Both the position numbers and the translations under genes were made by a program. Positions 1 to 64,000 of a DNA stretch of 64,000 nucleotides are shown piece after piece. Where the stretch lies: positions 1 through 64,000 of the forward strand of contig CACAIK010000002.1 of NCBI GenBank assembly GCA_902532525.1, read 5' to 3'. The number at the start of each line of letters is the position of its first letter. Position 1 is the first letter of the stretch. Under the pieces are notes generated by a model. The model made no database searches and was not told the DNA's origin. It saw only the letters and a list, made by a program, of their open reading frames with translations. Source of the stretch: an uncultured Pelagibacteraceae bacterium. GTDB taxonomy: Bacteria > Pseudomonadota > Alphaproteobacteria > Pelagibacterales > Pelagibacteraceae.

Positions 1-332
1 AAACCAAAATAGAATAAAATTAAGAAGAATAATAAACTGACTAAGGAAGTAAAAATTTTAAGTCTTAAAATATTTTTTTTTGATAAAAAATCATAAATCC
101 ACTCCATGCTGACATGAGCTTTTTCACTTAAAACATATGCACTTCCTATAAATGTTGAAGCAACTAGAAGCATTGTAACTAGCTCTGTTTGCCACGTTAT
201 TGCTCTTTGAAAAAAGTATCTTTCAAAAACTAATTCAACAATAACAAGAATTGATAAGAGTAAAGCTAAAACAGCAAAAGCTCCGCAAGCTCTTGCAACA
301 TAATCACAGAATTTTAAGTATTTTTCTTTCAT
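1..332 (-). CDS. dctQ: TRAP transporter small permease (DctQ), partial
   Basis: Small membrane subunit of a TRAP carboxylate transporter; it partners a DctP binding protein and a DctM permease. The frame opens with ATG at 332 and is still open at base 1, so the C-terminus and presumably dctM lie outside the window. The visible 110 residues begin MKEKYLKFCDYVARACGAF and contain a hydrophobic helix (about residues 15-33), the WQTELVTMLLVASTFIGSAY stretch typical of DctQ, and the start of a third helix. It is the second gene of the operon after dctP; a terminator-like hairpin lies directly before its start. The substrate cannot be told. Confidence 0.85.
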   Translation of the reverse strand, partial: MKEKYLKFCDYVARACGAFAVLALLLSILVIVELVFERYFFQRAITWQTELVTMLLVASTFIGSAYVLSEKAHVSMEWIYDFLSKKNILRLKIFTSLVSLLFFLILFYFG

Positions 333-368
333 AAAAAAACCCCTACTTATAGAGAATAAATAGGGGTT
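333..368 (-). terminator. Hairpin plus U-tract between dctP and dctQ (likely attenuator)
   Basis: Arms 338-350 and 356-368 pair at 12 of 13 positions around the loop AGAGA. In the minus-strand transcript the stem is followed at once by seven U residues (333-339 on the plus strand are all A) and then by the dctQ start codon. This is the layout of a Rho-independent terminator. Placed inside the operon it would let the binding protein be made in excess of the permease; that role is inferred. Confidence 0.75.
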
Positions 369-382
369 ATTTATATATTATT

Positions 383-1393
383 TTATTTAACTGCTAAAGC
401 CATTTCCATTAGCTTATCGCCACCTGGAACTTTTTCAGCAAAAGCTTTGTGAGATGATTTTATTGCAATATCAACCCATGCAGCATGATCATCAGCATCC
501 ATATACACTAATTTAACACCTGCAGCTTTGTATGCTTCCTCAAACTTTTTATCTAAGTTTTCTACTTGAGCTGTCATATATTTCTCAGCAACTTTTCCTG
601 CTTTCATTAAAGCCACTTGCTGGCTTGAATTTAATGCATTGTAGCTTTTCTTAGACATTAAAATTGGCTCATACATGAACCATAAACCAAATTTCCCTGG
701 AGGAGTTGCACATTTTACTTGTTCGTAAATTTTGTAACTTACAAAACTTCCTGAACTTGTATTTGCACCTGTTAATACACCAGTTTGTAATCCAGTATAA
801 ATTTCAGATGATGGCATACTTTGAATACCTGCACCAGCAGCTTCTAACATTTGGTTGAAAGCTTTTCCTGCAGCTCTCATCACTTGTCCTTTAGCATCAC
901 TTGGATTCTTGATACATTTAGTTTTTGATGCGAAACCACCACCTAACCATGCATCAGATAGTACTACAACACCAGCATCACTGATTATTTTTTTAATTTC
1001 AGTCATCATTGGACCTTTATTAAATCTCAATGCATGTTCATGATTTTTTACAGTTCCTGGCATTAATGTAGCATCAAACTCTGGATGGAATTTTGATGCA
1101 TAAGCTAATGGGAAAGCAGAAATATCTAATTGACCTGTAGTCATAGGTTTCCACTGTTCTTTTGGCTTATAAAGTGACTTAGCTGGATAAATTCTAATTT
1201 CTAAATCAACGTTTGCTTTTTTTACTTCATCAGCAATAATTTGTACCATTTCATGACGTGGGTCAAAAGAGCCATCAGCTCTTGGAGTTCCTGGCCATTG
1301 GTGACTTGCTTTTAATGTAACTGCATATGCAGATCCTACTATTGAAAAAGCCACAATTATTGAAGACAAATATAATGTTATTTTTCTTAACAT
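383..1393 (-). CDS. dctP: TRAP transporter substrate-binding protein (DctP family)
   Basis: Periplasmic binding protein that delivers a carboxylate-type substrate to a DctQM permease. I start it at the ATG at 1393, which has a strong ribosome binding site (AAGGGG about 5 bases upstream on the minus strand) and gives a clean signal peptide ending near GSAYA; a longer frame from 1468 adds 25 residues ahead of the signal and is unlikely. The mature part opens with LKASHQWP and carries the conserved Arg region (GQVMRAAGKAF) and the late LQTGVLTGANTSSG segment typical of the family. The first gene of an operon with dctQ, it diverges from a CoA-transferase 82 bases away. Substrate unknown. Confidence 0.9.
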   Translation of the reverse strand: MLRKITLYLSSIIVAFSIVGSAYAVTLKASHQWPGTPRADGSFDPRHEMVQIIADEVKKANVDLEIRIYPAKSLYKPKEQWKPMTTGQLDISAFPLAYASKFHPEFDATLMPGTVKNHEHALRFNKGPMMTEIKKIISDAGVVVLSDAWLGGGFASKTKCIKNPSDAKGQVMRAAGKAFNQMLEAAGAGIQSMPSSEIYTGLQTGVLTGANTSSGSFVSYKIYEQVKCATPPGKFGLWFMYEPILMSKKSYNALNSSQQVALMKAGKVAEKYMTAQVENLDKKFEEAYKAAGVKLVYMDADDHAAWVDIAIKSSHKAFAEKVPGGDKLMEMALAVK

Positions 1394-1475
1394 AGTTTTC
1401 CCCTTTTTATTTATAATGATGATATTAAATTGAACTTGAACAGAAGAGTCAATATAAGGAAATGACATACTTATT

Positions 1476-2618
1476 ATGGATGGTCCTTTAAAAAATTTAT
1501 TAGTTGTTGATCTTACTAGGGTTTTAGTGGGTCCATATTGTACTATGATCTTATCTGATCTCGGTGCACGTGTAATTAAAGTAGAAGCACCGGAAATTGG
1601 TGACGATTCAAGAAAGTTTGGACCTTTTGTAAAAGACTATTCGGCATATTTTATGTCACTGAATAGAGGAAAAGAAAGTATTGCGCTTAATTTAAAAAAT
1701 GAAGATGATAAAAAAATCTTTGATAAAATTTTAGCAAAAGCAGATATTTTAGTAGAAAATTTTAAACCAGGTACTTTGGAAAAATGGGGATATGGTTGGA
1801 AAGATGTAAGCAAAAAATATCCAAAATTAATATATGCATCTGCATCTGGTTTCGGTCAGACTGGCCCTTTAAAAGAATTACCCGCTTATGACATGGTCGT
1901 TCAAGGAATGGGTGGACTGATGAGTGTTACAGGTCATCCAAATAGTGAACCAACAAGAGTTGGAACATCAATTGGTGATATTACAGCAGGCCTTTTTACT
2001 GCAATCGGAATTAATGCAGCTTTGTATGATAGACAAAAAACAGGTAAGGGAATGTTTATAGACGTTTCAATGTTAGACTGCCAAATTGCGATTTTAGAAA
2101 ATGCAATTGCAAGATATTTATCTAAAAATGAAATTCCTAAACCTATGGGATCTAGGCATCCTTCAATCGCTCCGTTTGAGGCATTTAAAACAAAGGATAG
2201 TTATATAATTATTGCTGCAGGTAACGATAAATTATATGAAAAACTTTGTGAAGTATTAGGAATACCTGAGATGGTGAATGATAAAAGATTTAATACCAAT
2301 TCACTCAGATGTGAAAATATGAATGAACTAAAATCAATTTTTGAAGATAAACTTACTTCAAAAAATACTTCTGAATGGGTAAGTGAAATGGAAAAATTAA
2401 AGATACCTTGTGGGCCGATATTTAATATTAAAGAAGCGGTAGAAAATCCTCAAGTTGAAGCAAGAAACATGATTGTTAAAGCCTATCATAAAGTAGTTGG
2501 TGATTTTAGATTAGCAGGCAATCCCATAAAAATGTCTTCATACGAAGACAAAAGTACTAGAGGGGACATTCCTGATCTTGATGAACACAGGGAAAAAATA
2601 CTAAAAGAGTTTTCTTAA
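1476..2618 (+). CDS. Family III CoA-transferase (CaiB/BaiF)
   Basis: Moves CoA between organic acids through an aspartyl-CoA thioester. The 380 residues match the family length. The N-terminus (LLVVDLTRVLVGPYCTMILSDLG) is the usual family III opening, and GDITAGL places the catalytic Asp at residue 168. SGFGQTGP and GMGGLMSVTG are further family motifs. It diverges from a TRAP dctP, suggesting that the transported acid is its acceptor, but this is inferred from position only. Its stop codon directly abuts that of the convergent rpoZ (TAATTA, inside a 14-base palindrome at 2612-2625). The donor and acceptor acids cannot be told from sequence. Confidence 0.88.
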   Translation: MDGPLKNLLVVDLTRVLVGPYCTMILSDLGARVIKVEAPEIGDDSRKFGPFVKDYSAYFMSLNRGKESIALNLKNEDDKKIFDKILAKADILVENFKPGTLEKWGYGWKDVSKKYPKLIYASASGFGQTGPLKELPAYDMVVQGMGGLMSVTGHPNSEPTRVGTSIGDITAGLFTAIGINAALYDRQKTGKGMFIDVSMLDCQIAILENAIARYLSKNEIPKPMGSRHPSIAPFEAFKTKDSYIIIAAGNDKLYEKLCEVLGIPEMVNDKRFNTNSLRCENMNELKSIFEDKLTSKNTSEWVSEMEKLKIPCGPIFNIKEAVENPQVEARNMIVKAYHKVVGDFRLAGNPIKMSSYEDKSTRGDIPDLDEHREKILKEFS

Positions 2619-3146
2619 TTAAGAATTATTTTCTTCGTCGCTTACGTTATCTGAAGCTTGTTCTTCTGCTTCTGTAACTTGATCTAGTGAGACGTCATCA
2701 TTTTCTTCAGCCTCACTTGGGGCTTCTACATTAACATCAGGTTGAGCTGATGGTGATAATTCAGCAAGATCTTCTTTTGAAACTTGAATTTTTTCAGGGA
2801 TTTTTCTAGCTCTTTTAGAAGGAAGAATTGGTACACCACTTTTTGAGATTTCACCTTTGTATAAATTCTCGAAATCATCACCAATATCTTCATCTTCTTC
2901 AGCAGTATCATCAATTTGTTCTACATGTTTTCTTAGTTTGTAAACTGCAGCTTCAGTTAAATCTGGAACTTTAATTGTCTCTTCAGCTATTTCTCTTAGA
3001 GCAATAACTGTGTGCTTGTCGTTATCTCTATCTAAAGTAGGTTCAATTCCTGAATTAAGTTGAGTAGCTCTTTCTTTAGCAACCAAAACTAATTCATATG
3101 GGCTATCTACTTTATCTATGCAGTCTTCAACGGTAACTCTTGCCAT
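2619..3146 (-). CDS. rpoZ: RNA polymerase omega subunit with acidic C-terminal extension
   Basis: Omega helps assemble and stabilise RNA polymerase. The N-terminal 75 residues are a standard alphaproteobacterial omega: [13 protein letters not shown], then the [17 protein letters not shown] helix and the [10 protein letters not shown] helix. At 175 residues it is clearly longer than the usual 70-130. The extra C-terminal half contains a short basic patch ([12 protein letters not shown]) and then a run rich in Glu and Asp that looks disordered. It is convergent with the CoA-transferase and has no spoT neighbour, which is often seen beside rpoZ. The omega call is secure; the role of the tail is unknown. 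Confidence 0.93.
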
Positions 3147-3188
3147 GGGCGATTAAATATACTCCAAGATCAACAAAATCAAGTATTT

Positions 3189-4397
3189 TTATACTAAAAT
3201 TGGATTTAATTTTTTTCTAACTAAAAAAAGAAGAACAAAAGAAATAAGTATATAAAGCGCAGATATTATAGCAATTTTCTCAATTGAAAATCCAATATCA
3301 ATTAAAATTCCAAAAAGAGCAGTTCCGAAAGCTGTTGAAAAAACCATAAGAGCAGTAGTTAAAGCTTTAATAGATCCAATATGCTTTACGCCATAAACTT
3401 CAGCCCAAGTAGAAGATCCCAAAACATTCGCCAAACCATTTGATATTCCAATTAAACCTAAAAATATAAATGCAGTAAATTGTGCATCAAAATAAACAAT
3501 TACAAAAGTCGATAGAAATAAAGGAATATTCATAAAAATTAAAAGTTTTCGACTTGTGAATTTATCAATTAGAAAACCAGATATTAAAAGTGTAATTACT
3601 GAAAATACTGAATAAGACATAAAAGACTGCGCAATTACAAATGGTCCCCAGTTTTTTGATTCAGTAATAAATGATTGATAAACAAATACACCAGTTGCAA
3701 TCCAAGGCATAGCAAGCATATTCATGCTTACGATATAAAATTTATAATCTTTTATTACTTCAATTCTTTTCCATTGCTTAATATTTTCCTCTTTAAATTC
3801 TTCACCTCCAGTGCTTTCTCTCGTATCAAGATTAACAGTTCGAACTAAAAAGAATGATGCAATCGGTAAAAATATTAAAATTAATAAAGCAATTACTGTC
3901 CAAATATTTTGCCAAGTTGTTAATGACAACAAAAATACCATTAAAACAGGTAAAATAAATTCAGCACTAGATAAACCAAACCAGCAAATACTTAATGCCC
4001 TACCCCTAGATTTTGTAAAATATCTTGAAACTGTTGTTGTTGCAGTATGAGACATCATTCCTTGTCCTGAAAACCTCATTAAGAAAATTGCAATGAATAA
4101 AAAAACTATTGATGAAATTTTTGAAAAGAAAAAACAAGAAAAAGATAAAAGTAATGTTACATAGATTGCAAATCGGAAAATATTTATATCATCAATTTTC
4201 TTTCCAACCCATATTAGTAGTAAACTACTGCACAATGTTGCAGATGCATATATTGAGCCAAATTGTCCATGAGTTATCGATAGTGTCTCTCTAATACTTG
4301 TATTGAATATTCCAAGAAAAAAACTCTGTCCAAAGCTTGAAAAAAATGTAAATATAAATCCAAATACAATTACTTTTAAACTTAAATTTTTAAACAT
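3189..4397 (-). CDS. Major facilitator superfamily transporter
   Basis: Secondary carrier in the inner membrane. The 402 residues give about twelve hydrophobic segments, with a hydrophilic central loop around residues 195-215 (STGGEEFKEENIKQWKRIE) separating two halves of six helices. The cytoplasmic loop after helix 2 reads WVGKKIDDINIFR, a weak version of the family GxLaDrxGrr signature. The substrate cannot be inferred. Its ATG is only eight bases from the ATG of the divergent dehydrogenase at 4406, so the two 5 prime regions must overlap the other gene. Confidence 0.82.
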   Translation of the reverse strand: MFKNLSLKVIVFGFIFTFFSSFGQSFFLGIFNTSIRETLSITHGQFGSIYASATLCSSLLLIWVGKKIDDINIFRFAIYVTLLLSFSCFFFSKISSIVFLFIAIFLMRFSGQGMMSHTATTTVSRYFTKSRGRALSICWFGLSSAEFILPVLMVFLLSLTTWQNIWTVIALLILIFLPIASFFLVRTVNLDTRESTGGEEFKEENIKQWKRIEVIKDYKFYIVSMNMLAMPWIATGVFVYQSFITESKNWGPFVIAQSFMSYSVFSVITLLISGFLIDKFTSRKLLIFMNIPLFLSTFVIVYFDAQFTAFIFLGLIGISNGLANVLGSSTWAEVYGVKHIGSIKALTTALMVFSTAFGTALFGILIDIGFSIEKIAIISALYILISFVLLFLVRKKLNPILV

Positions 4398-4405
4398 AAA
4401 AAAAT

Positions 4406-5281
4406 ATGACTTCTAAAGTTGCTTTCATAGGTCTTGGTGTAATGGGTTATCCAATGGCAGGATATATATCAAAAGCAGGACATAATGTAACTGTTTTTAA
4501 CAGAACAAAATCAAAAGCAGAAAAATGGATTGGTGAATACAAAGGTAATATGGCTGATACACCATCTGAAGCTGCTAAAGATGCTGATTTTATTTTTACG
4601 TGTGTTGGAAATGACGATGATTTAAGACAAGTCTCTTTAGGCGATAATGGATTATTTCATAATGCTAAAGAAGGATGCGTATACATAGATAATTCAACAG
4701 TGTCTGCTGAAATTTCTAGAGAACTTTATAAAGCCGCAAAAGATAAAGGATTTGGTTTTTTAGATGCTCCTATATCTGGAGGGCAATCAGGTGCTGAAGG
4801 TGGAATTTTAACTGTCATGGTTGGTGGCGATGACAGTGATTTTAAAAAAGCAGAGCCAATAATTGATTGTTATAGTAAAAAAGTAACTTTAATCGGACCA
4901 TCAGGCAGTGGACAATTAACTAAGATGGTTAATCAAATGTGTATTGGTGGTTTAGTTCAAGGTTTATCTGAAGCAGTAAATTTTGGAATTAATGCAGGTT
5001 TAGATATGGATAAAGTGATGGAAACTATTTCAAAAGGTGCAGCTCAGTCATGGCAAATGGAAAATAGATATAAAACTATGGTAGCTGATAAATTTGATTA
5101 CGGATTTGCTGTAGATTGGATGAGAAAAGATTTAAAAATTTGTATTGAAGAAGCAAAAAGAAATGGTTCACCTGTACCAGTAACTGAAATTGTTGATGGT
5201 TATTATGCTGAAGTTCAAAAAATGGGTGGAAACCGTTGGGATAGCTCAAGTTTAATAGCTAGATTAAAAAAGAAAAAATAA
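4406..5281 (+). CDS. NAD-dependent beta-hydroxyacid dehydrogenase (3-hydroxyisobutyrate dehydrogenase family)
   Basis: Oxidises a 3-hydroxy acid, or reduces the matching semialdehyde, with NAD(P). The N-terminus GLGVMGYPMAGYISKAGH is the Rossmann fingerprint of the family; the substrate motif LDAPISGGQSGAEGG lies at residues 119-133; and the catalytic Lys is K173 in GSGQLTKMVNQ. Length (291) is normal. Family members act on 3-hydroxyisobutyrate, tartronate semialdehyde, glyoxylate or succinic semialdehyde, and sequence alone does not choose among them. The gene heads a plus-strand run with the flavin oxidase-like and carbonic-anhydrase-like genes. No ribosome binding site is visible in the eight-base gap to the divergent MFS gene. 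Confidence 0.88.
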   Translation: MTSKVAFIGLGVMGYPMAGYISKAGHNVTVFNRTKSKAEKWIGEYKGNMADTPSEAAKDADFIFTCVGNDDDLRQVSLGDNGLFHNAKEGCVYIDNSTVSAEISRELYKAAKDKGFGFLDAPISGGQSGAEGGILTVMVGGDDSDFKKAEPIIDCYSKKVTLIGPSGSGQLTKMVNQMCIGGLVQGLSEAVNFGINAGLDMDKVMETISKGAAQSWQMENRYKTMVADKFDYGFAVDWMRKDLKICIEEAKRNGSPVPVTEIVDGYYAEVQKMGGNRWDSSSLIARLKKKK

Positions 5282-5283
5282 TT

Positions 5284-5889
5284 GTGACTACCACTGTTCC
5301 CTACTACGAGGATTTTTCCGAAATAAAAAAGAAAATTTGGTTAATGCTAACTGATGCGGTTACTAATAGATCGTCTCCTTTTAGAATACCTGTATTTTCA
5401 TGTGGGAGTGAAGATAATATTGAAAGTAGAATTGTTGTTCTAAGAAAATCAGATGAACAAAAAAATATAGTTCAATTCCACAGTGATATTAGATCTGATA
5501 AAATTAAAATATTAGAAAAAAACCCGAATTCGTCGATGTTATTTTATGATAAAGATGAAAAAATACAGGTTAGATTAAAAGTTGAAGCAATTATCAATCA
5601 CAATAATGATATAACCAAACAATCTTGGGAAAAAACCCAACATATAAGTCGAAAATGTTACTTAGTAGATAATGGACCAGGTACAGAGTCAGATATTCCA
5701 ACATCTGGTTTAAAACCTGAATTAGATAATTTTGATTATACAAAAGAACAAAGCGAAGAAGGATATAAAAACTTTACTGTTATACAGTGTAAAATTAAAT
5801 CTATAGAATGGTTGTATTTAGCTGCAAAAGGTCATCGAAGAGCTAGATTTGACATTGATAATAGTAAAGATACTTGGTTGGTGCCATAA
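5284..5889 (+). CDS. Pyridoxamine 5'-phosphate oxidase-like FMN-binding protein
   Basis: A split-barrel flavin-binding protein of the PNPOx-like superfamily. The first 120 residues fit the FMN-binding barrel: ESRIVVLRKSD, then VQFHSDIRSDKIKILEKNP (the helix that usually contacts phosphate) and a strand pair ending SSMLFYD. The C-terminal part carries IEWLYLAAKGHRRARF, comparable to the WL...GHRR segment of this group. It is shorter than true PdxH and is better called an uncharacterised PNPOx-family enzyme. It starts with GTG three bases after the preceding stop and overlaps the next gene at TAATG. Confidence 0.75.
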   Translation: MTTTVPYYEDFSEIKKKIWLMLTDAVTNRSSPFRIPVFSCGSEDNIESRIVVLRKSDEQKNIVQFHSDIRSDKIKILEKNPNSSMLFYDKDEKIQVRLKVEAIINHNNDITKQSWEKTQHISRKCYLVDNGPGTESDIPTSGLKPELDNFDYTKEQSEEGYKNFTVIQCKIKSIEWLYLAAKGHRRARFDIDNSKDTWLVP

Positions 5890-6284
5890 TGAAAAAGTAT
5901 GAAGCTATGGTCTTGTCGTGTATGGATCCAAGGTTTCAACCAAAAGTTTTTAATTATTTAAAGAAAAAAAAATTAACTGGAAAATATAGCTCATTTACTA
6001 TTGCAGGAGCTGCCATCGGAGTAACTTCTAAAAAATTTAAAAAATGGCAATCAACCTTTTTGGATAATTTATCAACTTCAATAAAGTTACATAATATAAG
6101 TAAATTAATAGTAATTAATCACGAAGATTGTGGTGCAGCTAAAATAGTTAATGGAAAGAAAGAATTTAATTCAACTATAGAAAAGAAAATTCACAAGGAT
6201 TCATTTAAAAAAATTAAATTAATTATAGATAGAAAATTCCCAGAGTTGAAAATAAATTTTAAAATTTTGTCGCTAAAAGATTAA
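5889..6284 (+). CDS. Short beta-carbonic-anhydrase-like protein
   Basis: A 131-residue protein with the zinc-site pattern of beta-carbonic anhydrases: CMDPR (C11, D13, R15) and H78-x-x-C81 in INHEDCGAAK. In the family these Cys/His/Cys residues bind zinc and the Asp-Arg pair orders the active site. It is much shorter than typical beta-class enzymes (about 200-220 residues), lacking the N-terminal helical arm and the extended C-terminus. I start it at the ATG at 5889, which overlaps the previous stop (TAATG), not at an in-frame codon at 5874. Activity as a carbonic anhydrase is uncertain; it may be a metal-binding relative. Confidence 0.7.
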   Translation: MKKYEAMVLSCMDPRFQPKVFNYLKKKKLTGKYSSFTIAGAAIGVTSKKFKKWQSTFLDNLSTSIKLHNISKLIVINHEDCGAAKIVNGKKEFNSTIEKKIHKDSFKKIKLIIDRKFPELKINFKILSLKD

Positions 6285-6288
6285 TCTT

Positions 6289-6579
6289 TTAAAGTCCTTT
6301 AATTATTATGTTTGTCCCCTCAGCATTATCCAATCTTATTTGTTTTATTGGTTTATATTCCTTTGAATTATACCACTCTAGCGCCCTCTCATAACTTGGA
6401 AATTTTAAAACTATTATTCTTGGAAATTTAGTTTCACCATCAAATATTTGATACTCACCATTTCTTACCAAAAACTCTCCATCAAATTTTTTTACAATTG
6501 GATTAACTTTTTCAATATACTCTTTATAATTTTCTGGATTAGTTACTCTTAATTGTGCAATTACATACCCAGCTGGCAT
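6289..6579 (-). CDS. DUF1330 family protein
   Basis: A 96-residue protein of the dimeric ferredoxin-like (alpha/beta barrel) fold. The opening GYVIAQLRVTNPENYKEYIEKV and later FPRIIVLKFPSYERALEWYNS followed by EYKPIKQIR are the DUF1330 pattern, in which the fold usually forms a small dimer with a pocket between sheets. The biochemical role of the family is not established. It lies one base downstream of the gamma-carbonic-anhydrase-like gene on the same strand, so the two are probably cotranscribed. Its 3 prime end meets that of the plus-strand gene at 6284. Confidence 0.82.
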   Translation of the reverse strand: MPAGYVIAQLRVTNPENYKEYIEKVNPIVKKFDGEFLVRNGEYQIFDGETKFPRIIVLKFPSYERALEWYNSKEYKPIKQIRLDNAEGTNIIIKGL

Positions 6580-6580
6580 A

Positions 6581-7093
6581 TTAAAAAACAGTTTTTACGT
6601 ATCTTTTCCAATTATCTTGGTAATGTTTTGCGTTCTCAGTAATTTTACCTATTTCTTCGTCAGTAAGTTTTCTTACTACTCTACCAGGTGCTCCAACTAC
6701 TAATGAGTTATCTGGAATTTCTTTGTTTTCAGTTATTAGTGCTTTAGCACCAATGATGCAGTTTTTACCAATTTTTGCATTATTTAAAATGACAGCTCCA
6801 ATACCTATTAAACTATTGTCTCCAATCGTACATCCGTGAAGCATAACTATATGGCCGATAGTTACGTCTTTACCAATTCTTAAAGGGCAACCTGGATCAG
6901 TATGTAAAACACTTCCATCTTGAACATTTGAACCTTCTCCAACATGAATGTTTTCATTATCTCCTCTAATTACAGCATTAAACCAAACACTGGAGTTTTT
7001 TTCTAATGTGACATCTCCAATTATAGTTGCATTTGGTGCTACCCAATTTTCGCCAGAGTTTTTTGGTTTTTTATCTTCCAAATCGTAAAACAT
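6581..7093 (-). CDS. Gamma-carbonic anhydrase family protein (left-handed beta helix)
   Basis: 170 residues of hexapeptide repeats forming a left-handed beta helix. NATIIGDVTLEKNSSVWFNA, VIRGDNENIHVGEGSNVQD and TIGHIVMLHGCTIGDNSLIG are characteristic, and the His residues of LHTD, TIGHIVMLHG fit the zinc ligands of the gamma class. Family members (YrdA/CaiE/Cam-like) range from active carbonic anhydrases to proteins of unknown activity. The start codon is 20 bases from that of the divergent redoxin at 7114. With the short beta-class protein at 5889 it gives two unrelated carbonic-anhydrase-type proteins within 1.2 kb. Confidence 0.88.
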   Translation of the reverse strand: MFYDLEDKKPKNSGENWVAPNATIIGDVTLEKNSSVWFNAVIRGDNENIHVGEGSNVQDGSVLHTDPGCPLRIGKDVTIGHIVMLHGCTIGDNSLIGIGAVILNNAKIGKNCIIGAKALITENKEIPDNSLVVGAPGRVVRKLTDEEIGKITENAKHYQDNWKRYVKTVF

Positions 7094-7113
7094 AATTTAT
7101 ATATTATTACATT

Positions 7114-7668
7114 ATGCCTATTAAAACACCAGTATGTGATTTTGGAAGAAAAGCAGAAAATTTTGAATTAAAATCTACAGAGAACAAATTAATATCATTA
7201 AATGATATCAAAGGTGAAAATGGAACTTTGGTAATGTTTATTTGTAATCATTGTCCATATGTAAAAGCAATTATTAGAGATGTGGTGGAGGACTGTACTA
7301 AGCTTAATGATTTAGGAATAAATTCAGTTGCAATATGTTCTAATGATCCAATTAATTATCCAGAAGATTCTTTTGAAAAAATGATAGAGTTTGCAATTAA
7401 ACATAAGTTTAATTTTCCTTACCTGATTGATGAAAAACAAGACATTGCAAAAAAATATGATGCTGTGTGTACTCCAGATTTTTTTGGTTATGATAAAGAT
7501 TTTGGTCTTCAATATAGAGGAAGAATAAGAGAATTAAGGGAACTAAAACCTGTTAGATCAGGAGACAGTGATTTATTTATTGCTATGAAACAAGTTTCAG
7601 AAACAGGTAAAGGTCCTGAAGAACAATTCCCAAGTATGGGCTGTGGTATTAAATGGTCATCTAATTAA
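7114..7668 (+). CDS. Thioredoxin-fold redoxin family protein
   Basis: A 184-residue protein of the AhpC/TSA-thioredoxin superfamily. It has the family N-terminus (APNFELKS-like AENFELKSTENKLISLNDIKG), then strand-turn VMFICNHCPYVKAI with a CxxC at the active-site position, and later KYDAVCTPDFFGYDK including the cis-Pro region. This group (thioredoxin family protein, resA-like without a signal peptide) is common in marine bacteria; the partner is unknown. It is followed with a TAATG overlap by a glycosyltransferase, an odd pairing that suggests only shared transcription. Confidence 0.82.
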   Translation: MPIKTPVCDFGRKAENFELKSTENKLISLNDIKGENGTLVMFICNHCPYVKAIIRDVVEDCTKLNDLGINSVAICSNDPINYPEDSFEKMIEFAIKHKFNFPYLIDEKQDIAKKYDAVCTPDFFGYDKDFGLQYRGRIRELRELKPVRSGDSDLFIAMKQVSETGKGPEEQFPSMGCGIKWSSN

Positions 7669-8750
7669 TGTATTTAATAATAACTAGAACTTTCCCTCCT
7701 GAAGTTGGTGGTATGCAAAATCTGATGTGGGGATTAGCAAGATCTTTATCAAAAATTGATATGGTTAAAGTTTTTGCCGATTATCATGAAGATCATAAAA
7801 AATTTGATGACAAAGTTTCATTTACAATTGAAAGAGTTAGTGGAGTTAAATTATTAAGAAAATATAGAAAATCTTTGCTTATAAATGAATATTTAAATGA
7901 AAATAAAAATGTGAATTGTATCATTGCAGATCACTGGAAAAGTTTAGAACTCATAAAATCCCAAAAAAGGAAAATATGTTTAATTCATTCTAAAGAAATT
8001 AATCACCCTAAAGGATCTAGATTAAACAAAAAAGTTTTAGAAGTTTTAAATAAAGTTGACCATGTGGTGGCAAACTCAAACTTCACAAAAAATTTAGCGG
8101 TTAGTCTTGGAATTGAAGAAAAAAGGTTAATAGTCATAAATCCAGGTGTAGATCCCGTTGAAGAAATTCCAAAAGATGACCTTAAACAAGCAGAAGAAAT
8201 TCTTAAAGGAAAAAAACAAAGGCTAATTACTGTTTCTAGATTTGACAAAAGAAAAAATCATGAAAAAGTTATTATGGCTATTAGGAATTTAAAAGAGAAA
8301 TATCCCGATATTACTTACACATGTATAGGATACGGAGATGAAGAAGAAAATTTAAAAAAATTAGTTATAGAATTAAAACTTGATAAATATGTAAATTTTT
8401 TAAGCGATATATCTAATGAATTAAAAAATGCATTAATTGCAAAATCTAATATTTTTATAATGCCATCAATAATTCACAAAACCTCAGTTGAAGGCTTTGG
8501 AATTTCTTTTATTGAGGCTGCACAATATGGGATTCCATCAATAGGTGGTAAAGATGGTGGTGCTTCTGATGCAATTGTTCATAATAAAACAGGATTAATT
8601 TGTGATGGTAATAGCCTAGATGATATTTATTCAAGCATAGATAATTTATTTGTAGGTAATAAATATATTGAGTTTGGAAAAGAGTGCAAAATACACTCTG
8701 AAAATTTTCTTTGGGACAAGATAATTGAAAACTACAAAAGAATCTTATAA
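7668..8750 (+). CDS. Glycosyltransferase family 4 (GT-B fold)
   Basis: A retaining sugar transferase for cell-surface glycans. The N-terminus MYLIITRTFPPEVGGMQNL is the GT4 acceptor-side opening. The central VVANSNFTKNLAVSLGIEEK leads to VINPGVD, then LITVSRFDKRKNHEKVI (phosphate-binding loop) and EGFGISFIEAAQYGIPSIG, the E-x7-E motif that contacts the donor sugar. Length (360) is normal. It starts on the overlapping TAATG of the redoxin gene. The sugar and acceptor are unknown; lipopolysaccharide or capsule assembly is the usual setting. Confidence 0.88.
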   Translation: MYLIITRTFPPEVGGMQNLMWGLARSLSKIDMVKVFADYHEDHKKFDDKVSFTIERVSGVKLLRKYRKSLLINEYLNENKNVNCIIADHWKSLELIKSQKRKICLIHSKEINHPKGSRLNKKVLEVLNKVDHVVANSNFTKNLAVSLGIEEKRLIVINPGVDPVEEIPKDDLKQAEEILKGKKQRLITVSRFDKRKNHEKVIMAIRNLKEKYPDITYTCIGYGDEEENLKKLVIELKLDKYVNFLSDISNELKNALIAKSNIFIMPSIIHKTSVEGFGISFIEAAQYGIPSIGGKDGGASDAIVHNKTGLICDGNSLDDIYSSIDNLFVGNKYIEFGKECKIHSENFLWDKIIENYKRIL

Positions 8751-8759
8751 AGTTAAATT

Positions 8760-9176
8760 ATGTTAGATAAATTTAATGGAATAATTTATTTAAGTATTTT
8801 TGTTGTTCATTTTATCGTTTACGCCGTTTATGCTTTTAGAACAGTTATTGCAACAAAGTCATTTTTAGATCAATACAATATAGATCACTCTGCAGCTGTG
8901 ATGGTTAGATTTTTTGGAGCACCGTTTATTGCATCAGTCTTAGTAGCACTATACATAATGCTAATTAAAGCAGATGGTTTGGCAGGAACATGGGGTTTCT
9001 TTACATTAATTTTTGCTCAAAACGTTTTATATTTTTTAATTGGGATATATACAATTTATATCAATAAGCTTGGACATAACGAAAAAACAAATAGTGAAGG
9101 TGTTATTGCATCGGGAATTTTAACAGTTCTAAGTGGAATTCTTTGCTACGGTCTAGCTGATAAAATTTATATTTAA
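8760..9176 (+). CDS. Small four-helix membrane protein of unknown function
   Basis: 138 residues with four predicted membrane helices, roughly residues 7-27, 49-67, 76-97 and 114-133. The loop after helix 1 contains AFRTVIATKSFLDQYNIDHS. I do not recognise a named family. It follows the glycosyltransferase by nine bases and is probably cotranscribed. Its last four bases overlap the end of tctA on the opposite strand. Confidence 0.7.
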   Translation: MLDKFNGIIYLSIFVVHFIVYAVYAFRTVIATKSFLDQYNIDHSAAVMVRFFGAPFIASVLVALYIMLIKADGLAGTWGFFTLIFAQNVLYFLIGIYTIYINKLGHNEKTNSEGVIASGILTVLSGILCYGLADKIYI

Positions 9177-10672
9177 CTTTTTTTTCTAAAAGTTGAAAAA
9201 ATTTGCCACCCAACAATTGTGATTGTGATCAATAATATTATTAGAGTTATTGGTCTATCCCATAAAAAATTAGGTGAACCATCACTTATTAAAAGTGACC
9301 TTCTCAATGTTTCCTCCATTAATCCCCCTAGTACAAAAGCTAATATTAAAGGTGGCATGGGAAAATCATAGAGCCTTAAAAAAGTTGCAACCACTGCAAT
9401 ACCTATCATTAAGAAAATATCAAAATTATTAAACGACATTAAATATATTCCTGTTACTGAAAAAAATAAAATTAAAGGAATTAAATAATTTCTAGGTACT
9501 GCTAAAATTCTAGCGATATAAGGTATTAAAGGTAAATTTAAAATTAAAAGCACTACCATACCAATGTACATTGACATAATAACCGACCAAAAAATTTCAG
9601 GGTTTGTTTGATAAAGTCTTGGTCCAGGCTGAATACCAAATCCTAAAAGAGCTCCAAGCATTACAGCAGTTGTTCCACTTCCAGGAATTCCTAATGTTAA
9701 TAATGGAACAAATGAACCAGAGCAAGCTGCATTATTTGCAGTTTCAGGTGCAGATAAACCATGAACGCTACCTTTTCCAAATTTTTGTTTTTCTTCTTCA
9801 TTCACATAATTTCTTTCCATTCCATAAGCTAAGAAAGATGCAATTGTTGCGCCTGCACCAGGTAAAACACCTATCAAGAAACCCAATATAGATGACCTAG
9901 GTATCGTTTTAGCCATTTTGATGGTTTCTTCTTTATTTACTTTAATTGAACCTAGTTCTGTTAATGAGATTTGTTTAGCAGCTCTGTTTGGATCTTTCCC
10001 TCTAAAAATAATTGTAAGAGCTTCACTCATTGCAAATGTAGCCATGACAATTAATACAAAGCTTATTCCGTCAGTTAAGTTCATATTGTTAAAGGTAAAT
10101 CTTGTTATATCTGACAATGAATCCTGACCTACTGTAGCTAACATTAATCCTAAAACTACCATCATCATTGCTTTTAAAAACTGTCCTTTAGATGAGAATG
10201 CAGAAATTGCAGTTAAACCCAAAATCATTAGTGCAAAATAGTCAGGCGACCTAAAAGCTAAACTTACTTTTGATAAACTAGGAGCTGCTACTAATAAAAA
10301 TATTGCAGAAATTGTTCCACCAGCAAATGAACTATAAGCTGCTATTGCCAAAGCTTTTCCTGCTTTACCTTGTTGTGCCATTGGATATCCATCAAATGCT
10401 GTTGCAACAGTTCCCGGTATTCCAGGAGCATTTAATAAAATAGAAGATGTAGATCCTCCAAAGACTGCTCCATAATAAACACCCGCCATTAAAATTAAAC
10501 CTGTTGATGGATCAAAGCCGTAAGTAATTGGTATCATTAATGCTATTGCTGTCATTGGTCCAAGTCCAGGTAACATTCCAATTATTGTTCCTGCAAAACA
10601 TCCAACCATCACCATTAAAATATTTGTTAGAGATAAAGCAGTTGATAATCCGATAAGTATTCCTTCGATCAT
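9173..10672 (-). CDS. tctA: Tripartite tricarboxylate transporter large permease (TctA)
   Basis: Main membrane subunit of a TTT-family transporter, which uses the ion gradient to bring in a carboxylate delivered by TctC. The 499 residues have about a dozen helices. The N-terminal GTIIGMLPGLGPMTAIALMIP and the second copy GFLIGVLPGAGATIASFLAYG are the paired GxxPG motifs of TctA, and PGIPGTVATAFDGYPMAQQGKAGKA is the other family hallmark. It is the last gene of tctC-tctB-tctA, overlapping tctB by four bases (ATGA). The substrate may be citrate or another carboxylate. Confidence 0.93.
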   Translation of the reverse strand: MIEGILIGLSTALSLTNILMVMVGCFAGTIIGMLPGLGPMTAIALMIPITYGFDPSTGLILMAGVYYGAVFGGSTSSILLNAPGIPGTVATAFDGYPMAQQGKAGKALAIAAYSSFAGGTISAIFLLVAAPSLSKVSLAFRSPDYFALMILGLTAISAFSSKGQFLKAMMMVVLGLMLATVGQDSLSDITRFTFNNMNLTDGISFVLIVMATFAMSEALTIIFRGKDPNRAAKQISLTELGSIKVNKEETIKMAKTIPRSSILGFLIGVLPGAGATIASFLAYGMERNYVNEEEKQKFGKGSVHGLSAPETANNAACSGSFVPLLTLGIPGSGTTAVMLGALLGFGIQPGPRLYQTNPEIFWSVIMSMYIGMVVLLILNLPLIPYIARILAVPRNYLIPLILFFSVTGIYLMSFNNFDIFLMIGIAVVATFLRLYDFPMPPLILAFVLGGLMEETLRRSLLISDGSPNFLWDRPITLIILLITITIVGWQIFSTFRKKS

Positions 10673-11139
10673 CCCATAACTCCAATGTATTTTAAAAAAG
10701 GATCACGAAGATAAATGTTTAATAATCCGTGTAACAAATACATAAATGCAGCAACAAATGGGAAAGATAAAATAAACATCAATCCCCATCTTCTTTCACC
10801 TAAGAAATAGTAAGATGCAAAAAGAAATAAAGAAGTTGATATAAAGTATCCAATTTTTAAAATTACAGCAGCATATATTAGTGAGATAATTATAAGATAA
10901 ATTATACTTTTGTAATCTAAGTGTTTATGATTTACCTCTGTAGTAACTTTTTCAGGTAAAATTATTTTTAAACTCGATAAAATTATTCCTGCCCAACCTA
11001 AATATATTGGGAAAGTCCTAGCATTGAATGGTGCGTTCTCATCAAATGCAAATACTTGAATGTTGTAAGCAGTGTATAGATAAAATACTGATAAAACTAA
11101 AAAAAGCAGTGAGATAAATTTTGTAGGACTTATTCTCAC
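10669..11139 (-). CDS. tctB: Tripartite tricarboxylate transporter small subunit (TctB)
   Basis: Small membrane subunit of the TTT transporter: 156 residues with four hydrophobic helices, the first at about residues 9-27 and the rest in the last 90 residues. FNARTFPIYLGWAGIILSSLKI matches the TctB pattern after helix 1. The start appears to be GTG at 11139. A weak AU-rich stem-loop separates it from tctC, so the binding protein may be made in excess. Its stop overlaps the tctA start. Confidence 0.87.
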   Translation of the reverse strand: MRISPTKFISLLFLVLSVFYLYTAYNIQVFAFDENAPFNARTFPIYLGWAGIILSSLKIILPEKVTTEVNHKHLDYKSIIYLIIISLIYAAVILKIGYFISTSLFLFASYYFLGERRWGLMFILSFPFVAAFMYLLHGLLNIYLRDPFLKYIGVMG

Positions 11140-11155
11140 TGCTTTACATTCTTTA

Positions 11156-11173
11156 ATAATCTATAAAGATTAT
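11156..11173 (-). other. AU-rich stem-loop between tctC and tctB
   Basis: Seven-base arms 11156-11162 and 11167-11173 around the loop ATAA, overlapping the tctC stop codon. No U-tract follows. It may protect the tctC message end, as in other binding-protein operons, but an AU-only stem this short could be chance. Confidence 0.3.
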
Positions 11174-12144
11174 ATTACTCCAAGTTTTTTCATTAGAGCT
11201 GTCATTTCAACTGTTTGTTTTTCTAAGAACGCATCAAATTTAGAACCTGGGTTATAAATATTTACCCATGCATTTCTTTTTCTAACAGCTTCCCACTCTG
11301 GTGTCTTTTGAACATCACCAAGCATTTTAGAGATTTTGTTATAGTCACTCATACTCATGCTTTTTGGTGCGAAGAAACCTCTCCAGTTAACAAACTGAAC
11401 ATCATATCCTTGCTCTTTTAATGTTGGAGCTTCTGGTGCATCACCTACTCTTTCAGGAGCTGTGATACCAATTATTCTTACTTGATCTCTAGCACCCATT
11501 ACTTCACCTAAACCTGTTGAAAGTATTTGAGTTTCTCCAGATAAAAGTCCAGCAAGCGCTTTTCCACCAGCATCATATGGAACATAGATCACATCGTTTG
11601 GATTTGCTCCAGCTGCTTGGAAAGCTAACGCACCAATTAAATGGTCCATGCTTCCTCTTACAGATCCTCCAGCCATTTTAATTGACTTTGGATCCTTTTG
11701 ATATTGATCAACTGCATCTTTGAAATTTTTGATAGGTGAATTTTTTGCAACAACTATTGCACCATAATCTCCAATTACACCTGCAATTGGTTTAACATCT
11801 TTATAAGATAAAGTGCCAGTACCTTTTACATAACCTTTGTGTCTTGTAATAGATCTTAACACCAATGGTGTTGACTGAACTAAAACTGTATCTTTCGGAG
11901 CGTTATTGATTAGGTAAGCCAAAGCCTTACCACCTCCACCACCTGACATATTTTCAAATGATGCACTTTTCAAAAAACCAGCTTTTGTTAATGCTTCTCC
12001 AGTACCTCTAGCAGTTCCATCCCAACCACCACCAGCACCACCGCCAATTAAAAAATGTAATTTTTCAACTGCAAATGAACTTGTTGATGAAAATAGAAGG
12101 AAAGCAGAGAATAAAACTGAAATAAAAGTTTTAATTAGTTTCAT
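11170..12144 (-). CDS. tctC: Tripartite tricarboxylate transporter substrate-binding protein (TctC)
   Basis: Periplasmic binding protein for the TTT transporter. I start it at the ATG at 12144, which has a GAGAGGAA ribosome binding site and yields a signal peptide ending near SSTSSFA; a longer frame to 12186 is unlikely. The mature N-terminus LHFLIGGGAGGGWDGTARG matches the TctC ligand loop. KMAGGSVRGSMDHL and VIYVPYDAGGKALAGLLSGE are family motifs of the Bug/TctC fold. First gene of the operon, divergent from an AbrB-like gene at 12206. Confidence 0.92.
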   Translation of the reverse strand: MKLIKTFISVLFSAFLLFSSTSSFAVEKLHFLIGGGAGGGWDGTARGTGEALTKAGFLKSASFENMSGGGGGKALAYLINNAPKDTVLVQSTPLVLRSITRHKGYVKGTGTLSYKDVKPIAGVIGDYGAIVVAKNSPIKNFKDAVDQYQKDPKSIKMAGGSVRGSMDHLIGALAFQAAGANPNDVIYVPYDAGGKALAGLLSGETQILSTGLGEVMGARDQVRIIGITAPERVGDAPEAPTLKEQGYDVQFVNWRGFFAPKSMSMSDYNKISKMLGDVQKTPEWEAVRKRNAWVNIYNPGSKFDAFLEKQTVEMTALMKKLGVI

Positions 12145-12205
12145 TATTTCCTCTCTTATTATATTTATGAAACCATCATTAAACATAAGTTATAAATTTT
12201 AGTCA

Positions 12206-13285
12206 ATGCTCAAATATAATTTTTCCAAAAACATAAAGGAATACATTTTAGCTTTAGTAGGTAGTTATAAAGCTCTATTTATAGGACTTGTTGGTGGATA
12301 CTTAGGTACTTTAATTAATCTGCCTTTGCCCTGGTTATTAGGATCTTTAGGTTTAAATTTATGCTTCGCATTTACAAATTTTAAAATAGTTTTTCCAACT
12401 AAATTATTAAATCCCATATTTTTAATTGTTGGTATAATTCTTGGTGGAACTTTAAATGTAACATTATTGTATAAAATTCATCTATGGATTTTTTCGTCAT
12501 TAGCGATGTTAATCTGCACAATAGTCAGTACTATTCTTGCTGGTTATTATTTTTTTAAAGTTTGTAAATTTAGTAAATTTATTTCAGTTTTAGCAGCTCT
12601 TCCGGGCGCATTTGTTCCAATATCTGCAGCATTATTAGAATTTGGTAAATCAAAAAACGACAAGGGTGTTTTGATCCCTCAGGCTACAAGAGTAATATTT
12701 ATTGTAAGTTTTGTGCCTATTTTTTTTATTAATAATTTAGGCTTCTCGGAAATGACAGGTTATAACTATGAAAATATCTATAACGAAAGATATTTTTTAG
12801 AAATATTATTTCTGTTAATAATTTGTTTCATTTTTGCAAACATCTTAAAAAATTATAAAATTCCATCGCCTACTTTAGTTGGTGCAATGGCTTTATCTGG
12901 TGCTTTTTATACTTTTGAAATTATTAATGCCAGATTTCCAGATGCATTTATAAATATTGCATTTATATTTCTAGGCACCGCTTTAGGAACCAGATTAAAC
13001 GGACTAAAAATTAAAGAATTATTATTTTTTATATTTCATGGAATAATAGTTAGTTCAATTTTGGTAATTGTTGCAATGATAACTGCTTATTTGCTTACTT
13101 ATATAGGGTTTGAATTTATCCCAACTTTTTTAAGTTTTGCACCTGGAGGAATTCATGAAATGGTTGTTATTAGTGTTGCTTATAACATTGATCCAATATT
13201 TGTGAGTTACCATCATTTTTTAAGAATTTTCATAATAGTATTATTTTTGCCTTTTTTATTGTCAAAATTTAAAAAAACTAATTAA
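12206..13285 (+). CDS. AbrB family membrane protein
   Basis: A 359-residue polytopic membrane protein built of two repeats, as in the AbrB/TIGR03082 family (annotated, without good support, as ammonia monooxygenase-like regulators). Repeat 1 has GYLGTLINLPLPWLLGSLG and, later, LAALPGAFVPISAALLEFG; repeat 2 has IPSPTLVGAMALSGA and FAPGGIHEMVVISVAYNID. The PG(G/A) plus (M/S) motif near the end of each half is the family hallmark. It diverges from tctC 61 bases away, a pairing that hints at a shared carboxylate-transport role. Its 3 prime end overlaps the GT9 gene by eight bases. Confidence 0.82.
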   Translation: MLKYNFSKNIKEYILALVGSYKALFIGLVGGYLGTLINLPLPWLLGSLGLNLCFAFTNFKIVFPTKLLNPIFLIVGIILGGTLNVTLLYKIHLWIFSSLAMLICTIVSTILAGYYFFKVCKFSKFISVLAALPGAFVPISAALLEFGKSKNDKGVLIPQATRVIFIVSFVPIFFINNLGFSEMTGYNYENIYNERYFLEILFLLIICFIFANILKNYKIPSPTLVGAMALSGAFYTFEIINARFPDAFINIAFIFLGTALGTRLNGLKIKELLFFIFHGIIVSSILVIVAMITAYLLTYIGFEFIPTFLSFAPGGIHEMVVISVAYNIDPIFVSYHHFLRIFIIVLFLPFLLSKFKKTN

Positions 13286-14219
13286 TTGCTTCTTGCATTC
13301 TTTGAAATACTTTATCTGCTGAAAGTTTGGTTAAATCTGAAACTTGGATTGCTTTAAAATGTTCTCGCTCTATACTAACTTTTTTAGCTGTAGTATGAGA
13401 TCCAAATAAAACCAATCCTTTTACATTTAAATGTGCCGCCATATGTGCTGGCCCAGTATCATTAGATATAACAAAATAACTATATTTAATTAATGATGAA
13501 AGTTGTGAAATATTTAGAGCTTTATTGTTATCTAAAATAATATTAGCTTCAATATCATTAGCTAATTTAATTTCATTTGGACCTGGAGCAATTAAAATTT
13601 GGATTTCCTCTTTAAAAGAAGATTTAATTTTTTTTATCAATTCATTGTAATATGGCCATCTTTTTATAGTTAAATGAGATGATGAAAAAGGGAATAAAAT
13701 TAAATATTTGTTTAAATTATATTTTTTTTTGATTTCAGAAATATCCTCACAGCTCCAAGAAAAGTCTGGTTTAGTTACATGATTGGTTTTAATTCCAGAA
13801 ACATTTAATTGATGTTCAAAGCGGTTTAGTACAGTGTCTTTATCAAAATCAATCTTACTAGTTCCTTCAGGAAGTGTTGTTTCTGTTGATGACCAAATAT
13901 CTGATGTTGCTTTTGGAAATAGAACCTTTTTATAAAAAATAGTTCTTTTAGAATTTTGAAGGTCATAAACCTTAGCAAATTTATATTTTTTTATCTTTCT
14001 CATTAATAAATATAAATAAATTAAGTTAAACCTAGAAAGTCTTTTATCTAAAATGACATCAGTTATATTTGGATTTTTTTTTAATAAATAATAATAAGGT
14101 TTGGTTGAGAGTATATAAAGATCATCATTTGGATGATTATCAGATATATCTTGAATTGCACCACTTGCTTGCGCTATATCACCTAAAGATCCATGTTTTA
14201 TAATAAGTATATTAGACAT
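13278..14219 (-). CDS. Glycosyltransferase family 9 (heptosyltransferase-like)
   Basis: Transfers a sugar, usually heptose, onto the lipopolysaccharide core on the cytoplasmic face. The N-terminus ILIIKHGSLGDIAQASGAIQ is the GT9 opening, LILFPFSSSHLTIKRWPYYNEL is the equivalent of the Pfam heptosyl core, and YFVISNDTGPAHMAAHLNV is the donor-binding signature near residue 252. Length (313) is typical. It diverges from a DUF6165 gene 32 bases away; such a pair occurs in other alphaproteobacteria. Confidence 0.88.
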   Translation of the reverse strand: MSNILIIKHGSLGDIAQASGAIQDISDNHPNDDLYILSTKPYYYLLKKNPNITDVILDKRLSRFNLIYLYLLMRKIKKYKFAKVYDLQNSKRTIFYKKVLFPKATSDIWSSTETTLPEGTSKIDFDKDTVLNRFEHQLNVSGIKTNHVTKPDFSWSCEDISEIKKKYNLNKYLILFPFSSSHLTIKRWPYYNELIKKIKSSFKEEIQILIAPGPNEIKLANDIEANIILDNNKALNISQLSSLIKYSYFVISNDTGPAHMAAHLNVKGLVLFGSHTTAKKVSIEREHFKAIQVSDLTKLSADKVFQRMQEAIN

Positions 14220-14251
14220 ATTTTTAACAACTTAACATAATATCAATTTAT

Positions 14252-14641
14252 ATGAATAAAATTTTAGTAGAAGTATCAGTTGGAGAATTGCTGGATAAAA
14301 TTTCAATTTTAGAAATTAAATCTGAAAAAATAAAAGATCCTGAGAAACTAAACTTTATAAATGATGAATATAAAATTTTAAAAGATCAATTAAATACAAA
14401 TATTAAAAATTACAGTGAAATTAAAAATTTATATAATTCACTAAAAAAAATTAATTCAAAGCTTTGGGTAATAGAAGATGACAAAAGGCTTTGCGAAAAA
14501 AATTCTGATTTTGGTGAAAAATTTATTAAATTATCAAGAGATGTTCACTTCCTTAATGATGAAAGGGCAAAATTAAAATTAGAAATAAATAATAAAACTG
14601 GTTCTAAAATTAAAGAAATTAAAGAATACACCAAATATTAG
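14252..14641 (+). CDS. DUF6165 family protein
   Basis: 129 residues opening with ILVEVSVGELLDKISILEIK and continuing with a long, charged, largely helical segment that looks coiled-coil. The opening (v-vs-GELLDKI-ILEIK) is the DUF6165 signature. Function is not established, but the family is found beside heptosyltransferases and surface-sugar genes, which holds here. It is soluble with no signal peptide. It ends two bases from the convergent Anbu gene. Confidence 0.78.
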   Translation: MNKILVEVSVGELLDKISILEIKSEKIKDPEKLNFINDEYKILKDQLNTNIKNYSEIKNLYNSLKKINSKLWVIEDDKRLCEKNSDFGEKFIKLSRDVHFLNDERAKLKLEINNKTGSKIKEIKEYTKY

Positions 14642-14643
14642 TT

Positions 14644-15366
14644 TTATTCCCAATCAAATCTTTGAAAAGAGTCAAATATCTTGAAAATACCTTGTGACCA
14701 TTGATTACAAACTTTGGAAAATTCAGGGTCATTCATATTTAAACATTTGAGTGATGCTATTTTGATTTCGTCTTTTTTGATTACAGCAAAATCTATAGGT
14801 GGACCAACTGTTAAATCACTTTTTAATGTTGAGTCCATTGATATTAGGGCACATCTCGATGCATCTCCAATTGAAACTTTTGGTGTGATTACTCTATCTA
14901 AAATAGGTTTTCCGTATTTAACTTCTCCTATGACCAAATATGGTTTGCTATCTGCTGGACGAATATAATTGCCCTGAGGGTAAACTAAATATAATTCTGG
15001 TGGTTGATCTTTTATTTGACCACCAACAATAAATGTTGAGCCTAATAATACACTGTCAGTATTAATCCCTTGTGGAGACGAGTGTTCAATATTAAGCGAG
15101 CCTATATATGATGCAATCTGCTCAAAATCACTACAAGTATTTAAATTCATAATACCTGTTTCACTTTTTAAATCTTTTTTGATGGAATTATAAACTGCTT
15201 GAGAGGTTCCAAGATTTCCTGATGTAACAATTACAATTGTTCTATCTCCAATATCATGCGTTAGCATTTTGGAATATATATTCACATTATCAAGTCCAGC
15301 ATTCGTTCTGGAGTCTGATGCAAAAACCAGTCCTGTCTCAGTTTTAATGCCAATACAATAAGTCAT
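14644..15366 (-). CDS. Proteasome-like peptidase Anbu
   Basis: A 240-residue Ntn-hydrolase of the bacterial Anbu (ancestral beta subunit) family. After Met removal the N-terminal nucleophile would be Thr (MTYCIGIKTETGLVFASDSR). The residues expected for proteasome-type catalysis are in place: D18 in FASDSR and K33 in YSKMLTHD, which correspond to D17 and K32 in mature numbering. SGNLGTSQAVYN and the late ALISMDSTLKSDLTVGPPID are Anbu-like. In other bacteria Anbu sits with an ATP-grasp protein, an alpha-E protein and a transglutaminase; here only the ATP-grasp partner is present, on the opposite strand 114 bases away. Confidence 0.88.
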   Translation of the reverse strand: MTYCIGIKTETGLVFASDSRTNAGLDNVNIYSKMLTHDIGDRTIVIVTSGNLGTSQAVYNSIKKDLKSETGIMNLNTCSDFEQIASYIGSLNIEHSSPQGINTDSVLLGSTFIVGGQIKDQPPELYLVYPQGNYIRPADSKPYLVIGEVKYGKPILDRVITPKVSIGDASRCALISMDSTLKSDLTVGPPIDFAVIKKDEIKIASLKCLNMNDPEFSKVCNQWSQGIFKIFDSFQRFDWE

Positions 15367-15480
15367 AGTAAATTAAATGTTTAAATTATATGTGATTACA
15401 ATAAAACCCATTTATTTCATATCAGCTATCTAATTTAATCATTTGCTTATTCAACTCTTATGTAAAAAAATTAATCTATT

Positions 15481-16929
15481 ATGTCTGATTTTTGGAAAAA
15501 CTACGACTCAAAATCTACTTTTGATGGTTATATCAGCAAAGAAAAGAAGTTGAGAAGTCATGCTAAAATCATTGCAGGGATACTTGAAAAGTATGGGAAA
15601 AAAAAATTACAAGAAATTGAAAAAAATTGTCAAAGTACAATAAGTGCTAGGGGAATAAATTTTAGAGTTTATGCAGCAAATAATAGAGCTGAAGAAAAAA
15701 AATGGCCTTTAGATATTATTCCTAGAATCATACCAAAAAGCCAATGGTTAAAGGTTGCTAAAGGACTTGCACAAAGAGTTAAGGCACTAAATTTATTTAT
15801 TGATGACGTGTACAATGCAAAAAAAATATTTAAAGATAAAGTAATACCAAAAGAATTAATTTTTAATTCCCCTTTATATTTAAAAGAATGTGAGGGTTTC
15901 TCCCCTAAACACAAATCATGGTCAAACATATCTGGTATAGATCTGATAAAAAATATAGATGGAGATTTTTTAGTTTTAGAAGATAACTTGAGAGTTCCAT
16001 CGGGAGTTTCATATATGTTGGAAAATAGGATGGTTATGAGAGATATTTTTCCAGAATTATTTACAAGATATAAGGTTTCCTCAGTACATCAATATGCAAA
16101 TAAATTATATAATTGTATGACAGAGTGTATTCCAAAGAAAACTACCAACCCACACATGGTTTTATTGACACCTGGTATCTACAATTCTGCTTATTTTGAA
16201 CACTCCTTTTTAGCTGAACAAATGGGTATAGCTTTAGTGGAGGGCAAGGATTTATTTGTTGAAAACGATCACGTCTATATGAAAACTGTTAAAGGACCTT
16301 TAAAAGTAGATTGTATTTACAGAAGAATTGATGACAATTTTATGGATCCTAAAGTTTTTTTCAAAGGATCATTGCTAGGTGTGCCAGGCGTTTTTAAATG
16401 TTGGAGAAAAGGTAATGTTGGAATAATAAATGCATTAGGTACAGGAGTAGCAGATGATAAAGCAGTTTATTCATATGTTAATAAAATGATCATTTATTAT
16501 TTAGGTGAACAACCAATTATCGATCAAGTTGAAACTCTTCTGTGTGGAGATAAAAAAAATAGAGATCATGTTATAGATAATATTTCAAAATATGTAGTTA
16601 AACCTTCCAATGCCTCAGGTGGCTATGGAATCATGATTGGTCCAAAAGCATCAAAAGCTGAAAAAGATGAAATGATAAAAAATATAAAAAAAAATCCAAG
16701 AAATTATATCGCACAACCTTTGGAAATTTTATCAACAGTTCCAACAATTACCCCTGACAATATTGAGCCACGGCATTTAGATTTAAGACCTTTTATTTTA
16801 ACTGGTAAATCTACCTATGTTACGACGGGGGGATTAACTAGAGTTGCTCTAAAAAAAGGAAGTACAATTGTAAATAGTTCGCAAGGTGGAGGCTCCAAAG
16901 ATACATTAATTGTTGATAGTAGAAACTAA
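15481..16929 (+). CDS. Circularly permuted ATP-grasp protein (COG2308 type)
   Basis: A likely ATP-dependent amide or peptide ligase with a permuted ATP-grasp fold. The 482 residues show RIIPKSQWLKVAKGLAQRVKALNLF near residue 80, LVLEDNLRVPSGVSYMLENR near residue 162, VDCIYRRIDDNFMDP near residue 279, and the nucleotide-binding end VVKPSNASGGYGIMIGP and LDLRPFILTG. This family occurs beside Anbu and alpha-E proteins in a predicted peptide-synthesis or tagging system. The fused or adjacent alpha-E domain seen elsewhere is missing: the protein ends soon after the ATP-grasp core. The 3 prime end overlaps the next minus-strand gene by four bases. Confidence 0.87.
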   Translation: MSDFWKNYDSKSTFDGYISKEKKLRSHAKIIAGILEKYGKKKLQEIEKNCQSTISARGINFRVYAANNRAEEKKWPLDIIPRIIPKSQWLKVAKGLAQRVKALNLFIDDVYNAKKIFKDKVIPKELIFNSPLYLKECEGFSPKHKSWSNISGIDLIKNIDGDFLVLEDNLRVPSGVSYMLENRMVMRDIFPELFTRYKVSSVHQYANKLYNCMTECIPKKTTNPHMVLLTPGIYNSAYFEHSFLAEQMGIALVEGKDLFVENDHVYMKTVKGPLKVDCIYRRIDDNFMDPKVFFKGSLLGVPGVFKCWRKGNVGIINALGTGVADDKAVYSYVNKMIIYYLGEQPIIDQVETLLCGDKKNRDHVIDNISKYVVKPSNASGGYGIMIGPKASKAEKDEMIKNIKKNPRNYIAQPLEILSTVPTITPDNIEPRHLDLRPFILTGKSTYVTTGGLTRVALKKGSTIVNSSQGGGSKDTLIVDSRN

Positions 16930-18119
16930 ACTATTACTTTTCTATCATAAAAATCTTTTATTTGATCATCTTTATAACCAAAAATTTGCATAACTTGTTT
17001 TGTGTGTTCTCCTAAGTTTGGAGCACCTTTTGATTTTTCTGTTTTACTTTTTGAAAACTTAATTGGCATACCAATAGCCATACTTTTACCAGCTTTTTTA
17101 TTATCTACTTCTATAACCATTTCTCTTTCAATTGTTTGAGGATCTTTAAACATGTCTGTTATAGAGTTAATAGGTCCGCATGGTAATCCATTATCATCAA
17201 AGATTTTTAACCATTCACTAGAAGTTTTTTTAATTAGTTCTTCGTTAAGAATATCAACTAATTCTTTTAAATTTTGTTTTCTATTTAAATTTGATGAAAA
17301 TTTTTCATTTTCTTGCAAGTCTTCACGACCAATTGCTTTAAGCAACATCAACCAAGTGTTTTGATTTGAAGCACCTACTGTTATCCATTTATCTTTTGTT
17401 TTAAATGCTTGATAAGGAGCTGTTAAAGGATGTGCTGAACCTAAAGGACCAGGCGACTCTCCTGTGGCACCTGCTATTGCAGATTGCCAATATGTATGAA
17501 CAATACCTGCTTCATATAAAGATGTATCAACTTTTTGTCCTTCACCTGTTTTTTCTCTATGAACTAATGCTGCTAAAATTCCACTGGCTGCAAGTAAACC
17601 TGCTGTAATATCTGTTATAGGTGCACCTACTTTCATAGGTGGTTTATCTTTGCTTTCACCAGTAATACTCATTAATCCACTCATTCCTTGTGCAACCAAA
17701 TCAAATCCTCCTTTATCTGCGTAAGGACCCGTTCTACCGTATCCAGATATTTCACATAATATGATTTTAGGATTAATTTTTGACATAACATCATAACCAA
17801 CTCCTAATTTTTCTAATGTCCCTTTTCTAAAATTTTCCAAAACTACATCAGAATTTTTTACCATCGTTTTAAATATCTCTATTCCATCTTTGTCTTTTAA
17901 ATTTAATGCGATACCTTTCTTATTTCTATTCATCATCATAAAAGCTGCAGACTCGCCATTAATTTCTGGTGGTAAGAAGTTTCTAGTATCATCTCCTCCG
18001 GGTGTCTTTTCTATTTTAATTACCTCTGCACCTAGATCAGCTAATAATAATCCACAAGTTGGGCCAGCCATTATTTGTGCCATCTCAAGTATACGAATGC
18101 CTTTTAATGATGCAGTCAT
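16926..18119 (-). CDS. Family III CoA-transferase (CaiB/BaiF), TRAP-linked
   Basis: A 397-residue family III CoA-transferase. It opens ILEMAQIMAGPTCGLLLADLG, and ITDITAGLLAASG places the catalytic Asp at residue 170. It is the last gene of dctP-dctQ-dctM-hydratase-CoA-transferase, only three bases after the hydratase stop. The arrangement points to activation of an imported acid to its CoA thioester. It resembles but is clearly distinct from the CoA-transferase at 1476. Crotonobetainyl-CoA:carnitine transferase (CaiB) is a family member, so a carnitine-like substrate is possible but unproven. Confidence 0.88.
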   Translation of the reverse strand: MTASLKGIRILEMAQIMAGPTCGLLLADLGAEVIKIEKTPGGDDTRNFLPPEINGESAAFMMMNRNKKGIALNLKDKDGIEIFKTMVKNSDVVLENFRKGTLEKLGVGYDVMSKINPKIILCEISGYGRTGPYADKGGFDLVAQGMSGLMSITGESKDKPPMKVGAPITDITAGLLAASGILAALVHREKTGEGQKVDTSLYEAGIVHTYWQSAIAGATGESPGPLGSAHPLTAPYQAFKTKDKWITVGASNQNTWLMLLKAIGREDLQENEKFSSNLNRKQNLKELVDILNEELIKKTSSEWLKIFDDNGLPCGPINSITDMFKDPQTIEREMVIEVDNKKAGKSMAIGMPIKFSKSKTEKSKGAPNLGEHTKQVMQIFGYKDDQIKDFYDRKVIV

Positions 18120-18122
18120 CTA

Positions 18123-18905
18123 TTACTTATTTTTGAATTTTGGTTTTGTTTTGTTTAAGAAAGATTGATATCCAATTTTAAAGTCTTGGGTATCGTAACA
18201 TTTGTAACCAAGATTATTTATTTTTTCTGTGACTTTTCCATTTTTTAAAATGTTTCTTGCAAATTGCTTATGCCACCTTGCAACTTTTGGAGCGCCTTCA
18301 CATATTAATTCTGCTGATTTATAGGCTTCTTTTTCAACATCTTTATCATTCACAACTCTATTAACTAGCCTCTTCTGAAATGCTTCATCAGCTCCAAATA
18401 CTCTTCCTTCAAATAATATTTCCATTGCCGTTGTGTAATTGGTTACTTTTAAAAGAACCTCAAGTTCTTTTGCAGCCATTGTTAAACCTAATCTTTTAAT
18501 TGGAACTCCAAACCTAGAGCTTTTGCCACAAATTCTAATGTCACAACATCCCGCTATTTCTAATCCACCTCCTACACATATTCCTTCAATCAAAGCAATT
18601 GTTGGTATTGGGCAATCAAAAATTGCACCAAGTGTCCCGTGCAAAAATTTTCCATAAGATTTTGCTAATTTGGATGAAGATCTTTGTTTTTTAAATTCTC
18701 CAATATCATTTCCTGGTGAAAAAGATTTACCACCCTCTCCTCTTATAATAATACATCTTAAGTTTTTATTCTTAGATAACTTTTTGAAAACTTTGCCAAG
18801 CTCAATCCACATTGGCTTAGTCATCGCATTTAGTTTTTCTGGTCTATTGATAACAACTTCAACTAAATGTTTATTTTTTTTATTTACTTTAATTAATTTG
18901 CTCAT
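18123..18905 (-). CDS. Enoyl-CoA hydratase/isomerase family protein
   Basis: A 260-residue crotonase-fold enzyme. The oxyanion-hole segments SFSPGNDIGEF and EGICVGGGLEIAGCCDIRIC are clear. Of the two Glu residues that act in true hydratases, the first is present (E116 in GGGLEIA) but the second position, normally the Glu of GxPE, is Ile136 (FGVPIKRLG). The enzyme may therefore be an isomerase, dehalogenase or decarboxylase-type crotonase and not a hydratase. It lies between dctM and the CoA-transferase in a TRAP operon and probably acts on the CoA thioester made by the latter. Confidence 0.87.
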   Translation of the reverse strand: MSKLIKVNKKNKHLVEVVINRPEKLNAMTKPMWIELGKVFKKLSKNKNLRCIIIRGEGGKSFSPGNDIGEFKKQRSSSKLAKSYGKFLHGTLGAIFDCPIPTIALIEGICVGGGLEIAGCCDIRICGKSSRFGVPIKRLGLTMAAKELEVLLKVTNYTTAMEILFEGRVFGADEAFQKRLVNRVVNDKDVEKEAYKSAELICEGAPKVARWHKQFARNILKNGKVTEKINNLGYKCYDTQDFKIGYQSFLNKTKPKFKNK

Positions 18906-20189
18906 TTAACTCCTATAAAAAAATTCAACTAAAGTCATTGGTATAGCTGGAACATAAGTTACTAACATTAACAATACTAATAATACACATATAAAGGATA
19001 TGTTCGATCTTGTTACATCCCATATGTCTGCTTTTGCAACGGAACAAGCTGTAACGAGTACACTTGCTACTGGCGGTGTTTGTTGTCCAATTGCTAAATT
19101 TAAAGTTACAATTATACCAAAGTGAACTGGATCAATACCTACAGCATTAACTAATGGCATTACAATTGGAACTGTTAAAATTATTGCGGCAACTGAATGT
19201 AAAAAGAAACCTATTACTAAAAGAAATACATTAAGTATTCCTAAGACTGCATATTTATTATTTGTAAAATCAATAATTGACTCTGCAACTTTTTGTGGGA
19301 TTTGTTCAATTGTTAAAAATTCACCCAGTAATACAGATGCAGCTACCAATAACATTACTGAAGCTGTTTGAATTGCTCCTTCACAAGCTGACTCGTATAA
19401 TCTTTTAAAATCTATTTCTTTATAAATAAATCCAATAACTAATGATGCTACAACTGCTAAACCCGCTCCTTCAGTTGCAGTTACAACTCCTCCAAAAATT
19501 CCACCTAAGATAATGATAGGTAATAAAAATGCTAAAGCTGCATCTTTTGCAGTTTTCTTAACATTTGGAATATTAAATGTTTCCTCAACAGGAAAATTTT
19601 TACGTCTTGCAGTAATATATGCTGCTAACATTAAGAAGAAGCCACCTATTACTCCTGGAACAATTCCAGCTACAAACAATTGTACTACTGAACTTTGAGC
19701 CATTACCGCATAAACAATCATTGGTATTGAAGGTGGAATAATTATCGCCAAAGACGCTGAAGATGAAGTTACTGCAGCAGCGAAAGGACCAGGGTATCCT
19801 TTTTTCTTCATCGCTGGAATTAAAATAGATCCAAGTGCAGCAACATCTGCAACTGCAGAGCCAGAGATTTCTGCAAAAAACATAGAGGTAGCAATGTTAA
19901 TCATACTTAAACCACCCTTGATAAATCCAACAAGCGCTGAAGCAAAAGCAATTAATCTTCTAGAAATACCTGCACTATTCATTATTGATCCAGCTAGGAT
20001 AAATAATGGAATAGCAATTAATGGAAATTTCATTGATCCATCAAACATAACAATTGCTGTATCAATTAAAAAACTTGTTCCCGTCTTCAATACCATTGCA
20101 ATAATTGTTGTTACTGCAAGGCCAATAGCGATAGGTACATTTATAGATAAAAGAAGTAGAAGAACTGCAAACATTGTAAGAATTATCAT
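18906..20189 (-). CDS. dctM: TRAP transporter large permease (DctM)
   Basis: Main ion-coupled subunit of the TRAP transporter; 427 residues and about twelve membrane helices. Typical stretches include FILAGSIMNSAGISRRLIAFA, MFFAEISGSAVADVAALGSI and PPSIPMIVYAVMAQ in the first half, and VTATEGAGLAVVASL and NLAIGQQTPPVASVL in the second. Its ATG overlaps the dctQ stop (TAATG), implying translational coupling. Confidence 0.93.
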   Translation of the reverse strand: MIILTMFAVLLLLLSINVPIAIGLAVTTIIAMVLKTGTSFLIDTAIVMFDGSMKFPLIAIPLFILAGSIMNSAGISRRLIAFASALVGFIKGGLSMINIATSMFFAEISGSAVADVAALGSILIPAMKKKGYPGPFAAAVTSSSASLAIIIPPSIPMIVYAVMAQSSVVQLFVAGIVPGVIGGFFLMLAAYITARRKNFPVEETFNIPNVKKTAKDAALAFLLPIIILGGIFGGVVTATEGAGLAVVASLVIGFIYKEIDFKRLYESACEGAIQTASVMLLVAASVLLGEFLTIEQIPQKVAESIIDFTNNKYAVLGILNVFLLVIGFFLHSVAAIILTVPIVMPLVNAVGIDPVHFGIIVTLNLAIGQQTPPVASVLVTACSVAKADIWDVTRSNISFICVLLVLLMLVTYVPAIPMTLVEFFYRS

Positions 20190-20698
20190 TAAATATCTCC
20201 TGTTTGCTCGTCACCTGTTGTTTGAAGAACTAAATTTTTATAGTCTTCAGGAATTCTTAAAGTTTCAGATAAAATAAATAAACATGATGCAATTGGAATA
20301 ACTGATTGCACAAAGGGTTGGGGAACCCACTCTAATGTTACCAGGGTTTCTCCTGTTATAAGAGTTAAAACTAAATAACCATAGTAAGCCAATAATATTA
20401 AAAAACCATAAACAACTAATTTTGACACTACAAAGAAAATTTTTCTAAGTACTAATGGAAATGCTTTAAATATACTTGGAACACTTATATGAGAACCTTT
20501 TAAAGCCGCATAGGCTGAACCATAATAAGTTATCCAAGCAAGCTGAACAGCTGCAACCTCGTCATACCAAACTAAAGCACTACCAGCAAAACGAAAAGTA
20601 ACACCAAGTAAAACTGTTACTGCTAATGCTACCATCATTATAAACAGTATTAGTTTTAATATTTTTTCGTAAGAATTTATAAATTTTTGCAATGTCAT
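20189..20698 (-). CDS. dctQ: TRAP transporter small permease (DctQ)
   Basis: 169 residues with four hydrophobic helices. The motif ALVWYDEVAAVQLAWITYYGSAYA after helix 1 is the DctQ signature (WxDE...LxW...GxA). It lies between dctP and dctM. Its ATG follows a strong GC-rich hairpin by ten bases, with an all-A spacer, so initiation may depend on that structure. Confidence 0.9.
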   Translation of the reverse strand: MTLQKFINSYEKILKLILFIMMVALAVTVLLGVTFRFAGSALVWYDEVAAVQLAWITYYGSAYAALKGSHISVPSIFKAFPLVLRKIFFVVSKLVVYGFLILLAYYGYLVLTLITGETLVTLEWVPQPFVQSVIPIASCLFILSETLRIPEDYKNLVLQTTGDEQTGDI

Positions 20699-20707
20699 TT
20701 TTTTTTT

Positions 20708-20730
20708 CAGGCCCTCTGGTGGAGGGCCTG
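20708..20730 (-). other. GC-rich hairpin between dctP and dctQ
   Basis: Perfect nine-base arms (CAGGCCCTC / GAGGGCCTG) around a five-base loop, the most GC-rich element in this part of the window. On the minus-strand transcript it is followed by a run of A, not U, so it is not a standard terminator. A role in protecting the dctP message from 3 prime decay, or in limiting dctQ translation, is inferred. Confidence 0.8.
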
Positions 20731-20742
20731 TTACAAATTATG

Positions 20743-21717
20743 TTAATTTGCTAAAGACGATACTTTATCAATTAACGCACCACCAGTTGGTACTTCTGAC
20801 GCGAATTGATCGTATATTCCTTTACTTGCACTAATGAAAGCACCTTTGTCAGCTTCGTTAACTTGAACTCCAGCTGATTTGATAACTCCCAATAAAGATT
20901 TTTCAAGATTAGCAGCTTCAGCGTACACAAATTTTTGTGTATCTTTAGCAGCTTGCTCTAAAATACTTTGTACATCTGCAGGTAGTTTGCTCCAGTGGTC
21001 TTTATGTACTGTTACATAAGCAGGAGTGTAAACGTGACCTGTAATTGATAAATATTTTTGAACTTCTTGGAATTTAGCACTAGCAATCTGAGCATATGGG
21101 TTTTCTTGTCCATCCATTGTTCCTGTTTTCAAAGCAGTAAATACTTCTGAGAAAGACATTGGAGTTGGGTTTGCACCATATGATTGGAACATTTTAACTC
21201 TCCATTTTGATTTAGGTGTTCTTAATTTAATTCCTTTTAAGTCACCTGGAGTGTTAATTGGTCTAGTGTTGTTTGTGATATGTCTAAATCCATTTTCCCA
21301 AACAGCAATAACTTTGTATCCAGTTTTATCTTCAAGATTTTTAAACATTCCTGGTAAAACTTGGCTTTCAACTTTATTCATATGATTTCTGTCTTTAATA
21401 ATGAAAGGCATATCAAATACACCAAACTCATCATGAATAGATGCCATTACTGATGAAGGTAACCACATATTAACTGTACCTAATTTTAGTTTTTGCATTC
21501 CTTGTTTATCTTTACCAAGTTGCGAAGAACCAAAAACAGTTACTTTTCCTTTGCTGCCTAATCTCTCATTTGCAAGTTTAGCAAAATGATCAACTGATGC
21601 AGAAAATAAAGATCCAGGTTTTCCTACGTGTCCAAATTTTACTTCAGTTGAATTTGCTGAGAAACTTAGAAATAGAGACGATAATAAAACAACAATTATC
21701 TTAAAATATTTGTTCAT
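20743..21717 (-). CDS. dctP: TRAP transporter substrate-binding protein (DctP)
   Basis: 324-residue periplasmic binding protein with a signal peptide ending near SFSANS. Family landmarks are GKVTVFGSSQLGKDKQGMQK, the conserved Arg in LKGIKLRTPKSKW, and EVFTALKTGTMDGQENP. This is the C4-dicarboxylate/sialic-acid type of DctP, different from the one at 383. First gene of the operon with dctQM, the crotonase and the CoA-transferase. The ligand is unknown, but the genes downstream imply an acid activated to a CoA thioester. Confidence 0.93.
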   Translation of the reverse strand: MNKYFKIIVVLLSSLFLSFSANSTEVKFGHVGKPGSLFSASVDHFAKLANERLGSKGKVTVFGSSQLGKDKQGMQKLKLGTVNMWLPSSVMASIHDEFGVFDMPFIIKDRNHMNKVESQVLPGMFKNLEDKTGYKVIAVWENGFRHITNNTRPINTPGDLKGIKLRTPKSKWRVKMFQSYGANPTPMSFSEVFTALKTGTMDGQENPYAQIASAKFQEVQKYLSITGHVYTPAYVTVHKDHWSKLPADVQSILEQAAKDTQKFVYAEAANLEKSLLGVIKSAGVQVNEADKGAFISASKGIYDQFASEVPTGGALIDKVSSLAN

Positions 21718-21806
21718 ATTTCCCTCTTAAGTTTGTTTTTTTTAAAACAGCTTACAGAAAATATGAATGCAGTGCTAGGGATTAAATTGGCGTATCGGAA
21801 AAAAAA

Positions 21807-22076
21807 TTATCGATCTTTAAATTCAAGATTGCCTCTGGAGTCGACACTCTTTTTGACATGCTTATAGTAGGTAGGATTATCAATCAGTCTTGACATATCT
21901 ATACCCTTATTCTCATAACGTCTTTTTATTGTCATTCTAGGGATTATTACGAGGTTCATATTATCAATGAAGTCCTCAGTCCACTCTTTTTCTATCTTAT
22001 CTTTGACCAATCTTTTCAAAAATACCCTTAAATCTGAACAACTTAGGTGTTTAATTTTTTCGTTATACAATACCAT
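21807..22076 (-). CDS. Small conserved-looking protein of unknown function
   Basis: 89 residues, charged and probably helical (SCSDLRVFLKRLVKDKIEKE), with no signal peptide or membrane helix. Not recognised. It is the last gene of the minus-strand block that starts at 28877 and follows the secreted Cys-rich protein by 24 bases. Confidence 0.55.
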   Translation of the reverse strand: MVLYNEKIKHLSCSDLRVFLKRLVKDKIEKEWTEDFIDNMNLVIIPRMTIKRRYENKGIDMSRLIDNPTYYKHVKKSVDSRGNLEFKDR

Positions 22077-22100
22077 TTTGATGAATATATAATCTTGGTG

Positions 22101-22802
22101 TTATCTTGCAAGTTTAATGAATATATCTCCCATACCTGACTGAAGCTGATCTAATGGGGTATTGTTTCTAAGTGTGCAATATCTGCCTGTAACTTGGTGC
22201 CTGTCAATGGCGTTAACATTATATTGAGTACAGGTTTTGGCTTTGTGTAATAAACCAATGACCAGTTTTCCATCTACTACTGAAACTTGTTTCGTATCTA
22301 AATCATTGCCATTACAAAAATATTTTTTGTTTACCCTTTCAGGAAAATCTGTTTTCCCACATGGATTTTCAATTGTGAACACATAAAATTCTTTTTCTAT
22401 GCCTTTAAATTTATGTTTCATCTTAGTTGTTTTTGAATATTTCATTAAATCACAAGAGCATGGAATGCAGCATCTATAATATTCACCACATATCTTTTTA
22501 CCTGTATTGTCTTCAGTTAAATAGACATATTCCGGTACTGCATTTGGGCTTATTAAAGAACCAGATACTGCACAATACAATTTATTATATTCTACAAAAT
22601 CTTCATAAGAGATATCTTTATCTATTATATATTTAAAAAATTTAGGACCTGCTGCATTTCTATTTCTGTCTGGGAAAATTTTATTCCAATCATTAACGAT
22701 ATCTTGATAATAGTTTTTTTCTTGAGAATTTACTGAATTTATCGGAATTGAAAAAAAAATAACAAATATAATAAGACTAAGTATATTTTTAATACTGTAC
22801 AT
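22101..22802 (-). CDS. Secreted Cys-rich protein of unknown function
   Basis: 233 residues with a signal peptide (hydrophobic residues 8-22, likely cleaved near NSVNS) and about ten Cys in the mature chain. Five fall in a tight cluster, C105, C111, C112, C115 and C117 (CGEYYRCCIPCSCDLMKY). The others are at about residues 77, 153, 168, 196 and 209. The pattern suggests disulfide bonds or metal binding in the periplasm or at the surface. No family recognised. It belongs to the exported-protein block with the FG-GAP and pilin-like genes. Confidence 0.7.
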   Translation of the reverse strand: MYSIKNILSLIIFVIFFSIPINSVNSQEKNYYQDIVNDWNKIFPDRNRNAAGPKFFKYIIDKDISYEDFVEYNKLYCAVSGSLISPNAVPEYVYLTEDNTGKKICGEYYRCCIPCSCDLMKYSKTTKMKHKFKGIEKEFYVFTIENPCGKTDFPERVNKKYFCNGNDLDTKQVSVVDGKLVIGLLHKAKTCTQYNVNAIDRHQVTGRYCTLRNNTPLDQLQSGMGDIFIKLAR

Positions 22803-22813
22803 TAATTAATGAT

Positions 22814-22957
22814 TTAAAAACCCATATTTGACCAGTTACTTCGGTCTTGAGTTTTACTATTGAATTTTTTTAATTCTTCCTCAGATGGTTCCCTAAAAAG
22901 ATACATTACAATTCCTGAAACAAATAATGCCAATAATGATAAAGAACAAATAGTCAT
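22814..22957 (-). CDS. Small single-helix membrane protein (47 aa)
   Basis: A short frame read directly: it opens MTICSLSLLALFVSGIVMYL, one membrane helix, followed by the charged tail REPSEEELKKFNSKTQDRS and ending SNWSNMGF. The hydrophobic helix with a charged tail is unlikely in random AT-rich sequence. No ribosome binding site is obvious. It lies between the FG-GAP gene and the Cys-rich protein on the same strand, 11 bases before the latter. Confidence 0.5.
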   Translation of the reverse strand: MTICSLSLLALFVSGIVMYLFREPSEEELKKFNSKTQDRSNWSNMGF

Positions 22958-23015
22958 AAACTTGATATATAAAAGCTTTATAATTTTTCAACACTATATA
23001 ATGAGTAGTATTGTC

Positions 23016-24443
23016 CTATAATTTTTGTCTAAATTCGTAAGTTTTATTTAATTCATCTATATCAAAAGTTTCTATTGATCCATCAGTCCATTTAATTTCA
23101 ACTTTAAAGTCTTTTTCACCTTTTCTTATTCCATAATGAGCAACGGGTTCCATCTGACAAAGATATCCTGAGCCTGCATCTATTGTTTTTGAGTGAATTC
23201 TTTTATTAGATTTCATTGTTACTGTTGCACCTCTTGCAGGAGCTCCATACTGATTAAGTGGTTTAATACGTAGATAATTAAAATTTTGTACATCTGCTTT
23301 ATATAAAGTTAAAGGTTGAAAACCTGATTCTCCATGTGAAACTAATAGCTCTAAAATTCCATCGCCATCAACGTCTGCAACAGCTGCTCCAGTTCCAAGA
23401 CCAACAGTCTCTAGGCCATTTTCCATTTTAATTTCTTTAAATACTCCGCCATCTAAAACTTTGAAAAGTTTATTTGGTTCTCCAATATTATTCATAAAAA
23501 TTTCATCATATCCGTCATTATCAAAATCAGCAGAAATGACTGTTCTTATTTTTGTAGGATCATTGTACGGAGATGTTGATATATCTTTAAATTTATCACC
23601 ATCTAAAACATATGCTCTATGCATTCCATCCCAGTTTGAAGATAAAATATCTAATCGTCCTCTATATAAAAGATCACTTAAAGCTGTGCCTCTACCATTT
23701 TCAAATCTATCCTGAACTGCATACTCTTTAGCTACATCTTGGAATGAACCTTTAGAATTATAATATAAAAAGTTATCTCCTCTTTCATTTGCAGCAAAAA
23801 TATCAGATCTATCTGAAAGAATATGTCCAGATACTATGGCTCTACCTCCGGTAATTTTATCAATTGATAATGATTTAGCTTGGTCTTTTATTCGATCTCT
23901 AATTAATTCATAAAATCGAGTTGGACCACCATAATTTGCAACGTAAATACCATATGCACCATCACCATTTCTATCTACACAAACAACTGACCTTCCAGCT
24001 GTTAAGTTTAATTCATTTTGATTAATTTCTTTTTCAAATAAATCCTCAAATTTATTATTATTTAAATCTATTAATCGATCAGAATAAATTTTTGATCCAC
24101 TATATGTATCGGTATTTAAGAAATATATTTCTTCATAGCCATCTTGATCAATATCACATGCTGCTACACCAATTGTTCTTCTTTCTTCATCTGTAAATAT
24201 TTTTTCATTTACAATATTTATTAATTTTCCATTCTTATAAGAAAGGGCTAAATTTTTGAAACCAAAGCCAGTTACCACAAAATCATAATTATTATCTTGG
24301 TTAACATCAGTAACTGAAACTCCATAGCTTAATCGAAACTCATTTTCTGCTATTTGATCGGTAATATTTATGAAAAAATCTTTGGCATTAGCATAACTAA
24401 ATACTGATAAAATGCTAAGAAGTATGAAGATAGTTTTTTTCAT
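23016..24443 (-). CDS. Secreted FG-GAP / ASPIC-UnbV repeat protein (CRTAC1-like)
   Basis: About 475 residues with a signal peptide (MKKTIFILLSILSVFSYANA). I start it at the ATG at 24443; a TTG at 24449 is possible. At least six FG-GAP-type beta-propeller repeats with Ca-binding D-x-D-x-D-G loops follow: VTDVNQDNNYDFVVTG, ACDIDQDGYEEIYF, VDRNGDGAYGIYVAN, ADFDNDGYDEIFMNN and VADVDGDGILELLV. The C-terminal 80 residues are an ASPIC/UnbV domain (RIKPLNQYGAPARGATV...). Such proteins are extracellular and bind ligands or surfaces; the partner is unknown. It stands among pilin-like and small membrane proteins on one strand. Confidence 0.88.
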   Translation of the reverse strand: MKKTIFILLSILSVFSYANAKDFFINITDQIAENEFRLSYGVSVTDVNQDNNYDFVVTGFGFKNLALSYKNGKLINIVNEKIFTDEERRTIGVAACDIDQDGYEEIYFLNTDTYSGSKIYSDRLIDLNNNKFEDLFEKEINQNELNLTAGRSVVCVDRNGDGAYGIYVANYGGPTRFYELIRDRIKDQAKSLSIDKITGGRAIVSGHILSDRSDIFAANERGDNFLYYNSKGSFQDVAKEYAVQDRFENGRGTALSDLLYRGRLDILSSNWDGMHRAYVLDGDKFKDISTSPYNDPTKIRTVISADFDNDGYDEIFMNNIGEPNKLFKVLDGGVFKEIKMENGLETVGLGTGAAVADVDGDGILELLVSHGESGFQPLTLYKADVQNFNYLRIKPLNQYGAPARGATVTMKSNKRIHSKTIDAGSGYLCQMEPVAHYGIRKGEKDFKVEIKWTDGSIETFDIDELNKTYEFRQKL

Positions 24444-24493
24444 ATTCAAGCTCTTTATTGAAATTTAAAAATTAATATATGAGATAAATTAGC

Positions 24494-24691
24494 TTACTCA
24501 AGTAAGCCTAAAATTGAATAAATAACTAACCCTATAATTGCAGCAAAGAAAATTAAGAATGAAATTTGACTAAAAATATTATTCTTTGATCTAATTTCTC
24601 CCTTTTTGTACTTTCTAATCTGAATTATGCCAAATCTGATTACTATCAAACCAAGTATTAGCAGTGATACTTTAAATAAAAAATCAATCAT
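24494..24691 (-). CDS. Small two-helix membrane protein
   Basis: 65 residues with two membrane helices (about 4-23 and 44-63) separated by the basic loop IRKYKKGEIRSKNN, so both ends probably face the periplasm. No family recognised. It lies between the pilin-like pair and the FG-GAP gene and is presumably cotranscribed with them. Confidence 0.6.
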   Translation of the reverse strand: MIDFLFKVSLLILGLIVIRFGIIQIRKYKKGEIRSKNNIFSQISFLIFFAAIIGLVIYSILGLLE

Positions 24692-24710
24692 TTGTGAATA
24701 TTAAGCTCAG

Positions 24711-25220
24711 TTAATCCATTATTATATCAAGGTAAACTGGTGGCTTCCCTTCTTCACAACAAGCGGCAACTTCAGTAGTCTTACTTTTCAAATCATTACT
24801 ATCAGTTTGTGCTATATACATCATTCCTAGATCTTGTTTTTGAACTATTTTTGGAAATTTACTTAGGTGTATTCTTGAACACGGATAGTCTGCTCCTGTA
24901 ATGGCATTTTTATAATATGTATGACAATAAGTTTGTAAATTGCTTTCATAGGTATACATTCTCCAATTACATATCATTCTAGTTGGGTAAAGATTATTTT
25001 GATATCCAATTCCCTGAAATGTCCAACTATCATTTCCCATTTCACACCATTTAATTCTTGAATTCCAAAATTTTACTAACTCTTTATGCTGTTTAAGACA
25101 TGTAGCTTTCTTGGCTGTGCTTATATAACCATTATAAGCAACAACACCTACTGCAGCTAAAATACCAATGATTGCTACAACGACTAAGAGTTCTATTAAT
25201 GTGAAACCATTTTTATTCAT
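24711..25220 (-). CDS. Type IV pilin-like protein 1
   Basis: 169 residues with a class III signal: a short basic leader MNKNG, then the prepilin-peptidase site G/F and the mature helix FTLIELLVVVAIIGILAAVG with the conserved Glu5. The globular part has six or so Cys and several Trp and Tyr, as in minor pilins. Its start overlaps the end of pilin-like protein 2 by eight bases. The first 30 residues are nearly identical to those of pilin 2 while the heads differ completely. No pilus ATPase, platform or secretin gene is in the window. Confidence 0.88.
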   Translation of the reverse strand: MNKNGFTLIELLVVVAIIGILAAVGVVAYNGYISTAKKATCLKQHKELVKFWNSRIKWCEMGNDSWTFQGIGYQNNLYPTRMICNWRMYTYESNLQTYCHTYYKNAITGADYPCSRIHLSKFPKIVQKQDLGMMYIAQTDSNDLKSKTTEVAACCEEGKPPVYLDIIMD

Positions 25221-25734
25221 ATGAAATCGTATTTTCTATATATTTAGTTTGACCAGAACTATTTCCTAAATTTGAGCAAACTTTTATTGTGTTAGCATTT
25301 AATTTGAAAACAGATAAATAACCTCCTTGTTGAGCATGCGAAGGACAAGCTGTCATATAACCAGGTGGATTACAATTAGTAACATTAAGTTTACACCAAG
25401 ATCCATACGGTGGATTATTTCCGTAAAAAGGACTAGTCCAATTCATACCATAAACTGTTTGGTTCATATAACTAATAAATGAGTCAATGTTTAAGGGGCA
25501 GTTAACAGACTTTTCATTACCACTTATATCTGTATAAGTTATAGGTTCTCCAACACTACACAATGCTGACTTTGCTGCCACCATATTTGTGATGGTTTTA
25601 TGATTAGACTTAGTTGCTGAAACTTTTGCTGCCTCAGTATAACCACTATAAGCAACCACACCAACTGCAGCTAATATTCCGATGATTGCTACAACGACTA
25701 AGAGTTCTATTAAGGTGAAACCTTTATTTTTCAT
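25213..25734 (-). CDS. Type IV pilin-like protein 2
   Basis: 173 residues with leader MKNKG and the same mature helix FTLIELLVVVAIIGILAAVG. The head region is rich in Ser, Thr, Asn and Pro with paired Cys (NVTNCNPPGYMTACPSHAQ), resembling a minor pilin or pseudopilin. It starts at the base where the 180-residue gene ends (25734) and overlaps pilin 1. Processing would need a prepilin peptidase encoded elsewhere. Confidence 0.88.
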   Translation of the reverse strand: MKNKGFTLIELLVVVAIIGILAAVGVVAYSGYTEAAKVSATKSNHKTITNMVAAKSALCSVGEPITYTDISGNEKSVNCPLNIDSFISYMNQTVYGMNWTSPFYGNNPPYGSWCKLNVTNCNPPGYMTACPSHAQQGGYLSVFKLNANTIKVCSNLGNSSGQTKYIENTISYE

Positions 25735-26276
25735 TATTTTTTATTTGCTTTGTAATTTTTCATCCATTTTTTAAAAACAATTATAGCATCATTCATGTCT
25801 TTTGTTTTATTTGGATGATTTTTTGCTCTACCTAGCATAGTTGCAATAACATTTACTTGGTATTTTATTGGTCTTTTTTTTATAGCCGAAACAGTAAACA
25901 ATGCTTTTTCCTTATCTTTAAAACCTAAGCCATTTAAGGTTGTCTCTGGTTTATAGTCTGAAAACAAAGAAAGATTTAAAGGTTTAAATTTTTTATCTTT
26001 GATTAGTTTATTCATTGGCATTTTATCGACTATTTCGAGGATTTTTTTTGTATATATTTTATCTAACTCAATTTTTTTTGTGCCATCAAAACCAATTAAA
26101 CTAATTTTAAATTTTTTTGATTTATCTAATTTAGTAACTAATTTTATATATCTTTTGTGAAAGCCTTTAATGTCTTTTTGATACAAATCTTTTGATCTTT
26201 TATATTCTGGATGACTGTAATTAGGCGTATTAAGAACTAACAATCTACATTTCCATAGATATTTTTTAAAACTCAT
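25734..26276 (-). CDS. Lysine-rich protein of unknown function
   Basis: 180 residues, strongly basic, without signal peptide or membrane helix. The N-terminus (KKYLWKCRLLVLNTPNYSHPEY) faintly recalls DUF4174-type thioredoxin-fold proteins, which begin with a W-x-x-R-L-L-v segment, but the rest gives no clear support. It lies between the large fusion protein and the pilin pair, with a nine-base gap on one side and a one-base overlap on the other, so it is part of the same operon. Confidence 0.6.
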   Translation of the reverse strand: MSFKKYLWKCRLLVLNTPNYSHPEYKRSKDLYQKDIKGFHKRYIKLVTKLDKSKKFKISLIGFDGTKKIELDKIYTKKILEIVDKMPMNKLIKDKKFKPLNLSLFSDYKPETTLNGLGFKDKEKALFTVSAIKKRPIKYQVNVIATMLGRAKNHPNKTKDMNDAIIVFKKWMKNYKANKK

Positions 26277-26285
26277 TAAAAAATA

Positions 26286-28877
26286 TTAATTATAAATTTT
26301 GTCTCTTACAAGCTTACTTAACAAACTATATCCAAGTTCGTTCATATGTAGTGGATCTTCATCATAAAACTTATCATAACCTGCATTTATCATTGGTGTT
26401 GTAATATCAACATAATCCCACATTTTTAAATTAGTTAAGTATTTTTTTATCTTTGAATTTGCATCTAAAATTGTTGTCATAAGGTCTCTTCTAAAAGGAC
26501 TAGGCTTAATTGAAATAAAAAAACATTTTGCATTTGGTAGTTTTTCTTCAACTTGGTTAGAAAATAATGAAAATTCTTTTAACAATTCATCACTATCCAT
26601 TCCATAACCAATATCATTATCTCCAGCATAAAAGAAAAGATTGGATGGGTTTAAAGGAGCAACCAGTCTATCAAAATATCGTCTACAAGATACTAAAGTT
26701 GAACCTCCAAAACCTAAATTATAAAGATTATTTATTGATAAATCATTTTTAGCATTATCCCACATTTTAAAAGTTGAACTTCCATACAAGGCAACACTGT
26801 TATTTGTTTTCGTCTGTTGAAAAGAATTATGTTCTAATTCTCTAACATCTAATTCAAACTCTTCTTCAACTGGACTAACTAAATTTACATTAGTTTTCAA
26901 ATTTTCTATTTTATCTATGTTGTCTTGAACATTTTTAGCTAAATCAATAGCTTCTTCTACATAAGATCTAAATTTGGTTCTGTAATTTTCTAAGAAGCTT
27001 TTCATTTCCTCTAGATTTTCTGGATCTTTGACATGATCACTTATAGTTATTGGCTCCTTAATAACTGCTGAATATATTGTTTTAGAAACTGGATAATCAA
27101 AATTAGCAAGAGCAATTGGAATAAGTTTTGGTTTTGGGTTAAGTTTAAATGCAAGGTTAAATGCTCCAGCTTTGAATGGTCCTGGAGATGTTATTGTTTT
27201 ATTATCTTCTGTTTCTGATGTTCCTTCGGGGGCAATTACAATCGGTTGTTTTTGATTAAATACCTTTTGAGCTTCATCAAAAAGCTTTTGTTTTCTTAAT
27301 TTCTTTTCCTCTTCGCTTTCGTCCAACTTATCAGACTCTGGGGTATGAACAAAAATGTAATCTAAATTTTCATAGTAATTATATCTCCAAAATTCTGTGT
27401 TCCGACTTGTTCTAACGATACGTTGGCCTCCATCATTATATTTTGGATGTAATATTTTTGAACTGATAAAATGACTGTCGATTGAAAATGAATGCCCATT
27501 TGCAAGCTGGTTATCATCTATAGCAGCTAAGTGATTGTAGAAAAAAATATTTGTTGGTTCATCTGGCAAATTTTCCCAACCCTTAATTATATATTTAACA
27601 TTATCAAAAGCTTTAGTAAAATTTGAATTGGTTAACTCTCTTAATTTTGTTTTATCTGAATTACTAGAAGAATTTGAAACTCTATTATAAATAATATTTA
27701 ATTGGCTGTGGAAACGAGACTCTCTTTCTAAATTATTTAAGGTATCTTTTATTAAACTAGATAATGATTTTTCTATCTCATTTCCTTTAATAATTAGTTC
27801 GTAAACAACATCAAATGCCATTGCATAAGTATGAGTACTCTTCAATAAATGTGGAATACTATATAACTTAGAACTAGCAGGTATTCTTGCGGTATTATCT
27901 TTCAATAATAAATTAACAAATTCTAATTCGTTTTCTGCTGAATATTTTGTTAGACCAGTTGCACTTTGTTGGAAACGTCCTAACTGCCACAATTGTCTTT
28001 TGAAAATCTTTATTGATAATTCAGGGTCAGAAATAATCAGATTTTCAAGTGCTTCGTTGGAAATATGTAAAACTTTTGTATCCCTGGTAGATTTAATTGT
28101 ATATGGATTAAAAAAATCTCCTTTCCCGGAAGATAAAGTTAGAGCAATACCAGCTCTAGTTAGAGTTCTAAAATTTCTTCTTATTTTTCCATTAATAAAG
28201 TTATGGAATAAGCCATCAACTTTACCACTTAATAATATCTTTAAACCTTTAGAAACATCTCCCTCTTTAACTATATATTGATTTGATGAATACATCTTAA
28301 TATTACCTAATTTAATAAACTTTTCTAAGTCATCATCAGTAAGTGTTGAAAAAAAAGTAGCAGATTTAATTCTATGTATATTTGTAATACTTTTTTCTGA
28401 TGGGATGCCTGGAGATATTTGTATTTCATCATCTTTATACAAAGTGTTTAAATTTCTTGAAGAGACAAGCAGTTGGAAAGAAAAAAACGAAATGGCTGAG
28501 TATAATGTTGATATAAGTTTACTATTTTTTTGTTGTAAATCCCTTAAATCATCTAGTTTTATGGAGATATATTCTGTTCCACCTTCAATAAATATTTCAC
28601 CCATAAATCTATTGGGTTGATTAAGTCCAGATATACCTAATGGTGTTGCAGGCTTTGTTATTTTTGCAAAGGTTATAGATTTTTTTTCAAAATACTTGGT
28701 AAATGTAGCTTTGCCTTTAATTAAAAAATAAATGTTTTCTGAAATTTGATGCTGCTTTGCTAAAACTTCATCACTTTCAGCTATTATATGTTTTGATATT
28801 CCATCTATTAAGTCATAATATTCTTTTAGATTTCCTAGATCAAAGCCATTTTGCTCAAATAATTCAGATAATTTCAT
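26286..28877 (-). CDS. Four-module fusion: two cNMP-binding-type domains, acyltransferase, SGNH hydrolase
   Basis: 863 residues. Residues about 1-135 and 170-300 look like two cyclic-nucleotide-binding-type barrels (ENIYFLIKGKATF; YIVKEGDVSKGLKILLSGKV). Residues about 440-640 are a PlsC-type acyltransferase: H449-x4-D454 in NHLAAIDD and the acyl-acceptor motif APEGT (E551). Residues about 690-863 are an SGNH/GDSL hydrolase: block I GSSTF (699-703), block II GFGGS, block III GDND (752-755) and the Asp-His pair D841/H844 in DPLHMNELG. Every catalytic motif is intact. No membrane anchor is seen. A nucleotide-gated enzyme that both transfers and removes acyl groups is suggested but unproven. First gene of the exported-protein block. 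Confidence 0.82.
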   Translation of the reverse strand: MKLSELFEQNGFDLGNLKEYYDLIDGISKHIIAESDEVLAKQHQISENIYFLIKGKATFTKYFEKKSITFAKITKPATPLGISGLNQPNRFMGEIFIEGGTEYISIKLDDLRDLQQKNSKLISTLYSAISFFSFQLLVSSRNLNTLYKDDEIQISPGIPSEKSITNIHRIKSATFFSTLTDDDLEKFIKLGNIKMYSSNQYIVKEGDVSKGLKILLSGKVDGLFHNFINGKIRRNFRTLTRAGIALTLSSGKGDFFNPYTIKSTRDTKVLHISNEALENLIISDPELSIKIFKRQLWQLGRFQQSATGLTKYSAENELEFVNLLLKDNTARIPASSKLYSIPHLLKSTHTYAMAFDVVYELIIKGNEIEKSLSSLIKDTLNNLERESRFHSQLNIIYNRVSNSSSNSDKTKLRELTNSNFTKAFDNVKYIIKGWENLPDEPTNIFFYNHLAAIDDNQLANGHSFSIDSHFISSKILHPKYNDGGQRIVRTSRNTEFWRYNYYENLDYIFVHTPESDKLDESEEEKKLRKQKLFDEAQKVFNQKQPIVIAPEGTSETEDNKTITSPGPFKAGAFNLAFKLNPKPKLIPIALANFDYPVSKTIYSAVIKEPITISDHVKDPENLEEMKSFLENYRTKFRSYVEEAIDLAKNVQDNIDKIENLKTNVNLVSPVEEEFELDVRELEHNSFQQTKTNNSVALYGSSTFKMWDNAKNDLSINNLYNLGFGGSTLVSCRRYFDRLVAPLNPSNLFFYAGDNDIGYGMDSDELLKEFSLFSNQVEEKLPNAKCFFISIKPSPFRRDLMTTILDANSKIKKYLTNLKMWDYVDITTPMINAGYDKFYDEDPLHMNELGYSLLSKLVRDKIYN

Positions 28878-28988
28878 AGATAGAGTGAATAGATATACTT
28901 AATTTGAATTTATTGATTAAAAATAAATGCATATCTGGGTTGAAAAGTTATCAATAGTTTACCTAATTTTTTTTAGTATTAAGAAGGT

Positions 28989-29126
28989 GTGAAACGTAAA
29001 TTAAAAAAAAATAAATCAATAAATAAATCTAAAACGCTTTCAAAAAAGCCAAAAGTAATAAACCCCAACTTTTTTTATTTTTATAATGAAAATGGAAAAT
29101 TAGTTGGAATACCTTACGGTAATTAA
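28989..29126 (+). CDS. Small basic protein (45 aa)
   Basis: Read directly: starts at GTG, opens KRKLKKNKSINKSKTLSKKP and ends NPNFFYFYNENGKLVGIPYGN split over its last 21 residues. Strongly basic first half, aromatic and ordered-looking second half. An AAGAAGG element touches the start codon, closer than usual. It ends three bases from the convergent photolyase. Not recognised. Confidence 0.45.
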   Translation: MKRKLKKNKSINKSKTLSKKPKVINPNFFYFYNENGKLVGIPYGN

Positions 29127-29129
29127 ATT

Positions 29130-30587
29130 TTATCTTCTTTGAGATAAACTAGCGTGTTTACTTAATACTTCAGCTGAAATCACTTTTGCTTCTGTTGTTT
29201 TCTTAACATTCCAGATTTTTTCCTTAGCAATTTTAGTCGATATTTTATTATCAACTATTGGTGATGGATAATCTTTACCAATTTCTAAATTAATTCCTTT
29301 TTGTTCAATGAATGTCAATTTCCATGGTTCATGAATTAATTTTCCTGGAACATTTTTTAATTCTGGAACCCATTTTTTTATAAAATCTCCAGTGGGATCT
29401 TGATCAATTGATTGTTTAATTGGATTGTAAATTCTTATTGAATTTATTCCTGTTGTTCCTGACTGCATTTGAAACTGTGAATAATGTATACCTGGTTCAT
29501 AATCTGTAAATAATTTTGCTAAATGTTTTGATGTTTTTTTCCAATCAAGCCATAATTGATAAGACGCAAATGAAACTAACATTGCTCTCATTCTAAAATT
29601 AATCCATCCATTACTTCTAAGGTATCTCATGCAAGCATCAACAAATGGATAACCAGTAGTTCCATTTTTCCAAGCTAAATGATAATCTTCATTAAAATCA
29701 TTTTCTCTTATTCCATTATAAGCGCTATTCATATTTCTAAATTCAATTTCTGGTTCATCATACAATTTTTGAATAAAATGACAGTGCCAGGCTAATCGAC
29801 TTTTAAAAGCAATTAAGGATTTCTTTTTTGAAAAAGATAAATTTGATTTTAACTTTTCGTTAGTTTTTTTAAAAATTTCTTTGATAGAAATATTTCCAAA
29901 TGCAATATGAGGGCTTAATCTTGAACAAGAAATTTCTCCTGTTATCGGCGAAGACATTTCTTTTTGGTAATTTTCTGATCTGTCATTAAGGAAAGAATCT
30001 AAAAGTTGAAGTGCGTTTTGTCTTCCACCAATTTGAATTTTTCCATTTTCTAAATTATTTGTTTCTATTTTTGATAAATCTTCTATATAATTATCTGAAA
30101 TAAACTCGCAATTTAAATTTGAATTTACGCTTTCACTATCTATAAATTTATTCCAATTATATGACCATTTATTTCTTATTCTATGATTTAATTGAACACC
30201 AAATTGATTTGATATTTTCCAATTAATATTTTTTTCTTTAAATAAAAAACTAACTTCTTTATCTAAGTTAGTTATATACATGTTCTTGAATATTATATTT
30301 GAATAAACTTCATTTATTTCAAATTTATCAGTTAAATGACTTAATATTTCTAATGTATCTCCATAATATATGTTGAGTTTAGAATTATATTTTTCACTCA
30401 ATGCTTTTTTTAAGTCTTCTAATGATGATTTCAAAAAATCTAGATGAAATGAGCTTGATGTAGGTAATTTGTGATATTCTTTATCAAATATGTAAATTGG
30501 TAAAATCTTTCCTGATTTTACAGCCTCATTAAATGCATCATTATTAGATACACGTAAATCGTTCCTGAACCATACGATTTTGTTCAT
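29130..30587 (-). CDS. phrB: Deoxyribodipyrimidine photolyase / cryptochrome family
   Basis: Light-driven repair of UV-made pyrimidine dimers, or a related photoreceptor. The N-terminal half has [16 protein letters not shown] (photolyase alpha/beta domain). The FAD-binding half has [45 protein letters not shown] and [17 protein letters not shown]. About 485 residues, normal for class I. I start it at the ATG at 30587, not at a TTG nine bases earlier. It lies next to a small gene on the same strand. Distinguishing a CPD photolyase from a cryptochrome would need the Trp triad to be aligned. Confidence 0.9.
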
Positions 30588-30596
30588 TTTAAACAA

Positions 30597-30788
30597 TTAA
30601 AGACTTATTTTGAAAGTTCTTGAAGTTTTGTCGTCTGATACTTTTAAAATTTTAAATTTTGAAGTTTTTTCAAGTTTTTGCCCTTTGTTTGTAACAAAAG
30701 ATTTCATTTTCTTAACTTCACCTTCTGGCATTTTTCTAGTGTATTTCAAAGTATGTTTTTTTGATCCAATAACAAATATTGTTTTCAT
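30597..30788 (-). CDS. Small basic protein of unknown function (63 aa)
   Basis: 63 residues, basic, starting MKTIFVIGSKKHTLKYTRK and containing KMPEGEVKKMKSFVTNKGQK. The alternation of strands suggests a small folded domain. No family recognised. Nine bases upstream of the photolyase on the same strand. Confidence 0.5.
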   Translation of the reverse strand: MKTIFVIGSKKHTLKYTRKMPEGEVKKMKSFVTNKGQKLEKTSKFKILKVSDDKTSRTFKISL

Positions 30789-30897
30789 GAGATTTTAATT
30801 ACAAATATATTTATTGTCTGTCTCTGTGACATAAGTTTCATTTAAGAGTTTTGGAATATTTTTATTATTTTGATATCGAGAATCTACTAAAGAGATA

Positions 30898-30954
30898 GGT
30901 TGTATTCAAATAATTTATTTATAAAAAATAGAAATAAATTTGTTGAATACAACC
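30898..30954. repeat. 57-base inverted repeat
   Basis: Outer arms GGTTGTATTCAA / TTGAATACAACC are perfect, and inner arms AATTTATTT / AAATAAATT extend the pairing to about 23 bases with a short mismatch, leaving an 11-base loop. It ends just before the ribosome-binding hairpin. It is either an operator, an RNA stem or a small repeat element; only one copy was noticed. Confidence 0.75.
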
Positions 30955-30991
30955 TTCCTTAAACTTATTTTTATAAGTGAAGGAGGTGCAA

Positions 30992-31021
30992 ATGCTTAGA
31001 ATAACGCCACCTGACACTTAG
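30992..31021 (+). CDS. Nine-codon reading frame MLRITPPDT
   Basis: ATG with AGGAGG five bases upstream, the best ribosome binding site in the window, then codons for MLRITPPDT and TAG. Pro-Pro-Asp is one of the sequences known to slow ribosomes without EF-P, so this may be a leader-type peptide whose translation matters more than its product. That role is inferred. Confidence 0.45.
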   Translation: MLRITPPDT

Positions 31022-31092
31022 CTGGTGAGATATCACATATTAAAAATAACACAAACTAAATCCATTTGATGGATTTGGCCAAAATGGCATAA

Positions 31093-31138
31093 AAAAGGGG
31101 AGCTCTTTTGGTAATAACCAATTGAGCTGACCCCTTTT
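31093..31138. terminator. Bidirectional terminator
   Basis: AAAAGGGG (31093-31100) pairs with CCCCTTTT (31131-31138), AGCTC with GAGCT inside it, and TTGGT with ACCAA at the tip around AATA. On the minus strand the stem is followed by a T run and ends the aminotransferase, overlapping its stop codon; on the plus strand it can end the candidate small RNA. Confidence 0.85.
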
Positions 31139-32285
31139 AATAATTTTTAGACATAAAATCTTTAATTCTCTTAGCACCTTCAATTATATCTTTTGTGCTT
31201 CTGGCATATGAGAATCGGATAGTAGAATTTCCTCTTTTTTGATCAAAATCAATTCCTGGTGTTATCGCAACATTTGCTTCATCTAAAACTTTTTTACAAA
31301 AAGCTAAGCTATCATTTGAATATTCAGATATATCAACATAAATGTAAAAAGCACCATCAGGTGGTGAAAACTTTTTTAATCCTGCCTTCGGTAATTCTTC
31401 TAAAAGTATCTCTCTATTTTTTTTATATACTTCAACATTTGATTGTAACTCCTCATTTGCATCTAATGAAGCAAGAGCTGTAACTTGACTTGCATGTGGA
31501 GGACAAACAAATAAATTCTGTGAAAGCCTTTCTACTTGTCTAACATGATCATCTGGTACAACCATCCATCCTATTCTCCAACCAGTCATAGAAAAGTATT
31601 TTGAAAAAGAATTAATTACATAGCAATTATCTGTAATCTCTAAAGCTGATGTTGGATTATTTTCATATTGAATTCCATGATAAATTTCATCACTAATAAA
31701 ACTTACATTATTCTCATTTGCAGTATTAATTAAATTCTCTAAAGATTGTTTATCCAGCATAGATCCAGTTGGATTTGCAGGTGATGCAACAAGAATTCCA
31801 TTTAAATTATTATTTGTAATATCTTCTGGAACAGGTTGAAATCTATTTTGTAGTTTGGTTTGAATATCTACAGTTTCCAAACTTAGTGATTTAAGTATTT
31901 GTCTATAGCTAGGATAACTTGGAGATCCAATTCCAACTCTGTCTCCACTGTCAAACAATGCAGAAAACGATAATATAAAGGCTCCGGAAGACCCTGTTGT
32001 AACTACTATTCTATTTGGATTTAAATCTAAATTGTACCAATCTCCATATAATTTTGAAATTTTTGTTCTTAAAGCTGGTAGACCAAGTGATACTGTGTAA
32101 CCAAGATTATTTTTATTTATCTCATTTGTAATATAATCTTTCGCAATCTTAGGTGCTGGTGTTCCCGGCTGCCCTACCTCCATATGAATTATATCTTTAC
32201 CTTTTTCTTCAGCAATTCTAGCAGACTCCATTACATCCATTACAATAAATGGATCAACATCTGATCTTTTTGATTTTTTCATCAT
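31137..32285 (-). CDS. PLP-dependent aminotransferase, class I/II
   Basis: 382 residues of the aspartate aminotransferase fold. VVTTGSSGAFILSFSALFD is the cofactor phosphate loop, VASPANPTGSMLD (residues 167-179) the NPTG motif, FISDEIYHG the Asp-Tyr pair, and SFSKYFSMTGWRIGW carries the Schiff-base Lys K229. The Arg that binds the substrate carboxylate is in TIRFSYARS. Substrate unknown. The start overlaps the stop of the 68-residue gene (ATGA), and the gene ends at a bidirectional terminator. Confidence 0.9.
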   Translation of the reverse strand: MMKKSKRSDVDPFIVMDVMESARIAEEKGKDIIHMEVGQPGTPAPKIAKDYITNEINKNNLGYTVSLGLPALRTKISKLYGDWYNLDLNPNRIVVTTGSSGAFILSFSALFDSGDRVGIGSPSYPSYRQILKSLSLETVDIQTKLQNRFQPVPEDITNNNLNGILVASPANPTGSMLDKQSLENLINTANENNVSFISDEIYHGIQYENNPTSALEITDNCYVINSFSKYFSMTGWRIGWMVVPDDHVRQVERLSQNLFVCPPHASQVTALASLDANEELQSNVEVYKKNREILLEELPKAGLKKFSPPDGAFYIYVDISEYSNDSLAFCKKVLDEANVAITPGIDFDQKRGNSTIRFSYARSTKDIIEGAKRIKDFMSKNY

Positions 32286-32488
32286 TTTATTTGATCTTCA
32301 CAAAATTTTTTAATTTGTTCATTTGATAATCTGTCTTCTTTAGCTTTTTTAGAATCTAATTCAGCTTTTCCAATTATACATGCTTTAATAGTTTTGCTTC
32401 TATTAAAATCATTATAATAGTTAGTTGAGATGTAAAGAGCAATAATTCCTAATACTAAAAAAACTATAAGCTTTAAATTTTTTTTCAT
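32282..32488 (-). CDS. Small membrane-anchored protein
   Basis: 68 residues with one N-terminal membrane helix (about 6-24) and a hydrophilic, probably periplasmic domain with two Cys (KACIIGKAELDSKKAKEDRL ... IKKFCED) that could form a disulfide. No family recognised. It overlaps the aminotransferase and the OrdL-like gene at either end, so it is translated within that operon. Confidence 0.6.
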   Translation of the reverse strand: MKKNLKLIVFLVLGIIALYISTNYYNDFNRSKTIKACIIGKAELDSKKAKEDRLSNEQIKKFCEDQIK

Positions 32489-33792
32489 TAAATTTCAGTT
32501 TGAGCTTTTATCCTTTCGTAAGCTAATCTAGTGTAAATTCCCAAATTTAAAAAGGGTTGTGGTGGTAACCAGTTTGGTTTTTTTCTTTGTTGTATTACTT
32601 CAATTTCATTAGATTGTTGATTAGAGGCCATTAAGGCTATTTGTTCACCGAATAGTGTTCCTACTCCAATGCCAGATCCATTGTAACAGCCTGCGCTAAA
32701 AATATTATCATCAATTTTTTCAAATATTTGAGAGCTATTACCACTTCTACATACAATTCCCGACCAACTGCTCTCTATTATATTATCAGGTAATTGTTTA
32801 AATCTTTTTTTGATGCCTTCTTTATGAATTGCAGCTCTTTTATTTAATTCATTTCTATTCATTGAAAAAGGGTTTCTTAACTCTGCAGTATTTCTTATAA
32901 GTATTCTCCTATCTTTAGTCATTCTTATAGTAGCACCCATTGGTCTTATAGGAAGAACACCCCACTCTTTTGGAGAACCTATATCTTTAAATTCTTTATC
33001 TGTGAGTTTTCTCGTGAGACTAGCAGTTAATGTGATTGGGAAACTATAATTTTTTTTTACATTAAAATATTTCAAAAAACCATTTGTGCAAAAAATAATT
33101 TTTTTAGTAGTTATTTTGTGCTTTTTTGTAAAACATTCAATTTTGTTATTAATCTTTTTCCAATTATAAATTTGAGAATTTTCATATAATTTTACATTAT
33201 CTGGCAATGTATCAACCATTGCTCTAGCTAATTTACCGGGGTTTAAAAGAATTCCTCCTGAGGTAAAAACTCCAATTTTATAAAAAGGCGTTCCCAATTT
33301 TTCAGTTAACTCTTTGTTAAATAAAATTTTATTTTTAAAACCAAGACTATTTAATAATTTGCTGAACGATTGAGCTTTTGTCTCATCTTGCTCTTTAGAA
33401 GAAGCAAAATATTTTCCACATTCGTTCCAATCACAATCGACCTGATATTCTTTTATAAATTTTCTAACAGCTTCTATACCCAAGTGATATATTTTTGTTT
33501 TTTTTACATAATTCTCTTTATCGCTGTTAGATGTAAAACCATCATTTAATGTAGTATCAACTAGATAGCCTGAATTTCTTGAACTTCCACCCTCGCCCGC
33601 TAACTGTGCATCAATGAGAATAATTTTTTTATCTTTCATTATATCTGAAAGTTTTCTAGCAGCTGATAATCCTGTATACCCAGCCCCTACAATTAAATAA
33701 TCACAGTAAATGTCTTGATCTAGTAATTTAAAATTACTTCTTTCAGGAAGTTGTCTTGTCCATCCACAGAAATTGTCGTTTATTAAATCCAA
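32488..33792 (-). CDS. FAD-dependent oxidoreductase (OrdL/PuuB, DAO family)
   Basis: 434 residues of the D-amino-acid-oxidase fold. CDYLIVGAGYTGLSAARKL is the FAD dinucleotide motif, and LAGEGGSSRNSGYLVDTTL and the late SGIVCRSGNSSQIF and NGSGIGVGTLFGEQIA match the OrdL/gamma-glutamylputrescine oxidase group. Family members oxidise amine or N-methyl groups of amino acids. It heads the small operon with the 68-residue protein and the aminotransferase. It starts with the common short N-terminal GWTRQLPERSNF region. Confidence 0.87.
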   Translation of the reverse strand: MDLINDNFCGWTRQLPERSNFKLLDQDIYCDYLIVGAGYTGLSAARKLSDIMKDKKIILIDAQLAGEGGSSRNSGYLVDTTLNDGFTSNSDKENYVKKTKIYHLGIEAVRKFIKEYQVDCDWNECGKYFASSKEQDETKAQSFSKLLNSLGFKNKILFNKELTEKLGTPFYKIGVFTSGGILLNPGKLARAMVDTLPDNVKLYENSQIYNWKKINNKIECFTKKHKITTKKIIFCTNGFLKYFNVKKNYSFPITLTASLTRKLTDKEFKDIGSPKEWGVLPIRPMGATIRMTKDRRILIRNTAELRNPFSMNRNELNKRAAIHKEGIKKRFKQLPDNIIESSWSGIVCRSGNSSQIFEKIDDNIFSAGCYNGSGIGVGTLFGEQIALMASNQQSNEIEVIQQRKKPNWLPPQPFLNLGIYTRLAYERIKAQTEI

Positions 33793-33823
33793 TAATTATT
33801 TTTATAATGAAATTTTACTAATC

Positions 33824-35608
33824 TCAACTAACAAGAGACTTTTGAGGCTTCATATCACTCTTGCTTATACCAGCTACTTTAACTGGTTTTTTCATAGCAT
33901 CTCTTCTGAATGGCTCACCTAATTCTTGATTTAGAATTATTTCGATAAATGTAGTAATACCTTTTTTTTGATCTTCACATGATTGTTTAATAGCTTTAGT
34001 GGTTTCTTCCATTGTATTTGCAATAATACCTTTTAAACCACATGCATTAGCAACTTTTGCATAACTTAATTCTGGATCTAACTCTGTTCCCACAAAATTA
34101 TCATCGAACCATAAAATTGAATTTCTTTTTTCAGCACCCCATTGATAATTTCTAAAAATTACCATCGTTATTGCGGGCCACTCTTCTCTTGCACATGAGC
34201 TCATTTCATTCATACTTATTCCAAATGCTCCATCACCAGCAAAACCTATAACTGGAGTATCTGGACATCCAATTTTTGCTCCAAGAATAGATGGAAATCC
34301 ATATCCACATGGTCCAAATAAACCTGGTGCCAAATATTTTCTTGGTTTTTCAAATGTTGGGTATGCGTTACCAATTGCACAATTATTTCCAATATCACTT
34401 GAAATTATAACATCTTCTGGCATCCCAGCTTGAATAGCTCTCCATGCTTGTCTTGGAGACATTCTATCTTTATCTCTTTCTCTTGCTTCTTTGTTCCAAA
34501 CAGTTCCCGGATCATCATCCTCATGATCTAAACTTGTGAGAGTTTGCAACCATGCAGATTTTGTTTGATGAATTAGATTTTTTCTATCTTCTCTACCATT
34601 ATCTCCAGCATTTGATGAAAGTTTTTCCAATATTTGTTGAGCTACCATTTTAGCATCACCGCAAATACCAACTGTAACTTTCTTAGTTAAACCAATACGA
34701 TCGGGGTTCATATCTACTTGAATAATTGTTGCATCTTTTGGCCAGTAATCAATTCCGTATCCTGGTAATGTTGAAAATGGATTTAATCTTGTTCCTAATG
34801 CTAAAACTACATCAGCTTTTGAAATTAACTCCATTGCAGCTTTAGATCCGTTGTAACCTAATGGACCAACAGCTAATGGATGGCTTCCTGGAAAGCTATC
34901 GTTATGTTGGTATCCATTACATACAGGTGCATCAAGCTTTTCTGCTAATTTTTTACAATCATCAATCGCATCACCTATAACAACTCCTGCCCCAGATAAA
35001 ATTACTGGGAATTTTGCTTCTGATAATAATTTTGCAGCTCTATCAACAGCATCTTTTCCGCCACCTTGTCTTTCAAATCTTACAATTGGAGGTAATTCTA
35101 TATCTATAACTTGTGTCCAAAAATCTCTTGGTACATTTATTTGCGCAGGCGCTGAACCTCTAAATGCTTTTTCTATTACTCTGTTTAAAACTTCTGCCAT
35201 TCTTGATGGGTCTCTAACTTCTTCTTGATAACACACCATGTCTTTAAATAAATTCATTTGCTCTACTTCTTGAAAACCACCTTGGCCCATAGTTTTGTTT
35301 GCAGCTTGTGGTGTAACTAAAAGTAGTGGAGTATGATTCCAGTAAGCAGTTTTTATTGGTGTAACAAGTCCTGTAATACCTGGACCATTTTGAGCAATCA
35401 CCATTGACATTTTTCCAGTTGCTCTCGTGTAACCATCAGCAATCAATCCACCATTTGTTTCATGAGCAACGTCCCAAAAAGTTATTCCAGCTTCTGGGAA
35501 AAGATCAGAAATAGGCATGAATGCAGAACCGATAATACCAAACGAATGTTCGATACCATGCATTTGTAAAACTTTTACAAAAGCTTCTTCGGTTGTCATT
35601 TTAGCCAT
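33824..35608 (-). CDS. xsc: Sulfoacetaldehyde acetyltransferase
   Basis: ThDP enzyme that turns sulfoacetaldehyde and phosphate into acetyl phosphate and sulfite. 594 residues, the family length. Catalytic Glu at residue 50 (WDVAHETNGGLIADGYTRAT), the NGPGITGLVTPIKTAYWNHT segment, and the ThDP/Mg motif GDGAFGISMNEMSS (458-471) through N487 (FRNYQWGAEKRN). RDKDRMSPRQAWRAIQ and NSILWFDDNFVGTEL are characteristic of Xsc compared with acetolactate synthase. Neighbours that make or remove sulfite (suyAB, tauE-like, aprBA) support the call. A GAAGGA ribosome binding site precedes the start. Confidence 0.93.
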   Translation of the reverse strand: MAKMTTEEAFVKVLQMHGIEHSFGIIGSAFMPISDLFPEAGITFWDVAHETNGGLIADGYTRATGKMSMVIAQNGPGITGLVTPIKTAYWNHTPLLLVTPQAANKTMGQGGFQEVEQMNLFKDMVCYQEEVRDPSRMAEVLNRVIEKAFRGSAPAQINVPRDFWTQVIDIELPPIVRFERQGGGKDAVDRAAKLLSEAKFPVILSGAGVVIGDAIDDCKKLAEKLDAPVCNGYQHNDSFPGSHPLAVGPLGYNGSKAAMELISKADVVLALGTRLNPFSTLPGYGIDYWPKDATIIQVDMNPDRIGLTKKVTVGICGDAKMVAQQILEKLSSNAGDNGREDRKNLIHQTKSAWLQTLTSLDHEDDDPGTVWNKEARERDKDRMSPRQAWRAIQAGMPEDVIISSDIGNNCAIGNAYPTFEKPRKYLAPGLFGPCGYGFPSILGAKIGCPDTPVIGFAGDGAFGISMNEMSSCAREEWPAITMVIFRNYQWGAEKRNSILWFDDNFVGTELDPELSYAKVANACGLKGIIANTMEETTKAIKQSCEDQKKGITTFIEIILNQELGEPFRRDAMKKPVKVAGISKSDMKPQKSLVS

Positions 35609-35637
35609 ATCTAATCCTTCTTAATTCTATTTTTTAA

Positions 35638-35665
35638 TTGTCAAAGTGCTCAATTCATATATAAA
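35638..35665 (+). promoter_or_regulatory. Candidate sigma-70 promoter for suyAB
   Basis: TTGTCA (35638-35643), a 16-base spacer and TATAAA (35660-35665) lie in the 90-base divergent region between xsc and suyA, about 35 bases before the suyA ATG. Match by eye only. Confidence 0.4.
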
Positions 35666-35698
35666 TTGGATCGAATTTCAAACAAAGAAATCGTCACA

Positions 35699-35986
35699 AT
35701 GGCTGGCACAGATATTATAATCCACGATGAAAAAGACAATGTAGGTGTTGTAGTTATTGAAAAAATTACTCCTAAACAAGACTGTGATTGCTGGATTATG
35801 GAAAATGATAAATCAGTAAAAATTCAATCGATGGATGAAATACCTTTGGGTCATAAAATTGCAATGACTGATCTTAACGAGGGAGATACAATATTAAAGT
35901 ACGGGCATGATATTGGCAAAGTAGTAAAATCAATTAAAAAAGGTGAGCATGTACATGTTCACAACGTAAAAACTAAAAAGTGGTAA
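35699..35986 (+). CDS. suyA: UxaA N-terminal-type (SAF) subunit, probable sulfolactate sulfo-lyase small subunit
   Basis: 95 residues with the SAF pattern [20 protein letters not shown] then [10 protein letters not shown] start it at the ATG at 35699 (MAGTDIII); a TTG frame from 35666 adds 11 residues. UxaA-type dehydratases are sometimes one chain and sometimes split as here. A split small subunit beside a large one, with xsc and sulfite genes adjacent, fits SuyA of (R)-sulfolactate sulfo-lyase, which yields pyruvate and sulfite. An altronate-dehydratase-type activity cannot be excluded from sequence. Confidence 0.75.
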
Positions 35987-35987
35987 A

Positions 35988-37154
35988 ATGGAAATTCCAA
36001 AAACGTTTTTAGGATATAAAAGAGAAGATGGAAGAACAGGTACAAGAAATCACGTAATAATTTTACCTGTTGATGATATTTCAAATGCTTGTGCTGAAGC
36101 TGTAGCTAATAATATTAAAGGTACGATTGCACTTCCACATTCTTATGGAAGATTACAATTTGGAGCTGACCTAGAGCTTCATTTTAGAACAATGATTGGA
36201 ACAGGAAAAAATCCAAATGTTGCAGCAGTTATAGTAATTGGTATTGAGCCTAAATGGACAAAAAGAATTGTTGATGCAATTGCAACGACTGGAAAACCAG
36301 TTGAAGGTTATAGTATAGAAGGTGTAGGAGATATAGACACAATTGCAAGAGTTTCAAAGAAAGCTCAAGAATTTTCAATTTGGGCGTCAGAAAAACAAAG
36401 AGAAGAGCGTCCTATAAGTGATTTATGGATTTCAGTTAAATGTGGAGAGTCTGATACAACATCTGGATTAGCATCAAATCCGACGGTTGGAAATTTAATG
36501 GATAAATTAGAGCCCTTGGGTGTTCATTTATGTTTTGGTGAAACATCTGAATTAACGGGTGCTGAAACTGTATGTGAAAAAAGAGGAAAAACTCCTGAAG
36601 CTCAAGAAAAATTTAGAAAAACTTGGAGTTCGTATAATGATTTCATATTAAAAGAAGCAACAGACGATCTTTCAGAAAGTCAACCAACGGCTGGAAACAT
36701 AGCAGGTGGACTTACTACAATTGAAGAAAAAGCATTTGGAAACTTTCAAAAAATTGGTGGATGTAAATTTATTGATGTACTAGAACCGGCAGAAGAACCA
36801 ATTAAAGGTCCAGGTTTATACTTTATGGATACTTCATCAGCTGCTGCAGAATGTGTAACTTTACAAGCTGCAGGAGGATTTAATCTTCACCTATTTCCAA
36901 CTGGACAAGGGAATATAATTGGAAACCCGATTGAACCAGTGGTTAAACTAACTGCTAATCCATTAACTGCTAGAACAATGAGTGAGCATATTGATGTTGA
37001 TGTTTCTAAAATCTTATCAAGAGAAATGAATTTAGATGAAGCAGGTGATGAATTAATTAAAGCAACGATAAGAGTTGCAAACGGAAGATTAACTTGTGCT
37101 GAAGCACTAGGTCATAGAGAGTTTGTTATGACTAAATTATATAGAAGTGCCTAA
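35988..37154 (+). CDS. suyB: UxaA C-terminal-type subunit, probable sulfolactate sulfo-lyase large subunit
   Basis: 388 residues of the UxaA/SuyB large-subunit family. [20 protein letters not shown] is the characteristic opening, and [38 protein letters not shown] and [20 protein letters not shown] are family motifs that contain the metal-binding Cys residues. It follows suyA by one base. Of the family alternatives (altronate, galactarate, sulfolactate), sulfolactate is favoured by the neighbouring xsc, the TauE/SafE gene and aprBA. Its last four bases overlap the TauE-like gene on the other strand. Confidence 0.78.
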
Positions 37155-38236
37155 GCTTTAAGCTTAGCTTCTCTTGCTTTATTCCACTTAGAAATATAAT
37201 TTCTTAAAATTGCAGCTCCAATACCAAGAACTACTGCTAATACAACTGATGTGAGTCCATAAAAAACTGGAAGGTCTTTAGAATAATCTAAAATAAACTG
37301 TGCAATGTTACCAAGGTTTTTAGTTCCATTTACTACCGTTTCAACAATTACATCATCTTTAATAAAAGTGTCATAAGCGATAGCAATTCCAACTAATAAT
37401 AAAAGTACTGCTAAGATTGTTTTAAATTCTGAGCTATCAACTTTTTCACCAATTTTTTGACCAAACTGAACACCAATAATTGAGCCAAGTATAAGTACAA
37501 AAACTAAAACAAGATCAATTGTTCCATAATTAAAAGCATGAAGGACAGTTACGATTGCACTAACAAATATTGTAACAAACAAAGATGTACCAGGAATTAG
37601 TTTTGTTGGCATTCCAATAATATAAATCATTGCAGGAACCAATATAAATGCACCACCCACTCCCATAATTGCTGCAATATATCCGACAATTAAACCAATA
37701 ATAATTGGAGTAAATGCACTTTCATAAACTTTTGATTTTTTAAAACGCATTCTAAAAGGTAGTCCATGTATCCAATAATGAGTATGTAATTTTTTTCTAA
37801 CAACAATTTTTTTTCTTGCCTTATCAATTTCAGATACTCCTTGAATAAGCATTAAAGTTCCAAGTATAGCTAAGATATACATGTAGGCTAAAGAGATAAC
37901 GATGTTTATTTTTCCAATATCTTGAAAATAAGAAAAAGTTAAGATTCCAAGTAAAGTTCCAATAGTTCCTCCGACTACAATCATCAATCCCATTTTATAA
38001 TCTAATGTACCTTTTAAATAATGAGTAGTTGAACCAGATACCGATGTACCTAAAATATTGCTTGCTTCATTTGGCACCGCATAAGCTGGTGGAATACCTA
38101 AAAAAATTAAAAATGGTGTCATTAAAAATCCTCCGCCTACACCAAACAATCCTGAAAGAATACCAACTGCTAAACTTAAACCAAATATAAAGAGTATGTT
38201 AATCTCGACTTGAGCTATTGGAAGAAAATATTCCAT
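37151..38236 (-). CDS. tauE: TauE/SafE family anion exporter, probable sulfite exporter
   Basis: 361 residues, about nine membrane helices. Two internal repeats both carry the [20 protein letters not shown] type of motif (repeat 1) and [22 protein letters not shown] (repeat 2), the TauE/SafE hallmark. A basic loop (residues 140-165, [20 protein letters not shown]) separates them. Members export sulfite, sulfoacetate or related anions. The position between suyB and aprA supports sulfite export. A distant paralogue lies at 56335. Confidence 0.85.
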
Positions 38237-38287
38237 ATAATCTAACTATTCCTCTCATAATCTAAAGTCAATGATTATAAGAATAAA

Positions 38288-38434
38288 TTAAATAAAATTT
38301 TGAAATGTTCCTAAGATTATAATTGCCCAAGTAAAAAATATAAAAAGATATAGAAAAGATTTAATAATTTTTGAAAGCTGATTTGAAACTAATAAAGGGA
38401 TTTTCTTAATATTTTGATTAAAAGCTTGAAGCAT
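38288..38434 (-). CDS. Possible small single-helix membrane protein (48 aa)
   Basis: A short frame that opens MLQAFNQNIKKIPLLVSNQL, then has a membrane helix SFLYLFIFFTWAIIILG and ends TFQNFI. The positive N-terminal half followed by a helix is plausible for a real small protein, but the ribosome binding site is poor and AT-rich gaps often give such frames. It lies in the 249-base gap between the exporter and the 116-residue gene. Confidence 0.35.
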   Translation of the reverse strand: MLQAFNQNIKKIPLLVSNQLSKIIKSFLYLFIFFTWAIIILGTFQNFI

Positions 38435-38485
38435 ACCTGCGAAATACCACAAGTTTAATTAAATGCAAATAATATTTAATTAAAT

Positions 38486-38836
38486 TTAAAAAATAGTTGC
38501 CCCGAAGACTTTGACCTCATCTCCCTCTTCTCCAAGGACAAGTCGACCTAAAAAGTCTCCTGGTATCTCTGTACTGTTTTGTTTATAGATAACAGTTACG
38601 TACAAGCCTCTTCTTAGACAGCCTATAGCCTTACACCCCTCTTTAAGGCTTGAGATTAGCTTATTGCTTGCCCATTGCTTGCCTAGCTCTACTTCGTTGG
38701 CCCCGTAAAGCATTTGTGATGATAAATCCCTAGTAAATCCACCATAGTCTTTCATGTTGGAACATCTAACCATGTTATCCCAGATAGGATCAGCAATTTT
38801 AATGATTTCTTCGTCTGATTTGTCGACAATACTCAT
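38486..38836 (-). CDS. Small protein downstream of aprA, unknown function
   Basis: 116 residues, soluble, starting MSIVDKSDEEIIKIADPIWD. It resembles a small alpha/beta domain (NTF2-like length and pattern) with two Cys near residue 70 (SLKEGCKAIGCLRRGLYVTV), an odd spacing for chance. It follows aprA by nine bases on the same strand and so is very likely cotranscribed with aprMBA. Its base composition is somewhat less AT-rich than its neighbours. I cannot name the family; a maturation or electron-transfer helper for the reductase is possible. Confidence 0.65.
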   Translation of the reverse strand: MSIVDKSDEEIIKIADPIWDNMVRCSNMKDYGGFTRDLSSQMLYGANEVELGKQWASNKLISSLKEGCKAIGCLRRGLYVTVIYKQNSTEIPGDFLGRLVLGEEGDEVKVFGATIF

Positions 38837-38845
38837 CTAAAATGG

Positions 38846-40705
38846 TTAGGAAGCTTGCTTCTTCTCTTTATCATCAACGATATGATAAACAGGCTTTTTC
38901 TCCATTTCAAATTTTCCAGTTTCAGGATCTCTTCTAGAAACAGTCAAGCAGTGCCAGTTTTCATCATCAAGTTTCATATGATCGCCTCTATAATAATAGC
39001 CTGGCCAACGCGTTTCTTCTCTAAATAAAGTGTGATGAGCAACACATTCTGATGTTACAGCTCTATGCTTAAGTTCCCATGCTCTCATCAATTGGTGATA
39101 ATCTTCAGCTCCTACATGATCTAAGTCTTCTTGAAGTAATTGTAGCTGTTCTAAGCCTTTTTTAAGTAGATTATCATTTGTCATGTAATTATTTGTTAAT
39201 CCACCACAATATTCATCCATAATTTTTTGTAGTCTTTGTAGTCCTTGTATAGGTAAAATATAGCTTGGAGAAACAGTTCCTCCAGTAATTTCATTTCTTC
39301 CCACGGTATAGTTCTCAATTGGCTTAAATATTTCTTCTTTAAGCTTCTCTAATTGTGCATCAGAAACTTCGATATCATCAGCCTTTTTATCTTGAATATA
39401 TTTAACAGCAGCTTTAGATGCTAACCTTCCTTCTGTAAATGAACCAGATGAAAACTTATGAGCACTTCCACCAACTGCATCTCCTGCTCCAAATAATCCA
39501 TCGATAGTCATCATTCTATTGTATCCCCAGAAATATTCATCAGGTGCTATATCTTCTGGTCCACTAACCCATGCTCCTGAACATGTAGCATGAGATCCCA
39601 TTACATATGGTTCTGAAGTTGTTAATTCAGGGTTTGTGTATTTTGGATCAATATTTTGAGATGCCCAAACAACCGCTTGTCCAACTGTCATTCCCAAGAA
39701 GTTTTCCCATCCAACTGTTTCTAAGTGTGGGTCTTGGAATGCTTCTTTTGTAACCATGTGAATTGGTCCACCACCTGCAGCTGTTTCTTGAATAAATGCG
39801 TGATTTCTTAAACAAGTTGGTGTTGGATGATGGTCTATATATTCTCCAACTAATTCTTTAGTAGCTTCATACCATTTCTTTTCATAGTTCTCACCATTAG
39901 CATTTTGAGTATATGTTTTTAAATGAAGGAAATATGCTCCAACTGGACCATAACCATCTTTAAATCTACAAAGTACAATTCTATTTTCCATTTGAGTCAT
40001 TTTTGCACCTGCTTGAATAGGTAATGCATAAGCAGATCCATTACTCCAAGGCGCATACCATGTTCTACCCATGCCTTCACCAACTGCTCTTGGTTTAAAT
40101 ATGTGCGATGCTCCTCCAGCAGAAACAACTACTGTTCTAGATTTAAATACATGAAAATTTCCAGTTCTAACATTAAAGCCAACTGCACCAGCTATTCTGT
40201 TTGGATTTTTTTCATCTTTTAAAAGATGAGTAATCATTATTCTGTTATAAATTTTATCAGCAGATTTTTTTGCAGCTTCAGCTACAATTGGTTTGTAACT
40301 TTCGCCGTGTATCATTATTTGCCACTTACCTTCTCTTTGATATCTTCCAGTTTCTTTATTTTTCATCATTGGAAGACCCCATTCATCAAACATATGAACA
40401 GTTGAGTCTACGTGACGCGCCATGTCATAACCTAAATCTTCTCTAACAAGACCCATCAAATCATTTCTAGCGTACCTTACATGATCCTCTGGCATATTCT
40501 CACCCCACTGCATTCCCATATAACAGTTAATAGCATAAAGACCTTGTGCAACGGCACCACTTCTATCTATATTTGCTTTTTCAACACAGATTATTTTTAA
40601 ATCTCTTCCCCAGTGTCTTGCCTCAAAGGTAGCCCCTGTTCCAGCCATACCTCCACCGACAACTAGTACGTCACATTCTTCGATGATAGTTTTGTGCTTA
40701 GCCAT
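38846..40705 (-). CDS. aprA: Adenylylsulfate reductase alpha subunit
   Basis: FAD subunit that interconverts sulfite plus AMP and adenosine 5'-phosphosulfate. 619 residues. The FAD motif is VLVVGGGMAGTGATFEARHW (residues 13-32). RFKDGYGPVGAYFLHLK, NHAFIQETAAGGGPIHM and GDAVGGSAHKFSSGSFTEGR, with its conserved His, match AprA active-site regions. In an aerobic marine bacterium without sulfate respiration genes in view, the enzyme most likely runs toward sulfite oxidation. It sits downstream of aprM and aprB; it starts on the base where aprB ends. Confidence 0.95.
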   Translation of the reverse strand: MAKHKTIIEECDVLVVGGGMAGTGATFEARHWGRDLKIICVEKANIDRSGAVAQGLYAINCYMGMQWGENMPEDHVRYARNDLMGLVREDLGYDMARHVDSTVHMFDEWGLPMMKNKETGRYQREGKWQIMIHGESYKPIVAEAAKKSADKIYNRIMITHLLKDEKNPNRIAGAVGFNVRTGNFHVFKSRTVVVSAGGASHIFKPRAVGEGMGRTWYAPWSNGSAYALPIQAGAKMTQMENRIVLCRFKDGYGPVGAYFLHLKTYTQNANGENYEKKWYEATKELVGEYIDHHPTPTCLRNHAFIQETAAGGGPIHMVTKEAFQDPHLETVGWENFLGMTVGQAVVWASQNIDPKYTNPELTTSEPYVMGSHATCSGAWVSGPEDIAPDEYFWGYNRMMTIDGLFGAGDAVGGSAHKFSSGSFTEGRLASKAAVKYIQDKKADDIEVSDAQLEKLKEEIFKPIENYTVGRNEITGGTVSPSYILPIQGLQRLQKIMDEYCGGLTNNYMTNDNLLKKGLEQLQLLQEDLDHVGAEDYHQLMRAWELKHRAVTSECVAHHTLFREETRWPGYYYRGDHMKLDDENWHCLTVSRRDPETGKFEMEKKPVYHIVDDKEKKQAS

Positions 40706-41175
40706 TAATAATAAACGCCTTGCTTAAATGAATTCTTATCTAATGTTGGTAAATCTTTTTCAGTATTTAAACCATGTGGCTCATTATATAAAATTTGTGA
40801 GTTAATCTCTCCTTGATTAGGAGTATCAGCTTCAGCTAATTTTGGTATGAATTTTCCCCAAGGTTTTGTTGTTATTGGCGATACAAAATTTTTCTCTGTA
40901 CCGTTTCTAAATTTAATTCTCCAAGAAATAGTTCCTTTTTCTTCTTCTCTTCTAACTCTAACACTATGACCCATAGGAGCAAAGTCAGCATATCCTCTTA
41001 CATCAATTGCATGGTTAGGACATGCCTTAACGCATGAATAGCATTCCCAACAAAAATTTGGTTCTATATTTTTTGCTCTTCTAATAGTTTCGTCTATGTG
41101 CATGATATCTGATGGACATATATCTACACAATGACCACAACCATCACATCTCGTCATGTATACAAAAGTTGACAT
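40705..41175 (-). CDS. aprB: Adenylylsulfate reductase beta subunit (iron-sulfur)
   Basis: 156-residue ferredoxin-like subunit that carries electrons between AprA and the membrane. Two 4Fe-4S motifs are complete: C10, C13, C16, C20 and C42, C45, C48, C52 (FCWECYSCVKACPNHAIDVR). The rest is a beta-rich C-terminal tail with a proline-rich end typical of AprB. It lies between aprM and aprA; the start of aprA overlaps its stop codon. Confidence 0.95.
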   Translation of the reverse strand: MSTFVYMTRCDGCGHCVDICPSDIMHIDETIRRAKNIEPNFCWECYSCVKACPNHAIDVRGYADFAPMGHSVRVRREEEKGTISWRIKFRNGTEKNFVSPITTKPWGKFIPKLAEADTPNQGEINSQILYNEPHGLNTEKDLPTLDKNSFKQGVYY

Positions 41176-41214
41176 ATCTACTTATTACCTTTCTTTAAAA
41201 TTTTATCAATCATA

Positions 41215-42009
41215 TTAATAGTGCTTTGGTGCCTCACGTTTAATTCCAAGTCCAAATTGTTCTGGAGCATCTGCAGGTGGAGGTAAATTATCTCTAGAAC
41301 CATCTGCTTCTGCTAAATTTTTTTGGATTGCAGCACCTGGTTTGTAGAACATATGAGCAAATTTAGACCAATAAACTCCTCCAAATAAAACTATGTTAGC
41401 AACCGCAAACAAAATTAAAAATAAAACACTTAAACCGGTAGATCCTGAGTATTGGAAATACGACCAAGCTAAACCAAACGTAGAAGATAATACTAAAGCT
41501 AAAACAAATAAATCTGCTTTTATGATTCTAAAAACTGAGTGAGCTTCAGCAGATACATCTACTCTTAAAAAAAACCAAAACCAATAAGCTCCAAGGCAAG
41601 TTAAAATTGCACCAGCGTGCCAAATGATTGGCCATATAGATGGAGTTACCGCATTAGGAGAAGAATATCCAAATATCATAACACCTGACCCGATCCAAAA
41701 TAATATTGTTCCATACATTCCTAATACATGTGCAAATCTTCTTTTACCCAAACCTAATTCAGATGTAGTTCCAATATCATGTACTACAGTTTTAGAAATT
41801 ATCGCTGTTTTCTCGCCAAGACTTAATTCTCTACTTGCTGCTTTTTTTGCTTTTTTAGCATTATTAAAAAAATATTTTACATTCTTCTTATGAATAATAT
41901 CCATCAGTGTTCCAATCACTACTAACGCTAACATCAACAAAACAAATGCTTGCAAAGCAATTGAAGGAACTGTTGAAGAAAGAACAGCAAATGGATTGGT
42001 TGTGAACAT
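41215..42009 (-). CDS. aprM: Membrane subunit of the adenylylsulfate reductase complex
   Basis: 264 residues with five membrane helices, at about 18-36, 96-115, 128-148, 166-185 and 196-215. His residues in or beside helices (RRFAHVLGMYG, WPIIWHAGAIL) could bind haem as in nitrate-reductase-gamma-like anchors. In SAR11 and some sulfur oxidisers aprM replaces the Qmo complex and links AprBA to quinones. It is the first gene of aprMBA. Its ribosome binding site, GGAGA, is seven bases ahead of the ATG. Confidence 0.85.
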   Translation of the reverse strand: MFTTNPFAVLSSTVPSIALQAFVLLMLALVVIGTLMDIIHKKNVKYFFNNAKKAKKAASRELSLGEKTAIISKTVVHDIGTTSELGLGKRRFAHVLGMYGTILFWIGSGVMIFGYSSPNAVTPSIWPIIWHAGAILTCLGAYWFWFFLRVDVSAEAHSVFRIIKADLFVLALVLSSTFGLAWSYFQYSGSTGLSVLFLILFAVANIVLFGGVYWSKFAHMFYKPGAAIQKNLAEADGSRDNLPPPADAPEQFGLGIKREAPKHY

Positions 42010-42062
42010 ATTATTATCTCCGCTAAATATAATACTAATCTAAGCTCTTAATCTATAAAAAA

Positions 42063-42083
42063 TATTAGTTCAACTGACTAATA
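42063..42083. repeat. Inverted repeat upstream of aprM
   Basis: Seven-base perfect arms TATTAGT / ACTAATA with a seven-base spacer, 54-74 bases before the aprM start and 33 bases after the HIT gene stop. It may be a regulator site for aprMBA or a weak terminator of the HIT gene. AT-rich, so chance is possible. Confidence 0.35.
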
Positions 42084-42115
42084 ATCTCATCTCAATAAAA
42101 AAATGTTAATAAAAG

Positions 42116-42514
42116 TTACTTTTTCCTCACATAATGCTGTTTAGCAGAAATTACAGCTCGAACACCACCTTGAGGATTTTTAACATCATTTTTTCGTCTT
42201 GGAATCAGATGAATGTGACAATGATTAATAGATTGTCCAGCAACCTTGCCCGAATTAGTACCAATATTAAAACCTTTTACAGATTTATCGTTCATTTCAA
42301 TTTTTTTTTTTAGTTTCTTTATTAATTTATTGCAGGCTAAGATTTCTTTTGAGGTTAGATCAAAATAATTTTTAACACACCGCTTTGGAATTATAAGTGA
42401 ATGAAATTTTGATACAGGATAAGTGTCAGTAGTTGCATAAGCTAGTTCATTTTCAAAAAGATATTCCTTTTTCTTTGTAAAACAGAATATGCAAGGGTTA
42501 TTTGGATTTTTCAT
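42116..42514 (-). CDS. HIT family protein (nucleotide hydrolase/transferase)
   Basis: 132 residues with the histidine triad HCHIHLIPRR near residue 98. The N-terminus CIFCFTKKKEYLFEN with a Cys pair resembles zinc-binding HIT proteins. HIT proteins split dinucleoside polyphosphates or nucleotide-amine bonds; the substrate is not given by sequence. Its start overlaps the end of the pabC-like gene (four bases). Last gene of the operon that runs down from metC. Confidence 0.88.
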   Translation of the reverse strand: MKNPNNPCIFCFTKKKEYLFENELAYATTDTYPVSKFHSLIIPKRCVKNYFDLTSKEILACNKLIKKLKKKIEMNDKSVKGFNIGTNSGKVAGQSINHCHIHLIPRRKNDVKNPQGGVRAVISAKQHYVRKK

Positions 42515-43287
42515 AAATAATTACTCAATTTTTTTTGTTTTAGTATTTGAGTTTGATATTTACTTACAAAAGTTTCATAGGATTTATATTTTTTTCTATT
42601 CCAGTTTTTCTCTTTTATGGATGAAACTGTGGAAACTCCCTTTCCAGATCCGATTAGAAGTATCTCCTCGTATTGATTTAATTTATTTATATTAATATTA
42701 GTTTTTTTTATCTTAAATTGCTTTTCAAAAAACTTTAGATTAACACCTCGATAAAATTTTCTGATAGGTGAATAATATTTATTATCTTTTATAAAAATAA
42801 TATTTGAAGTTCCTGTTTCTAGAATTTTTCCATTTGAGCAAAGAGCAATATCGGATTTTGTATTATCCATTTTAGATAAATTTTTTAAAATAAATTTATA
42901 CTTTAGATTTTTATGCTCAGGCTTAATTCTATTGTAATTTACTAACTTTAACTGGAGATTTTTTTTAATTTTTAATTTATCTCTCAAAGAAATAGAAATT
43001 AAACTTTTGGTAACAGCAATTCTCAATAAATGATTATAATTTTTTTGTTTATTTAAATTAGATTTAATTAATTTAAATATATTTCTTTTTAAATTTCGAT
43101 CATAAATTTTGTAATTTTTAGTAGACTTAATGAGATTTGTTATGTGTTCTTTAAAAAATAAAATCTTTTGAGGTTTCCCATAGATCCACATAGTTGTAAA
43201 TACCCCATGGGCATTCCATAGATCTTTAAAATCTTTTTCTTTAAGATCTTTTCGACTGTAAGATTTTTTTAATAAGAATTTTACCAT
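42511..43287 (-). CDS. pabC: Class IV aminotransferase-like, probable aminodeoxychorismate lyase
   Basis: 258 residues of the class IV PLP fold. It has AHGVFTTMWIYGKPQKILF and HITNLIKSTKNYKIY in the N-domain and the cofactor region ILETGTSNIIFIKDNKYYSP in the C-domain. In the folate path it would release 4-aminobenzoate and pyruvate from the PabAB product. The adjacent pabA and pabB support this over branched-chain aminotransferase. The 5 prime end overlaps pabA by 47 bases, unusual but the only good start. It is AT- and Lys-rich, like its neighbours. Confidence 0.75.
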   Translation of the reverse strand: MVKFLLKKSYSRKDLKEKDFKDLWNAHGVFTTMWIYGKPQKILFFKEHITNLIKSTKNYKIYDRNLKRNIFKLIKSNLNKQKNYNHLLRIAVTKSLISISLRDKLKIKKNLQLKLVNYNRIKPEHKNLKYKFILKNLSKMDNTKSDIALCSNGKILETGTSNIIFIKDNKYYSPIRKFYRGVNLKFFEKQFKIKKTNININKLNQYEEILLIGSGKGVSTVSSIKEKNWNRKKYKSYETFVSKYQTQILKQKKLSNYL

Positions 43288-43807
43288 TTGTTGTTAAAAA
43301 AGATTCTGGATGAAATTGAAAACCATATACATCATCTCTTTTGTTTTCAAAAGCCATAGCAATATTAGTTTTAGCGCATCTCATGGTAATATCAAAATTT
43401 TCTTTGGTAAATGGCTCTTGAAGCTTAAGTGAATGATATCTTCCGACTTTAAATTTGGAATTCTTTCTAAAGATGGATTTATTCGAAACAACTTTTACTT
43501 CAGATTGATAACCATGGAATATTCTCCTTTGTTGAATAATTTTGGCATTTTCACAATGTAATATTTGCTGGTACCCTAAGCAAATTCCTATGATTTTTTT
43601 TCTTCCTTTAAATTTATTATAAATTTTTGAAGTATTTGGATAATCTTTGGGTGAACCGGGTCCAGGAGATAATACAATTGTATTAGATTTATTTAATAAA
43701 CTGTTATTTATTTCAAAATAATTTGAACAATAAACTTTATCAAACTGAGAGAATTGATGAACTACATTCCATGTGAATGAATCCTGATGGTCTATTATAT
43801 AAATCAT
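43241..43807 (-). CDS. pabA: Glutamine amidotransferase of aminodeoxychorismate synthase
   Basis: 188-residue class I amidotransferase that supplies ammonia from glutamine to PabB. The triad is in place: C76 in GICLGYQQ, H167 and E169 in FQFHPES. IIDHQDSFTWNVV and SPGPGSPKDYPNT are the usual N-terminal motifs. TrpG and PabA cannot be told apart by motif alone; the pabB and pabC-like neighbours favour PabA. Overlaps both neighbours. Confidence 0.88.
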   Translation of the reverse strand: MIYIIDHQDSFTWNVVHQFSQFDKVYCSNYFEINNSLLNKSNTIVLSPGPGSPKDYPNTSKIYNKFKGRKKIIGICLGYQQILHCENAKIIQQRRIFHGYQSEVKVVSNKSIFRKNSKFKVGRYHSLKLQEPFTKENFDITMRCAKTNIAMAFENKRDDVYGFQFHPESFLTTNGKILIKKILQSKRS

Positions 43808-45018
43808 TTAAATAATTCTAATAATGATTTTGCTTTGATAAAATTTTCATTAAATTCTTTTTTTGCTGCACTATCTAATACAACTCCAGATGCTGCGGAT
43901 ATTTCTGATGTATTTTTATAATTTAGTATAGATCTTATTATTATGTTAAATCTCATATCTTTATTAAATTTTATATAGCCAAAACTACCTGTAAAAATAT
44001 TTCTATTCTCTTTTTCTTGTTGATTTAATAATTCCAAAGTTCGTACTTTTGGACAACCTATGACTGATCCACCAGGCATCATAGATTTGATAATATTTTT
44101 TATAGTCATACCTTTTAATAAGCTTCCAGATATGGTTGTAACATAATGAAATAAGTGTCTGTATTCCTCAACATACTTTTCTTTATCAATTTTTACTGTT
44201 CCTGGAATACAAACTCTGGATAAATCACTTCTTTCCATATCAACAATCATATTATGTTCTTTAGTCTCTTTAATGTTATTTCTAAAAAACTTTAAGGCAC
44301 TAGATCTGTTTGCTTTTTTACTTTTTCTTAATGTGCCAGCAATAGGCTTGGTAATAATTTTATTTCCTTTTTTTAATAATAGAGTTTCAGGTGAGCAGCT
44401 TACAATAGAATAATTTTTATCTCTTATCATAAAAGACTCTGGTGAAGCATTTGACTTCATTAATCTCCAGAAAAAATTAATTGGATTTATTGAAGATTTA
44501 TTACGATATTTTGTACAAATTTTTATTTGATATGTTTCTCCTTGTCTTATTTTTTTTGAAAAAATATCAAATATTTTTCTGTATTTTTGATATTTAATAT
44601 TTAATTTAAAGGGTGATAAAATTTTAGTTGGTTTAAAATAATTATTAAATTCGTGCTTTTTTTTATTTGAAAATATTGAAATATTATCTCTTATTTTAAT
44701 GATTGTTTCTGGTTTGTAAAAAACTCCTTTATAAAAACCATTTTTAGACTGTTTGCTAATTTTAATACCAAGTAAATAATTTAAAATTTCATATCCAAAA
44801 AAACCAACATATTGATCAGTTTCTTTTTTAAATTTCATTCTTTCAAAAGAGTTTAAAAATTTATGTATATTTTTTTTTGTTAAATTAATTTTTTTAGAAA
44901 AATCTGTATAAATGTCATAACCATTATCAACTTTGTAGATTATCAGTGGCTTATCCGACTGATAAAGTTTTTCTAAATACGGGTTAAATTTAAGTTTATG
45001 CGATTTGCGGTCTTTCAA
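43804..45018 (-). CDS. pabB: Chorismate-utilising enzyme, probable aminodeoxychorismate synthase component I
   Basis: 404 residues. The C-terminal 260 form the chorismate-binding domain: SPETLLLKKGNKIITKPIAG, VDMERSDLSRVC, and MMPGGSVIGCPKVRTLELLN. The N-terminal part is short. The motif is PIAGT, as in anthranilate and isochorismate/salicylate synthases; enterobacterial PabB has PIKGT with a Lys nucleophile. Gene order with pabA and the lyase-like gene argues for PabB all the same. It overlaps the MFS gene by 23 bases. Confidence 0.8.
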   Translation of the reverse strand: MKDRKSHKLKFNPYLEKLYQSDKPLIIYKVDNGYDIYTDFSKKINLTKKNIHKFLNSFERMKFKKETDQYVGFFGYEILNYLLGIKISKQSKNGFYKGVFYKPETIIKIRDNISIFSNKKKHEFNNYFKPTKILSPFKLNIKYQKYRKIFDIFSKKIRQGETYQIKICTKYRNKSSINPINFFWRLMKSNASPESFMIRDKNYSIVSCSPETLLLKKGNKIITKPIAGTLRKSKKANRSSALKFFRNNIKETKEHNMIVDMERSDLSRVCIPGTVKIDKEKYVEEYRHLFHYVTTISGSLLKGMTIKNIIKSMMPGGSVIGCPKVRTLELLNQQEKENRNIFTGSFGYIKFNKDMRFNIIIRSILNYKNTSEISAASGVVLDSAAKKEFNENFIKAKSLLELFK

Positions 45019-46216
45019 TTGGCTTCTCTTTTATAGGTAAATGTATCAAACCAGCAAAAATAGATAATGCGATAGATATGTACCAAGCATAATCAAAATT
45101 GCCGTTAAGTTCGTAGAAAACTCCACTCAAATAAGCTCCTAAAAAAGATCCAATTTGATGACTTACAAAAACAATTCCATATAATAATCCGATATACTTA
45201 GTTCCAAATACCTTGCCTATTATTCCATTTGTTGGTGGAACTGTTGATAGCCACAACATTCCAAATGTTATTCCAAAGATTACTGAATTAAAAACACTTG
45301 GTGGTAGGAATATGAAATAGATAATTGATACTCCTCTTAGTAGATAAATTGCACTTAATAAAATTTTTTGACTGTATCTAGTTGCAAGATATCCACTTGT
45401 AATTGTTCCAACCATATTGAAAAGTCCAATTAAAGCCAATACCATTGCTGCACACCAATCTGGTAATCCTTTATCAATCATGTAAGTGGGTATATGAGTT
45501 GCGACCAAAGCAATGTGCCAACCACATACAAAGAAACCTAATGTAAGATAGATATAACTTTTATTTGAAAAAGCCTCTTTTAAAGCTTCTCTAGCTGTTT
45601 GATTGTTATTTTGATTTGTGCCAACAGGTATTTTTGGTGTTGAAACAAATAATGCAACAATTAATCCTAAACCTAAAAAGAAACAGAAAAATAACATTGT
45701 ATTTTCCCATCCATGTTCAACAAGTGAGTATCTAGTAATTAGTGGTGATATAAAATATCCAAAAGATCCTGCTGATGTTACAATGCCTGTTGCTATTGTT
45801 CTGCTTGATACTGGAAAATGTTTTGCAACAACTGAAACAGGTATACTGATAGCTGTTGATCCCAGTCCAACACCAACTAATATTCCAATTGTTATAGTAA
45901 AATAATAACCAGTATTAAAACCTGAATAAAACAATAAAATTGCTAACAAATAAAAAACAAAACCAATAAAGATTGCAATATTGCCACCATACTTATCCGT
46001 AATAATTCCAAACATAGGACTGAAAACACCCCACAATAAGAGCTGTAATCCCATTGTAAAGCCGAACTGTGTTATGGTGATATCTAAATCAGTTGCAAAA
46101 TCAAAATAAAACATTCCAAAAGTTTGTCTTATTCCTAATGCAATAATAACAACAACAGATGCAGCTATTACAGTAACTAATGCTTTTTTTGTTGGAAAAA
46201 ATTTGGTGTTATTCAT
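44996..46216 (-). CDS. Major facilitator superfamily transporter (OFA-like)
   Basis: 406 residues with twelve hydrophobic segments. The first loop is FGIITDKYGGNIAIFIG (the GxxxDrxGg motif), and helix 4-5 has GVGLGSTAISIPVSVVAKHF as in oxalate/formate-antiporter-like members. A mid-chain hydrophilic loop (TPKIPVGTNQNNNQTAREAL) separates the halves. Substrate unknown. It shares an operon with metC and pab genes and overlaps both neighbours, so it may move a folate or amino-acid precursor, but that is only position. Confidence 0.85.
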   Translation of the reverse strand: MNNTKFFPTKKALVTVIAASVVVIIALGIRQTFGMFYFDFATDLDITITQFGFTMGLQLLLWGVFSPMFGIITDKYGGNIAIFIGFVFYLLAILLFYSGFNTGYYFTITIGILVGVGLGSTAISIPVSVVAKHFPVSSRTIATGIVTSAGSFGYFISPLITRYSLVEHGWENTMLFFCFFLGLGLIVALFVSTPKIPVGTNQNNNQTAREALKEAFSNKSYIYLTLGFFVCGWHIALVATHIPTYMIDKGLPDWCAAMVLALIGLFNMVGTITSGYLATRYSQKILLSAIYLLRGVSIIYFIFLPPSVFNSVIFGITFGMLWLSTVPPTNGIIGKVFGTKYIGLLYGIVFVSHQIGSFLGAYLSGVFYELNGNFDYAWYISIALSIFAGLIHLPIKEKPIERPQIA

Positions 46217-47391
46217 CTTACATATTTAATAGCCTGTTTAATGTCAGCAATCAAATCATTTGGGTCTTCTAAACCAATATGCAATCTTATAATATGTTCG
46301 TTATTACTCAGCTTTGTGTAGCTCCTATTACCCAGTGCCAATTTGTCTTGATATAAAGCAAGACTTTCAAATCCTCCCCAACTGTAACCATGGACAAATA
46401 ATTTTAGTTTATTTAAAAATTTTATTACAGAGTTTTTATTTTTAGAAATAATTTTTACACCCATTAACCCAGATGATCCTGAATAATACTTTTTCCACAT
46501 TTTGTATTGTTTAATATTTTTTTTAATTGGGTAAAAAACCTCTTTAACTTTTTTTTGTTTGCTCAAAAAATTAGCTACCTTGATGGTGTTTTCTTGATGT
46601 TTGTCTAACCTAATATCCAACGTTCTTAGTCCTCTCATAATTAAATAGGCATCATCAGGACTTAGTCTTAAACCAACTGCTTTTTGACTTAATTCCACTT
46701 GTTTAAAAAGTCTTTTTTTTATAGCTAAACTGCCACCCATAACATCTGAATGACCAGAATAATATTTTGTTGCTGAAACTATAGACATATCAAAGCCTAA
46801 GTCTAAAGGTTTAATTAAATACGGTGTTCCCCAGGTGTTATCAATAGCTGTATAAATATTCTTATTCTTAGCAAAAGATAATATTTTTTTTAAATCTTGA
46901 AATTCAAATGTATTACTTCCTGGGTTTTCAACAAAAATAAGTTTAGTCTTATTTGTAATTTTTTTTTTTAAGTCATCTAAGTTTTTTGGATCATAAAAAA
47001 CTGCTTTAATATTGAATTTTTTTAAATAGTCTTCGGTTAAAAATCTTGTGGGAGAGTAAACTGAGTCCGTTATAATTATTTCATCACCAGGTCTTACAAC
47101 ACTAATCACTCCAAGAAAAACTGCACCAAATCCTGTTGGAGTTAAATACACTTGATAAGCATTTTCAATTTTTCTTAATAGTTCTTGTAGTGCAAAAGTT
47201 GTTGATGTTCCTTTTCTACCATAATCAAAATTTTTGCTTAAGGGATTTTTTTTATAATTACTTTGTGTTTTCTTTATATCTTGAAGAGTTTTAAATATTA
47301 TTGTTGAAGCTCTTACTACTGGCGGATTAACTGACTGATTTTGATAATCTTTTCCTACTTGTTTTAAAAAAGTTTTAACTGAATTACCCAT
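46213..47391 (-). CDS. metC: Cystathionine beta-lyase / trans-sulfuration PLP enzyme
   Basis: 392 residues of the Cys/Met-metabolism PLP family. The Schiff-base Lys is K209 in SATKYYSGHSDVMGG, with IDNTWGTPYLIKPLDLG before it and YSWGGFESLAL near the end. This pattern (HSDVMGG, SWGGFES) fits cystathionine beta-lyase, which makes homocysteine from cystathionine. It is the first gene of the run down to HIT, with a four-base overlap to the MFS gene. A 75-base gap separates it from the divergent small basic gene. Confidence 0.87.
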   Translation of the reverse strand: MGNSVKTFLKQVGKDYQNQSVNPPVVRASTIIFKTLQDIKKTQSNYKKNPLSKNFDYGRKGTSTTFALQELLRKIENAYQVYLTPTGFGAVFLGVISVVRPGDEIIITDSVYSPTRFLTEDYLKKFNIKAVFYDPKNLDDLKKKITNKTKLIFVENPGSNTFEFQDLKKILSFAKNKNIYTAIDNTWGTPYLIKPLDLGFDMSIVSATKYYSGHSDVMGGSLAIKKRLFKQVELSQKAVGLRLSPDDAYLIMRGLRTLDIRLDKHQENTIKVANFLSKQKKVKEVFYPIKKNIKQYKMWKKYYSGSSGLMGVKIISKNKNSVIKFLNKLKLFVHGYSWGGFESLALYQDKLALGNRSYTKLSNNEHIIRLHIGLEDPNDLIADIKQAIKYVR

Positions 47392-47398
47392 AAAAAAA

Positions 47399-47427
47399 TT
47401 GATTAGTTATATTGACAATGCTATATC
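47399..47427 (+). promoter_or_regulatory. Candidate promoter for the 27-residue basic protein
   Basis: TTGATT (47399-47404), 17-base spacer and TATATC (47422-47427). It would start a transcript about 35 bases before the ATG at 47467. Match by eye only. Confidence 0.35.
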
Positions 47428-47466
47428 CCTCAAATAAGTCAATAAAATTGTAAAACTAAGGAGATT

Positions 47467-47550
47467 ATGGGATACCCTAAAAAGCATAGAGGCCGAAGAA
47501 AAATGGGCTCTAAAAAAAGAAGAGCAAGAAAAAAGAATAAGAAAAAGTAA
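47467..47550 (+). CDS. 27-residue highly basic protein
   Basis: Read directly: it opens MGYPKKHRGRRKMGSKKRRA and ends RKKNKKK. Sixteen of 27 residues are Lys or Arg plus one His, with two Gly and no acidic residues. AAGGAG stands three bases before the ATG. The size and charge resemble tiny ribosomal proteins (bTHX-like) or nucleic-acid-binding peptides, but I do not recognise a family. It ends six bases from the convergent mnmA. Confidence 0.65.
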   Translation: MGYPKKHRGRRKMGSKKRRARKKNKKK

Positions 47551-47556
47551 AATTAA

Positions 47557-48675
47557 TTATTCTTTAATCCAACCACCACCAAGAACTTTGTGACCATATT
47601 GGTCTTTTTTATAAAAGACACATGCTTGTCCAGGTGAAATACCATCTTCAGAATTATCTAAATTTACCTCAGCATCATTCTCGTTTATAAAATTTACATT
47701 GGCGCTTAATAACTTTCCTGTAGACCTAACTTTGACTAATATATTTTCATTTAATTCGTTTTTATCGGATAATAGATTAATATTTTTTAAATTAATTCTC
47801 TTTTTTCCTAGATGTTCTCTTCCTCCAACAATTATCTCATTATTTTCTGCATCAATTTTAATTACATATAATGCCTCTTTGTCAGATACTTTAATTCCTC
47901 TTCTTTGACCAATGGTAAAATTTATAATTCCATCATGAACGCCTATTACTTCACCATTTAGATTTTTAATATTACCTTTTTTTAAGGAATCTGGCTTAAA
48001 CTTTTTTATTACTGATGAATAGTCTCCGTTAGGAACAAAACATATATCTTGACTATCTGGCTTATCTGCAACATTTAAATTTAGTTTTTTAGCAATTTCT
48101 CTGGTTTCATTTTTTAACATTCCACCTAATGGAAATCGTAAATAATTTAATTGCTCTCTTGTAGTATTAAATAGAAAATAACTTTGATCTCTATTTTCAT
48201 CTACTGCTCTATACATATTATTTTTTTCATTTATTGTTATATTTTTTACATAATGACCTGTAATCAAAGCATCAGCATTTAAATCTTTAGCAACTTCATA
48301 CAAATCTTTAAATTTGACAGTTTGATTACACTGTACGCATGGTATTGGAGTTTCTCCTTTTAAGTAACTTTCTACAAAATTATCAATAACACCTTGCTTA
48401 AATTTATCTTGGTAATAAAGAATTTTATGATCAATATCTAATTTATGAGCAACTCTTTTAGCATCTATAACATCTTGGCCTGAGCAACATACTTTTGATT
48501 TAACAACTTCTTTACTATCGTTGTATAGTTTTAACGTTATGCCAGTAACATTATATCCTTGCATTTTCATCAAACCTGCAACTGTAGATGAGTCTACACC
48601 ACCAGACATAGCTACAATTACTTTTGTATCAGACGGTTTCTTATCTAATCCAATTGAGTTTAACTCTAAATTCAT
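47557..48675 (-). CDS. mnmA: tRNA-specific 2-thiouridylase
   Basis: Thiolates U34 of tRNAs for Glu, Gln and Lys. 372 residues with the PP-loop [19 protein letters not shown] (ATP), the first catalytic Cys in [14 protein letters not shown], and the second in [30 protein letters not shown] and [12 protein letters not shown] near the end are further MnmA motifs. Length is normal. Convergent with the tiny basic gene and divergent from the DUF3553 gene 41 bases away. Confidence 0.95.
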
Positions 48676-48716
48676 GTGGTGGTATTTATACTCATTTCTA
48701 TTATAAGTAAAATCAA

Positions 48717-48884
48717 ATGATTTTAGATTTTGAACCAGGTGATAAAGTTATAAATCCTAATAATAAAGATTGGGGAATAGGACAAGTACAGTCAATTATT
48801 AAAGAAAAAGTAACTGTGAATTTCGAAAATGTAGGAAAAAAAGTTATCAATGCTAAAAATATCGAATTAGAAAAGTTAGAATAA
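48717..48884 (+). CDS. DUF3553 family protein (55 aa)
   Basis: Read directly: it opens [20 protein letters not shown], then [20 protein letters not shown] and [15 protein letters not shown]. The PGD-V-(H/N)[20 protein letters not shown] pattern is the DUF3553 signature, a CarD/TRCF-RID-like small beta barrel. No function is established; it may bind RNA polymerase by analogy. Its stop precedes the cysQ ATG directly, so the two are coupled. Confidence 0.8.
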
Positions 48885-49655
48885 ATGAAACAAATCGAAA
48901 TAAAGGCAGCTATTGAAAAATTGATTGACACTTTTTTATACGCAGGAAAAGTTTCAATAGAATTAAGAGAAAAAGGATTAAAAAAAGAAATTAAGGAAGA
49001 TAACACACCTGTTAGCAATGGTGATCTTGAAGTTAATAGAATTTTAACTGAAAAAATAAGTGACTTAACTCCTCAAATACCGATTGTATCAGAAGAAACT
49101 AGTCATAATAAATCCAAGAAAGATTTAAAAAATTTTTGGCTAATTGATCCAATTGATGGTACTTATGATTACATTAATGATCTTGACGAATTTACTCTAA
49201 ATGCTGGTTTAATAATTAATAATCGAGCAGTAGCAGGTATAATATATGCACCCGCTAAAAATAGATTATTTTATTCTTATGATAAAGGTTGTTCATTTGA
49301 AATAATTAATAGTAAACATGTAAAATTAGACTGTTCAAAAATTTCAAATAATAAACTTAAATTTGTATCATATTCAAATAAACTAAAACCTGAAATTAGC
49401 AAAATATATCAAACAATGAATGTTAGTGAATTTAAAAGGATGAAAAGTTCTTTAAAATTTTGTGTAATAGCTTCAAATGAATACGACGGCTATGTTGCAG
49501 AGCCTAGAGCATGTGAATGGGATATAGCAGCTGGACATGCTATTCTTGAAAATGCAGGGGGTATAGTTACAGATTTTGATGGAAATGAAATACTTTACGG
49601 AAAAGAAAATTTTAAAAATCCTAGTATAATTTTGAAAAGAAATAAAAATATATAA
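48885..49655 (+). CDS. cysQ: 3'(2'),5'-bisphosphate nucleotidase CysQ-like (inositol monophosphatase family)
   Basis: Removes the 3'-phosphate of PAP/PAPS or acts on inositol phosphates. 256 residues. Metal sites: E70 in VSEETS, D88 and D91 in LIDPIDGTYDYIN, and the late Asp in ACEWDIAAGHAILENAGG. This set is shared by CysQ and inositol monophosphatase; the spacing and the short length fit CysQ better. It is followed with a TAATG overlap by a small membrane protein. Confidence 0.85.
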   Translation: MKQIEIKAAIEKLIDTFLYAGKVSIELREKGLKKEIKEDNTPVSNGDLEVNRILTEKISDLTPQIPIVSEETSHNKSKKDLKNFWLIDPIDGTYDYINDLDEFTLNAGLIINNRAVAGIIYAPAKNRLFYSYDKGCSFEIINSKHVKLDCSKISNNKLKFVSYSNKLKPEISKIYQTMNVSEFKRMKSSLKFCVIASNEYDGYVAEPRACEWDIAAGHAILENAGGIVTDFDGNEILYGKENFKNPSIILKRNKNI

Positions 49656-49804
49656 TGAGTGAGCAATTAAGAATAATATTAATTATAATAGTTTCTGTAT
49701 CAATTTTTGGATTGATAGTATTTGTGATGGTAAAAAACTATATCAAAAGCAAAATTCAGTATTATTTAGAAGAAAAAAATAAAAAGTCTAAAGAAGATTT
49801 ATAA
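49655..49804 (+). CDS. Small single-helix membrane protein (49 aa)
   Basis: Read directly: MSEQLRIILIIIVSVSIFGL, then IVFVMVKNYIKSKIQYYLEE and a Lys-rich tail. One membrane helix, about residues 6-26, and a cytoplasmic basic tail. It overlaps the cysQ stop (TAATG), strong evidence that it is translated. The 3 prime end overlaps the recX end by 17 bases. No family recognised. Confidence 0.6.
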   Translation: MSEQLRIILIIIVSVSIFGLIVFVMVKNYIKSKIQYYLEEKNKKSKEDL

Positions 49805-50351
49805 TTTTCAAATATTCCTCTTTATCTAGTTCCATTACTCTTCTGGAAACTTCAAAATCAAATCCAGATCTTGCTAATATACCAATATCTTTTTTATAAA
49901 ATAATGGTCTATTATCTTCAGTTCTTGAAGGACCAATTCTTTTTTTTTTACAAACTTTTATGGCTGAAAAAAAATCTTGATCTTCATTATTTTCATTAAT
50001 TTGTTCAATTGTATTTTTAATATATTTTTCTCCAACCCCTTTACTTATTAAATAATTTCTAATCTTATTTATTGATGAACCTCTTTGGATTAGACTTTTT
50101 GCTTTTGTTTCTGAATAAAATTTATCATTTATAAATTTAGATTTTTCTAAATCTTCAGCTACAATCTCGATTAGATCTGAAATATTGCTTCTTTTAACGT
50201 TATCAACTTTAGATCTTAAATATTTCTTTAAAAGATATGTTTTTAGCTGTTGTTTTGATGGTGCAAATTTTTCTACATAATTAAGTGCAAAGTTGCGCAT
50301 TTCATCAATTGTCGCTTCTAAGTTTTTTTTTTTATTTTTTATAGGAATCAT
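49788..50351 (-). CDS. recX: Regulatory protein RecX
   Basis: Inhibitor or modulator of RecA filaments. About 187 residues of three-helix repeats: FALNYVEKFAPSKQQLKTYL, then FINDKFYSETKAKSLIQRGS and IRNYLISKGVGEKYIKNTIE, the core RecX motif, followed by a third repeat ending RSGFDFEVSRRVMEL. I start it at the ATG at 50351 (MIPIKN), because the longer frame to 50390 would run into the divergent gene. recA is not in the window. Confidence 0.85.
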   Translation of the reverse strand: MIPIKNKKKNLEATIDEMRNFALNYVEKFAPSKQQLKTYLLKKYLRSKVDNVKRSNISDLIEIVAEDLEKSKFINDKFYSETKAKSLIQRGSSINKIRNYLISKGVGEKYIKNTIEQINENNEDQDFFSAIKVCKKKRIGPSRTEDNRPLFYKKDIGILARSGFDFEVSRRVMELDKEEYLKIINLL

Positions 50352-50378
50352 TATTGCATTTAATATAATATAACCCTG

Positions 50379-50852
50379 ATGATTGAACAAATATCTGCAT
50401 TTTTTACAGTAGAAATGATCTATATGTGGTTGAATATAGGTGTAATACCTTTTTGGTTAATGCTTATTATTTTTCCACAAACTAAAGTTTGTGGTTTATT
50501 TGTTACATCAATAATTCCAACATTTATTTTGGCAAGTGTTTATGTTTATCTATTATATATATTTTTTTTCGCAGGATATGATTTTGATAAAAACTTTATT
50601 TTATATTTAAGTTTTTATGATCTTGCTGAGCTTTTTGAGAATAATGAGTTTTTAATTTTATTTTGGACGCACTTCTTAGCTATAAATTTGTTTTGTGGAT
50701 CTTGGATTGTTAGAGATAGCCAGAGGTTTTACATGTCAAAAATTCTAGTCTTTTTTCCTTTAATAATCACATATTTTATTGGTCCTTTAGGATTATTTAT
50801 ATACTGGGTGATAAGAATTTTTTTCGCAAAGAGAATAAGTTTATTTGATTAA
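50379..50852 (+). CDS. ABA4-like family membrane protein
   Basis: 157 residues with four membrane helices. The C-terminal half carries the family pattern WTHFLAINLFCGSWIVRDSQ then FIGPLGLFIYWVIR, as in DUF4281/ABA4-like proteins (named for a plant neoxanthin-synthesis protein). Function in bacteria is not established; a carotenoid link has been suggested for some. No carotenoid gene is near. Divergent from recX by 27 bases. Confidence 0.78.
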   Translation: MIEQISAFFTVEMIYMWLNIGVIPFWLMLIIFPQTKVCGLFVTSIIPTFILASVYVYLLYIFFFAGYDFDKNFILYLSFYDLAELFENNEFLILFWTHFLAINLFCGSWIVRDSQRFYMSKILVFFPLIITYFIGPLGLFIYWVIRIFFAKRISLFD

Positions 50853-50855
50853 TTT

Positions 50856-51242
50856 TTATTTCTCTACTTTAAAGCCACTGCTCTTCATTTGAGAAAAGCC
50901 ACCATCTATATGTGAAATTTTTTCAAACCCCATATCTTTCAATGATTTTGTAGCTAGTGCAGATCTTAGTCCACCTGCACAAAATAAAACCATTTCTTTG
51001 TTCATATCTATCTTGCCTTCTTTAAAGTAAGGACTATCTGGATCCATCCAAAACTCTAACATTCCTCTAGGAATGTGATGAGAATTTTCTATTCTTCCCA
51101 TTTTCTCAAGTTCTCGAATATCTCTTATGTCAATTAAATTGCATTTATCACTGTTTACCATCTCTAATGCTTCTGCTGGGGAAAGTGTCTTGATTTCTGT
51201 CAAAGCTTCTGCGACTAATGTTTGTGCTGATTTAATGCTCAT
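50856..51242 (-). CDS. Rhodanese-like domain protein
   Basis: 128 residues, one rhodanese domain. The active-site Cys is C88 in LFCAGGLRSALATKSL, preceded by NLIDIRDIRELEKMGRIENS and HIPRGMLEFW, the family motifs. Such single domains carry persulfide sulfur or arsenate/phosphate chemistry; the partner is unknown. It diverges from the peroxiredoxin 43 bases away, so both may be under the same stress control. Confidence 0.87.
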   Translation of the reverse strand: MSIKSAQTLVAEALTEIKTLSPAEALEMVNSDKCNLIDIRDIRELEKMGRIENSHHIPRGMLEFWMDPDSPYFKEGKIDMNKEMVLFCAGGLRSALATKSLKDMGFEKISHIDGGFSQMKSSGFKVEK

Positions 51243-51285
51243 AAAGGTTTAATACATCATTATAAATTTTAATCTACGAAAAAAT

Positions 51286-51735
51286 ATGCCAAATAAAGCT
51301 CCTAATTTCAAAATCCCATCAACCAATTCAAAACTTTTAGAGCTAAAGAAAATCAAAAGTAAATATAAAGTTTTATATTTCTATCCAAAAGATAATACAC
51401 CAGGCTGCACAGTTGAAACAAAAGACTTCAATTCTCTACTTTCACAATTTAAAAAATTAGACTGTGAAGTTATTGGTATTTCTAAAGATAGTATGGAAAG
51501 TCATGAAAAATTTAGAGATAAATTTAAAATTAAGTTTGATTTGGTAGCAGACGTAAAAAAAGAGGCCATTAAAGCATACAAAGTTTGGGGTAAAAAAAAA
51601 TTCATGGGTAGAGAATTTATGGGATTAATAAGAAGTACATTTTTATTAAAAGATGACAAAATTATTAAAGAGTGGCGTTCAGTAAAAGTTAAAGACCACG
51701 CAAAAGAAGTGTTAGAATTTTTAAAAACAGTTTAA
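51286..51735 (+). CDS. bcp: Peroxiredoxin, BCP/PrxQ type
   Basis: Reduces peroxides through a thiol. 149 residues with YFYPKDNTPGCTVETKDFN; the peroxidatic Cys is C41. E. coli BCP has a resolving Cys five residues later; here that position is Lys, and the only other Cys in reach is C60, so it may use an intermolecular partner. AEFREL...-like DLVADVKKEAIKAYKVWGKK and GLIRSTFLLKDDKI are present. It ends at a strong bidirectional terminator. Confidence 0.9.
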   Translation: MPNKAPNFKIPSTNSKLLELKKIKSKYKVLYFYPKDNTPGCTVETKDFNSLLSQFKKLDCEVIGISKDSMESHEKFRDKFKIKFDLVADVKKEAIKAYKVWGKKKFMGREFMGLIRSTFLLKDDKIIKEWRSVKVKDHAKEVLEFLKTV

Positions 51736-51736
51736 T

Positions 51737-51766
51737 AAAAAAAGGCCCCATTTACGGGGCCTTTTT
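51737..51766. terminator. Bidirectional terminator between bcp and amt
   Basis: A-rich run, GGCCCC (51744-51749), loop ATTTAC, GGGGCC (51756-51761) and a T run. Stem about 11 bases counting the A/T pairs, U-tract in both directions. Ends bcp on the plus strand and amt on the minus strand. Confidence 0.92.
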
Positions 51767-51793
51767 AGTTTAACTTAAGGGAGGGAGTTAAAT

Positions 51794-53095
51794 TTAGTCT
51801 CTTATAGCGTAAGCTATTACACCAGTTTCAGTTACGTCTGTACCTTTCAGTTCAGCCTCTTTACTTAATCTGATACCCATAGTGTTTTTCATAATTGCCC
51901 ATACAATGTATGATACTACAAAAACAAATGCGTTGATCGAGATTACACCGATTAACTGTGCACTAAAATTTGCGTCAGAGTTTGTTAGTGGAACAGCTAA
52001 TGTTCCCCAAACTCCAGCAAATAAGTGAGCTGGTATTGCACCAACAACATCATCAATCTTAAATGAGAATAATAGTTTTGTTCCAAACACTACTATTAAT
52101 CCACCGATTGCACCGATGAATATTGCTGCTATAGGTGCTGGCGCTAATGGTTCAGCTGTTATTGCAACTAATCCACCAATCGCACCGTTAAGCATTTGAA
52201 CTACATCAGTTTTACCATACATTAATCTAGTAATTACTGCTGCTGCTAAAACACCACCACACGCTGCTAAGTTTGTATTAATAAATATGTTTGATACAGC
52301 TACTGCATCATCGAAAGTTCCCATAGCAAGCTGTGAACCACCGTTGAAACCGAACCAACCTAACCATAAAATAAATACTCCAACTGTTACCAAAGGTATA
52401 GAAGAAGCTGCAAATGGTCTCATTGGCTTAGCTGCACCTGATTTATCAAATCTTCCTGTTCTTGCACCTAACAACATAGCACCTGCTAAAGCTGCAGCAC
52501 CACCAGTTGAGTGTACAAGAGTTGAACCAGCAAAATCAGAGAAACCTAAAGCGGCTAACCAGCCACCACCCCACTGCCATCCCATGACAATTGGATAAAT
52601 GATTCCTGATAAAATTGCTGCAAATAAGAAGAAAGGCCATAATTTAATTCTTTCTGCTAACGTACCAGATACAATTGATACTGTTGTTGCACAGAATACC
52701 ATTTGGAAATACCAATCCGAACCATCTGCATATCCTGTATCAACAGCACTTGCATCAGACCACGGTGTGAATGTTCCTATATAGCCACCTTCTGGAATTC
52801 CATATGCTAGATTATAACCAACCATCCAGAACATAATTCCAGCGATAGAAAATAATCCTATATTTTTTGCACAAATTACAGATACACTTTTTGAAGTTAC
52901 CATTCCTGATTCTAGCATCGCAAATCCGCAAGCCATAAACATGACAAGAAAACCACAAACTAAAAATAGAAATGTATTAAAAATAAATCCAACTTCTGCA
53001 GAGACTGTAGATTCGGCATAACCTACACTTGTCATGTTTAGTAAGAAAAACAAACTTACTAAAGGACCGACAAGTTTTTTTAAATGTTTAGTCAT
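51794..53095 (-). CDS. amt: Ammonium transporter Amt
   Basis: Inner-membrane ammonium channel, 433 residues, eleven helices after a signal-like N-terminus (ends near VGYAES). ACGFAMLESGMVTSKSVSVI is the family opening. The conserved pair of His is in LVHSTGGAAALAGAMLLGAR and AHLFAGVWGTLAVPL, and LGWFGFNGGSQLA matches the pore. No glnK gene is next to it, unlike many amt operons. A terminator ends it, and the HU gene lies upstream. Confidence 0.95.
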   Translation of the reverse strand: MTKHLKKLVGPLVSLFFLLNMTSVGYAESTVSAEVGFIFNTFLFLVCGFLVMFMACGFAMLESGMVTSKSVSVICAKNIGLFSIAGIMFWMVGYNLAYGIPEGGYIGTFTPWSDASAVDTGYADGSDWYFQMVFCATTVSIVSGTLAERIKLWPFFLFAAILSGIIYPIVMGWQWGGGWLAALGFSDFAGSTLVHSTGGAAALAGAMLLGARTGRFDKSGAAKPMRPFAASSIPLVTVGVFILWLGWFGFNGGSQLAMGTFDDAVAVSNIFINTNLAACGGVLAAAVITRLMYGKTDVVQMLNGAIGGLVAITAEPLAPAPIAAIFIGAIGGLIVVFGTKLLFSFKIDDVVGAIPAHLFAGVWGTLAVPLTNSDANFSAQLIGVISINAFVFVVSYIVWAIMKNTMGIRLSKEAELKGTDVTETGVIAYAIRD

Positions 53096-53192
53096 TTAAC
53101 CTCCATTGTTAAAAAGAGGTTCTTATAATTTTAAAAAAAATAAAAACTAATGATTGTTGTTAAAAATAGATATGCAGTTTTTGCATGTAGAA

Positions 53193-53236
53193 ACAGCCTT
53201 TATTCAGAATTTTACCATTCCTAATAAAGGCTGTTA
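53193..53236 (-). terminator. Hairpin downstream of HU
   Basis: Perfect 13-base arms (53193-53205 and 53224-53236: AACAGCCTTTATT / AATAAAGGCTGTT), loop of 18 bases. It follows the HU stop by nine bases on the minus strand. Only a short U-rich run follows, so it may stabilise or end the HU message. Confidence 0.7.
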
Positions 53237-53244
53237 AATGAGAT

Positions 53245-53520
53245 TTACTTGTTAAATACTTCTTTAAGTGCTTTAGCAGGTAAAAACTTTACCTTTTGAG
53301 AAGCAGCGATTTGGATTTGCTCTCCAGTTCTTGGATTACGTCCAATTCGGGCTTTTCTTTTAGCCACTTTATATGTACCAAAACCTGCAATCTTTACAGA
53401 ATCGTCGTTTTTCAACGCATCTAGTATAGTATTCGTAATAGTATCAAAAGTACGCTCTGCATCAGCTTTACTTTGATTTAACGAACCAGCTAGCTTTGCT
53501 ACTAATTGTTTTTTGTTCAT
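53245..53520 (-). CDS. hup: HU-type DNA-binding protein
   Basis: 91 residues. MNKKQLVAKLAGSLNQSKAD, the VKIAGFGTYKVAKRKAR core and GRNPRTGEQIQIAASQKVKF, the DNA-binding arm with its intercalating Pro, are all present. Bends and packs DNA as a dimer. Normal length, no extension. Monocistronic by look, with a hairpin after the stop. Confidence 0.95.
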   Translation of the reverse strand: MNKKQLVAKLAGSLNQSKADAERTFDTITNTILDALKNDDSVKIAGFGTYKVAKRKARIGRNPRTGEQIQIAASQKVKFLPAKALKEVFNK

Positions 53521-53672
53521 TTTAGCTCCGGTTTTAAAGGTTTATGAAACTATACTTAACAAAATCATTGATAATTCAAGCTTTTTTTTAGTATATATTT
53601 TTTTTTGAACAACAATATATAGTGGTAAAAAAAGTCAATAAATCCAATGTTTTTTTAGCTATTAAAAAAGCC

Positions 53673-54782
53673 TTAAAATAAGCCTAAATCTTTAAGGTCG
53701 TTAAATGTTGCGAAAAACATCAAAGATAACAACAAAAACATTCCGATTCGAAAAAAACCTTCCTGTGTTTTTTGACTTAAAGGACGACCTAATACTTTTT
53801 CAAATGCATAAAACATCAGATGTCCTCCATCTAATAAAGGTATAGGAAATAAGTTAATTAGTCCTAAACTTATAGAAATATATGCCATCATACTGACAAA
53901 AGGTATAATTCCAAATTCTGCAACTTGGCCAGAAATTTTAGCAATTCTAATTGGACCACCCAATTGAGAACTGTCCCCTGCCCCTGTAAACATTGATCCA
54001 AGATATTTAAGTGATGAAGTTGTTACAAAATAAACTTCATTAAATGATTGAAGTAAAGCTTGTGCAGGTCCAAGTTTTTTGTGTGTTATTTGATTGTTAT
54101 AAGGACTAAGTTTAATACCTACCATCCTTTTCTTTAATTTGTTTCCTAATTCATCAACGCTATCAACAAAATTTGGTTTAACTTTTAAAATTATCTCCTG
54201 GTCATATCTTGAAACTTTAAAATCGATAAATTCTGATGTTGACATTGCTATTAATTTAGAAACATCAAGAATACTCTCAACTTTTGTATTATCTATTTCA
54301 ATAATAACATCATTTTTTTGCATACCAGCAACTTCTGCTGGACTATCTTTTAATACTTCATCAATTACAGCTGGTGTAAAATCTTTACCTGCAAACATGT
54401 ATATGAAAGTAAAAATGACTAAAGCTAATATAAAATTAGCCAATGGTCCTCCAGCAACAATTAATGCTCTTTGGTAAAGAGGTTTTGTTACAAACAATTT
54501 ATGTTGGTCTTCTTTGCTATATTTTTTTAGTAGTTCCTCTTGATCTGCTTGTGAAAATACATTCCTATCTCCGAAAAATTTTACATAACCGCCTAGTGGT
54601 ATCCAACAAACTTTCCATCTTGTCCCTGATTTATCGTTCCATCCAAATAATTCTCGACCAAAACCTATCGAAAAGTCTGTTACACCAACACCATATCTTT
54701 TTGCAAAATAATAATGTCCATATTCATGAATGAAAACAACAACAACAATTAATACAATAAATGGTAATATAAAATTGAGCAT
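53673..54782 (-). CDS. rseP: Site-2 zinc metalloprotease RseP (M50)
   Basis: 369 residues, intramembrane protease that cuts anti-sigma factors or signal-peptide remnants. The zinc site is H19-E20-x-x-H23 (FIHEYGHYYFAKRYGVG), completed by the C-terminal LLDGGHLMFYAFEK. Between them is a PDZ domain (about residues 127-205, VLKDSPAEVAGMQKNDVIIE), single as in short RseP. Hydrophobic helices lie at both ends and around residue 115. No rseA or rpoE homolog is in the window. Confidence 0.93.
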   Translation of the reverse strand: MLNFILPFIVLIVVVVFIHEYGHYYFAKRYGVGVTDFSIGFGRELFGWNDKSGTRWKVCWIPLGGYVKFFGDRNVFSQADQEELLKKYSKEDQHKLFVTKPLYQRALIVAGGPLANFILALVIFTFIYMFAGKDFTPAVIDEVLKDSPAEVAGMQKNDVIIEIDNTKVESILDVSKLIAMSTSEFIDFKVSRYDQEIILKVKPNFVDSVDELGNKLKKRMVGIKLSPYNNQITHKKLGPAQALLQSFNEVYFVTTSSLKYLGSMFTGAGDSSQLGGPIRIAKISGQVAEFGIIPFVSMMAYISISLGLINLFPIPLLDGGHLMFYAFEKVLGRPLSQKTQEGFFRIGMFLLLSLMFFATFNDLKDLGLF

Positions 54783-54823
54783 TTATTAAATTATACAATA
54801 ATTAGGTTTTTAATAAACATCAA

Positions 54824-56254
54824 TTATTTCAATTTCCATGCAATTATTGGTGATAAAGTTGCCGCAATAAATGAACAAAACAAAAGAGATTGAGAAATAT
54901 ACGATGGCGCTAAATCCATTGGCAAAATTATGCCAAATAGTATTGATTTAGAAAAATCAGGACTTGGAAAAAATAATAGTCCTGCAATTAATCCTATTAA
55001 TATAGAAACATAAGCATTTTTTTCATCATAAGATTTTGAATAAAAAGTATAAAAAACACTTAGAACAGCCGAACAACAAAATAAATCTGCTATTAAGAAT
55101 AAATAAAGAATACTAAATCCTTTTGATGCAACAAAAAAAGCTATGACCGAAAGAAAAATAACAAATTGTTTTGAGATATTTAAATGATTATTTTTTAAAT
55201 TTAATACTTTATCTACATCTACTATTACCAAACTTGAAATAGCATTTATTAAAGTATCAATACTGCTTATTGTTAAAGAGATAGCTAAAATTATTACAAT
55301 GACTGAAAATATTATTAAATTTTCTTTTAACAAAATTGAGAAAAAAGCAAGATCAGGTATTACATTAGTATCTTGAGAGACAGCTACTAAACCACTAAAT
55401 CCCATAAAAAAGACTATTGGTATTATTATTAAAAACGAAAATATTAAACTTTTTTTTAAAACTTCGTAATTTTTTGCAGCATAAACTCTCTGCCAATTAC
55501 CTTGATGAAAAAGATTAGTTGCAGCAACAGCTATAAAGAAAGTTAAACCGGCAGTATAATTTGGAAGATAACTAAAACTTAACAAATGCGGATTATTATT
55601 TTTAATAATTTCAAAGTTAAATTCGTTTGTTTCAATTGAGGTAATAAAAATTAAACTGATTATTAAAAGTGCTGTAAATACAAAAAATTGAATGTTATCT
55701 GTGATTAAAGATGCTCTTAACCCACCATATAATGTGTAAAGTAACGAACATGATATTACAATTAAAGAGGTAATCCACAATTCAGTACCAGATATGTAAT
55801 TAATTAAAAAAGCTACAGCAGTAACTTCAGCAATTAAAAAGATCGTCATATAAAAAATGGAAAAAACTAAAATAAGTTTATAAAGATTTGGTCCAAACCT
55901 TAGTCTTATTATTTCAATAATACTTTTGCCTTGCGGATAACTAGTTCTAAATTTTTTACCAAGATAAATTAAAATAAAGAGTGGAAATGCAGTTCCTAGT
56001 GAATAACCAATCACTGCACCAATTCCTCCCCATGTTGCTGCTGATGCGGGTCCAAATAAAATCCATGCACCAAGTGCTGAAGCAACAAGACTTGTTGTTA
56101 AAGATAAAGATCCAATCGAACGGTTTGCAACTAAATAATTATTAAGTCCTTGAAATTTTTTTGAAAAATAAATTCCAACAAAAACAAATATTAAAGATAT
56201 TAAAGTAATTAATATTATTGCTGATGATTGATTGATTATATTTAAGTTATTCAT
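54824..56254 (-). CDS. thiV: Sodium:solute symporter, probable thiamin-pyrimidine (HMP) transporter ThiV
   Basis: 476 residues, about thirteen helices, SSS family (IGSLSLTTSLVASALGAWIL, TLYGGLRASLITDNIQFFVF, LAISLTISSIDTLINAISSL). A TPP riboswitch ends a few bases before its start, so the cargo is very likely thiamin or a precursor. In SAR11 a symporter in exactly this setting has been proposed as the HMP carrier and named thiV; I follow that. Biochemical proof for this protein is not visible here. Confidence 0.85.
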   Translation of the reverse strand: MNNLNIINQSSAIILITLISLIFVFVGIYFSKKFQGLNNYLVANRSIGSLSLTTSLVASALGAWILFGPASAATWGGIGAVIGYSLGTAFPLFILIYLGKKFRTSYPQGKSIIEIIRLRFGPNLYKLILVFSIFYMTIFLIAEVTAVAFLINYISGTELWITSLIVISCSLLYTLYGGLRASLITDNIQFFVFTALLIISLIFITSIETNEFNFEIIKNNNPHLLSFSYLPNYTAGLTFFIAVAATNLFHQGNWQRVYAAKNYEVLKKSLIFSFLIIIPIVFFMGFSGLVAVSQDTNVIPDLAFFSILLKENLIIFSVIVIILAISLTISSIDTLINAISSLVIVDVDKVLNLKNNHLNISKQFVIFLSVIAFFVASKGFSILYLFLIADLFCCSAVLSVFYTFYSKSYDEKNAYVSILIGLIAGLLFFPSPDFSKSILFGIILPMDLAPSYISQSLLFCSFIAATLSPIIAWKLK

Positions 56255-56257
56255 TTT

Positions 56258-56318
56258 CCCTTTCTGAATTACCGGACAGGTTCTAAGGGTATTTCTCAGC
56301 CTTTTGGCACCCCATTTA
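56258..56318 (-). promoter_or_regulatory. TPP riboswitch (THI box) controlling thiV
   Basis: Minus-strand elements in order: GGGGTGCC (56313-56306), a four-base loop, GGCTGAGA with the invariant CTGAGA (56299-56294), TACCC, GAACCTG (56283-56277), CCGG and TAATTCAG, then AAAGGG, which is also the ribosome binding site. P3 is reduced to GCC/GGC. No terminator stem precedes the ATG, so control of translation is likely. Confidence 0.92.
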
Positions 56319-56334
56319 CAACTTATTTCAAAGA

Positions 56335-57078
56335 TTAAATGAAATCAATTATTAACTTAGCGCTACTAACAAGAATTAAAGTGTAAATGATATTATAAAA
56401 TAAATTTTCCTCAATTATTTTAAGTAATTTGTAACCTATAAAAATTCCAATAAGCGCTAGGGGAAAGAGAGTAACTGATTGATATAAAGTATCAAAATTC
56501 ATCATAGATAAATAAACATACAGAGGAAGCTTAATTAGATTAACACAACTAAAAAAAATAATTCTTGTGCCAACATAAATTTCTTTTTTCATTCTTAGTG
56601 GAAGCAAATAAAGACTTGTTGGAGTTCCTCCCGCATGAACACAAAAACTTGAAAAACCAGCAATGGATGAACAAATAGCCCCTTTAAAAAAGTTTTTTTT
56701 TGCCGGTATAGTTTTTTCTTTTTTAAATAAAAAATAATGACCAGAAAATAAAAAACCCATTATTCCAACTATTAACTTAAGCAAATCCTCAGAAAAATAA
56801 GTAAATGTAAATGAGCCAATTATTATTCCAATAGCTGCAAATGGAACTATTAATTTAAGTGTCCCAAAATCAAACTCTCTTCTAAATCTATAAACTGCAA
56901 TAATGTCTGAAAAAATTAATATTGGTAAAATAATTGCAAGTGCTTGATTTAATGGCATTACTACTGTCATTAATGGAACTGAAATTAATGATATTGATCC
57001 ACCTAAACCTGATTTAGCAATTCCATATAATACGATAGCTGGAACAACGCTAACAAAGAATAATAAATTTATCTCCAT
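56335..57078 (-). CDS. TauE/SafE family membrane protein
   Basis: 247 residues with seven or eight helices. Opening YGIAKSGLGGSISLISVPLM and later GFSSFCVHAGGTPTSLYLLP are the paired motifs of the family. It is shorter than the copy at 37151 and the cargo is unknown. It lies just before the TPP riboswitch, whose start is about 17 bases after its stop. It may be linked with thiV transcriptionally, but a thiamin role cannot be claimed. Confidence 0.82.
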   Translation of the reverse strand: MEINLLFFVSVVPAIVLYGIAKSGLGGSISLISVPLMTVVMPLNQALAIILPILIFSDIIAVYRFRREFDFGTLKLIVPFAAIGIIIGSFTFTYFSEDLLKLIVGIMGFLFSGHYFLFKKEKTIPAKKNFFKGAICSSIAGFSSFCVHAGGTPTSLYLLPLRMKKEIYVGTRIIFFSCVNLIKLPLYVYLSMMNFDTLYQSVTLFPLALIGIFIGYKLLKIIEENLFYNIIYTLILVSSAKLIIDFI

Positions 57079-57084
57079 TATAAA

Positions 57085-57249
57085 TTAGAAATATAGTAAT
57101 AAAGATAAAACCACTAATATTAAAACTAATATGATAACGGCTATGTAATTGAGTTTAATTTTAAATTTGCTTAATAAAAATTCATTAATTTTTTCCCAGA
57201 AAATAATAATTAAAATTAATAGTACTGCTGGAAGAATAAATTTAATCAT
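57085..57249 (-). CDS. Small two-helix membrane protein A
   Basis: 54 residues: MIKFILPAVLLILIIIFWEK, a basic linker (LSKFKIKLN) and a second helix YIAVIILVLILVVLSLLL. I start it at the ATG at 57249; a longer frame to 57309 runs into the preceding small gene. Between the second two-helix gene and the TauE-like gene. No family recognised. Confidence 0.55.
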   Translation of the reverse strand: MIKFILPAVLLILIIIFWEKINEFLLSKFKIKLNYIAVIILVLILVVLSLLLYF

Positions 57250-57257
57250 AAATCTAT

Positions 57258-57425
57258 TTACATCAAAAAATACATCAATCCAAATATAACAAGTATAATT
57301 ATTATCCAAATTGAAAAATTAGAAATCAATTGTTTAATATTTGAGTTTGATCTTAGAAAATTAGGTAGAACTAATATTAAGACTAATATTAAAAATATTG
57401 CAGGAATTATCTGGTCAACAGTCAA
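57258..57425 (-). CDS. Small two-helix membrane protein B
   Basis: 55 residues from TTG at 57425, one base after the ABC permease stop: it opens TVDQIIPAIFLILVLILVLP, then a Ser/Asn-rich linker NFLRSNSNIKQLISN and a helix FSIWIIIILVIFGLMYFLM. The layout resembles that of the next small gene and the membrane anchor seen before some clan AA aspartyl proteases, but no protease domain follows. TTG start makes it less certain. Confidence 0.45.
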   Translation of the reverse strand: MTVDQIIPAIFLILVLILVLPNFLRSNSNIKQLISNFSIWIIIILVIFGLMYFLM

Positions 57426-57426
57426 A

Positions 57427-58194
57427 TTAATTTTTTATATTATAACCTTTTTTAAGTATAATTGAGACAAGAGTTACACATACAATTAAAAATATAAACA
57501 TTGTTGAAATACTTATCCAAATATCAAAATCAGAAACTCCATAAAATGCAAACCTCAGCCCATTAATTAAATATACAACAGGATTAAAATAAGTGACTGT
57601 TTGCCAGAAACTTGGGAGCATATCTAGCGAATACAAACTTCCACCTAAGAATACCATTGGTGTTATGACAATTGTTGGTATTATAGACATTTGCTCGAAA
57701 TTTTTACTAAGAAGTCCAATTAAAAACCCAAACAAAGCAAAAGTAAAAGCAACTAGAATTAATAAGAAAATCATTAGTAAAGGAAACTTTACATTTACTT
57801 CTGCAAAGAAAAGTGAAGTGCAGAAAATTACTGCAGCAACAATTAAGGTTTTAGTTGCACCTGCACCAACATAAGCAATTACAATTTCTACAGTAGAAAT
57901 TGGAGCTGCTAAAATTTCATAAATTGTTCCATTAAATTTAGGAAAAAAAATTCCAAAAGAAGTGTTACTGATAGATTGCGTTAATAATGTTAACATCAAT
58001 AATCCTGGAACTATGTAAGAGCCATAACTAATGCCATCAATTTTTTGTACATAATCCCCAATGACTGAGCCAAATACTATAAAGTATAATGAAGTAGATA
58101 AAACTGGAGAAAGAAGAGATTGTATTAATGTTCTTCTAAATCGATCCATTTCATGAAAATAAATTGCTCTTAATGCGTAAAAATTAATCCTCAT
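57427..58194 (-). CDS. ABC-2 type transporter permease (YadH-like)
   Basis: 255 residues with six helices. RAIYFHEMDRFRRTLIQSLL is the usual cytoplasmic start. LYFIVFGSVIGDYVQKIDGI, then PGLLMLTLLTQSISNTSFGI and the ABC-2 signature region FLGGSLYSLDMLPSFWQTVT follow. It pairs with the ATPase at 58184 (11-base overlap) to make an exporter half-pair. Cargo unknown. Confidence 0.87.
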   Translation of the reverse strand: MRINFYALRAIYFHEMDRFRRTLIQSLLSPVLSTSLYFIVFGSVIGDYVQKIDGISYGSYIVPGLLMLTLLTQSISNTSFGIFFPKFNGTIYEILAAPISTVEIVIAYVGAGATKTLIVAAVIFCTSLFFAEVNVKFPLLMIFLLILVAFTFALFGFLIGLLSKNFEQMSIIPTIVITPMVFLGGSLYSLDMLPSFWQTVTYFNPVVYLINGLRFAFYGVSDFDIWISISTMFIFLIVCVTLVSIILKKGYNIKN

Positions 58195-59119
58195 TATTTT
58201 CCTTTACCAATGTCACAAAAATCTTTTCAAGATTATTTTGCTCTGTTTTTAAATCTCTCATCCTCAAACCTGCATTTTTTAAATCTTGAAGCATCTTTGT
58301 AATGCCTGTTCTTTCAGCATGTAAGTTATAGTTGTAAATTAATGAATAATTATCATTAGAGATTGATAGATTATATTCATCAAGTTCTGAAGGAATTTTT
58401 TCGACTTTATCCTGCAACTCAATAGTTAATTTTTTATGACCCATTTTTTTTAATAAATCTATTTTATTATCAACAACAATAATTTCTCCTTGATTAATTA
58501 CAGCAACTCGGTCTGCGATTGCCTCTGCTTCTTCAATATAGTGTGTTGTTAAAATTATGGTTACTCCAGTTTTTCTTAATCCCTCTACAACTTTCCACAT
58601 ATCTTTTCTCAATTCTACATCTACGCCTGCCGTTGGTTCATCAAGAAATAATATCGAAGGTTCATGAGATAATGCTTTTGCTATCATTACACGTCTTTTC
58701 ATTCCTCCTGAAAGCTGATTTAACCTTAAATCTTTTTTATCCCATAAACTAAAATCTTTTAGAACTTTTTCTATATGTTGGGGGTTTGGCTTTTTTCCAT
58801 ATAAGCCTCTTGAATATGAAACATTGTTAAAAACCGTTTCAAATTGTTCTAGTGAAATTTCTTGGGGGACCAGTCCTATTCTTGATCTTGTTTCTCTATA
58901 ATCTTTTATAATATCAAAACCATCTACTGTAATTACTCCAGAAGTTGGTTTAACTATACCACATACAATACTTATCAGTGTAGTTTTGCCAGCTCCATTT
59001 GGTCCAAGCATAGCAATAATTTCTCCTTGCTTTATATTTAGATTAACAGTTTTTAAAGCGTTAAATCCATTGTCGTATACCTTTGAAAGGCCATCAATTG
59101 TTATTAAATCTTTAGTCAT
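58184..59119 (-). CDS. ABC transporter ATP-binding protein (YadG-like)
   Basis: 311 residues. Walker A GPNGAGKTTLIS (about 39-50), signature LSGGMKRRVMIAKALSHEPS, Walker B ILFLDEPTAGVD, and the switch His in LTTHYIEEAEAIAD. The C-terminal 90 residues are the extra domain of exporters of this class (RMRDLKTEQNNLEKIFVTLV). It works with the permease that it overlaps. Cargo cannot be told. Confidence 0.92.
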   Translation of the reverse strand: MTKDLITIDGLSKVYDNGFNALKTVNLNIKQGEIIAMLGPNGAGKTTLISIVCGIVKPTSGVITVDGFDIIKDYRETRSRIGLVPQEISLEQFETVFNNVSYSRGLYGKKPNPQHIEKVLKDFSLWDKKDLRLNQLSGGMKRRVMIAKALSHEPSILFLDEPTAGVDVELRKDMWKVVEGLRKTGVTIILTTHYIEEAEAIADRVAVINQGEIIVVDNKIDLLKKMGHKKLTIELQDKVEKIPSELDEYNLSISNDNYSLIYNYNLHAERTGITKMLQDLKNAGLRMRDLKTEQNNLEKIFVTLVKENNED

Positions 59120-59152
59120 TATCTGAGGTCTTAATTTGATATAGAGATGTTT

Positions 59153-59596
59153 TTAGTGACAAGCAATATTATATTTTTTTAATCTCCAGTAATTGTAAGG
59201 CCATGGAGTTAAAAATCCAACTAAAAGCATTATTGGTACTACCCACCAATTTAAAATAGCTCCACCTGTTAAAATTACATCTGTGAGGTTCATGGCTATT
59301 TCCATACTGACCATTGATATAAAGCTCATACCAAGTGCAGTCTTTAATGCTTTGGAAAAATCAAGTTTTTGTCTTAGTAAAATTATAGTTTCTAAAATAA
59401 TACTTGTAATCAAACCATTTATAATTGCTAATGTCATGATAGCTAAAACAGGCCAGGGAATTCCTGTTATCTGAAAATACAATATAGTTCCAAAGTCACC
59501 AATTGCACAGCCTAGTAAACACCAAGCGGTATTTTTTGCGCTTCTTTTCCAAGTATGTTTGCATGACCAATTAAAATTAATTGCTTCTGAACTCAT
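59153..59596 (-). CDS. DUF4396 membrane protein
   Basis: 147 residues with four helices. The opening SCKHTWKRSAKNTAWCLLGC then AIGDFGTILYFQ is the DUF4396 signature. The last helix ends with WPYNYWRLKKYNIACH. Two or more Cys and His in the N-terminal part may bind metal, as copper resistance clusters sometimes contain this domain, but no function is set. Overlaps the cytochrome c gene by four bases. Confidence 0.82.
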   Translation of the reverse strand: MSSEAINFNWSCKHTWKRSAKNTAWCLLGCAIGDFGTILYFQITGIPWPVLAIMTLAIINGLITSIILETIILLRQKLDFSKALKTALGMSFISMVSMEIAMNLTDVILTGGAILNWWVVPIMLLVGFLTPWPYNYWRLKKYNIACH

Positions 59597-60021
59597 TGTT
59601 TGCTCATTTCTAAATGATATTCATAAATATCATCTTTCCAATAAGATTTAATGTACGAAAGAATGTTATCAATACCTTCATCACTTATTTTATCACCAAA
59701 ACCCATCATCTTGCCTTCATAATTTTTTATCAATTTAGCAAATCCATACTTTATCATTCTATGTAGTAACTCATCTGTATGATGCCAAGTATGACCAGTT
59801 CCATTTAAAGGCGGTGCTTTTCTATGCCCATCTTCATCTAAACCTTGCCAATTTGTAGCTCCAGCTAAATTTGCTTGGTGACAAGAAACACAATATTGAT
59901 TGTATAATATCTTGCCATTTTTAATTGCTTCTAATGAATCTCTAGTTATGGGGTAGTGCGAATGAGAGAAAGCAGTATCTGCATAAAATAAAACAATAAA
60001 AATAAAAAAATACTTTTTCAT
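59593..60021 (-). CDS. Monohaem cytochrome c (class I)
   Basis: 142 residues with a signal peptide (to about AFSHS). The haem motif is CVSCH in NQYCVSCHQANLAG and the distal Met is in EGKMMGFGDKISDEGI. APPLNGTGHTWHHTDELLHR is the region between them. It works in the periplasm as an electron carrier. Its ATG overlaps the stop of the upstream cytochrome at 60021. Confidence 0.88.
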   Translation of the reverse strand: MKKYFFIFIVLFYADTAFSHSHYPITRDSLEAIKNGKILYNQYCVSCHQANLAGATNWQGLDEDGHRKAPPLNGTGHTWHHTDELLHRMIKYGFAKLIKNYEGKMMGFGDKISDEGIDNILSYIKSYWKDDIYEYHLEMSKQ

Positions 60022-60485
60022 TAGTGTGGAGCCCTATATCTGCTATGACAAGCTTTACAGCTCGACCACATATATTGTTTCAAAGCTGCTCTAAAATCAT
60101 CTTGGTCTTCGATAATTGAAGCTAGCTTTATCATTTGATCAGATGATTTTTTCATTAGAGCATTAAATTCATCTTTTTCTTCCCAAATAATTGGTAAAGC
60201 CTCTGTTCCGTATCCCTCTTTTGTATTTTCTGGAAATAAATTTAGTAATTCTAAATAATTATCACTCATTCTAATCATCAGTTTTTTTGAGTCCTCAATT
60301 TCAACTTCGTTAAGTAAAATACTAATTCTTTTTGCTAGTTTATAATTTTGACTGAATAAAGACTTTCTTTTCTTTATAATGTCTTTTGCGCTTTCTTCTG
60401 ATAAAACATTAGAATTAAATGAAAAAGAAAGTGCTACAATAAACATTATTTTGAAAATATTATTTATTTTTATAAAATAGCTCAT
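60021..60485 (-). CDS. Cytochrome c' type (class II) protein
   Basis: 154 residues. The C-terminal haem motif is CKACH in MWSSCKACHSRYRAPH, in the class II position near the end. The rest is a four-helix bundle: KRKSLFSQNYKLAKRISILL, then LMIRMSDNYLELLNLFPENT and the last two helices. I start it at the ATG at 60485 so that the signal is MSYFIKINNIFKIMFIVALS. A longer frame to 60542 is unlikely. Start codon shares bases with the divergent cytochrome b561. Confidence 0.82.
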   Translation of the reverse strand: MSYFIKINNIFKIMFIVALSFSFNSNVLSEESAKDIIKKRKSLFSQNYKLAKRISILLNEVEIEDSKKLMIRMSDNYLELLNLFPENTKEGYGTEALPIIWEEKDEFNALMKKSSDQMIKLASIIEDQDDFRAALKQYMWSSCKACHSRYRAPH

Positions 60486-61011
60486 GTCTGACAGTATAAC
60501 ATTACAATATAGTTGGTTAGCTAAATTTTTCCATTGGTTCACTTTGCTCCTTCTAATTGCTCAGATACCAATGGGGTTTATTTTGGTCAGATTAGATTTT
60601 TCGGATTTAAGAATAACTATTGAAAATGTACATGTAATTGTAGGAATATCCATATTTTACATAACCTTATTTAGGTTAATTTATAAATTTTTTAGCAAGT
60701 CCCCAAAACTAATGCCTGAGGCATTCTTTGGACAAAACTTGATTGCGAAATTGAATCATTTCGCTCTTTATGTCGCACTTTTAACAATAACAACATCAGG
60801 AATTTTAAAAAAGCTATTTAATGGTGAAAAACTAAATTTTTTTATTTTTAAATTAAGGATTGAAGATAACTTTGATTTAGCAGATCAATTTTACAATGTT
60901 CATGTTATTTCAAATTATACATTAATAGTTTTAATCTCATTGCATATTTTAGCAGTTTTGTTTCATCAAATATTTTTGAAAGAAAACATCTTGAAAAGAA
61001 TGACCAGATAA
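60484..61011 (+). CDS. Cytochrome b561 family protein
   Basis: 175 residues with four helices. LQYSWLAKFFHWFTLLLLIA with the first haem His, NVHVIVGISIFYITLFRLIY, LNHFALYVALLTITTSGILK, and NVHVISNYTLIVLISLHILA with His residues that ligate two b-type haems. Passes electrons between quinone and a periplasmic acceptor, perhaps the divergent c-type cytochromes. Its ATG overlaps that of the cytochrome c' gene (CATG). Confidence 0.88.
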   Translation: MSDSITLQYSWLAKFFHWFTLLLLIAQIPMGFILVRLDFSDLRITIENVHVIVGISIFYITLFRLIYKFFSKSPKLMPEAFFGQNLIAKLNHFALYVALLTITTSGILKKLFNGEKLNFFIFKLRIEDNFDLADQFYNVHVISNYTLIVLISLHILAVLFHQIFLKENILKRMTR

Positions 61012-61024
61012 TTAAATAAAGCTC

Positions 61025-61399
61025 ATGAAAAAATATTTTGTCTTTCTAATTTTATTCTTAATACCAAATATCTCATTTGGTTTTGAAAAAACTACAAATT
61101 TTGATCTGAAAAAATTATTAGAAATTAAAAAATCTGGTAAAACAATTGTTATTAATTCTTGGAACGAATATTGTTCAACATGTGCTGCACAAACAAAAGT
61201 TTTCGATCAAGCAATGAAAGACTTTAAAGATGTTGAGTTTTTATTTTATGAGCAAACAGAACATGAAGATATTGCTAAAGCTTTAGCTGTTAATTATTGG
61301 ACCACAATAGTAGTTTTTAAAGGTGAAAAAGAAGTAGCAAGAGAAATTGGTTTAACTGACAAAGATCAAATATACAATCTTATAAATAAAGGTATATAA
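61025..61399 (+). CDS. Periplasmic thioredoxin-fold protein
   Basis: 124 residues with a signal peptide (to about NISFG). The active site is CSTC in NSWNEYCSTCAAQTKVFDQA. The rest follows the thioredoxin fold with an unusual Thr-Ile instead of the cis-Pro (NYWTTIVVFKGEKEVARE). Likely a thiol reductant for cytochrome assembly or for the cytochromes next to it. 13 bases after cytochrome b561. Confidence 0.82.
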   Translation: MKKYFVFLILFLIPNISFGFEKTTNFDLKKLLEIKKSGKTIVINSWNEYCSTCAAQTKVFDQAMKDFKDVEFLFYEQTEHEDIAKALAVNYWTTIVVFKGEKEVAREIGLTDKDQIYNLINKGI

Positions 61400-61408
61400 T
61401 TCCTTTTT

Positions 61409-61428
61409 ACCTCCCCTTTCGAGGAGGT
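61409..61428. other. Short hairpin downstream of the thioredoxin-fold gene
   Basis: ACCTCC (61409-61414) pairs with GGAGGT (61423-61428), loop of eight bases. No U-tract follows on either strand, so it is not a standard terminator. It may end or protect the message. The remaining 127 bases to 61555 show only AT-rich sequence and no gene. Confidence 0.4.
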
Positions 61429-61555
61429 GAATTCAACAAAAAAGAGAGAAATAAATGAATGTTAAATTCAGGAATAATTTTTTTAAATTATAACTGCTAT
61501 ATAGAATTAATTTTTTTTTTGTCAATTTACGAAAAAGTAAGAGAAAATAGGGATT

Positions 61556-62674
61556 TTAGTTAAGCAAAGCTTTGTGAGCTGGTAAATAATCGTGGCCAAA
61601 TACATCTGCTACAGCTTTATGAGTAACGCCTCCTTTAAATACATTTAATCCTGCTTGAAAATTTTGATCATCATTTAAAGCTTTTAAGTAACCATCTTTT
61701 GCTAATTTAGATAAAAAAGGAAGTGTTGCTTTATTTAAAGCAATTGTTGATGTTCTAGGAACACCACCAGGCATGTTAGCAACGCAATAATGAATTACAT
61801 CATCTATTATAAAAGTTGGTTCTGCAAAGGTAGTGGGTTTACTGGTTTCAACACATCCTCCTTGATCAATTGCAACATCTACAATCACTGATCCCCTTTT
61901 CATTTTTTTTAACATATTCTTTGTAACTAATTTTGGTGCCTCAGCACCTGGTATCAAAACACCACCTACTAACAAATCACATTCGGAAATTAATTTTTCT
62001 AAATCAGTTTTATCACTTAAATATGGTATTATTTTATCTCCAAACATTTGGGTAAGTTCGTTTAATCTTTTTTCAGATTTATCTACAATATTAACTTTGG
62101 CTTTCATGCCTGTTGCAATTATAGCGGCATTTTCTCCTACTACTCCACCTCCAAGTATAACTACATTTCCAGGCTCTACACCAGGAGCTCCTCCTAACAA
62201 AAGACCACGGCCTTTTTGATTTTTTTCTAAACAATGTGCACCCGCTTGTACTGACATTCTTCCAGCTACTGCACTCATTGGTGCTAACAAAGGAAGTCTT
62301 CCGTTATTATCTGTGACTGTTTCATAAGCGATGCATATTGATTTGCTGTCTATTAAACCTTGTGTCAGTTCCTTGGCTGCAGCAAGATGAAGATATGTAA
62401 AGACAACTTGATTTTCTCTTATCATTCTTACTTCGCTAGATTGTGGCTCTTTGACTTTAACAATGATGTCGGAGTCGTTAAATATATCTTCAGCTGTATT
62501 AACTATTTTTGCTCCACTTGATACGTAATGATCGTTTTCAAATCCTGCTTCAAAACCTCCATTATTTTCAATTAAAACTTCGTGGCCATTAGAAGTTAAT
62601 GTCTTTACACTTTCGGGAGTGAGTCCGATTCTATTTTCTTGAGGCTTTATTTCTTTTGGAACCCCGATTTTCAT
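61556..62674 (-). CDS. ald: Alanine dehydrogenase
   Basis: NAD-dependent deamination of L-alanine to pyruvate and ammonia. 372 residues. The family active site is intact: R15 in ENRIGLTP, K75 in IVKVKEPQ, H96 in TYLHLAA, and the NAD motif VVILGGGVVGENAAIIATG. D in VDVAIDQGG and NMPGGVPRTSTIALNKATLP close the site. It follows the omega-aminotransferase by nine bases on the same strand, which fits alanine recycling after transamination with pyruvate. Confidence 0.95.
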   Translation of the reverse strand: MKIGVPKEIKPQENRIGLTPESVKTLTSNGHEVLIENNGGFEAGFENDHYVSSGAKIVNTAEDIFNDSDIIVKVKEPQSSEVRMIRENQVVFTYLHLAAAKELTQGLIDSKSICIAYETVTDNNGRLPLLAPMSAVAGRMSVQAGAHCLEKNQKGRGLLLGGAPGVEPGNVVILGGGVVGENAAIIATGMKAKVNIVDKSEKRLNELTQMFGDKIIPYLSDKTDLEKLISECDLLVGGVLIPGAEAPKLVTKNMLKKMKRGSVIVDVAIDQGGCVETSKPTTFAEPTFIIDDVIHYCVANMPGGVPRTSTIALNKATLPFLSKLAKDGYLKALNDDQNFQAGLNVFKGGVTHKAVADVFGHDYLPAHKALLN

Positions 62675-62683
62675 AGAATTAAA

Positions 62684-64000
62684 TTAATTTTTTTTGCTTT
62701 TTGAATAGTTTGTAATACCAGTTCTTAGTTTCTCGATTATTTCATCAATATGTTTTTTTTCACAGATAAACATTGGAGCAATAATTAAACAATCTCCAGT
62801 CGCTTTAAAGTTAACTCCTGCATCATAGCAGTGTTTGAAACATGTAAATCCTGCTGCGCCAGGTTTTTTATGCATTTTAATATCAATACCACCCATCATT
62901 CCATAACCTCTTATGTTATCAACAACATCAATATCTTTTAAAGACATTAAACCTTCCTGGAAATATGGAGATAAATTTTTTGCTCTATTAAAGATATCAT
63001 CTTTTTCAAAAATATCTTGAACCGCTAAGCCTGCAGCTACTGAGACAGGAATTCCAGAGTAAGTGTAACCATGGAATAATTCTATTGTTCCTTTTGGAGA
63101 TCCATCCATAACTGTGTCATAAATTTCTTCTTTACACGCAACTGCACCTAAAGGACTTATTCCATTTGTTGTAGCTTTAGCCATTGTAATAATATCTGGA
63201 GTAACACCGTATTCTTGCGATGCAAATGGTGAACCTGTCCTTCCCCATCCTGTGATAACTTCGTCAAAAACTAATAAAATACCATGCTTATCACAAATTT
63301 CTCGTAACCTTTGCAAATAACCTTTTGGTGGAACTAATGTTCCTGTTGATCCAGCAATTGGCTCAACAATACAAGCTGCTATGTTCTCTGATCCAAAATT
63401 TGTACAAATTCTCTCTAGATCTTCAGCCATCTCTGCGCCAGTTTCAGGTTGACCTGAAACAAATTTATGTTCTGGTAAATGTGTATGTCTCATGTGAAGA
63501 ACACCTGGCATCAAAACATTGGCAAATGTTTTCACGTTGTTAATCATTCCGCCAACAGAAGTAGCTCCGATATTCATTCCATGATAGCCTCTTTCTCTTC
63601 CAACAAACCTAAATCTATGTCCTTCACCTCTTGCTTTATGATATGCAACTGCAATTTTAATTGCAGTCTCAACAGCAGTAGATCCACAAATTGTATAAAA
63701 AATTCTATTTAAATTTCCTGGTGTATGCTTAGAAATTTTTGTTGCAAGTTCAAATGAACCACCAAAACCTTGTTGAAATGGTTGAGCATAGTCTAATTTT
63801 TTTAATTGATTTGTAATTGCATTAATAATTTCTTCTCTTCCATGACCTAAAGGATTACAAAATAATCCCGAGCTTGCATCTATCTGAGTTTGACCTTGAT
63901 GATTTTTTAAATAAACGCCTTTTGCTTCTACAATTAATCTTGGAGACTCTTTAAAATCTCTATTAGATGTAAATGGCATCCAATGTTCATTTAAAGAATT
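62684..64000 (-). CDS. Omega-amino-acid:pyruvate aminotransferase, 5 prime truncated
   Basis: Class III PLP enzyme, about 438 residues visible. The frame runs through base 64000 (NSLNEHWMPFTSNRDFKESP), so the true start is outside; the Met at 63979 is internal. Motifs: ICGSTAVETAIKIAVAYHKA, GRERGYHGMNIGATSVGG, IVEPIAGSTGTLVPPKGYL, LLVFDEVITGWGRTG, and the Schiff-base Lys in MAKATTNGISPLGAVA. It transfers amino groups of taurine, beta-alanine or similar to pyruvate. The adjacent ald supports pyruvate recycling; xsc in the same window favours taurine (Tpa). Confidence 0.88.
   Translation of the reverse strand, partial: NSLNEHWMPFTSNRDFKESPRLIVEAKGVYLKNHQGQTQIDASSGLFCNPLGHGREEIINAITNQLKKLDYAQPFQQGFGGSFELATKISKHTPGNLNRIFYTICGSTAVETAIKIAVAYHKARGEGHRFRFVGRERGYHGMNIGATSVGGMINNVKTFANVLMPGVLHMRHTHLPEHKFVSGQPETGAEMAEDLERICTNFGSENIAACIVEPIAGSTGTLVPPKGYLQRLREICDKHGILLVFDEVITGWGRTGSPFASQEYGVTPDIITMAKATTNGISPLGAVACKEEIYDTVMDGSPKGTIELFHGYTYSGIPVSVAAGLAVQDIFEKDDIFNRAKNLSPYFQEGLMSLKDIDVVDNIRGYGMMGGIDIKMHKKPGAAGFTCFKHCYDAGVNFKATGDCLIIAPMFICEKKHIDEIIEKLRTGITNYSKSKKN

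Follow-up and report, generated by a model that had tools for sequence, protein, structure and literature searches.

Positions 30980–31138 of the DNA analysed here are, judged by comparison of sequences between genomes, one copy of an RNA family of the Pelagibacteraceae (SAR11), made up of an exceptional Shine-Dalgarno (SD) site, a micro-ORF of 6–10 codons, an A+U-rich linker and three hairpins. We read the locus as a free-standing small RNA gene of about 160 nt, whose micropeptide ends in Pro-Pro-Asp/Glu and which would likely act in trans by means of a ribosome paused at its 5′ end; we give this reading a probability of roughly 0.45. The whole stretch that was analysed, 64,000 nucleotides of contig CACAIK010000002.1, is termed the window, and features lie on its plus strand unless marked otherwise.

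The Shine-Dalgarno site and the micro-ORF

The SD site AAGGAGGTG (30980–30988) is a full 9-base match and is separated by three bases from the ATG of the micro-ORF (30992–31021), whose nine codons and stop read ATG CTT AGA ATA ACG CCA CCT GAC ACT TAG, giving MLRITPPDT. The first-pass annotation of this DNA had picked out the frame and called its ribosome binding site exceptional, and both statements hold. For comparison, 54 ORFs in the window have 150 aa or more; none of them exceeds an SD match of 6 bases (reached by two ORFs), three bases short of the match at the micro-ORF, and 35 have no match of 4 bases or more.

A search pattern based on the ORF gave, together with 20 BLAST loci, 139 loci, all of which show the SD, the ATG and PPDT-stop; because the pattern itself uses the ORF, this result is no proof of conservation. 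The codons were assessed in 78 loci, 68 of them distinct, that came from whole-block BLAST or from a covariance model, the queries for which include the ORF columns without requiring them. Across the 68 distinct copies, codons 2–4 of the PPDT block are invariant at positions 1 and 2 and codon 1 is changed in just three copies, which have Leu in place of the first Pro. Each of the four sense codons varies at its third position, and all three stop codons (TAG, TAA and TGA) are used. On a tree of 67 copies built from columns outside the ORF block, 20 sense-codon changes fall at third positions (an Asp-to-Glu change among them) and 1 at positions 1 and 2 (binomial p = 4e-9); the remaining copy, L185, ends at a contig edge and is excluded from the tree and from all linker and spacing lengths. 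With drift nearly limited to third positions, the ORF evolves like code: it is under codon-level selection and, by extension, probably translated.

What is kept lies at the end of the frame. P-[D/E]-x-stop is present in 68/68 distinct copies and Pro-Pro in 65, in each case followed by Asp or Glu, as it is in all five additional copies from the genera designated g9 and g12. The N-terminal codons and the length are free: GGAGG with an in-frame ATG 0–11 nt downstream is found in 66 of the 68, and these 66 encode 26 different peptides of 6–10 residues, if the ATG closest to the SD is taken as the start codon (a few copies are ambiguous, such as MIMNLSPPDT, which could also be read as MNLSPPDT). 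The peptide is MSPPET in g12 (6/6 genomes) and MSPPEI in g9 (three genomes), with Glu in place of Asp in both and Ile in place of Thr in g9. The three genera share the core P-[D/E]-[T/I]-stop, and Pro-Pro is missing only from the three Leu-Pro copies; the emphasis that had been placed on Pro-Pro-Asp was apt, in that conservation centres on PP[D/E], Glu replacing Asp in the two other genera.

The three Leu-Pro copies are of two kinds. L182 reads MLNLPDT, yet its SD, start and hairpins are intact. L183 and L184 (genomes G255 and G169) read LPDT, have no start codon and a weakened hairpin P2, and one of them has a damaged SD; they look like decayed copies, in which the parts decay together. Rfam gave no match at these two loci. 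Further downstream of both is an ORF that resembles SOUL proteins (named by eye), and such a gene adjoins the SAR11_0636 motif in the portion of PMC2704228 that deals with it.

Conservation of codons at the C-terminus and of the stop is also what would be expected of a recognition signal at the end of a released peptide. The locus could then be a micropeptide gene whose product, 6–10 residues long, is recognised by its C-terminal PP[D/E]T, the hairpins serving only to stabilise the mRNA; microcin C offers a precedent for a gene of seven codons. This fits poorly with the freedom of length and of N-terminal residues, with the change of Thr to Ile in g9, and with a 3′ domain that is more conserved and more elaborate than the protection of an mRNA seems to need. 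Moreover, the neighbouring ORFs differ between lineages, so that no partner enzyme or exporter travels with the RNA, and we consider the micropeptide gene unlikely.

Alternatively, the region around the ORF may be the seed of an ordinary base-pairing small RNA, which translation merely tunes. Copies from g1 hardly differ over an 18-nt block around PPDT-stop-CTG, and near-matches to the complement of this block, AAGTRTCAGGTGG, occur in 15/15 genomes, well above a reversed-pattern control (6 versus 0 in G000). Substitutions in the block track codon positions, however, and the CTG that follows the stop is lost in g9 and g12. When 20 near-matches were viewed, two proved to be the RNA gene, and the remaining 18 fell within open frames whose sequences differ, SGG being encoded in 10; no recurrent mRNA target near a gene start was seen among these 20, which came from one pattern search of 15 genomes. 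A seed of this kind is, in our judgement, quite unlikely.

The 3′ domain

Downstream of the stop codon an A+U-rich linker (31022–31057; 36 nt in the window) leads to hairpin P2 (31058–31076; AAATCCAT TTG ATGGATTT), hairpin P3 (31078–31088; GCC AAAAT GGC) and a terminal hairpin P4 with an asymmetric internal loop (31093–31138). Both sides have changed in 5/6 modelled pairs of P2, in 3/3 of P3 and in 6/10 of P4, where 98–99% of cells are paired. Over the three hairpins, in an alignment of 45 rows fitted to the model, 97% of cells are paired and 14/19 pairs have double changes versus 6.7 in shuffles, a value that was reached in 0/500; the 45 rows include, and count, one spurious antisense row (L017, minus strand). 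An independent MAFFT alignment of 32 copies gave 94.8% of cells paired and six pairs with double changes. RNAalifold, run without an imposed structure, found P2 and P4 with eight double-change pairs and did not find P3; in the nine copies from g9 and g12 it again placed P2, P3 and P4, P2 being without variation there, and the P3 loop in these nine is of the GNRA type (GAAA or GAGA).

Spacing within this region is tight (0–5 nt between P2 and P3, 7–10 nt between P3 and P4) compared with the loose linker, which is 29–48 nt long with a mean GC content of 23% in 67 distinct copies. This describes P2–P4 as a compact 3′ domain. The stable stems noted at first pass are borne out, with a fold z of −6.2 over 30953–31138 (186 nt) and covariation in relatives of all three hairpins. 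A longer stretch (30890–31145) reaches z = −9.4, much of it from an upstream inverted repeat that is argued below to be a DNA signal. Taken by itself, the segment that runs from the SD to P3 has only slight structure in the window (z = −1.7).

Two further structural proposals did not survive. The CACCT of the micro-ORF had been thought to choose between the SD and a downstream GGTG, and neither pairing looks like a conserved alternative. The SD:CACCT pairing is formed in 83.7% of cells versus 82.9% in shuffles (1/500 as high), with four double-change cells and a fifth pair that fails in 37/47; it lies near shuffle level because its inner bases hardly vary. The CACC:GGTG pairing is formed in 55.2% of cells versus 54.8% (84/500 as high; covariation score 5/500). 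P4 had likewise been taken for a strong terminator, which is defined by a hairpin followed by a U-tract; there is no conserved U-tract among the copies, and a simple scan does not call P4 a terminator.

We also considered an antiterminator-like pairing between P3 and the 5′ arm of P4. It can be drawn by eye in many g1 copies, is absent from copies of the L018/L019 type and is lost in g9, and it was set aside. In the g9 and g12 copies L228–L231 and L295–L299 a further inverted repeat seems, by eye, to start directly after the stop; its sequence differs between copies, RNAalifold did not place it, and g1 has no clear equivalent.

Upstream DNA and the predicted promoter

Sequence before about position 30975 is probably promoter and operator DNA. 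A box GATATCGAGAATCTACTAAAG (30872–30892), likely promoter or regulator DNA, is largely kept in same-genus relatives just 5′ of a dyad, the left half of which is GGTTGTATTCAA (30898–30909) and the right half TTGAATACAACC (30943–30954). The left half is present in 133 distinct upstream regions with at most 3 mismatches and mostly with 0, and in 125 of the 133 exactly 33 bp separate it from the TTGAA half. Among the eight exceptions, L146, L013 and L088 were anchored wrongly by the script, and in them too the second half lies at 33; the gap is 32 in L075 and 22 in L018, which is shorter by one helical turn, the case of L041 is unclear, and L228 and L229 belong to g12. In the right half the TTGAA-type half is conserved and ACAACC occurs in part of the lineages only. 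A gap that is constant in length and variable in sequence suggests the geometry of protein bound to DNA rather than an RNA loop.

The right half includes TTGAAT, a candidate −35 element, and 17 bp on is a candidate −10 element, TATTTT (30966–30971). Together they make a plausible promoter, with the 5′ end of the RNA predicted at about 30977–30980; a scan for consensus promoter hexamers scored no better than in shuffled AT-rich DNA. Transcription starts for a SAR11 strain are reported in a section of PMC5069720.

A start just before the SD would strip from the RNA the left arm of a hairpin that had been proposed to enclose the SD (30953–30986). As a conserved RNA element this hairpin was rejected: in the closest relatives (L002–L006), which are 97–98% identical, its left arm is altered from CCTTCCTT to CCTACCTA, and it coincides with the predicted promoter.

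A search for an operator regulon, at no more than 1 mismatch, gave matches in 18/21 genomes, about the control level. A third exact AGGTTGTATTCAA lies in the window's own genome but outside the window (G000:C2:129146-129158) and is possibly a second member of such a regulon.

Distribution in the Pelagibacteraceae

The family is present in three genera, g1, g9 and g12. BLAST with positions 30880–31145 found the block in 20/27 same-genus genomes of a 147-genome family sample. A covariance model, R1, was built from 32 distinct copies; the ORF pattern search had supplied 20 of these, so that the ORF is known to the model. At E ≤ 0.01 it matched in 60/121 same-genus genomes, many of them incomplete, and in 55/121 once five weak matches (G192, G220, G256, G242 and G155) had been removed as chance after viewing. 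Among same-genus genomes that are at least 90% complete, 13/19 carry the RNA (G155 removed), one of the 13, G255, in degenerate form. Models R1 and R2 placed it in 6/6 genomes of g12 and in three of g9, out of at least eight g9 genomes in the sample. Matches in G119, G112, G057, G028, G083 and G059 were also dropped as chance after viewing, G113:C2, G347:C3, G357 and G313 were dropped on score alone as weak, and antisense matches on the RNA itself were dropped. The covariance search of relatives that the first-pass annotation had proposed as a check returns both a conserved block and stems with compensatory changes.

Beyond the family the RNA was not seen. Under strict filters, which could overlook distant relatives, only three carriers turned up among 240 genomes of the class (E ≤ 0.001), all from the same family, and an order sample of 147 yielded g1 and g12 only. 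The pattern search matched at least 119 contigs, and all 80 titles among those listed are Pelagibacteraceae, Pelagibacterales or Candidatus Pelagibacter; viral contigs had 0 matches to the exact pattern. Because genomes that are 99% complete and without a match exist in the same genus (for example G043 and G051), the RNA family is accessory or dispensable.

No family in Rfam 15 matches the RNA. At gathering level there is no Rfam match in the window or in 10 loci; with 12 loci at E ≤ 0.1 the single match is IS009 in L231, away from the RNA, and in a permissive scan over the block the best match has E = 0.61 and lies on the opposite strand. No earlier description was found in the literature, for the most part open-access papers, although an earlier unnamed sighting is possible, for instance in the 2009 work on small RNAs in ocean metatranscriptomes.

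Genomic context

No plus-strand gene follows the RNA in the window, as had been stated at first pass, and ARAGORN found no tRNA or tmRNA there. The nearest neighbour is a convergent aminotransferase gene (31137–32285, minus strand; a 382-aa ORF named by reading its sequence), whose stop codon is overlapped by the foot of P4. The nearest downstream ORF is likewise convergent in 133/133 of the 139 pattern loci that have one in reach and in 67/67 distinct copies of the second, overlapping set. These ORFs fall into six sequence clusters of at least three members, which differ between lineages; read by eye, they are aminotransferase-like, methyltransferase-like or, in g9 and g12, often folD-like. 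One exception lies outside the 67-copy set: in G040 (L295, g12) a 68-aa ORF on the same strand lies about 75 nt past P4.

Some other features of the neighbourhood may be recorded here. A 63-aa ORF just upstream (30597–30788, minus strand) is found beside the RNA in 26 of the clustered loci. Inside the aminotransferase gene, at 31352–31366, a PPDG codon run forms a similar hairpin with a terminator-like call on both strands, which is likely coincidental coding sequence. An 863-aa ORF (26286–28877, minus strand) combines stretches that by eye are cyclic-nucleotide-binding-like, acyltransferase-like and SGNH-hydrolase-like.

The arrangement of an SD, a short ORF and a terminal hairpin resembles an attenuator, and the same-strand ORF in G040 would suit a leader that controls a downstream gene; control of the convergent aminotransferase in cis had also been suggested. 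An SD and a short ORF are indeed present, as in leader peptides. A same-strand gene to be regulated is found in 0/67 distinct copies, however, and competing folds are not conserved (the two folds named earlier were tested, and other alternatives were compared by eye). With neighbours that are convergent and vary between lineages there is no conserved leader, and the aminotransferase is swapped for other ORF families elsewhere and so is under no general control in cis. A cis leader or attenuator is accordingly the most improbable of the explanations weighed here and very nearly dismissed. The other suggestion of the first-pass annotation, that of a small RNA which is translated and is no ordinary leader, agrees with the codons, the covarying stems and the convergent neighbours, L295 excepted.

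A proposed ribosome-parking mechanism

The extreme SD, with nothing downstream, makes a ribosome-loading, ribosome-pausing RNA that is read in trans the simplest reading. Transcription would start a few bases 5′ of the SD, from a promoter with a dyad operator. The very strong SD would load a ribosome, which would make a peptide of 4–8 residues and slow with Pro-Pro in the P site and Asp or Glu next. The working part would be the nascent chain inside the ribosome and not a released peptide, since conservation is confined to the position of the stop and to the residues that adjoin the catalytic centre. The parked ribosome would cover the 5′ region of the RNA, and a change in EF-P, in charged tRNA or in general translation capacity would change its occupancy. 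This in turn may alter how stable the RNA is, or the access open to a partner that the P2–P4 domain holds.

An EF-P gene was found in the window's genome, which is one of 8/11 genomes searched that have EF-P. In the E. coli data drawn on here from PMC4140641, the PPX sites at which PPD occurs are all pausing ones, PPE appears in the list of EF-P-dependent pauses, and EF-P relieves the pause. Several findings count against the mechanism. L182 is intact with Leu-Pro, which means that Pro-Pro is not absolute; Thr is kept after Asp in g1, although a pure PP[D/E] pause does not need it; some 99%-complete genomes do without the RNA; G040 has a same-strand ORF; the complement search, though rich in near-matches, gave no recurrent target; and the predicted promoter hexamers score no better than shuffled DNA.

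A strong SD before a frame of 6–10 codons, in which PP[D/E] would lengthen residence, could also belong to a minigene that brakes translation by sequestering ribosomes, EF-P or tRNA-Thr/Ile through drop-off, as the lambda bar minigenes do. Such a minigene leaves the covarying 3′ domain unexplained, and we regard it as very unlikely.

Comparison with known systems

As a ribosome-parking RNA, the SAR11 RNA would work like an attenuator leader without an operon, yet it lies outside the definition of a leader, with neither a conserved downstream gene nor conserved exclusive folds. The nearest functional precedent found is rnTrpL/peTrpL of Sinorhizobium meliloti, whose leader peptide peTrpL is described in PMC7298713 as acting in trans. 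It too comes from a short alphaproteobacterial ORF of the attenuator type; such peptides, however, originate from attenuators that precede a gene, whereas the SAR11 RNA has no downstream operon. In further contrast, the SAR11 ORF has 6–10 codons, ends in PP[D/E]x-stop and is followed by three covarying hairpins.

Structured intergenic RNAs have been proposed in the same organisms. The relevant portion of PMC2704228 lists Pelagibacter candidates at rpsB, rpsL and ffh, a methionine-biosynthesis motif and four minor motifs, and the motif beside SAR11_0636 is also thought there to be separately transcribed. As far as these descriptions go, the motifs occupy other loci and contexts and no ORF is described for them, which sets them apart from the SAR11 RNA. 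Of the motifs in that portion, the permissive Rfam scan brought up bablM alone, with a chance-level score (E = 9.9). The EF-P-dependent PPX pauses, for their part, include PPD and PPE as E. coli pause motifs in the data used from PMC4140641, where they sit inside ordinary proteins, whereas the SAR11 motif makes up a large part of the whole ORF.

Small RNAs of dual function provide another comparison. SgrS, which contains the ORF of SgrT, is like the SAR11 RNA a free-standing RNA with an ORF. RNAs of this type have longer ORFs and known base-pairing targets, whereas for the SAR11 RNA no target was found in the complement search.

Significance for SAR11

At the broadest, the locus may be a free-standing ribosome-parking RNA in the ocean's most abundant heterotrophic bacteria, consisting of little besides a perfect ribosome binding site, a Pro-Pro-Asp/Glu stall and a folded tail, and reporting EF-P or translation capacity elsewhere in the cell, in effect an attenuator detached from any operon; we offer this as a tentative and, on present odds, rather doubtful proposal. 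Known leader peptides combine the sensing of the ribosome with control of an operon in cis. If the proposal is true, a stall-bearing ORF without a downstream gene would separate these two functions. The family also illustrates that evolutionary evidence by itself can reveal an ORF of 6–10 codons to be coding.

The genomes of SAR11 bacteria are reduced and encode few transcription regulators, and the bacteria are thought, in the part of PMC13198564 that treats them, to rely on post-transcriptional control. Despite this reduction, many SAR11 bacteria retain the block, which spans about 270 bp. The RNA would give SAR11 physiology a candidate translation sensor, and one that is short enough for direct tests in vitro.
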